Assembly (NCBI GenBank): GCA_033439765.1
Contig: JAULSN010000003.1
Location: forward strand, 3,410,001-3,474,000
Reading direction: 5' to 3'
Length of the DNA stretch: 64,000 nucleotides
From: Lasiosphaeria ovina
Taxonomy: Eukaryota; Ascomycota; Sordariomycetes; Sordariales; Lasiosphaeriaceae
Part shown: one piece after another, positions 1-64,000 of the stretch
Numbering within the stretch: position 1 is the stretch's first letter
Layout: each line of letters starts with the position of its first letter
Notes under the pieces: generated by a model
Told to the model about the DNA's origin: nothing
The model's database searches: none
The model's input: the letters and a program-made list of their open reading frames with translations, nothing else
Made by a program: the position numbers and the translations under genes

Positions 1-726
1 CAATATCAACAAGCAATCCTCGACTTTGTTGACCAAGTCGCCTTTCTGTATGACGTCGAGGCCAAGCTGGCGTGGCTCGTTCCCTCCATCAGCCTGCTTC
101 TGCACCTCTGCCAGGTGTACTTCCATACCAAGAAGCTAGACCAGGCAGCGCCGTGCCCAATACCATTTGCAAAAGTGTCAGCCAACGGGTCAAAGGCTGC
201 CGAAGAGGTGTTTAGGGTGCACGGAGAGACGGTCGTGGCCGGGATGAAGGGCGGCGGCGAACCACGTCTGGGCGAGATCTTGCTGCGCCTGCAGTGGAGC
301 CTGGATGGCAGGGTTCAGAAGCGGCAGAACCCAAAGGGCTCAACTGTCTTCGGGCCTGAGATGATGGATATGATTCAGCGTCCCGGAGCTGGCAGTTGTC
401 TCAAGTTCGAGGATGTTACCGACGAGGGCAAAGCCTGGATGCGGTTCGTGCAAGAGGCCGATATTGTCGTGTTTTGCAGAGGCCTAGGTAACGCCATCGA
501 ACCGCAAGACATGAAGTCGGGGAGCCCTTGCTCGTGCCACCAAGTTCCAAACGATCGACATTTGCTGGTGGCTCATAACTGGTGCCTGGAGAAAATCATG
601 ACGACGAGGTTCGGGAAGTCGATCAAGAATCTTCAAAGGGGCTCCTGCGTTTTTGGCGACAACTACGTGTGGAAGATGGACAACTGGCCATTCAACATGT
701 GCGACCATACTCTCTCGACATCATAG
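1..726 (+). CDS. Fungal hypothetical protein, C-terminal part (5' partial)
   Basis: One frame is open from the first base of the window to a TAG at 724-726 (241 codons), so the 5' end lies outside. The first ~35 residues are hydrophobic and helical (AWLVPSISLLLHL). A soluble Cys-containing region follows. The layout (LVPSISLLLHLC, then an AAEEVFRVHGETVVAG-like segment and a Cys-rich LLVAHNWCLE region) reminds me of large fungal proteins of unknown function often annotated near NACHT/NLR loci, but I cannot name a domain. The frame ends abruptly after a Trp/Asn-rich stretch, so a 3' intron starting near 690 and a further exon in 727-1000 are possible. Function unknown. Confidence 0.5.
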   Translation, partial: QYQQAILDFVDQVAFLYDVEAKLAWLVPSISLLLHLCQVYFHTKKLDQAAPCPIPFAKVSANGSKAAEEVFRVHGETVVAGMKGGGEPRLGEILLRLQWSLDGRVQKRQNPKGSTVFGPEMMDMIQRPGAGSCLKFEDVTDEGKAWMRFVQEADIVVFCRGLGNAIEPQDMKSGSPCSCHQVPNDRHLLVAHNWCLEKIMTTRFGKSIKNLQRGSCVFGDNYVWKMDNWPFNMCDHTLSTS

Positions 727-1260
727 GGGACAGCCGCCCAGATGCGCTGCAACGGCTGGCTTCAAATAAGAGTGCCACAGTCCACTGAAGCTCTCCGGAA
801 GCTTGTGTCGCGGAGTCGAGAGACAGGAGTCGAACATGAGGAAGCGCCATCAGTGGAAGGGGCTGTAGTGTTTGGCATCCCGCCGCCCAGCAAGCTCAAG
901 AAGCAAGGGCAATGAGTTCTTCAAGTACATTGGAATTTCCTGGCAGCTCGTCGGCCCCTGGTATCGTCAGTCACGTGATATCACAGGCATGTGGCAAGGG
1001 AGACGGCGACTGGAGACGAGACCCCTGCTGAGACCAAAATCATCATCAATTGTCAATGTGAATTGCACTGCTCTGTGATTATAAGCTTCGCCCACCTGAG
1101 ACCCAGCAGGAAAGCGCTCCGCAAGACCAAGGGCACAAAATCGGGCTGAGATTCCTGCATCTGCGTCTCTTCAAACAGGGAATATGTGAAGCCCCCCTTT
1201 GAACAACCCGCAATGCTTTTCGATCGAGAAGCCAATGCCGTAATACCAAGCCATGAGCTA
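727..1260. other. Intergenic, no supported gene
   Basis: Only short unsupported frames occur here. The stretch separates two convergent genes and may include a last exon of the upstream gene. No RNA gene or repeat was seen. Confidence 0.4.
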
Positions 1261-2269
1261 CTACTTCATGATATTGGCAAACTCTTGGTCTAATAGACAC
1301 GCGTCAGCAAGGGGCTATTGACATCCTGAAAGAACGGAGCAGCTCACAATCGATATGTCCGTCGCCGTTTCTATCGGCCAACTGGATCATCTCGTCAAGC
1401 TCGGAGTCGGTCAAGTTCTCTCCCAGCGATCTGAGCACGTTGCGCAGCTCTTCGGACGAGATGGTGCCGCTGCCGTCCTTGTCAAACACCCTGAAGGCGT
1501 TGAGGAGCTCCTGCTCCGTGTCGGTCTCCTTGACGGTCTGCGACATGAGGCTGAGGAATTCTGTGAGGGCGGTTAGCCCCGTCATCCGATCACAGAAAGA
1601 AAAGATCAGACGAACCGTCAAAGCAGATGACCCCGTCCTTATTAAGGTCCGCCTCGTTGACAATATCCTGCAGCTCGGAGTCGCTGGGGTTCAGGCCCAG
1701 CTCCTTCATGACCTTGCCCAACTCGTCGGCGGTGATGTCGCCTAGTGCGGGCAGCGAGGGTTAGTTGGGGTAAACTAGGTAGGTGTTGCACGGCTGCTGG
1801 AGAGGGACAAATGAATCTGGATTTGCGACCCGAGACTCGATCGCCAAGCACGGCATAGCCGTATTCGGGCAAGGGTCACACATCGAAGATGTAATTATCT
1901 CACTCACCAGTGCCATCCTTGTCCTAGACGACGAGAAATACATTAGCAAAGCGTGGGCAGCAGCAGCGATCGCATCAGACGACCACGGTGCAGCGTTTAT
2001 GAGGGCGAGTTCGGGCGACATACAAAGATGTCGAAGACCTCCTTGAACTGGGCGACTTGGTCTGGGCTGAGCGCCGGGGCGGGGGCTTTAGTGGCCTAAA
2101 TCCAACAGAGCTGTCAGCGGCACCTTCCGGCAGTTTCTCCGCCGTCCATTTACCCAACGCCAAAAAGCCGATCGCCGGTGCGGGCAACAGCCGCAGCCGC
2201 AGCACAGCGGCCGTGACGCTGGCATGGGCCATGGAGCGCAGAACGGGGCAGTGCAAGCTGACTGACCAT
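1261..2269 (-). CDS. Calmodulin-like EF-hand protein, six exons
   Basis: Predicted exons in transcript order are 2269-2267 (ATG only), 2095-2024, 1923-1908 (16 nt), 1741-1616, 1560-1348 and 1289-1261, giving 152 aa. All introns are GT-AG and all junctions stay in frame. Four EF-hand loops follow in the calmodulin order: [36 protein letters not shown] and [12 protein letters not shown]. The central linker ([16 protein letters not shown]) and the length match calmodulin (about 149 aa). Sequence differences, including an A/P-rich N-terminus and an FANIMK C-terminus, make this a divergent paralogue and not the canonical conserved CaM. Its expected role is Ca2+-dependent binding of target proteins in the cytosol. 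Loop 2 has a Cys where a smaller or acidic residue is usual, so binding there may be weak. The ATG-only first exon is the least certain part. Confidence 0.85.
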
Positions 2270-2722
2270 GGCGGTGGGGGCAAATGCTGGGTAGCGGTAG
2301 CGCTTTGATGGTGTCTTGCCGGGCGGGTGTAGTGGTCCTGCCGCAGTTGATGAGGAGGAAAATGTCAGAGTTAAACTTTAAGGCTCGATGAGGGGGAGGG
2401 GCAATCGCGCCTTGCGACACGTGCCCCGCTTGGCCGCCTGGCCAGCTGGTGCTTGTCGCGGCAATCTGTCCGATCTGCGACACCAACCAGGTTTCAGGGC
2501 CGCCAGATGATTCGCCCGAGATTGCCGAGGCTCAGCCGTTATCTTCAATTCTTCAACCCTAACCCTTGAAATGTCATGATCACTTACGGTTCCGTACGAC
2601 TCCATAATTCAGGTGCAGATCCGCGGCATGCTTCTGTGCTCCGTAGACTAGTGAGACAAATTTCAAGACCACGGGCTAGCTTCTGAAATATGTGCTCAAA
2701 ATCCTCTTTTGTTCAATGGAGG
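2270..2722. other. Spacer upstream of the calmodulin-like gene
   Basis: This spacer holds the presumed promoter of the minus-strand calmodulin-like gene. It then runs to the left terminus of the Tc1/mariner relic. No coding signal was seen. Confidence 0.4.
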
Positions 2723-3912
2723 CCAAAAATTCTGGCGCCCCCCGCAAAAACATCATCCTTTTGTTCAAACCACACAACTTACTCATTTCTAGGCCAAAAT
2801 GAACGCGAATTACACCAAATGATCCCTTTCTAATACTTGATCGGCCCGCCCTTCGAATCCCTGAGCATGTTCATTCTTTTCTGCGTAGAATTGACCAGCT
2901 TCATCATGACTTCGGGCGTAATTTCCTCCCAAACTTCAATGAATGGCCTGCGCCATTTGGGTGACGTTTTTAATCTTGTGCCTGCGTGCCCCTATTGTGA
3001 GCTTCATCCAGTGCCATAGATTCTCAATGGGGAAAAGATCCCGGCTTTGTGGTGGCCATTCCAGGGCCCTGACGTCGAAGCCTTCTTCAGGAGACCCAGG
3101 AAGCCGTTGTGGTGATAGGAAGCTCCGTCTTCCTGTAGCTGTACTCCCTGGCCGTATTTTTCCTTCATTTTGTTGTAGAAAGGAAGGAAATGAGGACTAA
3201 AGACCTGTTAGGACAAAAATGGGCCCTTTTTCCGGGCCCATAAAGCATCCCCACACACCCATTTTCGTGCGGCCGCTTTTGAGGGTAGGCTGTAAGCAGT
3301 CTGGGTGGTATTCCTCGGCCGGGGACCGAGTGACATAGATTGTGCGGCCGTCTTCGCCCACTCCGAAGTATGCCTCGTCTGACCAGCAGATCAGAGTCCA
3401 GGGAGTGTACTTGTTACGCCGGCGGAAGTCTACGCGCTTCTTTTTGTTTTTGGGAGAGATCCAGGGCTTCTTGCGGGCTTTGTTGTATAGTTTGAGCAGT
3501 CTCCGAACCGTCTTGCGGTTAAGTTGGTAGCCGCTTTTCGAGGGCGTTGCTAGGGCTGTCAAGGTTGCTTGGCCTTCCGGCTCTGGGCTTTGAAATGAAT
3601 GGATTTTCGAGGCCATTGGCCAGGTTTTCGGCAACCTTCTTGACGGTCTTGTTGACAGTAGACCTTCCGACCCCCACTTGCGCCGCGATGGTACCCCCGG
3701 TAGCTCCAAAGAGGTGCAACGCCCAAATCTGGGCCCTTTTTGCTTCTGAAAGATCGCAGTTAAACGTCTTCGAAATGCCGACCATTTTCCACTTGGTTTG
3801 GTGGAAAAAAAAAAGAAATGACGGTGAAGAAATTGACATTGGAAGGTAAAGGGTCACCTACGTCGGCCATGACGCTGGTGCTGATTTTAGTAAGTGGCGC
3901 CAGACTTTTTGG
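2723..3912 (-). mobile_element. Degenerate Tc1/mariner-type transposon
   Basis: Two imperfect inverted termini face inward: 2723-2739 (core caaaaattctggcgcc) and the complement of 3896-3912 (core caaaaagtctggcgcc). This gives an element of about 1.2 kb, the usual Tc1/mariner size. Inside, on the minus strand, a helix-turn-helix region starts near 3785 (MVGISKTFNCDL, then GGTIAAQVGVGRSTVNK). A DDE catalytic core follows, with the signature CWSDEAYFGVG near 3370 and, downstream, EDGASYHH and a PPQSRDLFPIENLWHWMK block near 3010-3060. The frame breaks between the HTH part (ending near 3520) and the DDE part, and again near 3100. The transposase is therefore inactive. Target-site TA duplications were not clear. 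Confidence 0.85.
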
Positions 3913-4111
3913 GGTTGTCCGCCAGCAAACACCGCTTTTTGATGGGCAAAAATTAAAATGAGCTTCAAAACTGGAAGATACTCGGGAATTCTGTTCTTTT
4001 GACAATGCCCGACCAGGCATAACCCTTTGTTTGTCAATACTCTCAGAGCCCTCGATCAACGAAAGGTTCGCCGAATCTCTCCATTGCCGGTTTTCACGAG
4101 GGTTTGCAATC

Positions 4112-5248
4112 ATGAGCGGACTAGGAACCCTCTCCAAGGTTCCTGCAGAAGTCGTTGAGAATATTCTTGACGAGCTGTGCACCCATCATGTCCGCCACCT
4201 CCAAGAATATATCCCGGAATTTATATTCCCCTGGAGGCAGGGCGGTAACTTTCAACTGTCCAACTTAGCCTCGCTCGCTCGCCTTTGCCGCGTGTCAAAA
4301 CTATTCAACGAGTACACAACGTGGCGCCTCTACCACAGCCTCATGCATTCTAGGACCAAATCAAAATGGTTCCTAATTGTGCGGACCCTCGTTACGCGAA
4401 GGGATCTCGGCGGACTCGTCAGGCACCTCGCTCTGGTTGATCTCAAATCGGATATTCCCGAGGACCCCGCCCTCTTCTATCCAGAGGTCCTGTCTTATTA
4501 TACCAAACAAGTCGCTCTGAATCCAGACTGTTGTCTGCCCCCAGACGCCCTCAGTTTGACCGATCGGAATGGCTCAGGGGGGAACGCCATCCTCGCTACC
4601 ATAATCAGCCTCTGTCCCAACCTGTCAACCCTCGATCTTGCTTCTTATGGCTCCTGTACCCCATGTGGCTTCTGCTCGGCGGCGTCCATGCTGTCTCTGA
4701 CGGGGGTCGTTGCGAGTTTTTCTGCGCATTCTACCAACGACTGGGACGATGTGGAGTCTTTCCTCCCCCTCCTCCGTGCCGCGCCTAACCTCCGGTTCCT
4801 TCGCTTCGTCGACATCGGTTGCTTCTCTCTTCCAGAGGACTTGAGACTCGAGCACGTGGCGAACCTCGACCTGCAGTCGTGCATTGAAGGCGACGCCCTT
4901 GCCAAATTTCTTCAGTTATGCCCGAACCTACAGCGTCTGAAATACATGTACAAAGAAGATTCTCCTTGGCCGGACGCGCAATTTCGCTCCGCCGAGGCAG
5001 CGAGTACCGTTTTGGCGCACGCTCCGAACCTGCGAGAGTTCTACTTGGATCTCGCGGATTTGCAGTCAGATCTCGTGGATTTGCAGTCAGATATCGCGGA
5101 TTTGCAGTTCGACCTCTCGTTTTTGCCGATGTTCGAAAAGATGGAAGAAGATGAAATGCGGTTGTCCAAAGAGCTTCTGGAAGCCCGCGGGATTACCTGC
5201 AAATTTGGAATGGTTCTCGATACCGCGGGCCACTTGATTTACATCTGA
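4112..5248 (+). CDS. F-box-like protein
   Basis: The protein is 378 aa with no intron. The frame is open from 4031, but the Met at 4112 (MSGLGTLSKVPAEVVENILD) is chosen because an F-box-like motif then begins within ten residues, as is usual in fungal F-box proteins. The N-terminus (residues 8-75) has the pattern L..VP.E....I, followed by L..L..LCRVSK. The rest resembles a degenerate leucine-rich region (LCPNLSTLDL, LRAAPNLRFLRF, LCPNLQRLKYM, LAHAPNLREFYL). A role as an SCF ubiquitin-ligase substrate receptor follows from the family, but the substrate is unknown. Near the C-terminus, three tandem heptads (consensus LADLQSD) are encoded by a 21-bp repeat and probably form a short coiled coil. 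The gene starts 200 bp from a transposon relic. Confidence 0.7.
   Translation: MSGLGTLSKVPAEVVENILDELCTHHVRHLQEYIPEFIFPWRQGGNFQLSNLASLARLCRVSKLFNEYTTWRLYHSLMHSRTKSKWFLIVRTLVTRRDLGGLVRHLALVDLKSDIPEDPALFYPEVLSYYTKQVALNPDCCLPPDALSLTDRNGSGGNAILATIISLCPNLSTLDLASYGSCTPCGFCSAASMLSLTGVVASFSAHSTNDWDDVESFLPLLRAAPNLRFLRFVDIGCFSLPEDLRLEHVANLDLQSCIEGDALAKFLQLCPNLQRLKYMYKEDSPWPDAQFRSAEAASTVLAHAPNLREFYLDLADLQSDLVDLQSDIADLQFDLSFLPMFEKMEEDEMRLSKELLEARGITCKFGMVLDTAGHLIYI
5051..5113 (+). repeat. Three 21-bp tandem repeats inside the F-box-like gene
   Basis: Units 5051-5071, 5072-5092 and 5093-5113 share the core gcggatttgcagtcagat. Each encodes one heptad, so copy-number change keeps the frame. Confidence 0.9.
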
Positions 5249-5830
5249 TCACAGGCCATGGCCAGGTTGGGGACAGACATTACAACCTCATGGTCCGAGG
5301 TTAACATCTGTCATCTATATTCCTCTTGTATAATAACTCACCTTGGCAAATCCAAAGATCCACGAAGGGAAGGCGAGTGAACTTCCGCCATGTTTTCCTA
5401 GCCAGCCGCGACAAGAGACCACAGCTAGCAGGGATAAGCGGGTATTTCGTGAGCCATTCGGCCGCCGTGTCGCATGCAGGTGCCTGGCCATTGATTGACC
5501 TCACCCTAGTTCTGACCTCGCTTTTACGTTAAGACAAGGACAAGTCAAGATACGTGAGGCTCATCCCCCGGCCATGGACCACGTGCTAGGAGGGTCCTGC
5601 GTATCTTTGTTGGTCTCCTGTCGAAGTGAGCTATCTTTGTCGATTCCCTGCAGGAAGAGCGCCGTGACTCGGGACTGTGTCGCGTTAGAGGTGCCTGGTT
5701 TGGCCTAAAGACGTTCTTACTTGGTGTAACATATAATGCGGCTGAAGATCGCCAATTGAGAGGATCTGTTGGGAGCAGACAATGCAGGTAATGGGAAATC
5801 GTGGCATCTCGCGGAGTTGTATGAAATTTA
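5249..5830. other. Intergenic, no supported gene
   Basis: Short frames only. This is the 3' flank of the F-box-like gene followed by the edge of a repeat-rich block. Confidence 0.4.
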
Positions 5831-6105
5831 AGCCTCGCACAGCCAAATGCCGAACCGAGGAATGCTACCGGCGGCAGGCTTCACAACAGCTAGATGCCGT
5901 ACGCGGCCAGCTTCACGCACAGCCGAATGCCGTACCGAGGAATGGTCCCGGCGGCTAGCTTCATACACAACTACATACCGTACGCGGCCAGCATCAAAGG
6001 CAGGGAGAGCTGTATACCGCACGCGGTCAGCATGCAGGCAGGAAACTGTATGCCGAACCGAGGAATGGTCCCCGGCGGCCAGCCTCATACTCATACAGAG
6101 GATTG
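5831..6105. repeat. Degenerate interspersed short repeats
   Basis: The phrase atgccgaaccgaggaatg (or the variant atgccgtaccgaggaatg) recurs at about 5847, 5929 and 6051. Between these copies lie accgtacgcggccagc-like phrases at about 5897, 5980 and 6017. The pattern resembles a decayed minisatellite. Short open frames on both strands are a by-product of it. Confidence 0.75.
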
Positions 6106-6198
6106 CATACGGATCCGGGGAAGGAAGCCCCGCGGCGAGTAAACAATGAGGGCGCGCAGCGGGCACGCGGTCATACCGCCCTAAACATCACGGGCAGG

Positions 6199-6220
6199 CA
6201 ACAACAACAACAACAACAAG
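6199..6220. repeat. (CAA)n microsatellite
   Basis: About seven CAA triplets in a row. Confidence 0.9.
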
Positions 6221-6286
6221 TGGCAGGTAACACGGTAGAGCCTGCAGGGCGCCGTGACTAACAAGCATCAAGTGAAGGACCCGCCA

Positions 6287-6925
6287 GGCACGGCCCCGGG
6301 CATGCCGTCAGGCGCATACGCAGCCGGCACGCAGCCGGCACGCAGTTGGCCTGCTAGACCCTTGAACTCAGGGGGTGGGCGACCTACCAATTTGGCGGCG
6401 CCTGGGCATATCTGAGGACCTGAACGGCCCGGCAACAGCTGGAAGCATTTCTGGCCAGCTGCAGCGCTCACGGATCGAGCCTAAAGACGAAAACACGCTC
6501 AATCGCATTTTCTCGGCAGCTGAGAACCGACCTACCTAGGCATGCCCTACAGGGCTGCAGGGCCCTCGAAGGACTGAACCACCTGTTAAGGCAGTTCTGA
6601 CAGTCGTTGGCAGTCCTGGCAGACCGACAGGAACCATTGCTGGCACGCAGTTGGCCTACGTACAGGCATAAAGGCCCGACAGGCATAAAGGCCCGGCAGG
6701 CACGGCCCCGGGCACGCCGTCAAGCACATACGCCGCCGGCACGCAGTTGGCACGCGGTTGGCCCGCTGACAACACGGGAGGCCAGCGACCCTGTTGTCTA
6801 CGACCTCACTGACATCATACCCCTGATCTCAGGGGATAGGCGCCCGGCCTGTAGGCATACCAGTCATCCACTAGCGGCATGAAGTCCACAGCAGGAAGAC
6901 TGACGGCATGAAGTCCACAGCAGGA
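6287..6925. repeat. Nested direct repeats in a non-coding, probably transposon-derived block
   Basis: A ~69-bp unit at 6287-6355 (starting ggcacggccccgggcatgcc) recurs at 6699-6768. Within and after it are two adjacent copies of aggcataaaggcccg at about 6665-6695 and two copies of ggcatgaagtccacagcagga at about 6878-6925. No protein is recognisable. Together with the LTR-like element just downstream, this may be the internal part of a decayed or non-autonomous LTR element. Confidence 0.6.
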
Positions 6926-7333
6926 ACGGCATGAGCCACTCAGGGCCCGGTCACTTGGAAGAACACGCCCCTGAGCCGGAAAGGCCAAAGGCAGGAGCCA
7001 CTCAGGGAGCTACAGAGCCACAGGGTGGCCAGACCATGAAGGTCTACATCAACAACACCAAGGAAATCATCACCAACACGCACAGGGCGTTAGAAGCTCA
7101 CCGCATTAGAAGCACACCACTTTAGCTCACCGCATATACTGCGTAAGTGAGGAATACAGGCATGGAAAACCAGGCCTGGAAACCAGGCATGAAAAGGAAG
7201 AAAGAACACAGGCGCAGAAAAGGAACGGACCTCAGTTGGCTACAGGACTTACCGGCAGCTTGGGAACACCCTCATTTTGGGTCTTTGTTTACTTTGGCAG
7301 TCGAATCCGGAAATGGCTTCAACTGAGGGGGTG

Positions 7334-7498
7334 TGTCAGAAAGACCTACCTAAATCCGGTATGGTGCAGGGCAGGGCCTGCACAGGCCACTGTAATTAAA
7401 CACCTTTTCCACGGGGTCAACACACGTCCCCGACCTGCAGGCGCAGGCCTTTTCTTCTTCCTACACATCAATCAATACATCACGGTTGAAGGCACTCA
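7334..7498 (+). mobile_element. LTR-like element (possible 3' LTR relic)
   Basis: This 165-bp stretch starts TGTCAG and ends CTCA (TG...CA ends). It is preceded directly by a purine-rich run (actgagggggtg) that looks like a polypurine tract. Its 3' part (tcaatacatcacggttg) resembles the end of fungal gypsy-type LTRs. No second LTR copy and no gag/pol frame was found, so this is a solo or truncated relic at best. Confidence 0.4.
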
Positions 7499-7536
7499 TT
7501 TTGGCCTCATTTGGCTACATTCTGGAATACGTTGTT

Positions 7537-7610
7537 TCTGGGGGTTGGGGTCGAACCAATAGCCTCGAAATTAATAGTCTGACGCGCTAACCAATTGCAC
7601 CACGAGGGAT
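7537..7610 (-). pseudogene. tRNA-like sequence (Asn-like, degenerate)
   Basis: The reverse strand reads TGGTGCAATTGGTTAGCGCG (A-box and D-arm of tRNA-Asn type), an anticodon loop CTATTAA and a B-box GGTTCGACCCC. The acceptor stem does not pair and the anticodon stem has a mismatch. The ATT in the anticodon position could derive from GTT by one G-to-A change. It reads as a decayed tRNA-Asn gene or tRNA-derived element and not a working tRNA. Confidence 0.4.
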
Positions 7611-7797
7611 TTGGATGTACTTTCTTGAACGTAGGCACTATATATTCCGAGTTTTTATGGCAACTGCTTTCGGAAAGAAACAAAGAAAATTAACGAGCCA
7701 GACACACGCAAGCCCGCCGTAAACGAGAAGAACGAGAGGTGATTATGGAAGGGTATCTCGGAACAAACAACACAGCAAAAACCAGCAGAACCAAGCC

Positions 7798-8784
7798 TCA
7801 AATCTCCTGCCCCTCCAGCTCCTTCTCCGTCCACTCCCACAGCCTCGCCGCCAGCTCATCATCGTCCGCGCGCGGATGTTTCTTGCCGCCCTTCTTGCCG
7901 ACGGGGACATAGTACAGCCCGCTCTCGACATCCGCAGCCGGGGCCGTCGCCGCCCACAGCTGGCCCCTGGCGCCGGTCTCGACCGACACGGTCAACAGCG
8001 CATTCACGACAGGGAGGACGAGCAGGCGGATGGCGAGGTAGCGCGCACCAAAATTGTTCGCGAGGTTGGTGCTCACCACGCCCGGGTGCACGGCGACGGC
8101 GCGCAGCCGGCCTTCGTAGCGGCGCGCCAGCTCGCGCGCGAACAGGATGTTGGCCAGCTTGCTCTGGCCGTAGCGCGCGACCGTGCTCAGCTCGGCCGCC
8201 TGCGTGCTCTTGAGGCTGTCGAACAGGATGCCCGGCGGGGGGGCCAGGGCGTGGCCGTCGGACGTGAGCACTACGACGCGCACGTCCGGGTTGGGTGTGG
8301 CCGCGGCGGTTTGCAGCAGGAGCGGTGTCAGCAGCTTGGTTAGGAGTGCGTGGCCCATGTGGTTGGTGCCGAACTGTTCCTCGTAGCCGTCGGCGGTGAG
8401 CGCGGCGGCCGTGGCCATGATGCCGGCGTTGAGCAGCAGGATGTCGAGGCGGGCGGACTCGGCCACGACGCGCTTGGCGGCGGCGCGGACCGAGGCGAAC
8501 GACGCCAGGTCGAGGTCGAGCGGCTTGATGGTTGTGGCTGCGGGGGTGGAGCTGGCGGGGAGCTGGGCGGCGATGTCGTCGGCGGCCTGCTGGCCGCGCT
8601 CCAGCTTGCGCGCCGCCAGCCAGATGACGGCGGGCTTGCCGTACCGCGCGAGGTCGAGCACTGACTGCTTGCCTAGGCCGCTGTTGCCGCCCGTCACGAG
8701 GACGACCTTGCCGGCGAGCGACGGCATGTCTTTGGCGGCAGTGAAGGCGGGGCGGCCGCCGCCGAAGAGGGATGAGAGGACCAT
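7798..8784 (-). CDS. Short-chain dehydrogenase/reductase (retinol-dehydrogenase-like)
   Basis: The protein is 328 aa, single exon. The open frame continues upstream to 8985, but the Met at 8784 (MVLSSLFGGGRP) is preferred because the Rossmann fold then starts at about residue 25, as is usual. Motifs are the NAD(P) loop TGGNSGLG, the LLNAGIM strand-4 motif, and the catalytic YGQSK (YxxxK). The classical SDR core is followed by a short basic tail ending in WEWTEKELEGQEI. The order and spacing match fungal retinol-dehydrogenase/WWOX-like SDRs, which reduce or oxidise small carbonyl or alcohol substrates with NADP(H). The substrate cannot be read from sequence. There is no signal peptide and no obvious cluster partner. 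Confidence 0.9.
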   Translation of the reverse strand: MVLSSLFGGGRPAFTAAKDMPSLAGKVVLVTGGNSGLGKQSVLDLARYGKPAVIWLAARKLERGQQAADDIAAQLPASSTPAATTIKPLDLDLASFASVRAAAKRVVAESARLDILLLNAGIMATAAALTADGYEEQFGTNHMGHALLTKLLTPLLLQTAAATPNPDVRVVVLTSDGHALAPPPGILFDSLKSTQAAELSTVARYGQSKLANILFARELARRYEGRLRAVAVHPGVVSTNLANNFGARYLAIRLLVLPVVNALLTVSVETGARGQLWAATAPAADVESGLYYVPVGKKGGKKHPRADDDELAARLWEWTEKELEGQEI

Positions 8785-9799
8785 GATTGGTTCGTTAGGG
8801 ACTTGGCGTGGTGTTGTTGGGCAATTGAGGGCGTGGTGTTGTTGGGAAATTGAGAGCGCGTGTGAGCAGTTGACGAGATTGATGCCTTCTTCGGGACAGA
8901 TGGCTAGTGATATAAATATAGAGGGAAAACCGGACTTCTCGGCAGCTCGAGGGCACCGACAGCCGCTAATTTCGGGGGGATGCAAGGTTCCATGGTCAAA
9001 AGTGGCCGGGCGAGTGGGGAAACGGATGAATCAAGCCCGTCATTGACGCGATTATGTCCGGGCTCCGATGGGGGGTCGTCTTGGTTTATTTCCAGACTAG
9101 CGTGGTCACTGGTGGCATCAAGCACCTTTGAAGACTGTATGGCGCGGAGATTTGCGAAATACCGCCAAAGCTGATTAATGGCGTGCTGCACTGGGGGGCG
9201 GGGAGGGATGCCATGATTAGTAATTGCCACTTCCTCTGATATATGGCGACGACCGTGGCCAACCATTGATGTGAGAAAGTTCTCGCGGGAGGGTATCATG
9301 GCTGCTTAAATCCAGATCTACTATGTAGTGCAGGAGCACGGCCAACCAGCCAACCAGTGACGAGAAAAATTTCTCGTATCATTGTGTGGTCAGGGTTGTG
9401 GAGAACCCATCGGTAGACCGGAGTTAATTCCGGCCCGAGTTGTCACGTTTTACCAAGGCAGATCGCCCTCAAACGCAACCAAAACCCGTTGCACCCGGCT
9501 TACATCTTAAAGGTTATATAGACTTCACATTAACCCCTGCCCCGACTCGAGCAAACCACCTACATACAGTCACCGTGATATCTTCCCTCCGATGCATAAA
9601 AAAGGCTAGGCATGTAATCGCGTACTTAATTAGTAATGTCCCCCCTCTGCATAAGAATTTTGCGAGTTATGCCAGCATCGTTGTCTGTCTCCTATTATTC
9701 CCGGACGAAAAAGAGAAATCAACCTCCCCAAAACTATCACCGCCCAGGGCCAGACTCCATTCGACACTGTCCCCTGAAGGCTCGCGTCCACCGTCTCAC
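8785..9799. other. Intergenic, no supported gene
   Basis: This stretch is the promoter side of the SDR gene and the 3' flank of the aspartic-protease-like gene. Frames present (for example 9440-10114 plus) run into the antisense of a real gene and show no family resemblance. Confidence 0.5.
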
Positions 9800-11423
9800 T
9801 CATGGGCGAGATGTTGTCCGCCTTACTATTTCGGACGAGTTTTGGCGTGTTCGATTTTTATTGGACCAGGCGCGGTAGAACAACAATGCCGCCGCCACGC
9901 CAATGGCGACGGTGCCCAGCGCAACCGGCAGCCCGATCTTGAGCCCCAACATAGACGACGACTGCCCACCGCCATCACCGCCACTGTCGGCGCCGGCTCC
10001 GCCCGTGTTGTCCGGCGTGCAGGTGGTGACGATGTCGTCGTCGGGCGGCGAGGCGACGCGCGGGCTGAGCGAGAACGAGTTGTTGGCGTAGTCCACGCGC
10101 AGGTAGTTCTGTGACAAGAACACGCCGCCGAGGACGGGGGTGTCGCGGCCGAGGTCGCTGTCGCCTGCTTGCACGGCCGCCATGGCGCGCGAAGCGTTGA
10201 CCACAGCGTACTTTCCCTGCGAGTCGCTGCCGCGCTCGTTGGTGACGAGCTCGTAGTGCGGGATGACGGACGTGTAGCCGTTGGCCAGCCGGATGGTCAG
10301 CGTGCCCATCAGCGGCTCGCGGTCGAGCGGGTACGTCTGCTGGGTGAAGTCCGGGCCGCCGTCGCCGGGGCTGGCGACCCAGTTCGTGAGGCCCTGCCAC
10401 TTGGCGAACATGGCCGGCGTGAAGGCGAAGGCGTTCTGGATGGTGTCGATGCACGCCGTCACCTTCGAGTCCGGGTCGCCGAACAGCGAGTGGTTGCCCG
10501 CGGCGTTGCTCAGCACCACGTCCGCCAGCAGCACCTGCAGCGGGCAGTTGATGGGCGCCGACGCGCTCCACATCTGGAAGTGCGACGTCGACGCGTCGCC
10601 GCCGTGCCGTGCCGCGTTGTGTCCGCCGACGACCAGCTGCCCGTCGCGCGGGTGCGCCTGCGACCGCGACCCGTAGTCGATGCCGAAGGCGCCGCTGGGC
10701 GCGAGTCCGCCGCTGACGAGCCGCTCGAGCACGGATGACTTGGGGCCAATCGCCAGCGCGCTCTTGTTCAGCGCGTCGTGGTTCCCCCAGACTTCCAGGG
10801 GGAAGTCGGCGATGGCGGCGGGGCCGTCAGTGAAGTTGGCTCCGACGTAGCCCTGGAGAACGGTAGTCCCGTCGCTGGGTCTCGGGTCGATGGTTCTGGC
10901 GCTCTTTGTCAGGACTCGGGCCCCTCTAATCAAGCACAGATTGCAGCGATGTGTTGGACGTACGAAACATTCCAGTCCTTTGAATTGTAGACCTGTTTGA
11001 ACGAGCCCCCGGTGGTCTGAAACACACTCCCCGACGAGCCTTCGCAGCCAATGGCGCCGGAGGTATTGGTGGTGGACTGGCAGTCAAGAAAGTTTCTCAC
11101 GCGAGTGTTGTTGAGGATCGTCGATAAGCGCAGCCCCTGAACCTGGTCGCCGTCGAGAACGACCCGGATGCCGCGGTTCATGGCAATGCCATCGGGAAAG
11201 GTGACATTCTAGTTGCCCCGTGGTTAGGATTGACTGATGCGCAACAAGACGGCGTTGTACCCCGACCAGGTCACAGTTTGGTCTGGACTCCGGACTCCGG
11301 AGGAGGGCGGCTTACCGTGATGGGCAACACCAACGGCCCAATGGAGCAGTTGTTCGCGTGCGCGACCTGGGCATCCATAAGCAGCCATACGAAGAGGTAC
11401 TCGGCCAGCCGGAGCAAAGTCAT
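9800..11423 (-). CDS. Membrane-anchored pepsin-like (A1) protein, probably catalytically inactive
   Basis: Predicted exons are 11423-11316, 11208-10964 and 10925-9800, giving 492 aa. The second intron is only 38 bp and needs transcript support. Residues 1-23 form a signal peptide (MTLLRLAEYLFVWLLMDAQV). The luminal part has the A1 fold layout: an SGAFGIDYGSRS flap-like region, a GTLTIRLANG strand, and a C-terminal VLGGVFLSQNYLRVDYANN corresponding to the usual LG..FL....V.D. block. A Gly/Ser linker then leads to one transmembrane helix (LKIGLPVALGTVAIGVAAAL) and a short basic tail. The two DTGS/DSGT catalytic Asp motifs are not visible where they should be; the first site reads LSTILNNT. I therefore infer a cell-surface pseudo-protease. 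Several N-x-S/T sites suggest glycosylation. Confidence 0.75.
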
Positions 11424-14400
11424 GGCTTAATTAGGCACGGGATGATTCAAGCCAGTCGAGAATTGCGCGGCGATCTGTGGCTGTGGGCACGGGCGGTTGC
11501 CCCGCTCTCTGTGTTTTTGGGAACCAGGAGGAGCATCGCGAGTGTGGGACCGCCAGTTTAAGACACAGCTCGAGGAGCGAGACTGCCACACGCCGTGCAT
11601 GTGGTGTGGTAGAACTCAGCTTCCATTATCGCGTGTAAGAGGCCTCAGTACGCAGCCTGATGCTGTCTGACGAGGCTGCCAAGAAATAACTACTGCAGAG
11701 GTGCCTGGAGCTGATAAAGGGTATTGGAGGATAGACATGTTGATTGGCGGCACGTCTGAGGCTAGCCCTCAACCAGACAGCTACAGCGCGGCAAGGCGTA
11801 TTTGGCGGTGGCGGAGCAGCGTTAGGGTCGGCGGCTCGACCGCGCCGCGACCCGTCGCGAGGAAGCTTTGCCCGAGTTAGCGATAATCGCATGGTGGCTT
11901 TCAAGCCAAAGAGAATGCGGGATTTCAGGTCTTTAGCTAAATCATTGGGAAATGGGGGTGTTACTACCAAACACCAATGAAATGAAACCCAAAAAGTGCT
12001 TTTTACGTCTGCTGGTTTTTATGGGCTCATGGAAGTAGAATCAACGGGATTTCATGAAAATATTCCGTACCATTCCTGACGCGACACCAACTAATTAGAC
12101 GGAACTTTAAAGCAATCTGCCGTCTCGCAATAACGGCTTGAGTATGATCGTGCTTCGGGTAGCCGGTGATATTATCGTTGGATTGTAGCTGCCTCCAGTT
12201 TGCGTGAGTTCAATAGTTGCGGAATCATCCGTGAAGTTGGGTTTCTTCGAGAGAATACTTTCCCGAACTAATTGATAGGGCCCCCGATGAGTGACGAGTC
12301 CACCAGTCAAGGCGTGACAACAACAAGAGAAATATCTACGATAATTAGCTCCGAAGTTTCTTTGCCATGTCGCCTAATTGGTTCGTCTTGGACGCCGCTA
12401 ATCAATCGTCGATGATCGAGCACAAGATATTTTGTAGGTATGTCGCGTCCGCTGGGCCATTGTCATGAAGGCGTAGCAGATTCATTGTGAACGCGATGTG
12501 GTGCCTCTTTTCGATTTCTCAATGATTGCCTCAATTACTTCGCTCGGGTATCGATCTCACTTCGGATTACTTTTCCGGTTCCATGGTTTGACAATTTCTG
12601 GGTCCTTTTTCTTGGGGTTTTCAGCGAGGTGGTTACTCGATGATCTTTTCACGGGCTTCGATTCGTTTCCCATCGCCCAGCGCTTTGTATACCTTTCTAC
12701 GCTTCTTTCATGGCTTAGATATATCATTCAAATCTCACTCTACAGGGTTCCAACTATTCGCTACGGATAGTGACTGCCAGCATGGCGATAAAGTATGCCA
12801 GCTGGCCAAGATGTTTAACTGAACCGGTGTAGAAACACCGGATTATTCCCTAGGTCGCCTTGGGAGACGATGAGCACGAGAAGATCCCCCAAAACATCAC
12901 GGCAATCGACGCACTTCCTCTACACGCCACCAAGGAAAAGCTCAAAGCTACGCGGGGAATCGCGATAGTAAAGACAAGACGAATCCTCGCGTCCTAGCCC
13001 AGGACATGATCCCGATCAGACAACGAGAGCAGCGGCGTCAAGTGGGAGGACGAATATCCCAAGCGGGAGAACATCTGGCAGGCGTCGCAAGTGAGACTCG
13101 GAGACCATCGCTCGTATATTCCGCCGGGCCGCCGCCTTTCTTGCCGCTGACGCACGCGTCTGTGAACTTGAAAGCGCAAGGCGACCAGAGAACAGAGAGA
13201 AGGCAACAGAGAGCTGCAACACCAGCCGAGGGGGATTTGTCGCCGTTGGACATGATGATTCTCCGACTTCTAAGCATTGAAGCACCCCGTTCTACGACCA
13301 GGGTCGGTCCGAAGGACCGGTCAAGTCCAAAACCGCCGACAATATAGCAAGTCTCGAGAGCAGAGCAGAGGGCCTATCCAGCCTTTGGCGCGAGACAGGT
13401 CCGTCAAGCGCCTTGACTCTTGCCTCCTTTCATCTAGGTGTACGGCGGGGTGTTTTCGTCCCTGGATCGTGACAACAGGGTGCATATTTTTTTGTCTTGG
13501 GGTTGGTCTCCATGCTGATACTCATAGCAATAGGCTTCTTCTTGTCGGTGGCGATGTAGTAAGTGCTACCGTCCGCCCTTGTGTAGACGATCACGGCACC
13601 TTTGGGGGGTGGCCCATAATTCGGGCGCATCCTCGCTGCGGGCGTCACTGACGAGGACGAGAGGGCTGTTTGGAGGGGGTGTCTTGGTTTGGGAACATCT
13701 CCGCCCAACACCCCTGCTGGCACCGTTATGGACTTTCGAAAGTGTCTTGTCACCCAAAAAGGTTTTGGTAATTAGCAGGGGCAGTAGCTGGGTGGTGCAA
13801 GGGGTGGCAGATGAACGTACTGGCTGCTCTGCCCTAAAACGCAGGTTCCGAACAAGAGCAAGCTCCAAAGGGTACCGTAGTTCTAGTACAAATTACTAGC
13901 AAGAAACAAGTCTTGAATACTACCAAGCTTTAAAGAACTAAACTAACAATCCTTGGGGTGTATGTGTTTGCTTTATTTACATGCCTACCTAGGTGGAGTT
14001 GTGTCCCACCGTAGCGACGTCAGTAATCGGGCCAACCGCCTCGATCCAGCCACCGGCAGCTATCCCCTGTCGCCCACCGCTCCGCTGTAAACAGAACTGG
14101 CTGCGCCGTTGGCCAGTCCGTCTGCCCTCCCCAGGGGGGTGGCCAGAGCCAGCTAACGCAGAGCTCCGTTTCCCCCCGGTGACATTAATCAGTAGGCGCC
14201 CCAAGCCTCCAAAGTCTTACAGTCAGATTTTACTGACGAAACGGAGGCATCTCAGTAATAATTTCCCCCGCGTGTGAGATAGGCTTAATAGACGCACCGG
14301 CCTCAGTAATCAAGCCACCGGGCAGGAAGTGTCCCGCGTCGAGCATTGGGCACCGATAGTCTTGCACCAAGCCCGCCAGATGATACGCTCCAGCGCAACT

Positions 14401-14794
14401 CGCGCTGCAGCCGGATTGCGCTAGGGCCGAGTAAGCCTTCGCGACATGCTGGCTCCAGGCTACGCGCGGCTAGCCAAGCAATAATAAGAGGTGACAAGGG
14501 GAGACTCAGCAATGCTGTTGCGGGGGCTGAAGGCTCGGCGCTGTGTGTAGGCCCAATGATCCACGCTGGCCTGGTTGCGCGATCTTGTGTGAGGCAGAGG
14601 GGAAATGGATGGATTACGGACACTAATTAGTTTGCCTGGCACAGAGGAGCGGAACAATTTACAAACACGGCTGATCTGCATCGGTCAAGCTGAAGTTCTC
14701 CATAGCATAGCTAGCCTAACTAAATAGTAAAACAGAAGATGAAATATCCAGTCCCCAGAAGGTCGTCATTGCTTTTAAATTTTGCCCTGTCCAT
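11424..14794. other. Long gene-poor spacer with unsupported frames
   Basis: About 3.4 kb without a recognisable family. The best candidate is a minus-strand frame at 13430-13753 (107 aa) containing KGAVIVYTRADGSTYYIATD, which looks protein-like but matches nothing I know. A small frame at 13016-13285 minus is also open. No transposon termini or RNA genes were clear. Confidence 0.35.
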
Positions 14795-15904
14795 TTACTT
14801 CAGGTCGGCGGGGAACTTTGTGCTCTTCTTGATGAAGTCGGTCCAGGTGGTCAGCTTGTCCTCGACCAAGGCGTGCGTCTCGTCGAGGCTGGCGCCGCCG
14901 TAGTAGCCGAACTCGTCGAAGAGCTGGAAGTTCTCGTACAGCTCGAGCGCGGCGAAGTCGGGCATGCCGACGCTCTTGAGGTAGTTCTTGAACGTCTCCG
15001 CGGGCAGCTGGTAGTACGTGGCCGTCTTGCCGGCCTCGGGGAACAGCTTCTTAAAGTCCTCGATGAGCTGCGCGGGCGACGTGTATTCAGTGGCGCCGTA
15101 GATGCGCTTGCCCAGGAGCTTGTCGCGGTTGAGCACGATGGCCTTGACGTACTTGCCCGTGTCGGCCGTGTCGAAGATGGGGATCGTGGCGTTGATGGTG
15201 ACGGGGAAGCTCAGGGTCCATGCGTTGTTTGGCGGGCTCGGCCGGAACGAGTCTGGGACGTTGGAGAGGTAGAAGCCCGGCAGGAAGAAAGTGGACGGAA
15301 TGCCGACTTCTCTAGCATATTCCTCCACGTCGGCCTTGCTGTCGAAGTGGTAGACGTTTGCAAACTTGCCATTCGAGACTTGGGGAGTACAATGTCAGCA
15401 CACTCCTGATTGACGTCTCGTCTAGACAGAGAAATTATGGCGAGCGCAGACTTACGTTTGTTGATGTTGAGAAGCGAGCTCCAGATGAAGTGCTGGACAC
15501 CGGTTTCCTTGGCGGCATCGACGATATCTTTGCCTTGCTTGACCTCGAGGTCACGGTCCAGCTTCTCCCAGTAGTTTGTGACTGCGAAAACGGCGTAGGA
15601 GCCGGCAAGCACTTTGGCGACCGATGCCTTGTCGTTCAGGTCGGCCTGTCAGATTTGTGTTAGCAACGGCGTTCGCCAGCTAAGCCAAGTTGCAATCATG
15701 TTAGTGCATTGCGCAGTGACTTACAGCAACAACCTCTGCTCCCTTGGATTCAAGCTTCTTGGCCGAGTCCTTGGTCACATCGCGCGTGACGGCGCGGACG
15801 GTCCAGTTATCCTTGAGCTTGGGATCATTGAGGAAGGTGTCGGCTACAGCGCCGCCCTGCGCGCCAGTGGCGCCAAAGACAGTGATGATCTTCTTGCCCG
15901 TCAT
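14795..15904 (-). CDS. NmrA-like / NAD(P)-binding Rossmann protein
   Basis: Predicted exons are 15904-15725, 15645-15456 and 15378-14795, giving 317 aa. All introns are GT-AG and in frame. The N-terminus KKIITVFGATGAQGGAVA carries the GATGxQGG dinucleotide loop typical of the NmrA / HSCARG family. The middle SYAVFAVTNYWEK and GVQHFIWSSLLNIN segments match the same family, followed by HFDSKADVEEYARE and FYLSNV. Family members bind NAD(P) and act as redox-sensing regulators; NmrA itself is the co-repressor in nitrogen metabolite repression. Some close relatives are reductases. The catalytic YxxxK of true SDRs is absent, which favours a sensor role. No partner gene is adjacent. Confidence 0.9.
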
Positions 15905-17762
15905 TGTGTGGTTTTGGTCTGTCGTAGGGGTGGAGAGAGGGGTAATTGGGGAGATGCGGCTGTGGTGACGGTGGTGTCGTTGAACAGTCGCGGCTGCTTG
16001 ATGGTAGTTATGATTGTAGATGCGTGTTGGAAGTGAACTGGTGATGGACAATCGAAAAGAGCAATATGAGGCGGGGTGAATGGGTGGTTTATATGGCAGT
16101 TGGGGGATTAGACAGAAAGGAAGGTAGGCTCCACTGGCTGCCGAGCACGACATCCATGTTCTCGACGGCTCGCCGCAGCTTTCGCGGTGCGATTTGGCCG
16201 AGTGCGTGCGCCTCCAGGCGTAGCGAGCCTGGAACCTTCGACAAACGGCGGGGTTCGAGCAACCAACTGTGCAACAAACTGGGTAAAATGCACCCCCAGT
16301 CCGTTTGTGCGATGCGCGCTCGGGCCGGCAAAGTCCAGCGTTTGATCCGTAATCCATACGTCACCAACCGTCTCTAGGCTGCCTGGAGTGAAGTCTTCCC
16401 GAATCCCAATTAAAGTTGTTATTGCTACGTCTCAAACGGACCGTTACTTACTAAAGTGGGGCACTCGCTCAAACGGCATTTGTCAGGAACGCCGCACTCG
16501 TAATAATCATCTCATCAGCATGCCAATGTCAATGTTGTGCCAAGGCTGTTGCGCCCCACAATTTACCCGCGCGGGCACGATGGACGGAGAACCTTAACAG
16601 TTATTGGCAGCCAGCACTGGCTGCAGAGAGTGCAGTCTGCGGGGTGCTGCTTTGCCTGCCCCGTGAAGCACCATCCACCATCTGCACTTATTATTATTAC
16701 AAACATGCACACCTACCACTGCATTGATCAACCCTTTCCTAAACGGGATAATGATAGAGATGTTGAGAGCCCGGGCCCGAAGCCATCCCGACAGTGTGTA
16801 AACAGTTGCTTGCAACACTAAGTGCGCCACCACCAAGCAGCGACATTGATAGATACGGAAGACTTGTGTTTTGTAAGCAAGTGCATTTCGTAGTCCAATT
16901 ATTTGCCCAGGTGCGGAGTAGATGGACGGAAGAAGAATTACTTGACAACGTTCCGTACATTGTCCAGCTCTACTGAAGGCTCGGGGGGCATGGAAAGCCA
17001 GGTGTCAAGTGCAGAGGAGCCCGAAATCTCTAGCTACGTCAACTACAGCTGGGCCATTGCTGCCTGTCTCGGACTTTGACTCGGATTCGGAGTTTTCGCT
17101 GCTGGTTTTGGGCGTGCTATTCAGTATTCACACAACTTAGCGCGGCGATCGTTCCAACAAGCGCTAACTTCGCGGCTCGGACTTCGTGTTTTCCCCGCAA
17201 CCAATGGGGTTGGATCCACAGGCAATTGGACCATCTTTTCTTTTCCTTTGTCTTCTTTCGCAAGTGAATAAGCAAGAAAGCTAAGGTGGCTGATGTTGCA
17301 TATTCTGAATCCGTGAGTTCATGCAAGTTTAGGTTGTTGTTCGTCTCTGGCTACGAAGGTGCTCACTTGACAGCATTCACGCCAAAGATTCCGGACCCAG
17401 CTAAGGATCAACAGCAGGAAAGCGATGCACCAGTCAGACATGGGCTTTGGGATAGCCTAACGTTCTCCAACTAATTATCGTTCTTCTATTGCAGTCGGCT
17501 GCTCTTTCTAACTCCCTTCAATAACATCTCGCCTTCTCAGGCAACCTTTTAGCATGCGCTGCGATGAGCTCCCAGCTCACTCATTGCGGATATCTTGTAA
17601 CCGGGAAGCCGACTCGCAACCAAAAGGGAAGAGTGAAAGCCCGCCCCAGCTTGTGAGCCTGTGCCAATGATAGTATGTTGTCATGAGGATTACAGGGCCA
17701 AGCCCGGGCACCCTGTTCACGAGAGCGTCCCAATATGTACACGAACGACGACGACCGGACGA
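15905..17762. other. Intergenic, no supported gene
   Basis: This stretch is the promoter region of the NmrA-like gene plus about 1.5 kb with only short frames. No repeat or RNA gene was recognised. Confidence 0.45.
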
Positions 17763-19148
17763 CTACGCTCTCTCATTCCCTACCAAAGGCGGTGCATTCG
17801 GGTTCCTGATCAGGGGCGCGGCGTTTGGATTTCTGATCAGGGGCCTAGCATTTGTATTCCTCATCAAAGGCGGCGCGTTTGGGTTTCTCATCAAGGGCGG
17901 CGCGTTCGGATTCCTCACGAGGGGCCTTCCACCGGCGCTGGCGGCAGGTCTGGCCGATGCGCGCGCCCTTCTCAATGTCTCCCGCCTTTCCGCCTCCATC
18001 TCCCTCCTGTCCTCCATCATGTGTCTCTCGGCGATCTCGGGGATGCCAAAGGGCGAGTGGTTTGCGGGGCCGGGCGACGCGTCGCGCACGCGGACCGTCG
18101 GGAACCCCGAGTTGTCGTCGAACAGGGCCAGCGACACCCAGCCCATCTCGACCTCCATCTGCGCCTTGTCGGCCGTGAACGACGCCTCGCTGAAGTCCTG
18201 CAGCAGCGCGCGCTTGGGCGAGTTCGGGCCGCCGTCCTGCACGATCAGGAAGCTCTTGCGGCGGAGCCTCGGCCCGTACACGATGCCCAGGTCGTGCAGC
18301 GCGGAGATGGCGGCGCGGCACTCGTCGAGGTCGCCGGGCATGGGGAAGCGCGCGTGCGGGAGGTGCTCGATGGCGAGGCCGATGATGCGCTCGGAGCGGT
18401 CTCCCTTGTTCTCGACGAGATATGCGAGGAGGCGAGGCGCGATTTCGTTGCCGTGGTCGTGTATGACGGCGTATATGCGGGCCGTGTTGTTGAGGTCGCC
18501 CAGGTCGGGCATCTGGCGGTGCCGCACCGGAGTCACCGTGTCGGTGACGACAAAGACCTTCTCCGCGCCGAACAGCGTCAACTTCTCCTCGGCCGTCATC
18601 TCTCTGAAGCCAGGACCCTGGCCTTTCCAGATCATGGGGCGGCCAGGGTCCCACCACCCCTCCTTTTGAGCGCCGATTTCAGGCATCAGGCGTTGATGGG
18701 GTGGCGGATAGTCGACGCGCGGGACATAGGCAGGGCAGGGGCCCTCGATGCCGGGAAACCGCTGGCGCTCGGTCGAGGCAATGGCCAGGCTGTTCCCGCT
18801 CCGCTTCAGGTGTGCAACATTCCAGTCGCCGTCGGGGAGACTCGTGAAGTGGAAGGGCCAATGTTGGTTTCCGTATCCCTCCCTGTCGTCTAAGTGGCAG
18901 GTGAAAAAAAGGTACTTCACCATTAGATCCTGCTCACCCAGACCGCATGACTGAACTCGGTAGTAGCCTTCCAAGGTATCTTGTGGCAGTCCAGGGGCTG
19001 GAGCCAACTGTCCGGGTGCCACCTGATGAGAGATGGTAAACTTGGCCTGATACTCGGGCCATCTGCTTTCTGGCCCCGACCCTGGGGACTCTGCTGGGTC
19101 CCAGTCCGAGCCAGACTCTGAGTCTGAGTCGGTGAGGTCGATGGGCAT
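17763..19148 (-). CDS. Protein-kinase-fold-like protein with a repetitive C-terminal tail
   Basis: The protein is 461 aa, single exon, starting MPIDLTDSDSESGSD after an 18-nt poly-A stretch in the leader. The acidic Ser/Asp N-terminus is disordered. The middle (residues ~210-360) contains ISALHDLGIVYGPRLRRKSF and ALLQDFSEASF. These line up with the catalytic loop (ALH..GI.HGD...N) and the DFG-region (L.DF..A) of the fungal kinase-like or aminoglycoside-phosphotransferase-like families, but the catalytic Asp of HGD is replaced (YGP). It is therefore probably a pseudokinase. Residues ~380-405 are Arg/Glu-rich. Residues 410-454 are five nine-residue repeats (consensus RNPNAPPLM). Function unknown. 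Confidence 0.7.
   Translation of the reverse strand: MPIDLTDSDSESGSDWDPAESPGSGPESRWPEYQAKFTISHQVAPGQLAPAPGLPQDTLEGYYRVQSCGLGEQDLMVKYLFFTCHLDDREGYGNQHWPFHFTSLPDGDWNVAHLKRSGNSLAIASTERQRFPGIEGPCPAYVPRVDYPPPHQRLMPEIGAQKEGWWDPGRPMIWKGQGPGFREMTAEEKLTLFGAEKVFVVTDTVTPVRHRQMPDLGDLNNTARIYAVIHDHGNEIAPRLLAYLVENKGDRSERIIGLAIEHLPHARFPMPGDLDECRAAISALHDLGIVYGPRLRRKSFLIVQDGGPNSPKRALLQDFSEASFTADKAQMEVEMGWVSLALFDDNSGFPTVRVRDASPGPANHSPFGIPEIAERHMMEDRREMEAERRETLRRARASARPAASAGGRPLVRNPNAPPLMRNPNAPPLMRNTNARPLIRNPNAAPLIRNPNAPPLVGNERA
17787..17921 (-). repeat. Five 27-bp in-frame minisatellite units
   Basis: Each unit encodes L[VMI]RNPNAPP or a variant (one RNTNARP, one RNPNAAP). The units form the C-terminal tail of the kinase-like protein, and length changes would stay in frame. 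Confidence 0.85.
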
Positions 19149-20470
19149 GGTTTCTGTTTTTTTTTTTTTTTTTTGTTTTTCCTCCGTAATGTGATCTTGC
19201 CGGAAACGTTATGTTAAAATTCCCAGTTTCGCTGCGAAAGAAGTTGGAAATTCAGGTCAAAGTCGTTGCAATGTGAATGAGGGGATGGGTCCCCGCGGTG
19301 AAGAGTTGGGTTATCTCCAAGGATTGCGCCCCAAGGCTCCTGCGCCCCACGGTAGAGACAGTTTAGGGGCCGACCAATTGCAATCCGTGTCTTCCGTGGC
19401 TGTGCTGGACTAGTACATGCATACACACAGTGTGTAGCGCGCAATTAAAGGCAAAAATCAGAAAGGGTTTCCACTGTCCAAATGCACGTCGGGCTCGGAA
19501 ACCAGATTTATTACATGATTACAGGTGGGAACTCCGCCCTGGTGCGGTGCGTTCAGTGAATAGCAGTACAGGCACCAATGTCCTGCCTGAACCCTTACCC
19601 TACCCAACTCTGGGCGGATTGGAGTGCCAGATCTCCAGCATCATGAGCAGGGGAGTCAGAGCAGTTGTCTATTAGGTGCAAAAATTGGCATAGGTTTTGA
19701 ATAGAAAACAATTACAGTTGTGTATCAATTGCTTTATGCATAATACGAGCGGTTGGAAGTTGGCAGCTTGATTATAGGTAATTCTAACTTTTTGTTAAAG
19801 AGTTGGCGCAGCGTTGTGAAGGTCCGATGCGTCAGGAAGCTCGTGATGAAGCCAAAAATGGATGAGATTGATTCATATTGAATGGATAACGTAACGTTAT
19901 GGGTTTAGAGAAAGAAGAGAAATGGACAAGGAGGCTCTAGTTACGAGTCACCGATGCGATAGGAAGTCATGCAAGACATAGTAGTCTCTTGGAGCTATCT
20001 ACTAATTGCTATCTAGTGTACCTTCCTACGTGAGTAGAGAACTAATCTCTTCTCCTGTCCTGTGTGATGGGGTATGTCTATCTATCCTCTAAACCTGTGC
20101 GTTGAATTATACACGATGTGTGTACATGCTGGGTGCTGGTGACCGAATATCTAATCTAAATATGCCGAGTGTATGATGATGATGCTCCGAACCTGTAATG
20201 CTGCCGAGCCTAGAATGCTGCCGAAGAAGTGTGAAATCGCTGTGTTGCCACGTCCGTGTAAAGTGTGCTTGTATGCCGATATGGGAAATCAATGTCAGAG
20301 GCCTGGCGAAGTTGTTAGAGTCTGAACATAAAGCTATAATCAAATTGAACGGGCAAGAAAGGAGGAACGCGCTCTGAGAAAGAGAAAAACACAAGGTATT
20401 TACGGAGAAATGGAATATTCAGTCTATGTCGCTCATCCTGTGTGTCTCCGAGGGTGGAAAACACTGCTAG
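19149..20470. other. Intergenic, no supported gene
   Basis: The stretch starts with an 18-T run at 19157-19174. The middle is fairly AT-rich (19680-20110). No coding or repeat signal was recognised. Confidence 0.45.
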
Positions 20471-20695
20471 TTACGAGTCGTACTTCCAATATTTGTACTG
20501 GCCCGAGTGCCAGTTCCGATCCTTGTTCCGCTGGCAGTTGAGGTCGGCGCTGCAGCGCTTGCAGTAGTAGCGGCTCTTGTGGTCTTTGACGATGACGCCC
20601 TGGCAGCCCCATCGCGTGTAGTAGTCGGGACATGGCTCGAGAGTCCAGCGCGTGGAACACCCGCAAGACCAGGAATCTCTGTACTGTCTGCACAT
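20471..20695 (-). CDS. Small Cys-rich protein
   Basis: The protein is 74 aa. The frame is open from 21007, but the Met at 20695 (MCRQYRDSWSCGC) is chosen because the Cys-rich part starts there. Cysteines are spaced as MC, CGC, EPC, WGC, YYCKRC and LNC, with many aromatic residues and a charged NKDRNWHSGQYKYWKYD tail. There is no signal peptide with this start. The pattern resembles short intracellular Cys-rich proteins of unknown function common in Sordariomycete genomes, and metal binding is plausible. An upstream exon cannot be excluded. Confidence 0.5.
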   Translation of the reverse strand: MCRQYRDSWSCGCSTRWTLEPCPDYYTRWGCQGVIVKDHKSRYYCKRCSADLNCQRNKDRNWHSGQYKYWKYDS

Positions 20696-23083
20696 GGGCT
20701 GGCTCTGCTGCTGGTTAGTGGGGGGTTGTTGAGTCCTTGGTAGGTTTCCGAAGCAGATGGGCGCTCTGGAGAGCGTTGGAAGACTCCTGATGCTGGCGGA
20801 GATGTCTTGGTCTCTGTGGATATTAGGGAACGCCGTGAAAGTAGTATCGATCGAGTCGTATATGGTGATGTGATAGCTGCGGTGGATCTGTGGTGGTGGC
20901 AGGGGGAGGATGACCCACAAGACTGAATCTTGCTTGAGACATGTTATATATGACAAGTCCAGCAAGAGGCAGCCTCTCTTGGGCAGTGTCGTCCCAAGGA
21001 AAGCCACTCCGCCGCCTTGAGGCCATCATCACGGGGCCTAGGTGCTATGTGGGAGGGCTTGGTGAAGATGCACGAGCACGATGTCTGTTGGGGCCGGGTG
21101 GTCAACCGAGACGGCCCGGCTTCTTGCCAGAAAGGGAAAGCGAGAGCATGTGTATGCGTGTGTGTGCCTGGGTTTCCAGGCTGCTCTTCTGGGCTATCAG
21201 TTTCCGAGATGGGTGCCGGGGCCCTACCCGCGGTTTCTGCCTCCTCGTATCATAGCCACGGCGGCCTGGGTACGGCGCTAGAACGGATTACACATGGAAT
21301 TCCATGGGAATTCTCCATCGACTCCAGCGAGTGACCGAGTCGCTGGGACAGTCCCGACTGGGGGCTGGGGGTCCTGGTAGAGGTCCGAAAGCAGTGCACA
21401 AGAGCCGCGAGCAGCTTCGCGGCCGGGCGTTGCGGCAGGCGGAATGTCGGACAGTTGCACATCGGCCACTGGATTTTGTCAAGCGTTGAAGGTCTGCAGG
21501 GGTTGCGGCCCGATCGGGCGGGCCGCTCAGGCAGGGTCCAGGCACATCGATTGGCCACCAAGCGTCGAAGCGAGCATGTCTGCGACGACAGGCCCCGTCT
21601 CCAAACATGAAAAAAACGAGTGGATCAAAAGCTCTCCAACAACCCACCATTGGCGCTGGCGCACATCGAGGCGGACTCTAGATTACCGACCTTGCAGATC
21701 GCGAATCATGCATTCCCTACACGTTCCTCATCCGCGCAGAGCTGCTGCTGGTAGCGGCGCTGGCACTTACTGACCCGACAGTCTGGTAACGGCCGCTGAT
21801 TGGCCGACAGCCACCTGTAGCCGCCGGGTTCAAGAGAGCCTCGAGAGTCACCTTGGGGCCACACGGCGAGTGTCCGACCCTGCCCATAGGGTCTCTGAAC
21901 TGGCCGGATGTACTGCCCACCGGGGCCGGGCATCACATGATATCCCGGCTAGCTTCTCTGTGCTCCCAAGCTCCCTCCTGTGAGTCCTGTCTGCCCGGAA
22001 TTTGTTGCCGTGACCGAAGTATTAAGCCCCCATGGCCCCCGACGCAATTTGTCCGAGGTTGCTTCTGAAGGCTTTCCGTCTCTCTTCCTCACTCAGCTTG
22101 ATCACTTGGTGGTCATTGCTCCCGTCCAAGTGCCCTCGGTCGGTGCCCAACCAGGGCTGAGTAACGACACGGTCACTCTTCTAGGCTGCTGGCCTCCACG
22201 GCGGACCTAGAGCCGAGTCTAGCCCACGGGCGCTGAACCGAGACCTCGACATATTGCTGCTATTGACAGGCAAAGGTTCGGGAGGCCAACCTGAGCAGTG
22301 TTGCTGACAGTCTCCTTTGGGCGCCCGTCCTCTCACTTTCGCTCCCGACCTCCAATGCCGCCTAGGTATGTGTCAGTTTCTTTCTCCTTCCCACTTCTCT
22401 TCTTGCCGACACCTGCCGGGGCTCGGAAACGCCTTACTGTCTTGGCAATTTGGAGTACACCCTGCCTTGTCAAGCAACCCCCAGCCAACCCGTCCCTTTC
22501 ACCCTTGCTCCGCCATTGATCGTTGATATTCGGACACAAGAAGGAGCCAGATCACATGCAAACACAAAGCGTGATGGATGACAGATACCAAAGGGGCTTA
22601 CCAAAGGGGCGCAGCCAGATTCCAGCCTCGTCTGGATCTAGGCGCAAAGACATCAAGCGTAGTCTAATGATTGTCCCCTTCACCCCTTTCGCTCCTCCAT
22701 TGATGTTGAGCCACAACAGGGTGCAAAATCACATGTGAACACAAAGTTTGACTGACTGGCAATAGGGTCCAGTGATCAGAGATTTGCGGCTTCGCCTGGA
22801 TCTAGGCACAAAGACTCAAGGCGTGGTCTGAAGACTGACCACTACTCAGTACTCGGTACGATCTCAGGGTCGAACAGTAGCCATCAGTATCATCCTCACA
22901 AATCCACACAGCCGCAGAACCTCGACAACCACAACCACTGTGCAACCAGGATTTCATCCCCCTGCCACAAGAGCTATCTGTCTAATTACAACCAACCAAC
23001 ATGCTCTCCATTCCACAGAGCTACTCAGCGCACGCTTACCAAGCTTGTCCAGAGATGTACCTAATCAACAGCTACCTACCAAG
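20696..23083. other. Intergenic with one imperfect tandem duplication
   Basis: Only short frames with no family resemblance occur here. The only structure seen is the ~165-bp duplication at 22497-22832. The far end is the 3' flank of the PAL gene. Confidence 0.45.
22497..22832. repeat. Imperfect ~165-bp tandem duplication
   Basis: Unit 1 (about 22497-22668) and unit 2 (about 22676-22832) share, in the same order, gctccgccattgat / gctcctccattgat, gatcacatg / aatcacatg, aacacaaag, and cctggatctaggc.caaagac. Divergence and small indels show the duplication is old. Confidence 0.75.
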
Positions 23084-25443
23084 TCAATGCCACATCCTCG
23101 CCGTCTCGGCAAATGCCATGACGCGCGCATGCAGCTCGCCCGCGCGTAGCGCCTCGTAGATATCGCCGGCCATAGAGCCGAGTATGCGGCCGTGGGACGC
23201 AAGGCGCTGCTGGTGCTGATCGGAACCGGCATAATCCACCCCGGCCGCGGCCGCGGCATTCTTGGATAGGATCTCGTTCTGAGCCCTGCGTAGTAGTAGC
23301 GGCGGATGGTCGTCGACGCCGCGGTTGAGTGGCACGGCGAGGTCGCGGCGGACGAAATCGTAGACGACGCACGAGGCGGGGCTGACATAGCGGTGCGTGG
23401 TGGTGTCTGGCGCGTCTTGATCGAGGAAATGCGCACGTATTTCCAAGAATTCGCTGGACAAAATTGCCGACGCCCGTTTCATGAACGTTCCCATGAATGT
23501 GTGAGCAATGCTCTCCTCGCCCGTTCCCCAGTTTATAAGTTTCAGAAGAATGGCGCCGAAGGAGTCATTCACCGCGGCCTCGCACCGCTCGGCCAGGTTG
23601 AGATGCGACAGCTGGTCCCAGCGCTGCAGTATGGAGTCGATAGCTTGGCTGCCCACGCGCTCGTCGAACGCGTCGAAGTTGTAATCAGCGCTATCACTCT
23701 GCCGACTTTCGAGATCAAGCCAGGTGCGCGCTGCCTTGAGGAGCGGCTCTCGCACGCGCGCGCGGAACTCGAGCTGCATGCACCGCAGGTCGAGCGCCTG
23801 GCACAGCGTGTAGATGTATGTCGCCGCCATGAGCGAGAGGACCTCCACGGCTTCGAGGGCGTAGCGCGCCGTAGCGAGCGCCATTGAGTTGACCGACTGA
23901 TTGGTCATCTCGGCGACCTGGACGTGGGTGCTCATGGGGTGGGCTAGGTATGCTAGCTCGGACATGTAGGCCGCCATATTGACGTCGAAGCCCTTGAAGG
24001 TGAACGAGTCGCTAGGGTCATCGGTACTCAGGTTGGGCGGCAGGCCCTTGTTAGTCTGGTTGTTGATGAGCTCGGAGCTCTGGGCGAAAATCAGCCGGCC
24101 CAGGTTCTGCAGTGCCGTCATGGTCTTCTCCATGGCCGATGTAATGGCCATGGCCTGGAAGTTGCCGCCGTGGTGAATCTGGCCCGTGGCTGCGTCGATC
24201 AGGGGGTTGTCCGTCGTCGAATTGAGCTCCGTCGATACCTGGCGCGTCGCTAACTCCAGATCCTCGAGCTGGGGGCCAATCCACTGCGGCGCCGTCCTAA
24301 GAGCGTAGCGGTCTTGGGCCAGCCCGACACGCTCGGGTTCGCGATCTGGCGAGATCTTGGACCCGGCAAGAAAACTCAAAATGTTCGCTGCGGCCTCGGT
24401 CTGGCCATCGTGCGGTCGCACCGACGAGATGAACGGGTGGTAATTGTGGGCGGTACCAGCGAGCGCTTCAGTGCCCATTGCCGTGAGGAGCTGCACCAGA
24501 ATGGCGAGCTGGTTTGCCTGGTGCATGACAATGGCCGCTGCCGCGCAGCTTGGGGCCGTTCCATTGGTGATGCCGAGGCCTTCTTTGGCCTGCAGACGAA
24601 CGGGCTCCAGACCGGCCAGCTTCAGTGTTTCGTTAGCTGGGAGAGTCATGCTCTTGGCCTGCTCGCCGCGAAATTTGACGAAAATATCCGGATTTCCCTC
24701 GATGGCACCTGCCACATAAGACAGGGTAGACAAGTCTCCCGAGGCAGAGATGCTCCCCCTCAGCGGCACCACGGGTGTCATGTCCCGGGCCAAGAGCTGC
24801 ATGATTGACTCTATGACACTGATGCGCACGCCCGAGTGGCCGCGCAAGAGCGAGTTGCAGCGGATGAGCATGGCGGCTCGCACAATGGGGCCAGGCAGGG
24901 CGTGACTTCGAAGCAATTCACTGGACCGTCGGCGAGGGTCTGGCCGCCCATCTTCCTGGCCCTTGCTGCGCTTGTCGCTCTGCAGCAGGATTCCAACATT
25001 GAGGTGCTGGACAGCAGCGCTCTGGAGGCGTTCAAAGTCTGCGGTGCGGGTGTCTGCGCTGCCGCCGAAGCCAGTATTGACGCCGTAGATGACCTGACGG
25101 TCGTCAAGCTGGCGCTTGAGCCAATCAACGCTATCGGCGACATTCTGGAGGATGGTTGCATCGTCGGTGAGTTTGGGTGTTGCCCCGTGCCTGCCCAAGA
25201 GAAAGAAGCGAAGTGAGCTTTGTGTTCCATGCAATCATGTCTCAGGTTGACGGCCACGGCGATTGTGGCGTCCAATGAGAATACTGACAAGGAAACGGCA
25301 ACAACGTCAGCGATCGACAAATCACGTCCCGTAATCGAGACCGAGTCTTGTGCTGCAAGCGTCTTCTGCAGCCGCGCCCATTCTGCGCGGGCAGCTGCCG
25401 CGTGTGGAGCACGAACACTGCCGGCGGTTGCTGATTGCATCAT
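23084..25443 (-). CDS. Phenylalanine ammonia-lyase (aromatic amino acid lyase, fungal type)
   Basis: Predicted exons are 25443-25289 and 25190-23084 (one 98-bp intron), giving 753 aa, as expected for fungal PAL. Features in order are a helical N-terminus; the lid with the catalytic Tyr in VIYGVNTGFGGSADTRT; SISASGDLS, whose Ala-Ser-Gly cyclises into the MIO electrophilic cofactor; GITNGTAPS; AHNYHPFISSVRPHDGQ; QDRYALRTAPQW; TTDNPL; HHGGNFQA; and a long C-terminal multihelix extension typical of eukaryotic PAL. The enzyme deaminates L-phenylalanine to trans-cinnamate and ammonia in the cytosol. In fungi this is mostly catabolic, or feeds secondary metabolism. A His at the substrate-selectivity loop near residue 80 would indicate tyrosine use; the sequence there reads LQSAAVQHLN, so Phe/Tyr preference is not settled. 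The start could be either of two adjacent Met codons (25443 or 25440). Confidence 0.93.
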
Positions 25444-27126
25444 ATTGTGCGTCCACCTTGCCCGATCCAGCTCCTTGGTTTGGGAGACGGATGAGGTTGC
25501 TGGGTTGTGGGTTTCAGGCTGCAGCCGGGAGTGCCGCGAGTTTCGACTGTGGATTGAAGAAGCACAAAAGTGAGTAATCCTAAAATAAGGTGACTGGAAA
25601 AAGCGGGTAGTTCCCCTAGGGAAAGGGTCGAAAAGAGAAGAGGGAAGTAAAATAAAGTTCGAACCGAACCGGGTGAGAAACTGCTCTGCAAGCCAGCAGC
25701 TCGTGCTTTGTAACGTTCTAATCTGCTTATCTTTCCACGTATCGAGTCGTTTTACTGTATCTAAACTCTGAGTTCGCCTTGACACCGCGAGGTATTTTTG
25801 CTTCTCGACGACAAATTTCGGTCCGTTGGTGTCCGTTTGTGCATGCCTGGCGTGCATATGCGAGAGTACAGTAAGTTCGTTGGACCATTGGCACTCACCG
25901 CCACATTCGTTGATGGCCAATAACATCACAGACCACCCCATATTAATTGACCGGCCTCAAAAGCTCCGACCCTACCGGCGTGGGGGGTAGATAGTTGCTG
26001 TACGGAATCATTTGTTGCGGTTGCTCTTTCCAAAAACAACTCCAGAGATCCCCTCCCGTTCTGTGCTCCTCAGAGCTAATTCGTATCTGAACTAATATTG
26101 CGTGCTCGGTTTCTTAGAGAATAATAGCACTAATCAAATAATACAAAGAACTCAAAGTGGAGGTAAAGTCAGGAGGTATTTTAGTAATATTATAAAAATA
26201 ATAGATAACTAACTCCCACAACTCACTTAAACACTGCAGTGGACTTCCCATCTCGAGCTATAGATCGAATTTAGTCGGATTTGTACATCTCCATTCCGCA
26301 TTATGGCCAAAAGCTGCCATTTCATGATGTGATACCGTAGGTGCAAACGGCGTGGACTAACTGATGATGTGAGAATCGAATCAGCATTACTATACTACCA
26401 TTAGCTGTAATAAAGTTCTGTCGCCAAGAAATGACTCCTGCTAACGCAAACGCCTGCTTTTCTCTCCTTTGCACCGCCCTTGCGTTCGGAATACCCTCAT
26501 TCCGACCGCATCCCTTGCACCGAAGATTCGTTCGTTTCTACCGCCTTCTTTTTGCCCGGAATGCCTGCCCTGAATACGGACTTCCGTGGAGATATTCAGG
26601 GCCATAAGAAGAGGCCATTTTACTTGTATTCTAGACCTATCTAACCAGACAATTCAATGCTCAATTGATCCAGATCACGTGCAACAAGTTCTTCGCAAAC
26701 AGTAGTTGCCTAGATGGAATGAGACACCATTTTGGCTTCCCCCAAAATTCACATAGTCCAAGGACTGGGGGCTAGACAATAATTGCATTTTTCACCCATC
26801 ACAGAGCCGAATAAACCATTGGTTACTCCGGAAACGGATAGAAATTAACTATAGTGCCCCCTCAATTCATGGGGCGGGGGAGCAGATTGGAGAGTAAAAG
26901 GATCAGACAATGAACTATTTACGACAGAGCCTAGCCAGCTTAGGTAGCTCATAGCTGGTGAACACGACCCCGACATGCAAGTGCCATGTCACCCTGTCTG
27001 CAAGATCTTGGCATAGTGACTCTAACCCCCGCGACTTGCAAGCATCGGCCATCAACGGTCGACTCGGCCGCATTTCTGTCAAACCTCACAAATGACTAGT
27101 GCGTCGAATTAGCCTTAGAAAACCGG
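25444..27126. other. AT-rich gene-poor spacer
   Basis: The first ~500 bp is the PAL upstream region. The stretch 26080-26450 is strongly AT-rich with no open frame and looks like decayed repeat DNA. No gene is supported. Confidence 0.45.
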
Positions 27127-27209
27127 TCTGCTACTGGGAATCGAACCCGTAGCCTTAGCGGAAGTTGTGCTTTTCAGCGCACCAATATTCCGCTCGACTA
27201 AGTCCCCCG
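27127..27209 (-). pseudogene. tRNA-like sequence (class II, Ser-like)
   Basis: The reverse strand reads ACTTAGTCGAGCGG (A-box with the Ser/Leu D-arm), GTGCGCTGAAAAGCAC (an anticodon-arm-like hairpin with an 8-nt loop), a short variable region, and GGGTTCGATTCCC (B-box). The two ends do not pair into an acceptor stem, and the anticodon loop has one base too many. It is most likely a tRNA-Ser relic or tRNA-derived repeat. Confidence 0.35.
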
Positions 27210-27773
27210 AAGCCCGCTGTTAAGGTGAGTGCTCGAGCTGATACATATATCCTGGTACATCTTGTGCTTGTACTGTAACGTATTGGACCTAGCCGATTGC
27301 CCCCTTTGCCGGGCCGGTGAGAAGTTGCAGCCGCACGTAGGTACTCTGTATTCCACATATCGTCCCGTCCTTGGAACTTGAACACTTGTCGTCGTGACTC
27401 GTACAGCAGAGCTGGATCAGTGATACCGGGACCTGGAAAAGGAGTGGAAGTTCTGCCTTTTAGAAAACCACCAAAGCGAAAACAGGGCAAGCCTCAAAGT
27501 AAGAAGCGGCAATATCGCATATTTGACATGTCAAAGAAAGGCAAAGGCAGGTATATATATCCGAAAGTCTTAGATCATTAACGACAAAGGTGTGATTTCG
27601 CCCAAAGGGCAGGGAAAGAGAGATAAAAACACCCCTAACACGCATCAGACAAGAAAGGGCGAGACCATATCCCTCTTTTGGTTGTGTGCGAACAGCCTCC
27701 TTCTCCCCCTCACTAGATGACTGCTCCCATCAGCCTCCCAACGAGACTCGATTCCGCCACTGGCAAGGCTCCC

Positions 27774-28268
27774 TCAAAAAAGGATATCCGCAAGGATATT
27801 CGCAACATTTGCCGAAGTGTGATGCAGCAGCGTCGCCAAAATATACCCCGAGCCCGTCGACAGCTTATCACCTTCATAGTTATAAATAGTGAGAGCCAAG
27901 TCCTGCTTTCCGACGGGCGCCTCGACGCCGCCGTCGAAGCGCACGACATATTTGCCGCCGTTGGTTAGGCGGCCGAGGTACATGCTGGCGTCGCCGCCCT
28001 AGTCGACAAAGTACGAGTAGTAGAACTGGGCGTCGCTCTCCGAGAGCTTGAGCTGCGCGTGCCCGACGTTGATCTCGATGTGCTTGTCGCTGCGGCTGGC
28101 GTCGTACCACGGCAGCATGTCGTCCTTGGTCTTGGAGCTGGGGATCCAGCCGTCTTTCTCGTACTTTTGTGTCTTGGCCGCCAGCGCGAACTGGTACCCC
28201 GACTCAAGGTTGTGGTAGTGGATCGTTGACTTGGTGTTGTTCGGGATTTGCATGATCCCCACAGGCAT
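27774..28268 (-). pseudogene. Small unrecognised gene with one in-frame TAG
   Basis: A single frame runs from Met 28268 (MPVGIMQIPNN) to a stop at 27774 and is broken only by a TAG at 28000-28002. Reading across it gives ~163 residues of globular, beta-rich character (STIHYHNLESGYQFALAA, DAQFYYSYFV, GGKYVVRFDGGVEAP). One C-to-T or G-to-A change of a sense codon (CAG or TGG) would explain the TAG, and no plausible intron removes it. The flanking code is otherwise well preserved, so inactivation is recent or the base is a sequencing error. Family not recognised. Confidence 0.6.
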
Positions 28269-29239
28269 GATGCCGGCTGGGTGCCTTTGACTGTTGGGAG
28301 AACGACGGAATGGAGTACCTGGAGTGCGGTATCCGGAGTGCGGTTTGAGCAAAAGGGGGGTCGAAAACTGTGCGATATCGTTCAGAACAATTAAAGTCTT
28401 GTCAATAAATGGGGAACTGCAACGGGCAGATGGAAGAGGGAGGAAAGGCGATATTTAACTTTCATTGTACCCGCAGTCGTGCACCCACCTATAAAGCAGT
28501 GAGCTTGCTCCGGTGTCCAGCCGTATTACTATTTGGTGGCTCAGACTTATTTCACTACGTCTATGGGTTTTTGAGGCGCCGAGACTAAGTTCGGAATACG
28601 TCCGGAATGTCGCTGGCGTCAGACCGATAGGCATGTATGGCAATGTTCTCTCAGTGGATGCTATCTACTGTCACAAATTATTCCATTCCTGCCGTTGGCC
28701 ATAGTGTCGGGACAAAACTCAAAACACCAACGCCGACGAGGTCTTACAAGTTGGACCTAATGCAGCGGGTTTATTAGCACGCAAGTCACGTAGCTGGGAT
28801 ATTTTGAGTCTTCCCTCTGGTGTTCGTTGTCGAGAAGAACATTTGCCGATCTTCGGGCATCCCATCGATATCCATGAGGCAGCAAGGCTCGGACAATCGA
28901 ATCCTAACAAATCAAGCAATAAGCGTAGTAGGTACATAATTATTTCACAAAGGTTAATACCGGTATCGGTAGCAATTCCTCCTAAACGTGGTTGTGTAAC
29001 TCGGCACAATCAACTTGGCGGGTAGGATTTGAAACTGGACTTAATTGTCATGATACAAATGAAATTGTTGTGACATGGATATATAGGGATCTCCCATTCG
29101 GTAAACCCTGGTTCCGCGCGCAAAATATGAAGCCAAAGATTGTCTACTCCGCGTTTCACAATGCTCGTGAGCATGATACTAGCTCTTTGCTCAGTTATTT
29201 CCCCGGTAATCCAACCCACCCCCGTCTCATAAACACCAT
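28269..29239. other. Intergenic, no supported gene
   Basis: This stretch is the upstream region of the broken small gene and the 3' flank of the THN reductase gene. Short frames only. Confidence 0.45.
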
Positions 29240-30533
29240 CTACATGCAAGCAGCACCATCGATTCCGATCACCTTCCCGTTTACCCATTCACCGTCCTGG
29301 GACGCGAGGAAGCAAACAACACGGGCGATGTCGATCGGCAGACCGACACGGTGGAGGGGGGACCAGGTTGCGGCGAACTGTTACACATGTGTCAGTGATG
29401 CTGATGAAATAGTATCGAGTGTGATTGAAATACCTCATCAACGCCATCGTCATCAAGGTTGGCACCGTTGGGGATGTACTCCCTGCAGACCTGGTGGTAC
29501 ATATCGGTCTTGATGCCACCAGGGGCAACGGCATTGACAGTGATCTTCTTGTCGCCAAAGTCTAATTGAACTGTAAGCAAATGGGAGAAAATACGTCTGG
29601 AGCGGGAGTTTTACGCACCGATGGCCATGCACCGGACAAATGTCTCGATGGTGCCCTTGCTACCAGAGTAGACGGCGTGCTTTGGAACACCCTTGGCCTG
29701 TCCGGTGATGGAGCCCATCAGGATAAGGCGCCCACCAATCTCGAGGTGCTTGTAAGCTTCGCGAGCGACGAAGAACTGGCCCCGCGTGTTGATGTTGAAG
29801 ACGCGATCAAACTCTTCGGGAGTGACATCCTTGACGTGGCCGAATGAGACAACGCCGCTGTTGGAGCACACGATGTCGAGCTTGCCGAACTTCTTGACGG
29901 CCTCACTGAAGAGGCGCACAATCTGGTCGACATCTGACACGTTGGCCTTGACAGCGTGAGCGTCGGTGCCGTTCTTCTTGATCTGGCTGACCACCTCCTC
30001 AGCCGCCGAGTCGCTGTTGGCATAATTAACGATAACCTTGGCGCCGCGACGTCCCAGTTCAAGGGCCATCTCTCTGCCAATGCCACGGCCTGTCATAGCC
30101 CCCGAGGGGCAATGTTAGCACTCGCACATACATCCCAGTTCCAATCGGTGACGTGGTGATAAGGAAGCCAAGAAGGAGATTTGCCACGGTTAAACACCGA
30201 TAAGGCGCGCGTTCGGGGGTGTTATTCGGGTGGGTGGCCGGATTTGGTAGGATGTGGGGGAGTGGGGTCCCCACCCCCTTGACGTCGTCGGACTTGAGTT
30301 GGGGAAAAAGTACCGACCCGTCCGGCGGTTCGGGAAGCCCACACGACGGTAGGGCGATGCATTGACTATGCGTGCCCAAACGGTACCTGCAAGAACGAGT
30401 GAAACGAAATATGCCACGACGTACCTGCTCCAGTCACGAGAGCAACCTTGCCCTCGAGGCTGGCCGATGCCAGACCGAGCGGACCCGGGATCTGGTTAAA
30501 CTTGCCCGGGGTGTTGGAAGTAAGACCAGGCAT
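29240..30533 (-). CDS. 1,3,8-Trihydroxynaphthalene reductase (DHN-melanin)
   Basis: Predicted exons are 30533-30425, 30089-29619, 29561-29434 and 29377-29240, giving 281 aa (Magnaporthe T3HN reductase is 283). Motifs are the NADPH loop [33 protein letters not shown], and catalytic Ser in GSITGQ with YSGSK (Tyr/Lys), then [14 protein letters not shown] and the C-terminal [10 protein letters not shown]. The terminal Met matches trihydroxynaphthalene reductases, whereas tetrahydroxynaphthalene reductases usually end in Ile. The enzyme reduces 1,3,8-THN to vermelone, and often also T4HN, in DHN-melanin synthesis; it is the target of tricyclazole-type inhibitors. No polyketide synthase or scytalone dehydratase gene lies in this window. 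The first intron is long (335 bp). The frame stays open upstream, with an in-frame Met at 30677. Confidence 0.93.
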
Positions 30534-33500
30534 CTTTGCGGCGGGTTTAGGAAGAGTCGCGCCGGAGGATGTGGTAGATGGAGCAGGTTGTGGTTTGGCC
30601 TCTCTTGTCTCTGAGGGGGACGGATCGGGATTGGAGAAGTGAGACACGAGACGGCGGAAGATGTCAGATACCCTCATTCGATGGCAGACGGCGACTGTAT
30701 AAAGAATGGGAAAATAAAGAGGGGGAAACGACTCCAGAGATGGGGATCTGGACTGGGAGTCGTGACTTGGATGAGGCCGGGTGGTCAAGAGACCAAGTCA
30801 AGGAGAAGGCCGGACCTGCATCTTATACGTGAAGGGCTATCGGCTATTTGCTGGCCATCCGAGTGCGCTGCGCGACATGTGTTTCGCGGGCGACGGGCCA
30901 TTCGTTGTTTGTGTGGTTCTCCATGGCGGCTGTCGGACCACGTTGGAGACATGCCGGACTTTCCTGGGCTCTCCGGACATTGTGCGACCCTGGGGGGGCG
31001 CGCCGAGACCAAGCTGTCAATTAGGGGCATTGTGCTGACTCTTGAGATCGGCCCGTCCGTCGTTTTGCACCAGATTGGATCTGCAATTCCTGCAAAGTTT
31101 TGGCCATAACAAATTTCCACATTCCTGGGAAAGACCGGCTTGGGTTCCTGCACAGTAGAGTGCCGACGGTGGAAACCTTGGATGGTAGTCCTTTCCACCC
31201 GCCGCGAGCCGCCCCCAAACCGCGCCAATGAGGGGAAGGGGCCACCGCTGCAGTTGCGGACAAACGAGCGCACCTTCCTTCCTCCCTGTTATTTTCCGAC
31301 CCACCTCCAATAGGGAAATATCAGTGACATTGGAAGCTGCAGACGGCCAACTGCCAAAACTCACGTTGCACTCCGTCCTCGCGGCGATCTCGCGTCTTTC
31401 CTCGCACTCTGGCTTGAAGTCCGGGGCATTCCACCCGCGCTGTCTCTCATCCCGCCTCATTATTGGTCTCGTTTTATTGGTTACCTTGTGTCAATCTTCC
31501 ACCACTCCTTCGTAATCTCACTATTAGGCTGGAAAGGGTGGCGTTCACCCGCATTAGAGTTGTTCCACCCTTAAGCCATGGAGTTCGAATCCACAGCCGC
31601 TATTCATTCACATTGCTGTCAAACTGCTCTCGCCTCCCTATCTAGGCATTTACCTTGGGCAGTGCTGATGAAGTGGCCAGCTAGACAGGCCAAGTCCAGG
31701 CCAATCCGAAGAATCAACATGTCGGTCCGTTATTACACCAGCCTGGTGTAGCCCTACTCCGCGCTCGCGACTAGCCGCGACCCGAGCGGCATTACGTCAG
31801 GCAAGGCCGTGTCAAGTTGCTTCCTGCCGAGTATTGCTCGCAATCCCTGCCGCTTCCGATCTTCAAGATCACATCAAGCTTTACTAGTACGGTGATCTGA
31901 GACGTCGACATCGGCATCTGGAAATTCTTGGCCTCAGAAGAATACAGGACCACGACCAATCGTTTGCTTCTGTGCACTTGTTGGAGCTATTTTAAGCCCA
32001 ACGAATCTAGCTTTGACAGTTCAGGCTTGGGCGTTTCATATATGGCTCCTCTGCATTGCGTACGTGGCTGGTCTGGGCCCACGGCTCACAGCGAGTCTGG
32101 CACGTGAAGATAATCGTTTCTCTAGATTAAGCGTGAGTCTAGAACCATCAGAGTTCAGACATTTCTCGGTCGTCCCGCCCTAGTGCAGGGAAGAGCCGAC
32201 CCGTGGGGTTGTATTAGAAACGCCAGCGCTTAATCAAACTGAGGAAGAACGGACCCTACCTATTTAGCAAAAACAAACATCTGCAGCCACGGGAAGTCAC
32301 AGAAATGCTGACCTGGGCTGAGTGCCGGTTCCCAAGGTGTCAAGCCTGCAAGGCCCTGGTGATCTAGTGCGGGCGATGGCCATGCTACCCTGCGACTGTG
32401 TTCGATCACGTACAACTCAAGGGCCCCTGCATATCTGCTGTGAAGTCGTCGGCCACACAACATAGCGAGTCGGGTAGGCATATCCCATTTACGTATGCCA
32501 TCGAGGCTCATATTATGCCTTAGCTTGCCGCCTCGCTTATGCAACATAGTACCTGGTCTTGTCACGGACGCACGCATGTCGTGTTTCCCCAGCTCAAACA
32601 TGACTCCTCGCAGATGTTCACTGCCGATGAGGGGCAGCATCTGCCCCCTCAAGTCGATGTGAGCACAGTTTGCGCCTCAACATTGGATCAGGACGTCCAT
32701 AAAGACGCGACCCCATGGATTGCACACTCCATGAATTAGCAGTTCCACAGACAGAGTGGCAGCGGCCGTGAACTCCCACATCGTCCTCAGCCACCAACAA
32801 GCAGCATCATAGCAATCCCAGGCCCAGGAATGCAAGATCAGATGTCCCGAGGATCAGCAGACAATATGCATCGTGCAAGGTCTCGCCGACAGGATGCAGG
32901 CGCACAGCGGCTCATACTCGCAAGGCTTGGTTCTCGCAGGGTGGTGGTGCTGGTGTCCTGGAGGCCGGGACCGTTATAAGGATGGCGGTCCTCTCTTACC
33001 GGGTTTCGCTGTCATGCTTCTCGGCTTCAACGAAAACCGAAGCCGCGCCATATCCTGCTGCAACAAGCGAACTAGAATGACAAGCCCCTCTGGCCCTCTG
33101 ACTCTCTAACACCTAACCAGCCAGCCAGCCAGCCAGCCAGCCAGGCTACGTGGGCGGCCGACCGTCCCGCGAATGAGCCCCCAATAATTACCTTCAATCC
33201 CAACACCTTGGGTCCGCAGGGGGAGTTCCGGCGTGGCTCACAAGCTATGCCCCCACCCCCGAGTCCGAGACTGCCACGTATTCCCGCTTTGGGAAGAAGT
33301 GAGACGGATGTGCAACCATGCATATGCACGCGGCGGCCCCTGCCCCTGCCCCCGCATCCCCGCCCTCCGGACCTCCGGCCGTTTTGGCCACACGTCGGCC
33401 ACCGTTCTTGACCCGTATTTCGCTCCCACAGTCGGACCCGAGCGGTCGGGTACTGTCCGCCAAGGAGATGTTAATCGGCCATCGGGGCATGAATCCGGCC

Positions 33501-34107
33501 CGCTCGGGCGACCGACCACCCAGTGCCCGGAGGATTTCCCTCACGGTGCTTGCTGCTAGGGCTATTTATCATGAATTGGTGAATGCTGCCTTGGGGTGTC
33601 TTGGGGACGCTTCATTACAAACCTACGCACACATGACTAGGGAGCCTAAAAGGCGGCTGAATCGTGTTAAATGTGGCGGTGGAGTGGCTGGCCGCTGGAT
33701 ATCACCGGTGCCTTTAGGAGTCTCAAGCCGCGCGCTCCATGCGTGTTTCTTCCTTTCGCCTTCTTGGTCTGATTCTTCGACTAGTACCAGGACAACAGTC
33801 CCTGATAGTGTGCCACGTGTTTGGCCATCGCTGGAAAGCCAGTGGGGGCAAGCGCAACCAATGAGGGTATCGGGAGCAAACGTGGTTGCTACTACTGGCA
33901 GTTCACAAAGGTGCATATCAACTCGTACACGCAAAGTAAAAAAATCAAGCCGTAAACGACTCCTTCATTCGAGGTAGGTGCTGATTGTCATCCGGAGTGG
34001 GTGCCCGGGGAATCAACTCTGGGTGCTATATTGGACACTCGAAGTGCACCGGATGCCCAGGATCAAAACAATCGACAACCAAAAGTTCAAAAAGACGAAT
34101 TCGCCGC
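30534..34107. other. Long gene-poor spacer
   Basis: Frames in this ~3.6 kb are short or strongly biased by GC-rich sequence (33200-33560) and match no family I know. It contains the upstream region of the THN reductase gene and a CCAG microsatellite. A B-box-like ttcgaatcc near 31590 lacks a tRNA fold. Confidence 0.4.
33117..33144. repeat. (CCAG)7 microsatellite
   Basis: Seven uninterrupted CCAG units. Confidence 0.95.
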
Positions 34108-34174
34108 CGGGAATTGTCGAACTCACAACCTTGAGACTAAGAGTCTCACGCTCTACCGATTGAGCCAGCCGGGC
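34108..34174 (-). pseudogene. tRNA-Lys(CUU), 3' end missing
   Basis: From 34174 the reverse strand reads GCCCGGCTGGCTCAATCGGT (acceptor 5' strand and A-box), then GAGACTCTTAGTCTC (a perfect anticodon stem with anticodon CUU) and GGTTGTGAGTTCGA (start of the T-arm). Everything up to the T-loop fits fungal tRNA-Lys. After TTCGA the sequence changes, so the T-stem and acceptor stem cannot close. A TTTTT that could stop Pol III follows at 34088-34092. It is either a tRNA gene cut at its 3' end by an insertion or rearrangement, or the head of a tRNA-derived SINE. Confidence 0.75.
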
Positions 34175-36345
34175 GAGGTTCTTAACTTTTGTTGAAGAGT
34201 GGAATCCATAATGATCGTCAAGAACCAACCATGCGTCTCCCGCTGGCCCAGCAGCATTGCACTAGACCCACCATTCCTTGTAGTGAGTGGGTACATGCTG
34301 GATTCAGGATGCTTAGCCACATACACAGAATCAGTCAATCATAATGCATACAGTGTTGCACGGGGCGTTTGCTTAGACTATAGTCAATGCTGCTATGAGG
34401 CTGGCTGGGAATCAGGGTTAGCGAGGTTCTTCTTGGCAAAAGACGAAAAAGGTAACTTCCAAAGTAAAACTAAAAGGTTCATGAAATCACGTGCCATTTG
34501 GCAGGATCAAAAACAGTTCCTTAGCAGTGAAAAGGAGAAAAGTAGCCAGAGGAGACTAACGACTGCCAGCAATTTTCTGCACTTTGAAGTCCGTCGGCGT
34601 TTGCGACGGGATTGTTGCGCTAGGGCGCTTTTGGGTCCTGAGTCCTGGGGCAACATTCCGTTGGACTGGTTTAGCAAGCTGCAGGGCAGGCAACACGCGG
34701 CACGCCAGAATATCGTCTCAGGGAATCAGGAATCCTCAGCCAACAAGGAGCTGAATCTTTTTCGGGTTCCGGGACCCTCATTGTTTCCTAGACCCACCTT
34801 GAGAGTTGAGCCTTCACTTTAGCATGGTCCTTTCTATCACAACTTTGGATGGCATCCGTGTCAGCTTCGTATCGGTCCCCATCAGATAAGAAGTGTTGGG
34901 CTGGGGGGTGGTTCTCGATCGGTGGCTTTTAACGAGAGAAGATGAAGAATCACTGAAACAATCGTGGCTGTGGAGTGTGAACAAAGTACTGCCACCGCGG
35001 TCCCAATGAGTTCCAGAAGCCTGGCCTCCGACAGAGAAGCCCCGAACCTAAACCCAATCGATTGTGTTGCCCAAGTGGATGTCTCATGCAATCTGGAAAT
35101 ACGCCTGCATTGTGGCAATTCCTAGGAAACACAAATATCTCAGGGATCCCCAAGCTTCCGTGTAGTGTGGGGGAGTGGAATTGTTTCTGCCAACCCTCCC
35201 AGGCCCATCTGATTTGTGATTGACTAACACCTCCACGGCCTGCCCTGGTCATCTCGGTGCCAAGAGTGTAATTAGGGCTGGCGGAGGGAGGCCAATCACC
35301 TGAGCCAAATCCGAATTCCTTTCATCGCTGGTGGGACCCTGGTTTGTCGGCTCTCAAAGTCAGGTCGGCTTACCTTTTCGCTTCAGCTTGCCTCTTTTTG
35401 GCGTCGACGTGTGCCGCACGGCTACATATTTCGTTGGCGAGTGGAATCTCCCACGGTATCTCCCACGTTGAAAGGAGCATCCGCCGCCCAAGTTTTCTTG
35501 CATGGTCGTCCATCCTGCTCGTCGCCTCGCCAATGTCGACGCACCAACGCACCATCCCTCTCTGTTGTGCCCTTCCGAAATAGTCTTGAGAGGTCTGGTT
35601 TATCATCCGCTTACCCTTTTTTTTCGGGGGTCCAGGGAGGCTGTGCCGCACGGGTGCCTGAACATGACTCGGAACATCTCCACTGGTTGGTTATGTTATC
35701 CGTGGAAACCTATTAATTACACGGTGCCCAGCGCGGAAATATCGGAGGGTTCAATGGTGGTTTGGGAGTTGGGCCCTCAAACGGAGCTAGGGTTGTATTC
35801 CGTCGGGCTTCTGGACCCGTGCGGAGTAAATCGGCAGACTGGGGCCGGCCGGGGTGCTGTGGTGTTCTCATGCACGCCAGCCTAGCTGCCAAATAAGAAA
35901 ATTAACCGCCTACTCGCCGATTTAGGTCAACATCGTGTGCTTGAGCCACACAGTTTCACGGCACGGTCGCGCGCTTCGCCGTTGACAAACACAAACAACC
36001 CGGACTCCATCCGTTGACATGGTGTTAGTTTCGATATTAAGGCACAATGGACAGTGACAGGGCATCGAAAAATCTTGCACGAGACGACGATGCCCAGCCA
36101 ACAGCATCTCAGTATAATAATTAATGAGGGGCGTTTGCGCATGTATGACAGTTCGTACTGTATTTATTCACACAGTGTTGGCGGCTAGCAACTGGGTAAG
36201 GTAGGAGCAAGCAGGAATCCTTCGTTTGTGAGCGCCGGGACATGGAAATCAAAATTCACCTTGCGTTGGGAGGGGGGCGGTTTGGGCCTTCAACTTTTGG
36301 TATGCATTTACATCTCGCCAGTAGCAATGATCTAGAGGCTCTCAA
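34175..36345. other. Intergenic, no supported gene
   Basis: Frames such as 34199-34822 plus (207 aa) show low-complexity, non-conserved composition and no recognisable motif. No repeat was recognised. Confidence 0.4.
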
Positions 36346-37107
36346 TTATAAGAGGCTCTCAATTATGTGCTCGTTTCCAGTCAGCCCCCTCTCCTTGAGG
36401 TATGCGGCTCGGCGCTCTAGCAGCACACGATATGGCTCCTTGGGAACCGTCATCTCATCGTCCTCCCAGACCTGGTAGCCTGTCTCCTCCCACACCTTGA
36501 GCTGGGCTATGAAGCCGGAATTTGGCCGTACCCTGCGTTTCTGTTTGACTTCCTTGAGAACTTGATCCAGGGGTCTTTTGTGTTTTCTCATGAGATATGC
36601 GATGACGACGGTGGCGGAGCGCGAGATTCCCTTCTCGCAGTGAACCAGGACGCGGGGCGGGATCGTCTCTTGGGTCGGCTCGGATTTGACAAAAGGGTGC
36701 ATAGGCGGCTTTGGGATAGGCGGGAGGGCTAGCTGGGCGTCGATAAAATCACAGGCTGTGGACATGCTGGCCAAGAGATCCTGGTAGGGCGCATCCACTC
36801 CAATAATGTAAAGGTAACGCTCGCTGGGCACGAGCAGTTGGTAGTCGGTGCGGGTGAACCGGAGATAGCGCGCATCGAGGATGGAAAGGACAGAAGTGAT
36901 GTTGAATTGCCAGATGGTGGGGATGTGGAGAGCCGTGTCAACGTCCCCCAGGAAGAGGAATTCCTCTATCTGCGAGATTGAGGGCTGGATCGGAGGATAC
37001 AAATGCGACCATGACGTCGGTGCCGCATGTGAATCTGCATCAGCAGCCGTCAACTCGGGCGTAGACTGTGGTGTCGCATCTGAAGCCGAGGCCATCATGC
37101 ACAGCAC
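36346..37107 (-). CDS. Dual-specificity protein phosphatase
   Basis: The protein is 253 aa, single exon. Two N-terminal Met clusters are possible (37107 or 37095). After a ~40-residue disordered N-terminus comes the DSP fold: ISQIEEFLFLGDVDTAL (start of the domain), a VLSILDARYLRF strand, and the P-loop VHCEKGISRSATVV (HCxxGxxRS, catalytic Cys and Arg). AYLMRKHKRPLDQVLKEVKQ and PNSGFIAQLKVWE follow, both standard DSP blocks. Such enzymes dephosphorylate Tyr and Ser/Thr, often on MAP kinases. There is no kinase-interaction motif that I can see and no targeting domain, so the substrate is open. A Pro-rich insertion (LPPIPKPPMHPF) lies before the P-loop. Confidence 0.92.
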   Translation of the reverse strand: MLCMMASASDATPQSTPELTAADADSHAAPTSWSHLYPPIQPSISQIEEFLFLGDVDTALHIPTIWQFNITSVLSILDARYLRFTRTDYQLLVPSERYLYIIGVDAPYQDLLASMSTACDFIDAQLALPPIPKPPMHPFVKSEPTQETIPPRVLVHCEKGISRSATVVIAYLMRKHKRPLDQVLKEVKQKRRVRPNSGFIAQLKVWEETGYQVWEDDEMTVPKEPYRVLLERRAAYLKERGLTGNEHIIESLL

Positions 37108-37420
37108 GCCAAATTCGTGGACAAAAAAGCGAGAATTTTGTCGTGGGCGGCGTTACGTCCTTGCCAGTTGTGGTTGCTTTGGGCGGCACTGCTGGACAGC
37201 TGTAGCGGGGACCCGGATCGTGGGGTTGGTGGAAAGGACCTGGGAAGTGAAGGAAATGGAGAGCGAGTGCTGCGTGGAATGAGGGGGGGGGGGCGTGGCA
37301 GCTTTTGTGCCTGGGCTGCTGGCCACTAGCAACGGAAGTCACAACTTGTCTGACCGACACAGGTCACATGACGGCAAGTTTCAAATAAGAATTAGTAAAT
37401 ACACCTCAACCCACGACCCA

Positions 37421-37440
37421 AAAAGAAAGAAAGAAAGAAA
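37421..37440. repeat. (AAAG)n microsatellite
   Basis: Five AAAG-type units, partly continued by GGAGGAAAG. Confidence 0.9.
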
Positions 37441-37674
37441 GGAGGAAAGAAAACAACCTGAAACTTGGGGTACGGCCAACGGGACCCGTCCTCGATGTGG
37501 CAAGTTTTTTTCGGTTGGTATCAGAAATTGGCAGAATGGAGTAATCAACGAGAGACGAAAAAGTGCCGAGTGGCAAGGCAAGCAGGTAGGGCCGTGGCAG
37601 AGCAAGAAAATCCGAACTGTTACCTGGTAGGTACCTGTGTATATTATTGCACCTCAATCTATGTTTCCGCAATC

Positions 37675-39680
37675 TTGGTGTGTGTGCCAGGGACGCGGAC
37701 GCCGCACGGCCTCGCGGCGCATCGACTTTGCCTAGGCCTTGGCAGACACAAAGATTTCGGAGCAAATCGGCACCCTTCCAACCAGCCTCGTTCAAGTTGC
37801 CACCTCCGCACTGTCCAGGACACTGTAGTGACAGCACACGACTAAAAATACCTTCCGCGGAACATAAGTCGTCTCAAGATTCTGGGCACATGCGCTCCCT
37901 GCTCACTCGGCCGCTAGGCTGCGTTTGGGGGGCCCATCTACTGTGGGAGAAAGACCTTTAGCACGAAGCGATCCTGCTCAGAATGGAGTTGCTATCGAAC
38001 CAACAACATGCCTTCCACATACACTCCTCCCCATCCGATAAACACCCACCGTTCCAGTGTCACGGAGTGTCGATTATGGCGTCCACTTCAGCACACTCAA
38101 TTTAACCGCACACTGTGCCTCGAATATCAGGTCGAATTTTGACAATGACGCCATGAAGTTGCATATTGCTCCAACTCATGGACTCCGTGTCCGCGGATAT
38201 GGAGGAGGGTGTGGTGTCAACCAGAAATAACTCATGACGGCCAACCACAGACCGAAACAGAAATGGACCTGACCTCGCCGAATCCACCCATCACGCCGCC
38301 GCCGCTGGCCAACGACGACTTCCAGTTGGCCTCGAACCTCGTTCGAAAATCCTTTGTGCCTTGGACTGACTGTTCGTGGGTAGGCCGGGGCGATCTAACT
38401 GGCCGCAGCAATAACAGCAGCTTGTGCCTCCGGGTTTCAAGGAAAGATCTGAGACAGGCGCCTGGCTGATACCAAAAGTCACATCAACACCAGCATGGCT
38501 GTCTTGCGCGAGAGGTCGTGCATAAGAGAGATGGACTCATCACCGAATATCTCCAGAATATCACACACCCACACAACCATACTCATCAGCCATCAACAAC
38601 AGCCTATTCACTCTTCTTTCCTCACTCCAACCTTCACTACACTTTCTCAAAATGTCCACCAAGATTTCCGAATGCGAAAGGCTTGTCGATCGCATCGACG
38701 ACGAGTTTATCGATCCAACAAAAGCCCAGGTCGAGTCCACCAAGCCCGGTAAGATCATGGAGAGCACCGCGCTTGGGGTTGCTCTGTGGGCACATCATAC
38801 TGGCGGCTCCGGCCCCATCCTCGTCGATATGCGCATGCCCGGCTTGAAGAGAGAGCTCAAAAAACTCGCCGGCTTTGGTCTCGGCGCGCATACCACGACG
38901 TATCAAGGCGTCACGTACAAGTTCGTCAAAAGTAAGTGTGGCCGAGCTGCTCCGCCGTTCCTTGGCGCACAGGGAATTTAACTTCGCTAACTACCCAATG
39001 CCGGGAACAGCGGGAACAGCGAAAAATTCTAGCAGCACGGATAGCAACCTCTCCAGCTTGTAGGGGTCTGGGCTGGCGCGTGAGGTGTTGGGCCGGGGTG
39101 TCGTTGGTAGACGAGTGCCTAGTCCCTGGCGGACGATGACACGAGAGTTGAAATGCACTGTTTGAATCAGGCTGGTCCTGGCGGATAGTGGCATTAGAGT
39201 GTGTATCAGGCTGGTCCTGAACCGGACTTGGGATTGGTAATGATATAGGATAATCTAAGAATCAACGGGTTAATGCCTGGAATATTTTGCCCTCTCTGTC
39301 CCGCAACTGTTTTGAGTGTTCATGTCAACAACTGGCCCCAAAATCCGCAACTCGCTACAACATTTAGTCGGTTAATAAGAGAGAGGAAAGGAAGCGTTAC
39401 CTTAAATAGATAGCTGTTTTGTTTTAACTTTTAAGGTGAAATTGACAACTAAACATTGCCTTGAAACTCTTAGCAAGGTGCGAATAATACCTATACACAA
39501 AATTCCAGAGTTAAAACTTACCGCGTTCTTTTTGAATTCTTATTGGGAATGGGGTTAAACGCTGGTAGTATACCCCATTTTGCTCTCGCCACCCCCATTC
39601 GCCCCTATCCCACAAACACGCCGAGCAATCAACTAGCACAGTTCTAGTTTATAGACAAGAAACCAAGATCCACCCTTAAT
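37675..39680 (+). repeat. Segmental duplication, copy A
   Basis: This segment is collinear with 46950-49480 in the same orientation. Shared landmarks in order are gtcgtctcaagattctgggc (37868 / 47075), gccttccacatacactcc (38010 / 47825), cacgccgccgcc.ctggccaac (38292 / 48075), the small gene (38652 / 48442), and ttcgcccctatcccac.a.cacgccg (39600 / 49385). The copies are diverged, with a ~560-bp difference between the first two landmarks. Confidence 0.85.
38652..39063 (+). CDS. Small lineage-specific protein (duplicated gene, intact copy)
   Basis: Exons are 38652-38931 and 39020-39063, giving 107 aa. An alternative acceptor 9 bp upstream (exon from 39011) gives 110 aa. The protein starts MSTKISECERLVDRIDDEFI. 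A conserved core contains GVALWAHHTGGSG, and a GVTYKFVK segment precedes a short Ser/Thr-rich tail. There is no signal peptide, no transmembrane segment and no family I recognise. A paralogue at 48442 shares the core, the intron position and the upstream region, so the gene was duplicated with its promoter. It stands next to the NLR/effector pair, but a functional link is only a guess. Confidence 0.65.
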
Positions 39681-39689
39681 GATTTCTTA

Positions 39690-40180
39690 GTCCCTATCTA
39701 GACCACTGGTGCAGCCGGCGCACTGCCTTAGCCAGCTATCTTGGCACCTACCGTGACAATCCTCTCTAGGGTCCCTAGTACACCGACTACAAGGCGTTGG
39801 ATTAGGGATTTTAGCAAAAGAACTGGTCCTCGGGCTAGATAGAAGTCCCAGAAAGCTACGGCAGCCGTTAAGAAGCTTCAGACCGAGTTGGTACTTAAGC
39901 AACATAGTATTAAAGCTATAGAGATTTAACTAGAGCGCATTAGGCCCCAAAAACGAAGGAAAATTCACAATCCTAACAAGCGGTTTGTAGACCTAAGGAC
40001 TATACTATTAGGCAGCGAGGTTCCAGCAGAGCCGCAACTTGAGCCTCAAGCAGAGTCTTAAATTGAAGAGGTGGATAATGAAGATGAGGCTGAAGAAAAG
40101 GCTAACGAAGAAGAGTTGCCTGCAAGACTAACAAGATCTGGCCGTGCAATTCGTGTGCTAGCACAATATATAGATTGAGC
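39690..40180 (+). mobile_element. 3' relic of a pogo/Fot1-type DNA transposon
   Basis: One plus-strand frame, broken by three stop codons, encodes pieces typical of the C-terminus of fungal pogo/Fot1 DDE transposases. It has a Lys/Gln-rich helix (KATAAVKKLQTELVLKQHS), then LERIRPQKRRKIHNPNKRF (RPKKRKK-like block), an acidic stretch and an end in ARLTRSGRAIRVLAQYI. The DDE core is absent. The relic lies just beyond the 3' end of the NLR gene. Confidence 0.65.
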
Positions 40181-40360
40181 AGTTAATTAGCTACATTTTG
40201 CTATATTTGTCTTGTAATTAGCTTCATGATTGAGTGCGCTATTATTATTTAAAGATATAGTGTTTTGGTGTAAAATCGTGATCCACTGCTAGGGTGATCC
40301 GTTGGGGGGCGGGGTATGGTATATAAGCATATACTCTTGCTACCAATCTAAAAGAATACG

Positions 40361-43133
40361 CTAGATTAAACGACTCCACTCGGCGACGGCGGCCAAAGAC
40401 GATAATGTATATGGATGCTCTTCGCCAAGTACTCGCCGCCTAGCCTGGGCGCAGTCCTCCATTAGTGCTAAAGCATCTGCGCGTCGACCTTGACCTTTCC
40501 AGGTAAAAGCGAGGTTATTCATGCTCGATAGCGTATCTGGGTGATCGGCCCCGAGCTTGGTCTTGCTCGTCTCCATCACCTGTATAAATAGCTTCTCGGC
40601 CTCCTCCCACCGGCCCTGGTTCCAAAATGTCGACGCTAGGTTGGCCATGCTCGATAGCGTAGAAGGGTGATCGGCCCCGAGCTTGGTCTTGCTCGTCTCC
40701 ATCACCTGTACTTCTAGCTTCTCGGCCTCCTCCCACCGGCCCTGGTTCCTATATGTCGACGCTAGGTTGGCCATGCTCGATAGCGTATCTGGGTGATCGG
40801 CCCCGAGCTTGGTCTTGCTCGTCTCCATCACCTGTACTTCTAGCTTCTCGGCCTCCTCCCACCGGCCCTGGTTCCTATATGTCGACGCTAGGTTGGCCAT
40901 GCTCGATAGCGTAGAAGGGTGATCGGCCCCGAGCTTGGTCTTGCGAGTCTCCATCACCTGTACTTCTAGCTTCTCGGCCTCCTCCCACCGGCCCTGGTTC
41001 CAAAATGTCGACGCTAGGTTGGCCATGCTCGATAGCGTAGAAGGGTGATCGGCCCCGAGCTTGGTCTTGCTCGTCTCCATCACCTGTACGTCTAGCTTCT
41101 CGGCCTCCTCCCACCGGCCCTGGTTCCTATATGTCGACGCTAGGTTGGCCATGCTCGATAGCGTATCTGGGTGATCGGCCCCGAGCTTGGTCTTGCGAGT
41201 CTCCATCACCTGTACTTCTAGCTTCTCGGCCTCCTCCCACCGGCCCTGGTTCCTATATGTCGACGCTAGGTTGGCCATGCTCGATAGCGTATCTGGGTGA
41301 TCGGCCCCGAGCTTGGTCTTGCGAGTCTCCATCACCTGTACTTCTAGCTTCTCGGCCTCCTCCCACCGGCCCTGGTTCCAAAATGTCGACGCTAGGTTGG
41401 CCATGCTCGATAGCGTAGAAGGGTGATCGGCCCCGAGCTTGGTCTTGCTCGTCTCCATCACCTGTACAAATAGCTTCTCGGCCTCCTCCCACCAGCCTTG
41501 GTCCAAAAGGACTCTTGCAAATAGTGATATACTCGCTAGAGTCACCACATCCTTCTTTCCAAGCCTCTTTTCTCGAACCTCCCTCGCCTTGCCTAGCATA
41601 TGCTGTGAAACCTCATATCTTCCCTGTGACCATGCATACCATCCTCCGTTATGTAAAAGAGTCGCCCATGTTTCGAGCATATCCTCACCCGGTCGGTAAC
41701 CAAGGGCTACTTGAACGTGTACAAAGAGGCTTTGACAGGTTGCCCAGTTTTCGTACTTTCCCGTTGGGAACGACGCGGCTATTCGCTCGATATATTGCCG
41801 CTTGAACGTCTCCTGCTGCCCAAACGCTTCCAGCCACCTCCTCGTCGACAGTTGCACGAGCCCGTGCATCTCAAATTCGTCTCCACCTTCGTCCACGGCG
41901 ATGAGACAGTAATCCCTTAGCATCGCCACATCATCTTCAAATCCGCTGTCCATCTTGTCCTCTGTATCATCTTGATGGGACGTACAAGTAGGGGTCGAAC
42001 GATAGTTTCTTGGTGTTGGGATTGCATCCTTGATAGTTCTGGGGGGTTTTAGAACATACCCAGGGATACCTTGTCGGTCAAAAAAGCTCATGAGTGACAG
42101 GAGATCCGCTGCAGACGGCCGCTTAGACCGGATGTACCCAAAAGATATCTGCCATGTCGTAAGAATCGCGTTCGACGCGCCTCCATCCCGCCGTAGGTCC
42201 CCAGCATCGTACTGTAAAAGGCTGCTCTTTTTGCCCTCACTCTTTCGGAACTCGGTTAGGTACTTCTCGGGTGAGCTCCGTGGCGCTCTTGCCAGTATGT
42301 AAGCGGCAGCCTGGCTAATGGCCAGCGGAACGAGGTCGAGCGCCTGTACAAGGCCGACAGCCACATCAGCATCCGGGGGCGATCCTAGCTTCTTCTCCAG
42401 AAGCGTAAGGGCGTCCGTCTGCGCCATTGGCTTGACTTCAATCATGTTCTGGCGGTGCCCCGTCAGCCTGGAAGCCAGGTCCTTATTGCGTGTTGTAATG
42501 ATGATCGATCCGTTTCGACTCTGTGGAAGGTACGTGGCAAATGGCTGCCCATTTTGTCCGTTGTCGCTAGTCGCGTCGTAGAATACGTCACCGTCGTCAG
42601 CGCTATCGAAGATCATCATCCATTTGCCATTTCGTTCGTTGGACAGCCAGCTATATACGAGCTGTGGAATGTTGGCTTTGGGTTGGTTCCGGCCGTACAG
42701 CTTAACGGCGTCGGTAATCGCCCTGAAGCCCTCTTCGACACGCGCCTGCGTGCCGGCGTGGACCCAGAATACCCATGTGTCGGGCTGCCTCGTGGCGATT
42801 CGGTGAGCGAATTCGATGGCAAGCTGCGATTTGCCAACGCCACCCAGGCCCACAAGGGCCACACGAGAGGCGGGCTTGGAACATCGCTGGTCGACTTGGT
42901 CGAGAATGTCTCCACGATTGACAAAATCGGGGTCGCGGGAGAAGGGGATGGTCGCGAAGGGGGCTGGCGGAGTTTCGGCTCGTTCTGCAGAAGTGTCAGC
43001 GTGGGCTGGGCAGGCACGGACGGACGGCGCTAGCGTTACCCGGCGGGAGGTGGAACTCCGCGTTGACCGTCCCGTAGTTCTGCCCCACCTGCTGGCCCCG
43101 GTTTCCGGCTCCGAAAGACGTGGACTGCATCAT
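40361..43133 (-). CDS. NLR: N-terminal sigma-type amyloid motif, NB-ARC, TPR repeats
   Basis: Predicted exons are 43133-43040 and 42984-40361, giving 905 aa. Residues ~5-27, almost all of exon 1, hold a Gly/Asn/Gln motif (FGAGNRGQQVGQNYGT) and not a globular domain. This resembles the short amyloid-forming motifs (NACHT_sigma type) that start some fungal NLRs. The NB-ARC domain (about 50-350) shows PFSRDPDFVNRGDILDQV, P-loop GLGGVGKS (77-84), kinase-2 WMMIFDSADD, and the sensor-type GSIIITTRNKDLASRL. A winged-helix-like part contains HGLVQLSTRRWLEAF. Residues ~528-863 are eight nearly identical 42-residue TPRs plus a diverged ninth unit. NLRs of this kind oligomerise on ligand binding and template amyloid folding of a partner effector. 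The partner is the divergent neighbour at 43326. Confidence 0.93.
40490..41495 (-). repeat. Eight 126-bp TPR-coding tandem repeats
   Basis: The shared string ctcctcccac recurs with exact 126-bp spacing at 40601, 40727, 40853, 40979, 41105, 41231, 41357 and 41483. Each unit encodes WEEAEKL.VQVMET.KTKLG and a second helix (SSMANLAST..NQGR). Differences concentrate at four places: after EKL (F/E/D), S/R before KTK, S/D after HP, and FW/YR before NQGR. Confidence 0.97.
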
Positions 43134-43325
43134 GTGCCGTTGGACAGTTGCTCAAGAGTCGATTCTCGATAGCGACGAAGCAGAAATGCTCTCCAACTCG
43201 TGCGGCTGAGTGGCCGCAGGCATCGATTCAGCTGCACGTGATTGCTGCCCCTCAGTTCCAATATGAGGCATTTGCGTCTCTCTGCTGACGCGCAAATCAT
43301 CGCAGCCGTCGACCAACTCTTCACC
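43134..43325. promoter_or_regulatory. Shared divergent promoter region of NLR and effector
   Basis: Only 192 bp separate the two start codons, so the genes probably share regulatory DNA. No clear TATA box was identified; the assignment rests on gene arrangement. Confidence 0.5.
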
Positions 43326-44189
43326 ATGGACCCGTTTAGTATCACAGCCGGCGTCGTCGGCATCCTCGGACCAACGCTACACTGTGTTCGACTCTTGGTA
43401 AAGGACCTACAAAACATCGTCGACGCGCCTGATGCCGTGACGGTGCTTACCAACGATCTCCAGTCAGTGGGCCTTGCTCTCGCTTCGGTCCAGGCAGTTA
43501 CGGACTCGCAATGGAAATCGCTGGGCGAGGCCGTTACTGTCCAGTCGAGAGCTACGATAACTTCCTGCAGAACTTCCTGCGAAAGGTTCAAGACCTCTCT
43601 CGATCGCTGGACCAGGCACAGCACGGATGGAACGCTCTCCTGGCGAGACCGCGCAACCCTGGGCGTCTTCAAACAGGGCCACATCAAATCCATGTCGGAG
43701 CAGCTTCAGAACTGCAACATTACGCTGACTTCTGTAGCGAGCATTGCAACCTTGTATGTTAGCGTTTGGCTCTAGAAAGGATAGGTACTAATATGTCCTA
43801 GTCACAGCTCCCTCCAGCAGACGCAAGCGGCCGAAGAGATCAAGATGATGATATCGAGGGAGAAGACGGCGGTTAATGATGCAATAGCCACGACAAACGA
43901 CCAGTCGGCCGAGGTTAGTGCTAAGCTGGAAGAGCTTACCCTAAAGGAGCCAGACGAAGGCGAAACGGAAGCCGATCAGGCCAGCGCGACCAAGCAGGTT
44001 GTGATGGAGAAGAGAGCCCTAGGTGAATCGCGCAAGGTTTTTGAAGGGCTGCTCTCAGTGATCCAAACAGCAGCTGCAAATGCCCAAGCAGGCCAGGGAC
44101 CAACAGTCACCTTTGGGAGCAACAATGGTGGCCAGCAGATAGGGGTGAACAACGGCACCTTCAGTGCTACGTTTGGTGGAAAGGGGTAG
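43326..44189 (+). CDS. SesA/HeLo-like cell-death effector with C-terminal amyloid motif
   Basis: Exons are 43326-43753 and 43802-44189, giving 271 aa. An in-frame alternative acceptor at 43808 removes two residues. The Met at 43326 (MDPFSITAGVVGILG) is chosen because it opens the helical N-terminal domain typical of fungal STAND-associated proteins (SesA / HeLo-like). The first ~140 residues are helical, with a hydrophobic start. A charged helical linker follows (EEIKMMISREKTAVNDAI and AKLEELTLKE). The last 28 residues carry FGSNNGGQQIGVNNGTF, which matches the motif in exon 1 of the NLR next door. In known systems such effectors form membrane-damaging assemblies after their C-terminal motif is templated into amyloid. 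Cell-death activity here is inferred from architecture, not shown. Confidence 0.88.
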
Positions 44190-45299
44190 GACTCGTGAAA
44201 TCTCTGGTTCTGTATATTTGTCCTCTTGCTTGCTTTGCTGTTTACCAATAATCTCTTCAATCCATTTTAGACAGGTATTGATCGTCTTGTGATACGAACC
44301 AGACTACGGATTCAGGCTCCGCGGGTTCGCAACGTTGTCAGCGCCCACGCCGGGCCAGATTTGTAAACCAGGGTCTTCTAGTTAAAAACTACGACCATCT
44401 CGTGCACTGCAGAGTTACAGAGTAGCTGCTGTGCGGGGTGTCCCACAACACAGAAGACAAGCGAACCAGCTTCCTTCCTGTCTTCAAATCGCTATCTCGC
44501 GGGGCCTAGTGGTCTTCGACATAGACGAAATCGGTATAATATCGAGAGAAATCGCGACGCGCGGGCGAGTTCGTAGAAGGTAGCACCTAACGACCTGGTT
44601 AAGGATTAGGGTTCGACGACAGGAGTTATGGAAGGAACCTGGCAACGCCAGGAGAAATCCGTAATTGACGTTTCCGTGGTAGCGCCATCTTCGCAGCGCC
44701 GTCTTCGCAGCGCCATCCTCTAACAAAGAAGCAGCGGCCAAGGGCTCCGAGGAGATTCGGCAATCAAAATCGCTTCGATACGCTCGGGCACGAGTGCTGT
44801 TGCTAATTGGCCCCCGTCGGGTTGTCGCAAATTCGTGTCTTGGTCGAACTCCGCGATGCGATCGAAAGCTTCGAGCGCAGGGCCAGAATGAGGGGTCCAA
44901 GGCGGCTGTTCTTCGGCTAAAATCGATGCGCCAAGGCCGCTAACACTTGCCAATGTCAGGATTTCGAGTCCATTATCGCCAGCATTCGGCTCCGATGCCA
45001 GCTGCGGCTTAAGAATCGAGGCCATAACTAACCTGGATCTTGATATAAGCCAGTGGTATAACGAGGATGATCTCAATTACCGGACCCCTGGTCGCCAGGC
45101 GTCTGACAGTCGCAGCACAAGTCCGGCCTAGCAGAACCAGCACTGAAGAGGCGGGCCGGGGCTGCCACCACTCCAGCTAGCCGACTAGAACCCTAGCCTG
45201 CCATATGACGAGTCCCCGCCCACATGTATCTATTACTCCATTGAATGGAAACTGCTATTGAAGAAAGGAAGACTGTCAAAGCTTACGAACGATGCAGAA
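44190..45299. other. Intergenic with one unsupported frame
   Basis: A minus-strand frame at 44720-45076 contains a Met-started segment (MASILKPQLASEPNAG) of ~100 residues that ends without any recognised domain. A 15-bp unit (ggcgctgcgaagac) is repeated about three times near 44690-44720 in reverse. No sesB-like hydrolase was found. Confidence 0.4.
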
Positions 45300-46320
45300 C
45301 AAAACCTCGTACTAGCACCTGGCGCTTTTTAGGACCAGGCCTTGAAGCCGAAGCTACAGCAGCTTTCAGCGAAGATTCCACGAAATAAGTGCTACGAACC
45401 AGACGAGACGAACACCGACCGCTCCCAGCGAGATCTGACCAAACGCTTCGACGAGCTAGACATCGATTGGATGGTGGTGGAGGACCAGATGATGGCCTTG
45501 AGCTATCTTCTCCGTGAGGGGAAGCGGCTGAGGATGACATCTCTTCATTTACAAAGAGACTACACAACAGGTTGCTATAAGGACTCACTCAGCAGACTAC
45601 AAGGCGATGAGGGGTTACGGCTACACAGCTTACGGAAAGGGGGGAGCTCCTTGAAGAACAAGAGGCCGCAGGCCTGACCACTGTCTAGAAAGAAGTTTAC
45701 AGTCTCATACGGTGCACCGGTTCTCTATGCCAAGGCACTTATTACTAGCGGGATCCAGACAGTAGGAAGCACTTCAAACTTGGCACCAGCGTCTTGACAA
45801 GGCTTATCGGCTACGCTGAGGAGGGTAACACGCTAAGGACTCATGGGGGCGTACCGCCGTAGATCCGCGAGCTGATCTATACTAAGAAGGAGCAACAAGA
45901 CTCGAGCGTAGGAAGAGGAAGCGGCAAGCGTCCTTTCCGGCAGCTTACCCATTATCACGGATATCATGCCTGCACGTTGCAACCAAGACCCGGGTGGCTG
46001 GTCCACCGGGTCAACTCCAGAAACTCGAGAAGAGGTGGGCATTTGGCATCCCGACTAACCTTGAGATCCCGCGGCCGATTGATAAATCTCTGTACCGTTA
46101 TTGTGAGTGGCTCTGCGCAGGAGTGACTGATCCAGTGTGAAAGGACGGCTACCGGGACGCCTGTAAGATTGCATTAGAAGAGTGTCTCGATCTTGAGCGG
46201 CTCTACTCTACTCAGGATGTGGAAGCCAAGTCCCTCGTTGAGAAGGGCATTAAGCGCGGACTTCCATCCAGTTTATCAGCAAGGCGAAGGCTTGGTTAGA
46301 AGAAATGTAAACGCACTAGA
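45300..46320 (+). pseudogene. Degenerate copy of a repetitive fungal hypothetical gene
   Basis: Plus-strand fragments in shifting frames show protein-like sequence. At 45342-45677 there is a charged helical segment. At ~46030-46310 there is a C-terminal block with IDKSLYRYCEWL, ACKIALEECLDLERLY and VEKGIKRGLP. This block is interrupted by a TGA where Trp is expected. It resembles a family of fungal multi-copy proteins of unknown function whose C-terminus reads Y.EW...V......F..AC......DLEQ......F...GVK.G.A. The name of that family is not known to me. Confidence 0.4.
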
Positions 46321-48308
46321 ACTAGTCTCTGTTACAGATTATGGTTTGGTGGGAAAATGCCCGCCTGGGTAGGGGGCCCTGCCGGGCCCGGCTGCAAATG
46401 TGGCCTCTAGCCGTGCATCGTAGCCAATCTATGTCCAACAGAGCCAAGAGTAGTACCGTTGGAAAGCCCTTAAGAAGGCCGCCATTTTGGTATTTTGCTC
46501 ATTTTCTACGGCCTAGTAGTTAAGGCTATGTTGTGGAAAAAAGGTAAATTAAAAATAAGCTACCTGGCAAGTCAGGAAGGGGTCGCTGAACGGTGCCTCC
46601 GGCAGCCCTCCGGGGGCGCCTGCGGCGGGCAGCTCGCTGCGCTCGGTATTCCGCGGCTTAAGGAATCCGAGGATTATCCGATCGACCAGTCCCTGTCCTG
46701 TATTTTGACACGGACGTAAACTGGCCAATCAGCGTTCGAAAAACATTCGGCACCCTCACGGTAAAAGAGAAGAGACAGCCTCTCTATCGCAAGCTCGCCT
46801 ACGGTGGCTCCGTTCAGCTGAAAAAACGGGCTAACGTTAAATCTTCAAAAGGTACTCAGGATCAGTGTTTGGCGTTATGTTTCTGGTGTTGTGATTGGCT
46901 GCAGCCCCCCTTGTAAACCTCTGAGACTACAATTTCCCAACTATCTCTTGGTGTGTGCCGCGCCAGAGACGCGGGGCACGCATCGACTCATCCTGGGCCC
47001 TGGCGCACACGGAATTTGAAGCAAATCAGCACGCGACTAATTACCTTCATACCTAAGGCTACGTGGGACATGAGTCGTCTCAAGATTCTGGGCGCATCCA
47101 CTTTTAGGCTCACTCCGCCGCCAGACTGCGTTTGTGGGCCATCATGGCTCAGGGACAAGAGGTCCGAAAGGAGAGGGCATGGTTCATTGCACTTTGTCGG
47201 ATGAAACCTGCTTGAGCTTGACTTCGGGTTCAGTGTGGGTGGTCATTAATCTCGCATGTTTCCAATATTATGGCGGGAATTCGTTCCGCGGAACCTCGAC
47301 CATTCTGATTAATCACTCTGGACTGATCAGGAACAACCATCTTCTTGACCGCAAGCTAGGCTAGGCCGAGTACCTTGAAGCTGTGCCCCTTGAGCTCCCT
47401 CCTATTTTGCTCGAATGATATCCTAATTAGTCCCGTGTCACCCGTATGTCATTTGGGCCCTGCCAAAAGCTTCCCACCCATCAACAGACACATATTTGGC
47501 ATCTCAGTCTAAATTCTGATCCTAAAACAGGGGAGAAATTTTAGCAAATGCATCCAAAGCTCTGTCCAGGGCATTCGTATGGGTAAATCACGGCTGTGGA
47601 GTTCCAATTAATCATATCGGGGATTCAAATACTAGTTAACCCCATCCACTGTCCGAGGAAGACATTACCTTGAGCACGAGCCGCAAAGATGCCAGGCCCC
47701 CACGGCTTGGACATCCACACGGCAACAGTCCTTCAGGCATTAGAGGATGATGAAAAGTCCAGATTCTCCGCAATTCTGCTTCTCACGGAGTTACTACCCA
47801 CCTAGTGAACGAACCCAACAGCACGCCTTCCACATACACTCCCTCCCATCCTGGATCTGCACCCCCCACTGTTCCAGCGTGGCGTTGACTACGGCACCCT
47901 CAACTTAGCTACACGTAACTTAGTCGCACAATGTGCCTCAAAAATCAGGTCGAATCTCGACAACGACCCCGTATGTGCGGATAGGAAGAGGCTGTGGTTT
48001 CAAACTAGAACAGCTCACCGCGGCCAGCCACGGACCAAAATAGAAACGAACCTGACTTCGCCGATTCCACCTACCACGCCGCCGCCTCTGGCCAACAACG
48101 ACTCCCAGTTGGCCTCGAACCTCGGTCGAAACAGTTTGCGCCTTCGAGTGACTGCAGTTGGCGATTGGCGCGATCGAACTGGCTGTAGCTAATTATGGCA
48201 GTAGATTGTGCCTCCGGGTTGCACTTGAAGGTCTGAGACGGGCGTCTGGGCGAGAGCAAAAGCCACGCCAACATGACCACCGCCGAGGGTTCTGGCGTGG
48301 GAGATTCG

Positions 48309-48316
48309 TATATAAG
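48309..48316 (+). promoter_or_regulatory. TATA box upstream of small gene copy B
   Basis: TATATAAG is followed by agagatgggttcatc.ccgaata, conserved with copy A, 126 bp before the start codon. The matching site in copy A reads tgcataag, so the TATA is lost there. Confidence 0.6.
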
Positions 48317-48441
48317 AGAGATGGGTTCATCGCCGAATAGCCACATAATCTTTCTTCCACAGACTCACAAACTCACCAGCTCTCAACAACAGCCTATTCA
48401 CTCTTCTTCTCTCACATAAACCCTCACTACACTTTCTCAAA

Positions 48442-48929
48442 ATGACCAAAGTCACCGAGTACGGAAGCCTTATCGACCGCATCGAAAGCGAGTTTTTCGA
48501 CCACTCACATGTCAACGTCGAGTCCTCCAAGGCCGGCAAGATCATTCAGAGCGCCACGATTGGGGTTGCTCTGTGGGCACAACATACTGGCGGTTCCGGC
48601 GACATTTTGACCCTGATGCGCTCGCCCGCCTTGAAGGCATTCCTCTAGAATCTCGCCACCAATGGTTTCGGGTATCCCGGGGTACACAACGGCGTCATGT
48701 ACAAGTTTATATCACGTAAGTGTGGCCAGACCCCCCACCCCGTTCTAGGGCGCTCATGGAATCGGACTTGGCTCACCACCCCGCGCCGGGAACAGAGAAA
48801 ACTACTGGCAGCACCACCACAACCATCCCCAGCTTGTCAGAGGTTGGACGCTCCCTCTCATGGCACATGAGGTGTTGGGTGGGTATTCTGGATGGACGAA
48901 TGGCTTGTCCCTGGCGGATAATGACGTGA
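48442..48929 (+). pseudogene. Paralogue of the 38652 small gene, with in-frame TAG
   Basis: Exon 1 is 48442-48715 and exon 2 48796-48929, with the same GT-AG intron position as copy A. The core GVALWAQHTGGSG and the MYKFIS end of exon 1 are conserved. A TAG at 48646-48648 interrupts exon 1. In exon 2 the stop codon used by copy A is absent, so the frame runs 40 residues longer. The intact TATA with a broken coding sequence is the reverse of copy A. Confidence 0.7.
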
Positions 48930-49627
48930 GAGATGGAGTGCGTTTTTTCTTATCAGGCTGGCCTTGGCCATTAGAGATGTGGTGCAATGTTTGTATCAGG
49001 CTGGTCCTAAACCGGAGTTGTGAATAATTACAAAATAGTCTGAGAATCAAACAGTTACCATGGACTCGTTGCTCTGTCTGACTTGTGACTGCTCCAAGAC
49101 TTCCACTTCAACAACTGGCCCTCAAGTCCAAAACTAGTTCCAATATGTGATGGTTTAATAAAGAGAGAGAAACGGAATCTCAACCCCCTAAAAAAGTAAC
49201 TATTTAGGTGAGATTGAAAATAGTAGAACCTAGCTTCGAAATTCTTAGCAAGCTGCAAACAATGCCTAGTACGCAATTTTAAAGTAAATATAAAGTCGCG
49301 CTATTTTTGACAGCGTATTTCCGCGAAAACTGAAACCACGGCACTGCTGCTAGTTTACCCCTTTTTGGGCACGCCGCCCCCTTTTCGCCCCTATCCCACG
49401 AGCACGCCGGGCAATCGGCTCGTACAGTTCTGGTTTACGGACAAAAAACCCAAGCTCCACCTATTTTAATTTTCTTTGGTCCCTATCGTTGGCGACCAGC
49501 TCAGGGTTAAAGAACTGCACCAAATTGTCAACTACCTTGGAACATTCATGGCTCCTGAGAAAAGCAGCCACATGCATGTTTGTCCCAGCAAAAATGCTAC
49601 GTAAACCCCAAACAATTCCCAAGCCAT

Positions 49628-51325
49628 TTACTTCAAGCCCAACGACTCCTCCATGACGTGGAGCGCGCCAAACAGCTCATTGTCATGGTGCCTCCTAGCC
49701 ACAATCTGCAGCCCCACAGGCGCGCCCTCGAAGTCGCCCTCATCCCACAGCTGCCTGACATGTCTGCACTCGTCGCTCAGCGGGACCGCACATTCCTCCG
49801 TGTACCCCTCCTTACCCTTCGCCAGCGCCACTACAGGCGTCGGCACAGCCACACCAGGATAATCAACATAGTTCCAAAACGCACCGTAATTCCAGTACAG
49901 CCCCGTCTCATGCACGGGCGCGGGCCCGACAAAGGCCGGACACACGACCACGTCGACATCCTGCGCAGTCCAGTGCGCCGCAAACGCGACCCTGAACGTG
50001 TCGCGCGCCACACGCAGCGCCAGCACGCCCGTCGCGCTCAGCTCACCACCCGCCGCCGCCGCCGCGCCATCCCGGATGATCCACTCCGTCAGCGGGAACA
50101 TGGGCTCGCCGGCGGCCGTCAGCGCCGCCTTGAGCCCGCGCCCGCCGTCGGGCCAGTACGCCGCGCGCTGGCTGGCCATCACATGCGCGCTGCCGTACGG
50201 CGCGAAATCCTTTGTCTCGAACAGTCCCGGCGCTGCCGCGTCGAGCTGCGCGCGCGCCCAGGCCAGCGCGCGCAGCACGGGTGGCTGCGGCACGATGGCG
50301 CCGTCGTGCGTCATGAAGCCGACCTTGAGCTGTTTTTGGTAAGGGACACCGGCCAGGCCAGTCCACGGCAGCGGCGCGAGGCTGGGATCCTGGAGGTACG
50401 GGCGGGCAGCATGCACGACAGAAACGAACAAGTCCATGTCGCGCAGCGACGAGGCGATTGGGCCGGCGGCCGCGGGCACCGTCATCGTGGCCGCGAGGCC
50501 GCCCTTGACAAAGTCGTGGATGGGGAACAGGGCGGCCGACGTCGACTTGAAGCCGTAGACGCCGGACAGGGCGGCGGGCCCGCGCACGCTGCCGCCAACG
50601 TCGGAGCCGACGCCTAGGACCGACCCGCGCAGCGCCACCAGCGCCGCCTCGCCGCCCGACGACCCGCCCGCCGATAGCCCCGTGTGGTGCGGGTTCAGCA
50701 CGCGGCCCGCCGGCGACGCGCTCTCGTACGACATCACCGCCTGCGGCTGCGCCGTCTTGCAGTAGAAGACGGCTCCCGCGGCGCGCAGGATCGCTACCAG
50801 CTGGCTGTCGGCGTTGTCGACGTGCCGCGTCACTAGGAGTCCGGCCGAGCTGGTGTGGCCGGCGAGCGGGATCATCTCTTTGAGGCTGACGGGCACGCCG
50901 TGCAGCGGGCCGACAGTGGTGCCGGTGCGCGCGAGGTGCGCGTCGAGCTCTTGCGCGCGCGCGACGGCCTCGTCCATGAACCACTCGCTCAGGCAGCTGG
51001 TCAGCTGGTGGGCGATGATGGCGCGCTTGGCGAAGGCCGTGGCGACGGCGACGGCGGTGAGTTTGCGGGTCCGCATGGCCTCGGCGAGCGCAACGGCGTC
51101 GTAGTTCTCTGTGATGGCGAGCTCCTCGGCCGTCAGCAACCCGCACTCGCGCGGGATGGCCGTGACGTCCTTGGGCGCGCTGTCGAAGACGGCCTGCGCG
51201 AGGAAGAGTTCCCGCGGCACCTTGGCGGCGAACTCGGCCAGGATGGACGCGCGCTGCGCTTCGTACTCGGGCGGCCCCGACGGGACGGGGACCGGCTGGA
51301 AGACGGTGAATTTGGCGGAGGCCAT
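49628..51325 (-). CDS. Amidase (amidase-signature family)
   Basis: The protein is 565 aa, single exon, starting [15 protein letters not shown]. The Ser-cisSer-Lys triad is visible: Lys in [14 protein letters not shown], the first Ser in the Gly-rich [18 protein letters not shown], and the nucleophile Ser in [20 protein letters not shown]-terminal blocks include [10 protein letters not shown] and [19 protein letters not shown], typical of fungal acetamidase/fatty-acid-amide-hydrolase-like enzymes. It hydrolyses amides to acid and ammonia, probably in the cytosol; the substrate is not predictable. There is no signal peptide. It starts 150 bp past the end of duplication copy B, on the opposite strand, and is unrelated to the immunity-type genes. 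Confidence 0.95.
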
Positions 51326-53086
51326 GGCGGGCGAGCGGCTGACGCGGTGGGGCTATGTGATGTGGGAGGAAAACTGTGGCGATTTGTCTTGTTTATCGAC
51401 CTGTCTTCGTCCTGTCTGCTGTCTTCATCTTTCACCTCCCGAGTCCCAACTACCCCTCTTTATCGTCTCAACGCCGAAAAGGGGCCGGCTCAGCCGGTTC
51501 TAAACTATCTTCCGCGGGCTACTGATCAGCTTTAATTAGTAAGGGCTCTGTACGCGCGAATACGAAGACGGATGACAAATGCGTATACAGAGATATTCCC
51601 ACAACCAACAAGCCAATGACGACATGGTTCCCAAAGGATCAAGCTCTTATGTTACGTCAGAGATAAGCAGTCGAATCCAACATGGTTGCAACAAATCCGC
51701 CATTTGGCTTCCCTAATTCTGATTAATTATGAATCATGCCGATTGGTATGGTGTGTTACGAGCAGGCCCACATATGGGGCCGTGTTCTTGGCATTCGGCC
51801 TTCCGTCCGAGAGATGCCCTATCCAGCCCGCCCTTTCACAGGAAAGGGGAAAAGGGGGTTATTTACACCCCTGCCTTAGTTATGTAATCTAATTAGTACG
51901 TTTCTTTCATTTTTTCCATTCTAGGCCAACCCACTTCGTATAAGATGGCCCCTCTTTATAAATCACGTTCTTCCACCACTAATTAAGGGATGGCAGAATA
52001 TGAGTTTATTCTAAAAACAAAGGATATATCTCCCGGCGTGAATATGGGGCAAGCGCTATGGCGTACAACTATTGGTGACCTTAGAATTTGATATCCCATA
52101 GAAATCCTATACACGGCTGAATTAAGCGAACTATTGGCCACAATGACTCTCCCAGGCTCCATTTACAAGACAGATTCTTCAAACAGCAATTGGGAAAATA
52201 ATATACTGTCTGGCAAGGGCCCAACGAATAACGCATGCTCCCTACTTGCACCCCCTGTCTCTGCCGCTTATTAAAGAGGCAGGGAGCCGCCTGTCAACCG
52301 CTAAAATACGATAAAAGTCCAGCAATGATCTTATAAATGTTACCCCCCAACATTTGCATTCGGCCTATCGCCTATCAGCCTCGTAATCACTCCCCTTCTC
52401 CGGGCCGGTCCCCTTCTCGTCGAAGCCAGTCCTCACACCGACCATCGCCTTCGCGTCGCTGAAACCCCAGCCGACGCTACTGTGTGTCTTCTCTCATATC
52501 TTCCCCCCTTCCTGCATAGCGGTGGTGCGCAATCCCTTGCTGCTTCTAGTTCTACAACGCTACTAATATCTCAGGCATGCTAGGGTTCGGAGGCGTAGCC
52601 GATCGCGCGAAGACATGGAGTTTCAGGAGTGTCCTCGACAATGAGCTTTGTGTGGTTGCCGATGTAGTAGATGACCTAGCTTGAAGGGGGAGGGGAAGCA
52701 GGTGGCATGTGGACGAGGGCGGGGAAGGTCAGCGGGCAGCGCGAGCCAAAGCGGTTATCGAGACTGTTGGTTGGGTCAGCAAGGGGATTGTAGAGCAGGG
52801 GTGAAGCGTACTCGTAGGATCCAATAGAGTATCCTTGACGGCGCGATGCTAGATATGTGTCACATTCGAGATGTCTGGCGTCCTTTTTTCGCACATTGAG
52901 CCAATGTCAAACCACCGATGCCCGTGCTAACGAAGATAATATGGGGTTGCTTCGACACTATTCTTGGACAAGTCCAATATTCGGTGACTGCTAGTTACGA
53001 GCGCGATCGCCGCCCACCGTTCTCTGTACCATTATTGTAGCCTGATTGAGGCTTCTGATACTGGTAGAGAATCCTGTAGGGGTCTC
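51326..53086. other. Intergenic, no supported gene
   Basis: This stretch is the amidase upstream region, then about 1.5 kb of moderately AT-rich DNA with only short frames. No repeat or RNA gene was recognised. Confidence 0.45.
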
Positions 53087-55389
53087 CTACCTGAAAAGGC
53101 CTTGGAGCGTGCTCCGCCGAAGATCATCAGCATTACTGGTGGGGATTTCCACAACCGTAGTATCAATCGCCCTGCTTGCAACAACAAGTCCAGGATCCAG
53201 ATCCCGCGGTGCCCTGGGACCCCCGCACTTAATCGGCATCCGCCAGACGTCCTGCTGTCTGCTGTTCAACCGCGAGCGATAGAGCTGTTTGACGTGGTCT
53301 TCATCCAGAATATGGTTGAAGGGCGTAGAGATGGGCCTGGCGTGTGGTCTGAGCCATTCGATGATGGCCTTGATCTGTGTCTCTGGCACTCTCGGGCGCA
53401 ACAATGGGTCGTTGAGAGGGTGCATCAGGAGATCGGTTGTTCGGCTTATCCACTGTAATAGGGCGGCCTTTTCATCCTGGGATCCCTGCCGTGCCTCCAC
53501 CTCAGCAGTTGGGGTAATGTCGGTCTTGCGGAGCGTGTCGAATTCGTCCAGAATGCCCTTCAGCGCCTCCAAAACGGCTCGTGGCAACTGGGGACTGTCA
53601 GGGTTGAAGTTTGCCGCATAGTTAAGGAGGAAATCCCGGTATTTGTCGCCCACGTCAATCAAAGAGCGAAGAATATTGCCTTGGAAGGGTACGACATGGA
53701 TGCGACGAAAGCATGAAACATCAGCGTCTTCGCCAGTCTCGGCACCGGGACTCCTCTCAAACGGCAGTGCCGCCTTCTGGAGAATGGAGAGCGCCTCTGG
53801 TCGTCTGAATCTCCAATTCCACCCATCCTGCCATGAGTCCCATCGTACCGGCTCTGGTGGGGGGCGCACGACTGACAGGTTTGCGGCGTCTTCTGAGATA
53901 TTGTCGGTTGCGTCGGTCCACCAGAGGAGGCATTGAGGGCTTATCGGTCAGAGAAATAAGACGAAGACGAAGGGCGGAGGTACTCACCAGCTGTATCCTC
54001 TCTGAGCTGCCGGCAAAGTCGAATCGAAGCCATAGTTGCACCTCGGGCAAGTCAGTCTGGAAGCTTCCGCTATTCCCCGTGGTTTAACACGCTCTATCGC
54101 CATCGACATCGCGAGCTTATCTCCCGGCGCCACGGAGGTCGACCATACTTCGGGTTTAATGGCGAAGTTTGTCTGAGCTCGGAGCAGGACAAATCGCTCT
54201 CGCTCCACCAGACGAAGTCCTGGCTTGTTGAAGAACATAACGACCAGCATGCGGCACATCCCCTGACACCTTCTAGTTAGTGATAACAGACTTAGAGACA
54301 CGACTGGACGCGATCTCACATACCTCCCATGTATCACATAACTGATACGGAAGAGCCATCCTGATGCCAAAGGGATTCTCCAGCTCAAGGATTGGAAGGT
54401 TAATCCCCGGCCGCCGGAGAGCCAACTCCAGGTTGGTGACCAAGCCGTGGAGGGAGAGAAGGACGCCTGTGTTCCGCTGTACCTGCGCGATGATATCCTT
54501 GCAGTACTGAAGCATGGCCCGGATCCACTCCTCAAGGTGTTCCGTGAGTGAGAATAATTTAGTGAGCTGAGAAGAGAGGTGCCCGACACCTTGTAACAGG
54601 CCGCTCACCACACTACTGGTCTCGGTGGTTACGGCCTGGACCGTTTCTAGGTTCGACTCTACCGAGCAAGCCGTCGCGACTGCCGCCTCTAGCATTTCAG
54701 CGGTCGCTTTGGAGCTGGCGAGGAAATCGTGGATCTCTCGGGCTGCTGTGTTGGTGGTGTCCATCAGGCAGGTTAATTGATCCGCAAAGACTTGATTTGT
54801 GGCTTTATTAATTCCTAAACCCTGCCTGTCAAAATAGGAGCAACTTTATCAGTGCACGGAGTCTCACTTGCCGGAGTACGAGACAACTCACCACTTCTGC
54901 ATTGTAAGCAACGTGTTGATGGCCAAAATCTCACTCGTGAGAATGGCTCGGAGCCCATCAACTTCATGCCTCGCAATTGCAGACCAATGAAGCCGCTTCT
55001 TCACCTGCGACCATCTCTCCCTTATAGGAGTTTTCTTGCGACTATTCCCGCACGCTTCTAAACCGAGAGTGTTCTCGTATCCTCTCATCTTCTCCTCGAA
55101 TTCTCTCAGCGGCCCGAGACATTGCAGCGCGATGGCCCGAACACGTTCCAATTGAGCCAGGTCCTCGGTAGTACCCGGGCGGAGATCAAAGGTTTGGTAA
55201 CACACTTTCGACAAGAAATCTAGCTCGATCGCGAGCCTCTGGAAATGCAGCGGCGCTTCCTTGTAAGATTTGACCTCTACAACAATGCGCTCAATGACGC
55301 CCGCGATGGCCACGACATCGCCGATGCTGCTTCGCATTAGTTCATTTCAATTCGAGCATCCACGGTACTAACCTGTACCCAAAGGACAT
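53087..55389 (-). CDS. Fungal STAND-type N-terminal domain + ubiquitin-like domain + zinc ribbon protein
   Basis: Predicted exons are 55389-55373 (17 nt), 55329-54892, 54825-54324, 54262-53988 and 53939-53087, giving 694 aa with all junctions in frame. Residues 1-150 (MSFGYSSIGDVVAIAGVIER, then YKEAPLHFQRLAIELDFL) are the helical N-terminal domain common in fungal NLR-related proteins. A helical region follows (150-290). Residues ~295-376 form a ubiquitin-like domain (LELENPFGIRMALPYQLCDTWE, then FVLLRAQTNFAIKPEVW and PGDKLAMSMAIE). A four-Cys zinc ribbon spans residues 391-414 (CPRC and CPQC); its second half is supplied by exon 5, which supports that splice. The C-terminal ~275 residues (NILRSLIDVGDKYRDFLLNY) match nothing I know. 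There is no NTPase domain. A signalling or scaffold role is an inference. Confidence 0.85.
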
Positions 55390-56480
55390 CTTGCGAGAAC
55401 CCTGTCGTTTAAAGGTTTATTGATGTATGGGTGGTCGTTGGAGCGACGCCCGCATAAGGGAGTCTGAAAAAATAGCTGCCACCAGTTGTGCGGGGTGGGG
55501 TGCGGAGGAACCGAGGGGAGAAGCGTCGGGGAAGTCGTATAGCAACTGGGGCTGACGACATTTCGAATGGCATTGGCTGGCGGCTTGCCATCAGGTGATT
55601 CGAGAGCCTTCGTGGCGCACATTGGCTCGTGCGGAGCAGCCACAGCCACTGGAATCGCCTCGACAAACCCCTGTCCAGCAGATACAGTAGGTATTCCCCT
55701 GGTGCTGGTGATGATGTGGCCTAATTTTTTTAGTTAACGTTTTTAAGGATTGCGGGTCAGCGCCTGTGACTCATGTAACTGTGCGCAATACACTCTGTAG
55801 CAAGAAGGTACAAAAGAGGTCCTTTCTAACAACGCACAGCAAGGAAGTACTATGGGAGTCATACCTAACATCCAAAATAGGCGCCTTTCGCGTATCCCGA
55901 AATCCCTGGTAAATTCTTTCGCTTGCAGCATAAATCTGGCACAGAGTATTTGGGAGATGGAGGCGACGCAGTCCCAACCAGATTCTCTGCTTACCACCGT
56001 CAACGGTTGGAACAATGGCTGGCGCCAAATTTTGCGCTTTCGAGCCTCGACTTGATCCAAAGCATAATCAGCATATAAGTTACAAGATGGAAAGGTGGCG
56101 ATCTGAGATCTAGGGGGTGGAATGATTCTGATGTCTCGTCTCGATCATTCTTTTTGTCGGTCCATGAACTTCGAGGAGATTCCATATAATTAATACGTGA
56201 ACGAGCACGTGCCACGGTGCTTGTTTAGGCCCTCTTGCGGGTTTCGGATCACCAGGCATTATCGGACCACCAAAGGTGGAATTTCCTGCATGCGGTCTAG
56301 GTGGCAGAGTCACTAGCCTGCTAGTAGTCTGCTTAGCATTTTCGCATCGCTTCATCCTCCTTTAAGACCAGCACTCTCCTTACACCTCCCTTCCACCGCC
56401 TTATTAGGAGCGTAAGGAAACGCGTATACCCCTCGTCATTATGTGGGTAGCGCTGGGGGCGGGAGATATGTATCGTGGCC
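55390..56480. other. Intergenic, no supported gene
   Basis: This stretch is the upstream region of the STAND-ULD gene. Short frames on both strands overlap and show no conservation. Confidence 0.4.
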
Positions 56481-57100
56481 GTTTCTCCGATATCCTATCC
56501 GAACGGGTCTCCCGCGGGAGGTCGATGGAGGAATGGATTTGATCTAGGTAAGTTCGGCTTCGGTGCGGCTGTCATTCGAATAACGTATTTACTTTCTTGA
56601 TTGCAGGAGCTTCTTGAGGACCTAGTTCATACCAAGACTGCGTTAACGCAGACAAAACTTGACCTGGAAAACGAGCGCGAGGCGAGAAGACGTCTCCGGC
56701 GGGAGACCTAGGAGAACCGGGAATCGAAGGAACGGCAGGGAAGACGGCCGCTTGCGGTCGTGTTGATCGACGCAGACGCGGATGGCTATGTGGTAAGAAG
56801 ACCCGCTCAGTGAGTTGGAAACTGTCTACTTGACTCATATCGTCGTATAATTTCTAGACACTTTCATTAAGGAGGGGTGAAGGGCGGCGAAGACGCGGCC
56901 GACGCACTCCTGGTCACGTTGCAGCAGTATGTACGAAGTGTAATGGACGAGCCTAACTGAAAGGATATCCTAGTTAGGGCGTTCGCGAATATTCAAACTA
57001 TTTTCCCACATCTGCATATGGCGCTAGCGCTGAATAGGTTTGGCTGAAGGGCGGCGATGGCGCTCCAGCCTGGCAGATACATGAGTCACTCGACCGTAAG
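56480..57100 (+). pseudogene. Degenerate CCCH/DUF7923-like gene fragment
   Basis: After a probable intron ending at 56606, the plus strand reads a coiled-coil segment (TKTALTQTKLDLENEREARR), a TAG, then AVVLIDADADGYV. This is the LENEREARRRY....VLIDGDGYLF pattern of fungal CCCH zinc-finger proteins with a NYN/PIN-like domain (DUF7923). A second intron ends near 56859, and GVKGGEDAADALLVTLQQYV follows. Further stops (TAA near 56865, TGA near 56960 and 57041) break the frame. The zinc-finger end is missing. The stop codons fit single C-to-T or G-to-A changes. Confidence 0.6.
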
Positions 57101-57541
57101 GTAAGCGCCACATAACGTGGATAGTTAGCCTTAACACCATTTCATGGAAATAGCTTTCAGGCTTTTGATTTGGTGTCGCTTGGCTATTGCGATTACGCAG
57201 TAATATCCGTGACTTATACAATGCTATAGAAGTTTCGCTCTACAAGTTTAACGAATATATTTAAAGAAGGACTGTGACTGTGCGGCCTCCGTAATTCCTA
57301 CATACGAAATGGCCTAAGTAAGATTCAGCTATAGTTTGTGAGATTTTATCTAATATTTAAGTATATAAGACGAGCACATTATCAACCTAGCTAGGCTATG
57401 GTATTAAATATCTCTCAGAGGGCCTTGGAGGGATGGACGGCACATGCTCCCTATCACCTTAGAAGATCTAGCCTATCTCTAATAGTAGGTGTCGCTTAAT
57501 TGCGAGCTACGCCCAGGAGCCCTTGCACCAAATAGCACCTA
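57101..57541. other. AT-rich spacer between two pseudogenes
   Basis: No frame of interest. The composition turns AT-rich (57230-57420), consistent with decayed sequence. Confidence 0.45.
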
Positions 57542-58739
57542 TTAACTCCTATCAGCGTTAGCAAGCCCTAGCAACAATATACTTATGCAGCAAATCATCA
57601 GCATTCTCCCAGTCCAAAAAAACCGTAATCTTTCCTTGTGCCCGGCGACTTGGCCCCTCTCCTCCCCTGCATAACTTGTATCCTCCCCCGGCAAACGGCG
57701 CATAATTTGCACCGTCGTTTCTTCCTGGAATTGGTCTATCCTCAGCTCGTAATCTCCAATCAGTGCGTGGAGGAAGAACTTTGGCAGCAATGTTTCGGGG
57801 TCGTCCCACTCTGCCACGGCCAGCGTACGCTCCAGCAGCTGCCTGTAATAGCTTTTGGCTAATCCTAGCTTGCCCTCTTGCAAGACCGACCGCAGCGGCT
57901 AGGTCGCTAAGCGCCGCCCTTGATTCTGGGTGCGTGGGACCCAGTGTGAAGTCGCAGACCGCAAGCAGTATTGCGCATAGCTCATGCGAGTCGCGTGCCT
58001 GGCCTTCCATGCGGGTTACCCTCGCGAGGCCAGATAGGCTGCGCCGAGTGTCGACATGGCAAGACCCTAGTGTCTCCTTTCTTCGTTCTAACAGGACCCA
58101 ATAAAGGTGCCGGGCGTCTGTAAACTGTGCTTGGGCTTCGGCTTCAAGGGCGCTTTCTTCCAAGCTCTTGAAGACCATGGGTTCGTCGGATTGCCAAACG
58201 GTGTGATCCAGCCTTTGAAACCATGGCCTTCTTAGACCGTTCCGAGCAGCTGGCTGCTGGATCTTGGGAAAATTAGTTTTAGTCGCGCCTCGCATCCCTA
58301 GAGAGGCCGATAGTGGCTGCGACTTCCATTTTCGATATTTTAGGAAAAGCTTCTGCTTCTGCTCGAGGGATAGCAGCTTCTGGACGTGTTCCGTTAGTGC
58401 GCCGGGGCGGGCGAGATCTCGCCGGCATTACACCGCTGCCTCCTCGTACCGTTCTTGGCTCTCCAAGTTGAGGATCAGAGCATAAGAACTGGCAAAGTCC
58501 TCACGCTTTGCCGGGGCCCGCCGATGTAAGACTTCTGCTGTCTTGTAGTCTCCCATAAGGTCGTATTCTCTCGCTATCTCTCCCACGCCCGCATCGTCCA
58601 AACTCATGTCTGCTCGCTGTAGTGCTTTCGCCAACCGCTTCTCATGGTCTCCATCGATGTGCTCGGAAATAGAGAAGATCACATGCCATACGGGGAGTGG
58701 ACTCAATCTGCTCTTTTCTCGTGCCTCATTACCTGGCAA
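57542..58739 (-). pseudogene. TPR-repeat protein pseudogene (NLR-tail-like)
   Basis: The minus strand from 58739 (MPGNEAREKSRLSPLPVWHV) stays in one frame through a TAA at about 58426 and on to ~57885, where it shifts by one to a second frame that ends at 57542. TPR-like helices are visible (EAEAQAQFTDARHLYWVLLE, then LGSCHVDTRRSLSGLARV, LGPTHPESRAALSDLA and KLGLAKSYYRQLLERTLAV). The H-P/D-T spacing is that of TPR_10/12 repeats found in fungal NLR tails. No NB-ARC domain is present. One stop plus one frameshift suggests fairly recent loss. Confidence 0.7.
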
Positions 58740-59706
58740 CTGTCTCGATATCCTTTTCTCCCATGAAGCTCCTTGTCTTCCCAGTCACCCTCTTGACCCG
58801 CCAGCACAGTTAACATGCATGTCATCAGGACCGGTGTGTTACTGAAACGAGCAAGTCTCATAAGTGGTTAAAGCGGTGCAACATGGGCAAGCGATAGTTT
58901 TTTTTACGAGGGACGAAATTGCTGTATGTTTTTCGTCAGGCAGCCATCCTCGAGGGGCGCTGTGGGTTGCAAGAAGAGTGAGCTCAACTACCGAATAAAA
59001 CAGCCAACTCGCTGGTCCACGGAACGAGCTTCGACGCGACACAAGGCCATGCAACTCCCACATGCCAGCCAACGAGGCCGTGCCGGCCGGAGGAAATATT
59101 CCCACACCAAGACACCGAATGAAACCTGTGAGGAGGGCAAGAACCGTGTGTAACATACCTATACGCGGATTTGGTCTTGGCAGCGGTAAACTCCATACAT
59201 AGAATCACTTTATTCACGGCATGGTTGCAATTTGCCGCCAGCCAAGTCAGCGTCGAATGTCTTTGTGTAACAGTAAGCCTGTCTGATTCGACGGTTGCGT
59301 TGTATTATGCCACACCGGTTATGGCGGTTTAATGCAGTCGCGGCATCTAATAGACCACACCGGCAGCTCACCGGCAGTGGGGGATGGAATTGGCCAGAGG
59401 AACACAGAATATTATTATCATGTTGAGGGCCAGAACTTTACTCGCAGACCTATGAAGTTGGGTTCCATAATTCTCATCTGAAGTGCCGAGTCGGCCTAGG
59501 AATGAAGCTTGCGGGTAGAGAGTGGAAGGGAAAAAGGGGTAGGCTTGGCACTTGTCGAGTATTTCTAGACCGGTAGCAGTTATCACTTGATCCGCAATTA
59601 CTTGATCCGCAAATCCTGGCCTGGCGTAGCAAGGGAGTTGAACAGTGGTGGTAATATCACGAGAAACTAAAGCCGAAAGCAAAATCGACGACCCAACCAC
59701 TAAATA
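58740..59706. other. Intergenic, no supported gene
   Basis: This stretch is the presumed promoter of the MFS gene and flank of the TPR pseudogene. Short frames only. Confidence 0.45.
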
Positions 59707-61745
59707 ATGTCGACCTCGCAAGCTTCAGAGAAGGAAGACGCCGAGCCCGTCGGCGTCCGGCACGCGTCCAACGGCCTCGAGTCCACCCCCGAGGCAGCCA
59801 GCGAAGAGTTGCGCGACGACAGCGCCACCACCAAGCGACTCCTTCGCAAGCTGGACCTCCGGATCTTGCCCGTGCTGATCCTGCTCGTGCTGTGCTCGTT
59901 CCTCGACCGCACCAACGTGGGCAACGCGAAGCTGTACCACCTCGAGGCGGACCTCGGCATGACCAACGGCCAGTACAGCCAGGGTCTGGCCGCCTTCTAC
60001 CCGCTCTACATTGCTGCGTGCGTTTTGTCTGCTCTCTGTTAATCCCGTGATGCCGTACACGTTTAGGCAGCTGACTTGGACTCTGTTGACGTGCTCCGCA
60101 GCGAGGTGCCCAGCAACCTAGTGCTGAAGCGCGTCACGCCCCGGATATGGATCGCACTGTTGACGTTTGCCTGGGGCGTCGTCTGCATTTGCCTCGGCCT
60201 GATCCACAACTTTCCCCAGTTCATTGGTCTACGCGCGATTCTTGGCCTTGCTGAGGGAGGCTTGTTTCCCGGGATGGTAATTTCCCCCATGAAACTTTAT
60301 ATCTCCATTGCCATTGATGAAGCTGTTTTTGCATTGCTAGTATTTCTGACTTCCTTAATGTTCAGGTTCTGTACCTGTCTACCATCTACACGCGAGCCGA
60401 GCTTGCGTTGAGAATCGGCGTGCTATACACTGCCACATCGCTGTCTGGGGCATTTGGGGGTAAGGCAACCTCTTTGTCCCTCTGAAGCTTTTTTGACACT
60501 AAAAAAATAGGGCTTCTGGCGCGGGCACTGGCCGAGATAGGGACGCGCGGAGGTCTCTCGCCGTGGCGATGGATTTTCGTCATCGAAGGCCTGTTTGTGA
60601 GTACCTTGCCTTCGTCAATCTTCTAGAAGACGTTGAACTTGTTCCATAGCCTCCATTTAACTAGAATCATGTTAGACGGTTGTGGTCGCCGCCGTTACCT
60701 TCCTCGTGCTGCCCAACAACATCGCCTCGGCGCGGTTCTTGTCCGAGGAGGAGCGCAGCGTTGGCCTGCGGCGGCTGAGGGGAGTTGAGCATGGGACTGG
60801 AACCAAGGAGAGGTAATGTTGGACCTCTTTAGAGATTAACGGCTGAGCTTAAGCAACCGCTAACAGTCTGCTAGCGACGAGAGGTTCTCGCTGGGCGAGA
60901 TGGGCAGGGCTATTCTGAGTCCCCAGACGTGGCTGACAGCGGGCGCCTACTTTGGTCTCCTCTCTGCCATCTACTCGTTTGGGCTGTTTGTGAGTTCAAA
61001 CGAGCGCAAGAGACATGGTTCCATAAATAACAACTGTTAGCTCCCCACTATCATTGCCGGGCTCGGATACACGGCCAACGAGGCCCAGCTGTGGTCTGTG
61101 ATCCCCTACGCTGTTGCAGCGTGCACCACGCGTGAGTCTGGCCCTCGTGTGTCCTGTCCAAAAACGGAAAGCTAGAAATACCTCCTCTCTAGTTGCCGTC
61201 GCCTTCCTCTCGGACCGCCTCAAGCTGCGGGGCACCGTGATGCTCGGGACCATGCCCGTGGCCATCGTCGGATACGCCGTCATTGCTAACGTGCCTAACT
61301 ACCCGCGCGTCAAGTACGGCATGACCTTCCTGATGGCCACGGGCATCTACAGCAGCGTGCCGCCCGTGCTGGCGTGGCTGTCCAACAACTCGGCCGGGCA
61401 CTACAAGCGCGCGACGGCCGCCGCGCTGCAGCTGGCCGTCGCCAACTGCGGCGGCATTCTATCTGTCTTTCTCTATCCCGATGTTGACGGCCCGCTGTTT
61501 CATCGCGGCCATTCGGTTGTCCTGGGGCTGCTGGTTGGCGGCTGGTTCTTGTGAGTTTTGGTCTATGTGGACGACGGAGACTGGGGCGAGGCTTTTCAGG
61601 GGCTAATCAATTACCACGAACTAATAGGATCCTTGCCAATGTCCTCTACTGCGCCAAAATCAACAGCGACAAGGCGGACGGGAAGTACGACAAGTACACG
61701 GGCCAGGGCGATGACCGGGAGCCGGCGTTCAGGATGGTCATGTAA
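59707..61745 (+). CDS. MFS transporter, allantoate-permease (Dal5/Tna1-like) family
   Basis: Predicted exons are 59707-60017, 60102-60276, 60366-60459, 60511-60596, 60676-60812, 60875-60989, 61041-61131, 61193-61550 and 61628-61745, giving 494 aa with every junction GT-AG and in frame. A hydrophilic N-terminus of ~55 residues precedes RILPVLILLVLCSFLDRTNVGNAKL (TM1 with the DRTNxGNA motif of the anion:cation symporter family). Then come EVPSNLVLKRVTPR, GLAEGGLFPGM (family motif), SPWRWIFVIEGL (RWxFxxEG), and a second half with AVAFLSDRLKLRGT and WLSNNSAGHYKRATAAAL. The length and motifs match plasma-membrane carriers for allantoate, nicotinate and similar carboxylates. The substrate is unknown. 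The convergent neighbour is an aromatic-ring monooxygenase, which makes an N-heterocycle or aromatic acid plausible. Confidence 0.93.
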
Positions 61746-61868
61746 TTAATCTGACCTAGTAGCTAGTTCAACGTGATCAGACCAAGGCAACGCGGAGACT
61801 TCTAAAGTAGGCCATAGTGTTAGTAGCAATAATCAGGAAACACGAATCCCATCCATCACGTCGTTACA

Positions 61869-63276
61869 TCACATCAGATCCACCGCGGTAGCCCACTCGG
61901 GATACACCTCATCGCGCCGCGGCGTCGACGCGACGTCGCGGTCGCGGATGTACTCGCTCAGGGGCAGGCGCAAGTGCTGGCTGCGGGTGCCCATATCCAC
62001 ACCCCGGCGCTGGATGTAGCGCGCGTATCCCATGGTCTCGCGCTTCCACTCGGCGCGGCCAATGCGGCCGGCCACGTAGTCGGCGTAGAGCATGGCGTCG
62101 AGGGCGGCCTGGGCCGTCGACGCGACCGTGTGTGGGCGGAAGCCCGCGATGGCGTCGCCGATCAGCACGACCTTGCCGCCCGCAAACTCGTGCTCGGGGC
62201 TCAGCACGTCGGTGACCGCCTGCACGAACGGCCGCGCCGCCTTGCACACGACCTCGGCGAAGGGCGGCGGGAGCACGGCGCGCGCGATGTCGCGCTGCCG
62301 CTGCCACGCTGCCGGGTCCGTCATGCCCGGCGGCATGGTGATGGTGCGGCGGCGGCCGAGGCGGTCGGTGAGGATGGCGTCCAGCTCGGGAGACCCCGCG
62401 GGGAAGTTGGTGTAGTAGACGAAGTTAATGAGGCGGTGGCCAGGCTCGACGGTGCCGTTGACGCCCGGGATCAGGTACGCGAGGATCTGCACGCCGGGCC
62501 CGTGGTAGAAGGTGAAGCGTTCGGAGAAGACGGCACGCGTCGCGGCGGTGGCTTCGCCCTCGGGCACGGTGCCGCGCAGCGCGCAGTAGCCGGCGTAGGT
62601 GCGCTGCACGTCTGGGGCGAAGAGGGAGCGCACGGTTGAGCTCGGGCCGTCGGCGCCGATGACACGGTCCGCGGTCAGGGAGCCGGTCGTGGACGGGTCG
62701 CTGGTCTGCTGCCATGAGACGCGCAGCCCGCTGCCGTCGGTGAGTTCTTCTATGGCGGTCACGGTGCGGTCGTGGTAGTGGGCGGCCTTGCCGTGGGCTG
62801 GGTCTGGCGGTGGGACGTCGCAGTAGGCGCTGGCGGTGCCGTCGTAGTTTGCGCGCATGATGTAGTAGGTTAAGTCCCAGGAGCTCATGTCCTGTTCCGA
62901 CTCTATCTGGTGGACAATGTTGCCCTCCCGGTCCAGGTACTGCCTCCTTATTGAGCGGACTGCGATAGGCTGTTTGCAGCGGTTGTACCTTTCGAAGAAC
63001 TCGAGCGAGTCCCCCCCCGCCACTATACCAGCTCCCTGGTCGTGCAGCAAGGGCGTCGGGTTTCTCTCCAAGATTGTGGTGTCGTAGCCCAATGCTTTCA
63101 GTGCAATTCCGGCGGCCAATCCGCCCAGAGACCCTCCGACCTGGTAATTGGTTTCGTGTTAGCAGCTGGCTTGCTTTTGTTTATTCCCTCTTTATCTATG
63201 GCCGGTGTTTGGGGGTTGAACCTACTATCACCCATTGCATCTTCTTAGGCGTCTGCCCTTCGTTGTTTGTCTCCAT
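61869..63276 (-). CDS. FAD-dependent aromatic monooxygenase (dihydroxypyridine-hydroxylase-like)
   Basis: Predicted exons are 63276-63226 and 63140-61869, giving 440 aa. The splice restores the FAD-binding WVIVGGSLGGLAAGIAL (GxGxxG-like) across the junction. Other motifs are RVIGADGPSSTVR (the DG motif, FAD and NADPH contact) and VVLIGDAIAGFRPHTVAST (the GD motif binding the flavin ribityl). The RPHT...ST variant of the GD motif and the C-terminal AEWKRETMGYARYIQRRG resemble 2,6-dihydroxypyridine 3-monooxygenase more than salicylate hydroxylase. It hydroxylates an aromatic or N-heteroaromatic ring with NAD(P)H and O2. It is convergent with the MFS gene (123 bp apart), so the two may form a small catabolic unit. 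Confidence 0.9.
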
Positions 63277-63744
63277 GGCGGCTGTACTAATTTGTGTTGA
63301 CGATATCGACTTTACGTCATGCTGCTGCGTGAAACACTCAAAATCTCGGTACGAGGTTGAGAACGGACAAAGGGGGGTGGGGGAGCGACTTATATCCGCC
63401 AAAGCCGCTGACCTTCGGCAGTTGCAATGGGCCTTGTGTAAGGTAGCATGCTGGTCGATAGAGTGGCGGGCCATTCACGCACTTACATGTAGCTAACCCC
63501 TCACACGGGCTGCTCCGAGTCCCGATGCCATGTCTAGTACCGTAGGTAGGTATTTAGATGATGAAATGTTTGAAGCAATCGACTCTATTCTCTGCTATAC
63601 TCCCACCGGAGAATGAGAAACACACGCCAAAGCCACGAGGTGAGGAAAAAGTCTATAGCTTAACAGTCCCTAAAACCGGGGTAAATCGACAAAGAACTGA
63701 ACTTGGGCTCCATGCCAAACAACAATGCTGCCCGGCCCGTGAAA
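63277..63744. other. Intergenic, no supported gene
   Basis: Upstream region of the FAD monooxygenase gene and the 3' flank of the subtilase gene. No other signal was seen. Confidence 0.5.
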
Positions 63745-64000
63745 TCAGAGACCGTTTCCATTGTAGGCAATCATGTTGGGGCTACCGGTGCCGGCGCTCT
63801 GCACGACGCCCTTGGTGGCCAGGCTCTTGATCTTGGCTGTGATGGCAGCGGCCTTGGCGTTGGCGGCCTTGTCGACGCTCTTGAGGTAGAGGACGAGGCC
63901 GGCGATGTGAGGGGTGGCCATGGAGGTGCCGTCCTCCTCGAGCGAGTCGGTGTCGTTCTCGTTCCAGCACGAGAGCACGTTGACGCCGGGCGCGAAGATG
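63745..64000 (-). CDS. Subtilisin-like serine protease (S8), C-terminal part, 5' partial
   Basis: The frame is open from the window edge and ends at a stop at 63745 (84 residues visible). It contains IFAPGVNVLSCW, then EEDGTSMATPHIAGLVLYL, the block holding the catalytic Ser (GTSMAxPHxAG) of subtilases. A short C-terminus ends in SPNMIAYNGNGL, as in fungal proteinase-K-type enzymes. It is most likely a secreted alkaline protease. The Asp and His catalytic blocks and any signal peptide lie outside the window. Confidence 0.93.
   Translation of the reverse strand, partial: IFAPGVNVLSCWNENDTDSLEEDGTSMATPHIAGLVLYLKSVDKAANAKAAAITAKIKSLATKGVVQSAGTGSPNMIAYNGNGL

Follow-up and report, generated by a model that had tools for sequence, protein, structure and literature searches.

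A divergently oriented pair of genes in the saprotrophic ascomycete Lasiosphaeria ovina very probably represents this species' version of the PNT1/HELLP signalosome of Podospora anserina and is inferred to share its mechanism. The pair is assigned to PNT1/HELLP because its domains, the 271-aa length of the effector, the positions at which both introns start and the identities to Podospora proteins all agree. All coordinates below refer to the window, the whole stretch of 64,000 nucleotides that was analysed.

Gene models and domains of the divergent pair

An earlier note on this DNA had described a divergent NLR/effector pair with a common short amyloid-signalling motif, a 94-nt first NLR exon bearing the receptor copy, and 192 bp between the two ATGs. 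The gene models bear out this layout, whose features are as follows:

40361..42984, minus strand: NLR exon 2, encoding NB-ARC and TPRs and including the stop codon (open frame, domain profiles)
40556..41437, minus strand: seven near-identical 42-aa TPR units, then one diverged and one partial unit (DNA identity, TRF, TPR_10)
42305..42868, minus strand: NB-ARC domain, residues 71-258 (PF00931; window coordinates derived by hand)
42985..43039, minus strand: NLR intron, 55 nt, GT-AG (gene model)
43040..43133, minus strand: exon 1 of the PNT1-like NLR, 94 nt, residues 1-31, holding the predicted PP motif (junction also in the public model)
43065..43115, minus strand: predicted receptor-side PP motif FGAGNRGQQVGQNYGTV, NLR residues 7-23 (PF17046, 19.3 bits on the N-terminus)
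43134..43325, no strand: region between the divergent start codons, 192 bp, a presumed shared promoter region
43326..43753, plus strand: exon 1 of the HELLP-like effector, 428 nt (intron begins at nt 429, like that of HELLP in P. anserina)
43326..43967 with the intron inside the span, plus strand: predicted HeLo-like (HELL) domain, residues 1-198 (PF17111; end derived by hand)
43754..43801, plus strand: effector intron, 48 nt, GT-AG, with a TACTAAT branch-point-like sequence (gene model)
43802..44189, plus strand: effector exon 2, including the stop codon; protein of 271 aa (gene model)
44112..44162, plus strand: predicted effector-side PP motif FGSNNGGQQIGVNNGTF, residues 247-263 (core pattern; no profile match of its own)

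Splicing of NLR exons 1 and 2 yields an open 905-aa protein on the minus strand, and splicing of the plus-strand neighbour (43326-43753 + 43802-44189) yields the 271-aa effector. The public NLR model, B0T24DRAFT_648420 (799 aa), has an identical exon 1/exon 2 junction; its start is 2 residues shorter, with slightly different first residues, and it omits 10 residues as well as 94 residues of TPRs that are present in the 905-aa model. For the NLR intron start at nt 95, two ATGs stand side by side and the numbering begins at the first. The 192-bp gap presumably serves as a promoter region common to both genes; a bacterial-type promoter scan of 43100-43350, a type of scan ill-suited to a fungus, returned nothing.

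In the NLR, the NB-ARC domain was recognized by profile search (PF00931, 35.5 bits, cut-off 23.5) and keeps the P-loop GLGGVGKS. Many TPRs, including a TPR_10 profile match, occupy the C-terminal part of the protein behind NB-ARC, and the earlier proposal that they act as the presumed sensor is accepted. Tandem Repeats Finder (TRF) reported 7.9 copies of a 126-bp unit over 40520-41508 for this array. The seven near-identical units share at least 91.3% pairwise DNA identity (mean 95.7%) and vary at six positions (7, 19, 20, 32, 33 and 39). Raw counts of codon differences for the 21 unit pairs are 65 for replacement and 24 for silent changes. Highly similar repeats of variable copy number have been described for such receptors (PMC5485727, PMC7885112).

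For the effector, the search with HeLo-like profiles proposed in the earlier note was positive: residues 1-198 match PF17111 at 59.0 bits (cut-off 27.2), the match expected of a HELLP. Of the 69 effector matches, 43 were aligned; all 43 match PF17111, and 15 also match SesA (PF17107) weakly. The Pfam profile and homology together predict a HeLo-like fold for the effector. A sequence search of the PDB for solved-structure relatives of the effector gave only eight matches, all at chance level. PF17111 is given as Helo_like_N in PMC9815663 and currently bears the name PigL_N.

The shared motif and its family

The receptor motif (residues 7-23) and the effector motif (residues 247-263) are identical at 10 of 17 residues. 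This resemblance is beyond chance: when the NLR N-terminus was shuffled 20,000 times, the best agreement was 9 residues and never 10. The effector copy had been placed at the last residues of the protein; it does lie near the C-terminus, with eight residues coming after it. The last 39 residues of the effector were searched against all six reading frames of the 51.7-Mb genome (E<=10), and three places were recovered, namely the effector itself, one decayed copy on the same contig 173 kb further on, and the NLR exon next to it at the pair. The same three places came up when a near-copy of the motif from a relative was used. The match to the NLR exon is weak (E 0.095), so its weight derives from its genomic place and not from its score.

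The existence of decayed sequences raises the question of whether the pair itself is a relic in which signalling by one gene or by both has been lost. Elsewhere in the genome, one effector-like and one NLR-like copy are both decayed, and neither has a partner match within the surrounding 9.9 kb, so a decaying locus would have precedent here. At the pair itself, however, both frames are open, the splice sites are canonical, the NB-ARC P-loop is present, the seven TPR units differ little from one another and show the above excess in raw counts of replacement over silent differences, and the two motifs retain their 10 identical residues. A relic is consequently considered very improbable, and a PNT1/HELLP pair remains the preferred reading.

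A second question concerns the family to which the motif belongs. The earlier note had regarded the locus as a complete two-gene, sigma-type signalling unit. The two-gene NLR/effector amyloid-signalling unit stands, but the sigma designation does not. The PP core has been given as NxGxQxGxN (PMC9815663), and this core is found on both sides, as NRGQQVGQN in the receptor and NGGQQIGVN in the effector. According to the same source, most PPs begin at NLR positions 5-9 and most sigma motifs lie at 50-99; the L. ovina NLR motif begins at residue 7, inside the range reported for most PPs. Of the profile searches proposed earlier for the motifs, only one gave a match: PF17046 (Ses_B), described as 'PP (misnamed SesB)' in a 2025 paper (PMC12261475), scored 19.3 bits on the isolated 54-residue NLR N-terminus, below the curated cut-off of 23.2. 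The effector motif on its own matched no profile, PF17046 included; this and the low NLR score count against a PNT1/HELLP assignment. Within the set of 43 effectors that were aligned, 21 do match PF17046 (E<=0.1). Besides this locus and its decayed copy, Ses_B-like matches in the genome (E 0.3-3.7) lie at C23:3309457, at two places on C27 and at one on C12; the translated match at C23:3309457 contains nothing resembling the NLR or the effector of the pair.

A sigma-type unit of the SesA/SesB/HET-eN kind, acting by sigma amyloid, would likewise have a G/N/Q-rich motif in common beside an NLR; sigma units are also found beside TPR and NB-ARC NLRs (PMC3321046), and the weak SesA matches of 15 of the 43 aligned effectors, in addition to PF17111, point in the same direction. 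Against it, the NACHT_sigma profile (PF17106), whose search the earlier note had advised, did not appear among the matches at E<=10 to the effector or to residues 1-528 of the NLR, in a program whose filters drop most matches above E of about 0.1 despite that setting. The same profile had no match over the genome at E<=0.001, a control that gave no signal anywhere. Sigma sub-motifs have been described as GxGxQFNxx and GGTQNINT, repeated three times (PMC3321046), and no such A/B arrays were seen by eye in either protein. Both the position and the core of the motif suit PP. We therefore place the predicted motif in the PP family and not in sigma, and take the sigma label to be wrong, because of the PF17046 match (below its cut-off), the PP core, the start at residue 7 and the lack of a PF17106 match in the effector and NLR residues 1-528. 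The probability left to a sigma-type unit is minimal.

Pairing in other species and classes of motif core

A comparison of pairing across related genomes, which had also been suggested earlier, gave a positive result. The sources were the 69 effector matches and 153 NLR-like proteins, the latter among the best 120 of 2,133 and the best 120 of 2,662 matches. Pairs were put together by hand, from contigs of equal size plus species names or from consecutive locus tags, and at least 22 effector/NLR pairs were assembled among the matches listed, L. ovina included. Six of these carry consecutive tags: Collariella N0V88_006633/34, Gaeumannomyces RB597_010317/18 and RB597_008822/23, G. avenae RB594_004728/29, F. 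oxysporum AU210_016198/99 and Fusarium IL306_008919/20. Another 15 were assigned from contigs of equal size, where a shared contig is indirect because the size given for a protein cluster refers to its longest contig; two of them fall on common contigs of 6.1 kb and 13.7 kb and 13 on longer equal-size contigs.

The PP core has also been written as G-phi-Q-phi-G, with phi hydrophobic (PMC7885112). The L. ovina motifs depart from this form, which counts against a PNT1/HELLP assignment, as both GQQVG (NLR) and GQQIG (effector) have the polar residue Q at the first phi. This position is also polar in Podospora relatives, with GQQVG in the effector and GSQVG in the NLR. Among the matches listed, the motif could be placed in 84 of the 153 NLR-like proteins and 46 of the 69 effectors, and the first phi is polar (Q/S) in 29 and 20 of these motifs, respectively. 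Since such residues are this frequent, and occur in Podospora as well, a hydrophobic first phi seems not to be strictly required, as judged from these sequences.

Of the 20 pairs on a common contig that could be scored, 17 have receptor and effector motifs of the same class, polar or hydrophobic (Fisher p 0.003), a result whose phylogenetic significance is out of reach because well-supported branches provide only 1-3 phylogenetically independent contrasts. Two of the 22 pairs were unscorable, as the Collariella effector model and the G. hyphopodioides NLR match are both without the motif. In several cases one candidate was picked among more than one (one of two effectors and one of three NLRs in P. 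appendiculata, one of three NLRs in F. oxysporum, and one of two models in G. tritici b). In the eight strictly adjacent pairs, class agreement is not significant (p 0.20). Mismatches occur in three pairs: G. tritici b and G. avenae (Q/M, both with consecutive tags) and P. appendiculata (Q/L). Mean identity between cognate motifs is 10.25 of 17 residues, compared with 8.59 after permutation. In the literature, motifs at sigma loci are described as more alike inside clusters (PMC3321046), and for PP the motif identity within clusters is given as about that between species (PMC7885112). No report of polar/hydrophobic matching was found in a limited search of the open-access literature.

On a tree of 20 NLRs the class changes 7 times (shuffled mean 6.0), versus 2 changes on the effector tree, and an AU test rejects placing five Sordariales NLRs with polar motifs in one clade apart from five others (p 0.019), a group named post hoc with the tree in view. 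Both results would be compatible with joint movement of the motif exon and the effector. In the larger tree of 84 NLRs the classes are clustered, with 10 changes versus 24.2 after shuffling. One could imagine at least two types of PP core, polar (GQQ/GSQ) and hydrophobic (GL/M/F/V/I-Q), which form a locus-matched specificity code, with the 94-nt motif exon, linked to the effector by the shared promoter region, moving together with the effector as one cassette and the NB-ARC/TPR bodies being exchanged behind intron 1. This scheme is speculative, and we consider it unlikely as a whole.

Comparison with PNT1/HELLP and proposed mechanism

The closest known counterpart is PNT1/HELLP of P. anserina (Pa_5_8060/Pa_5_8070), in which an NB-ARC/TPR NLR adjoins a HeLo-like PP effector (PMC7885112). 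As in that system, the L. ovina locus combines an NLR consisting of an N-terminal PP motif, NB-ARC and TPRs with a HeLo-like effector bearing a C-terminal PP motif. The correspondence extends to gene structure. In P. anserina, HELLP has 271 aa and its gene contains an intron of 47 bp (nt 429-475), whereas the PNT1 intron covers nt 95-148 (54 bp; PMC7885112); the L. ovina effector is also 271 aa long with an intron (48 bp) starting at nt 429, and the intron of its NLR (55 bp) likewise starts at nt 95. The number of TPRs is reported to vary from 4 to 10 between P. anserina isolates (PMC7885112).

The P. anserina genes were compared through their published description, and identities were calculated with proteins of P. 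pseudocomata, whose effector and NLR are paired on the basis of contigs of equal size. The L. ovina effector is 77% identical to its P. pseudocomata counterpart (207/269), and the NLR is 66% identical (549/836 columns). By hand translation, the published forward primer for P. anserina PNT1 encodes MSDSYRFG, which the P. pseudocomata NLR model contains. The cores differ slightly between the two species: the receptor has GQQVG in L. ovina versus GSQVG in P. pseudocomata, and the effector has GQQIG versus GQQVG.

Other characterized systems are less similar. The C. globosum system CgPNT1/CgHELLP/CgSBP, in which a PP-motif NLR also controls a HeLo-like death protein, includes as its third component SBP, a lipase with a PP motif (PMC7885112, PMC5485727). 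Unlike in C. globosum, no SBP-like third partner was found at the L. ovina locus by sequence similarity; nor was any further PP-motif gene found in the genome by the same means, and no lipase family match appeared among ten scanned ORFs of the window, four of which matched nothing. The sigma/ses cluster of Nectria haematococca resembles the pair in having an NLR and neighbours with a common amyloid motif, but it differs in its motif family, its SesA and SesB effectors and the ankyrin repeats of HET-eN (PMC3321046). NWD2/HET-S and FNT1/HELLF of P. anserina share the signalling logic, and FNT1 is also an NB-ARC/TPR protein, whereas their motifs are HRAM, with two repeats on the effector (PMC7885112, PMC5485727). 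For these P. anserina systems, cross-seeding with HELLP is reported to be absent.

By analogy with PNT1/HELLP, the TPR array would sense a ligand, upon which NB-ARC would oligomerise and bring many N-terminal PP motifs together. The clustered motifs would then fold as a RHIM-like amyloid and template the PP motif at the C-terminus of the adjacent HeLo-like protein; the four-helix-bundle-type domain of this protein would move to the plasma membrane and kill the cell. In P. anserina, PNT1 1-31 and HELLP 214-271 form prions and convert each other, with membrane relocation and death (PMC7885112); prion formation, templating, membrane relocation and death have been demonstrated in P. anserina and C. 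globosum (PMC7885112, PMC5485727). PNT1/HELLP activity is thus proven in P. anserina, whereas the L. ovina pair is known from sequence, and the same four events may be expected of it. Both genes, both motifs, the domain order, the intron positions and the conserved pairing are established here for L. ovina.

With regard to the earlier suggestion that this particular pair might not have been described, its kind is already known from P. anserina and the L. ovina locus adds one further member, with low surprise. Its significance is that a proven necroptosis-like amyloid signalling pair now extends to L. ovina, which had more NLRs (162) than any other species in a survey of Sordariales (PMC12258605). 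The change of motif family from sigma to PP also alters which prions and RHIM motifs the pair should cross-seed with. Should a larger number of verified pairs confirm the polar/hydrophobic matching, a simple, testable rule would follow as to which amyloid motifs communicate.

The NLR reading frame and its surroundings

The open frame of the NLR gene (window 40361-43133, minus strand) holds 94 TPR residues and a 10-residue stretch that are absent from the public gene model (B0T24DRAFT_648420), in which false introns were probably predicted within the repeats. On either side of the NLR/effector pair, the TpA/ApT ratio is elevated (39000-40360, reaching 1.33 at 39 kb; 45000-47000, with 1.07-1.2 at 45-47 kb), and these stretches are possibly mutated repeat or transposon remnants. 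The other neighbours of the pair include four ordinary genes:

23084-25234, aromatic amino acid lyase
36346-37152, dual-specificity phosphatase
49628-51352, amidase
61869-63158, FAD-binding-like protein

The TPR_12 profile weakly matches an additional ORF at 57558-58427, at 26.8 bits against a cut-off of 30.1, and this ORF is a possible further NLR-type repeat fragment.

Partial copies elsewhere in the genome

Approximately 173 kb from the pair, on the same contig, lies a degenerate duplicate of effector exon 2 (G000:C23:3626782-3627157), with one TAG and one TAA inside the matched frames; no NLR match at E<=0.001 was detected in the 9.9 kb of surrounding sequence. On another contig, an N-terminal piece resembling the NLR (G000:C28:3675997-3676293) exhibits 50% identity across residues 2-95. 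Its initial residues agree with the NLR, the PP core is unrecognisable on inspection by eye, and its 9.9 kb surroundings yielded no effector match at E<=0.001.

Front ends of NLR relatives

Among the matches listed, precomputed SesA, PNP_UDP or HET domains are present on close NB-ARC/TPR relatives of the NLR (proteins P0092, P0099, P0140, P0153, P0162, P0180, P0211, P0212 and P0213). These relatives carry several front ends on one receptor body.
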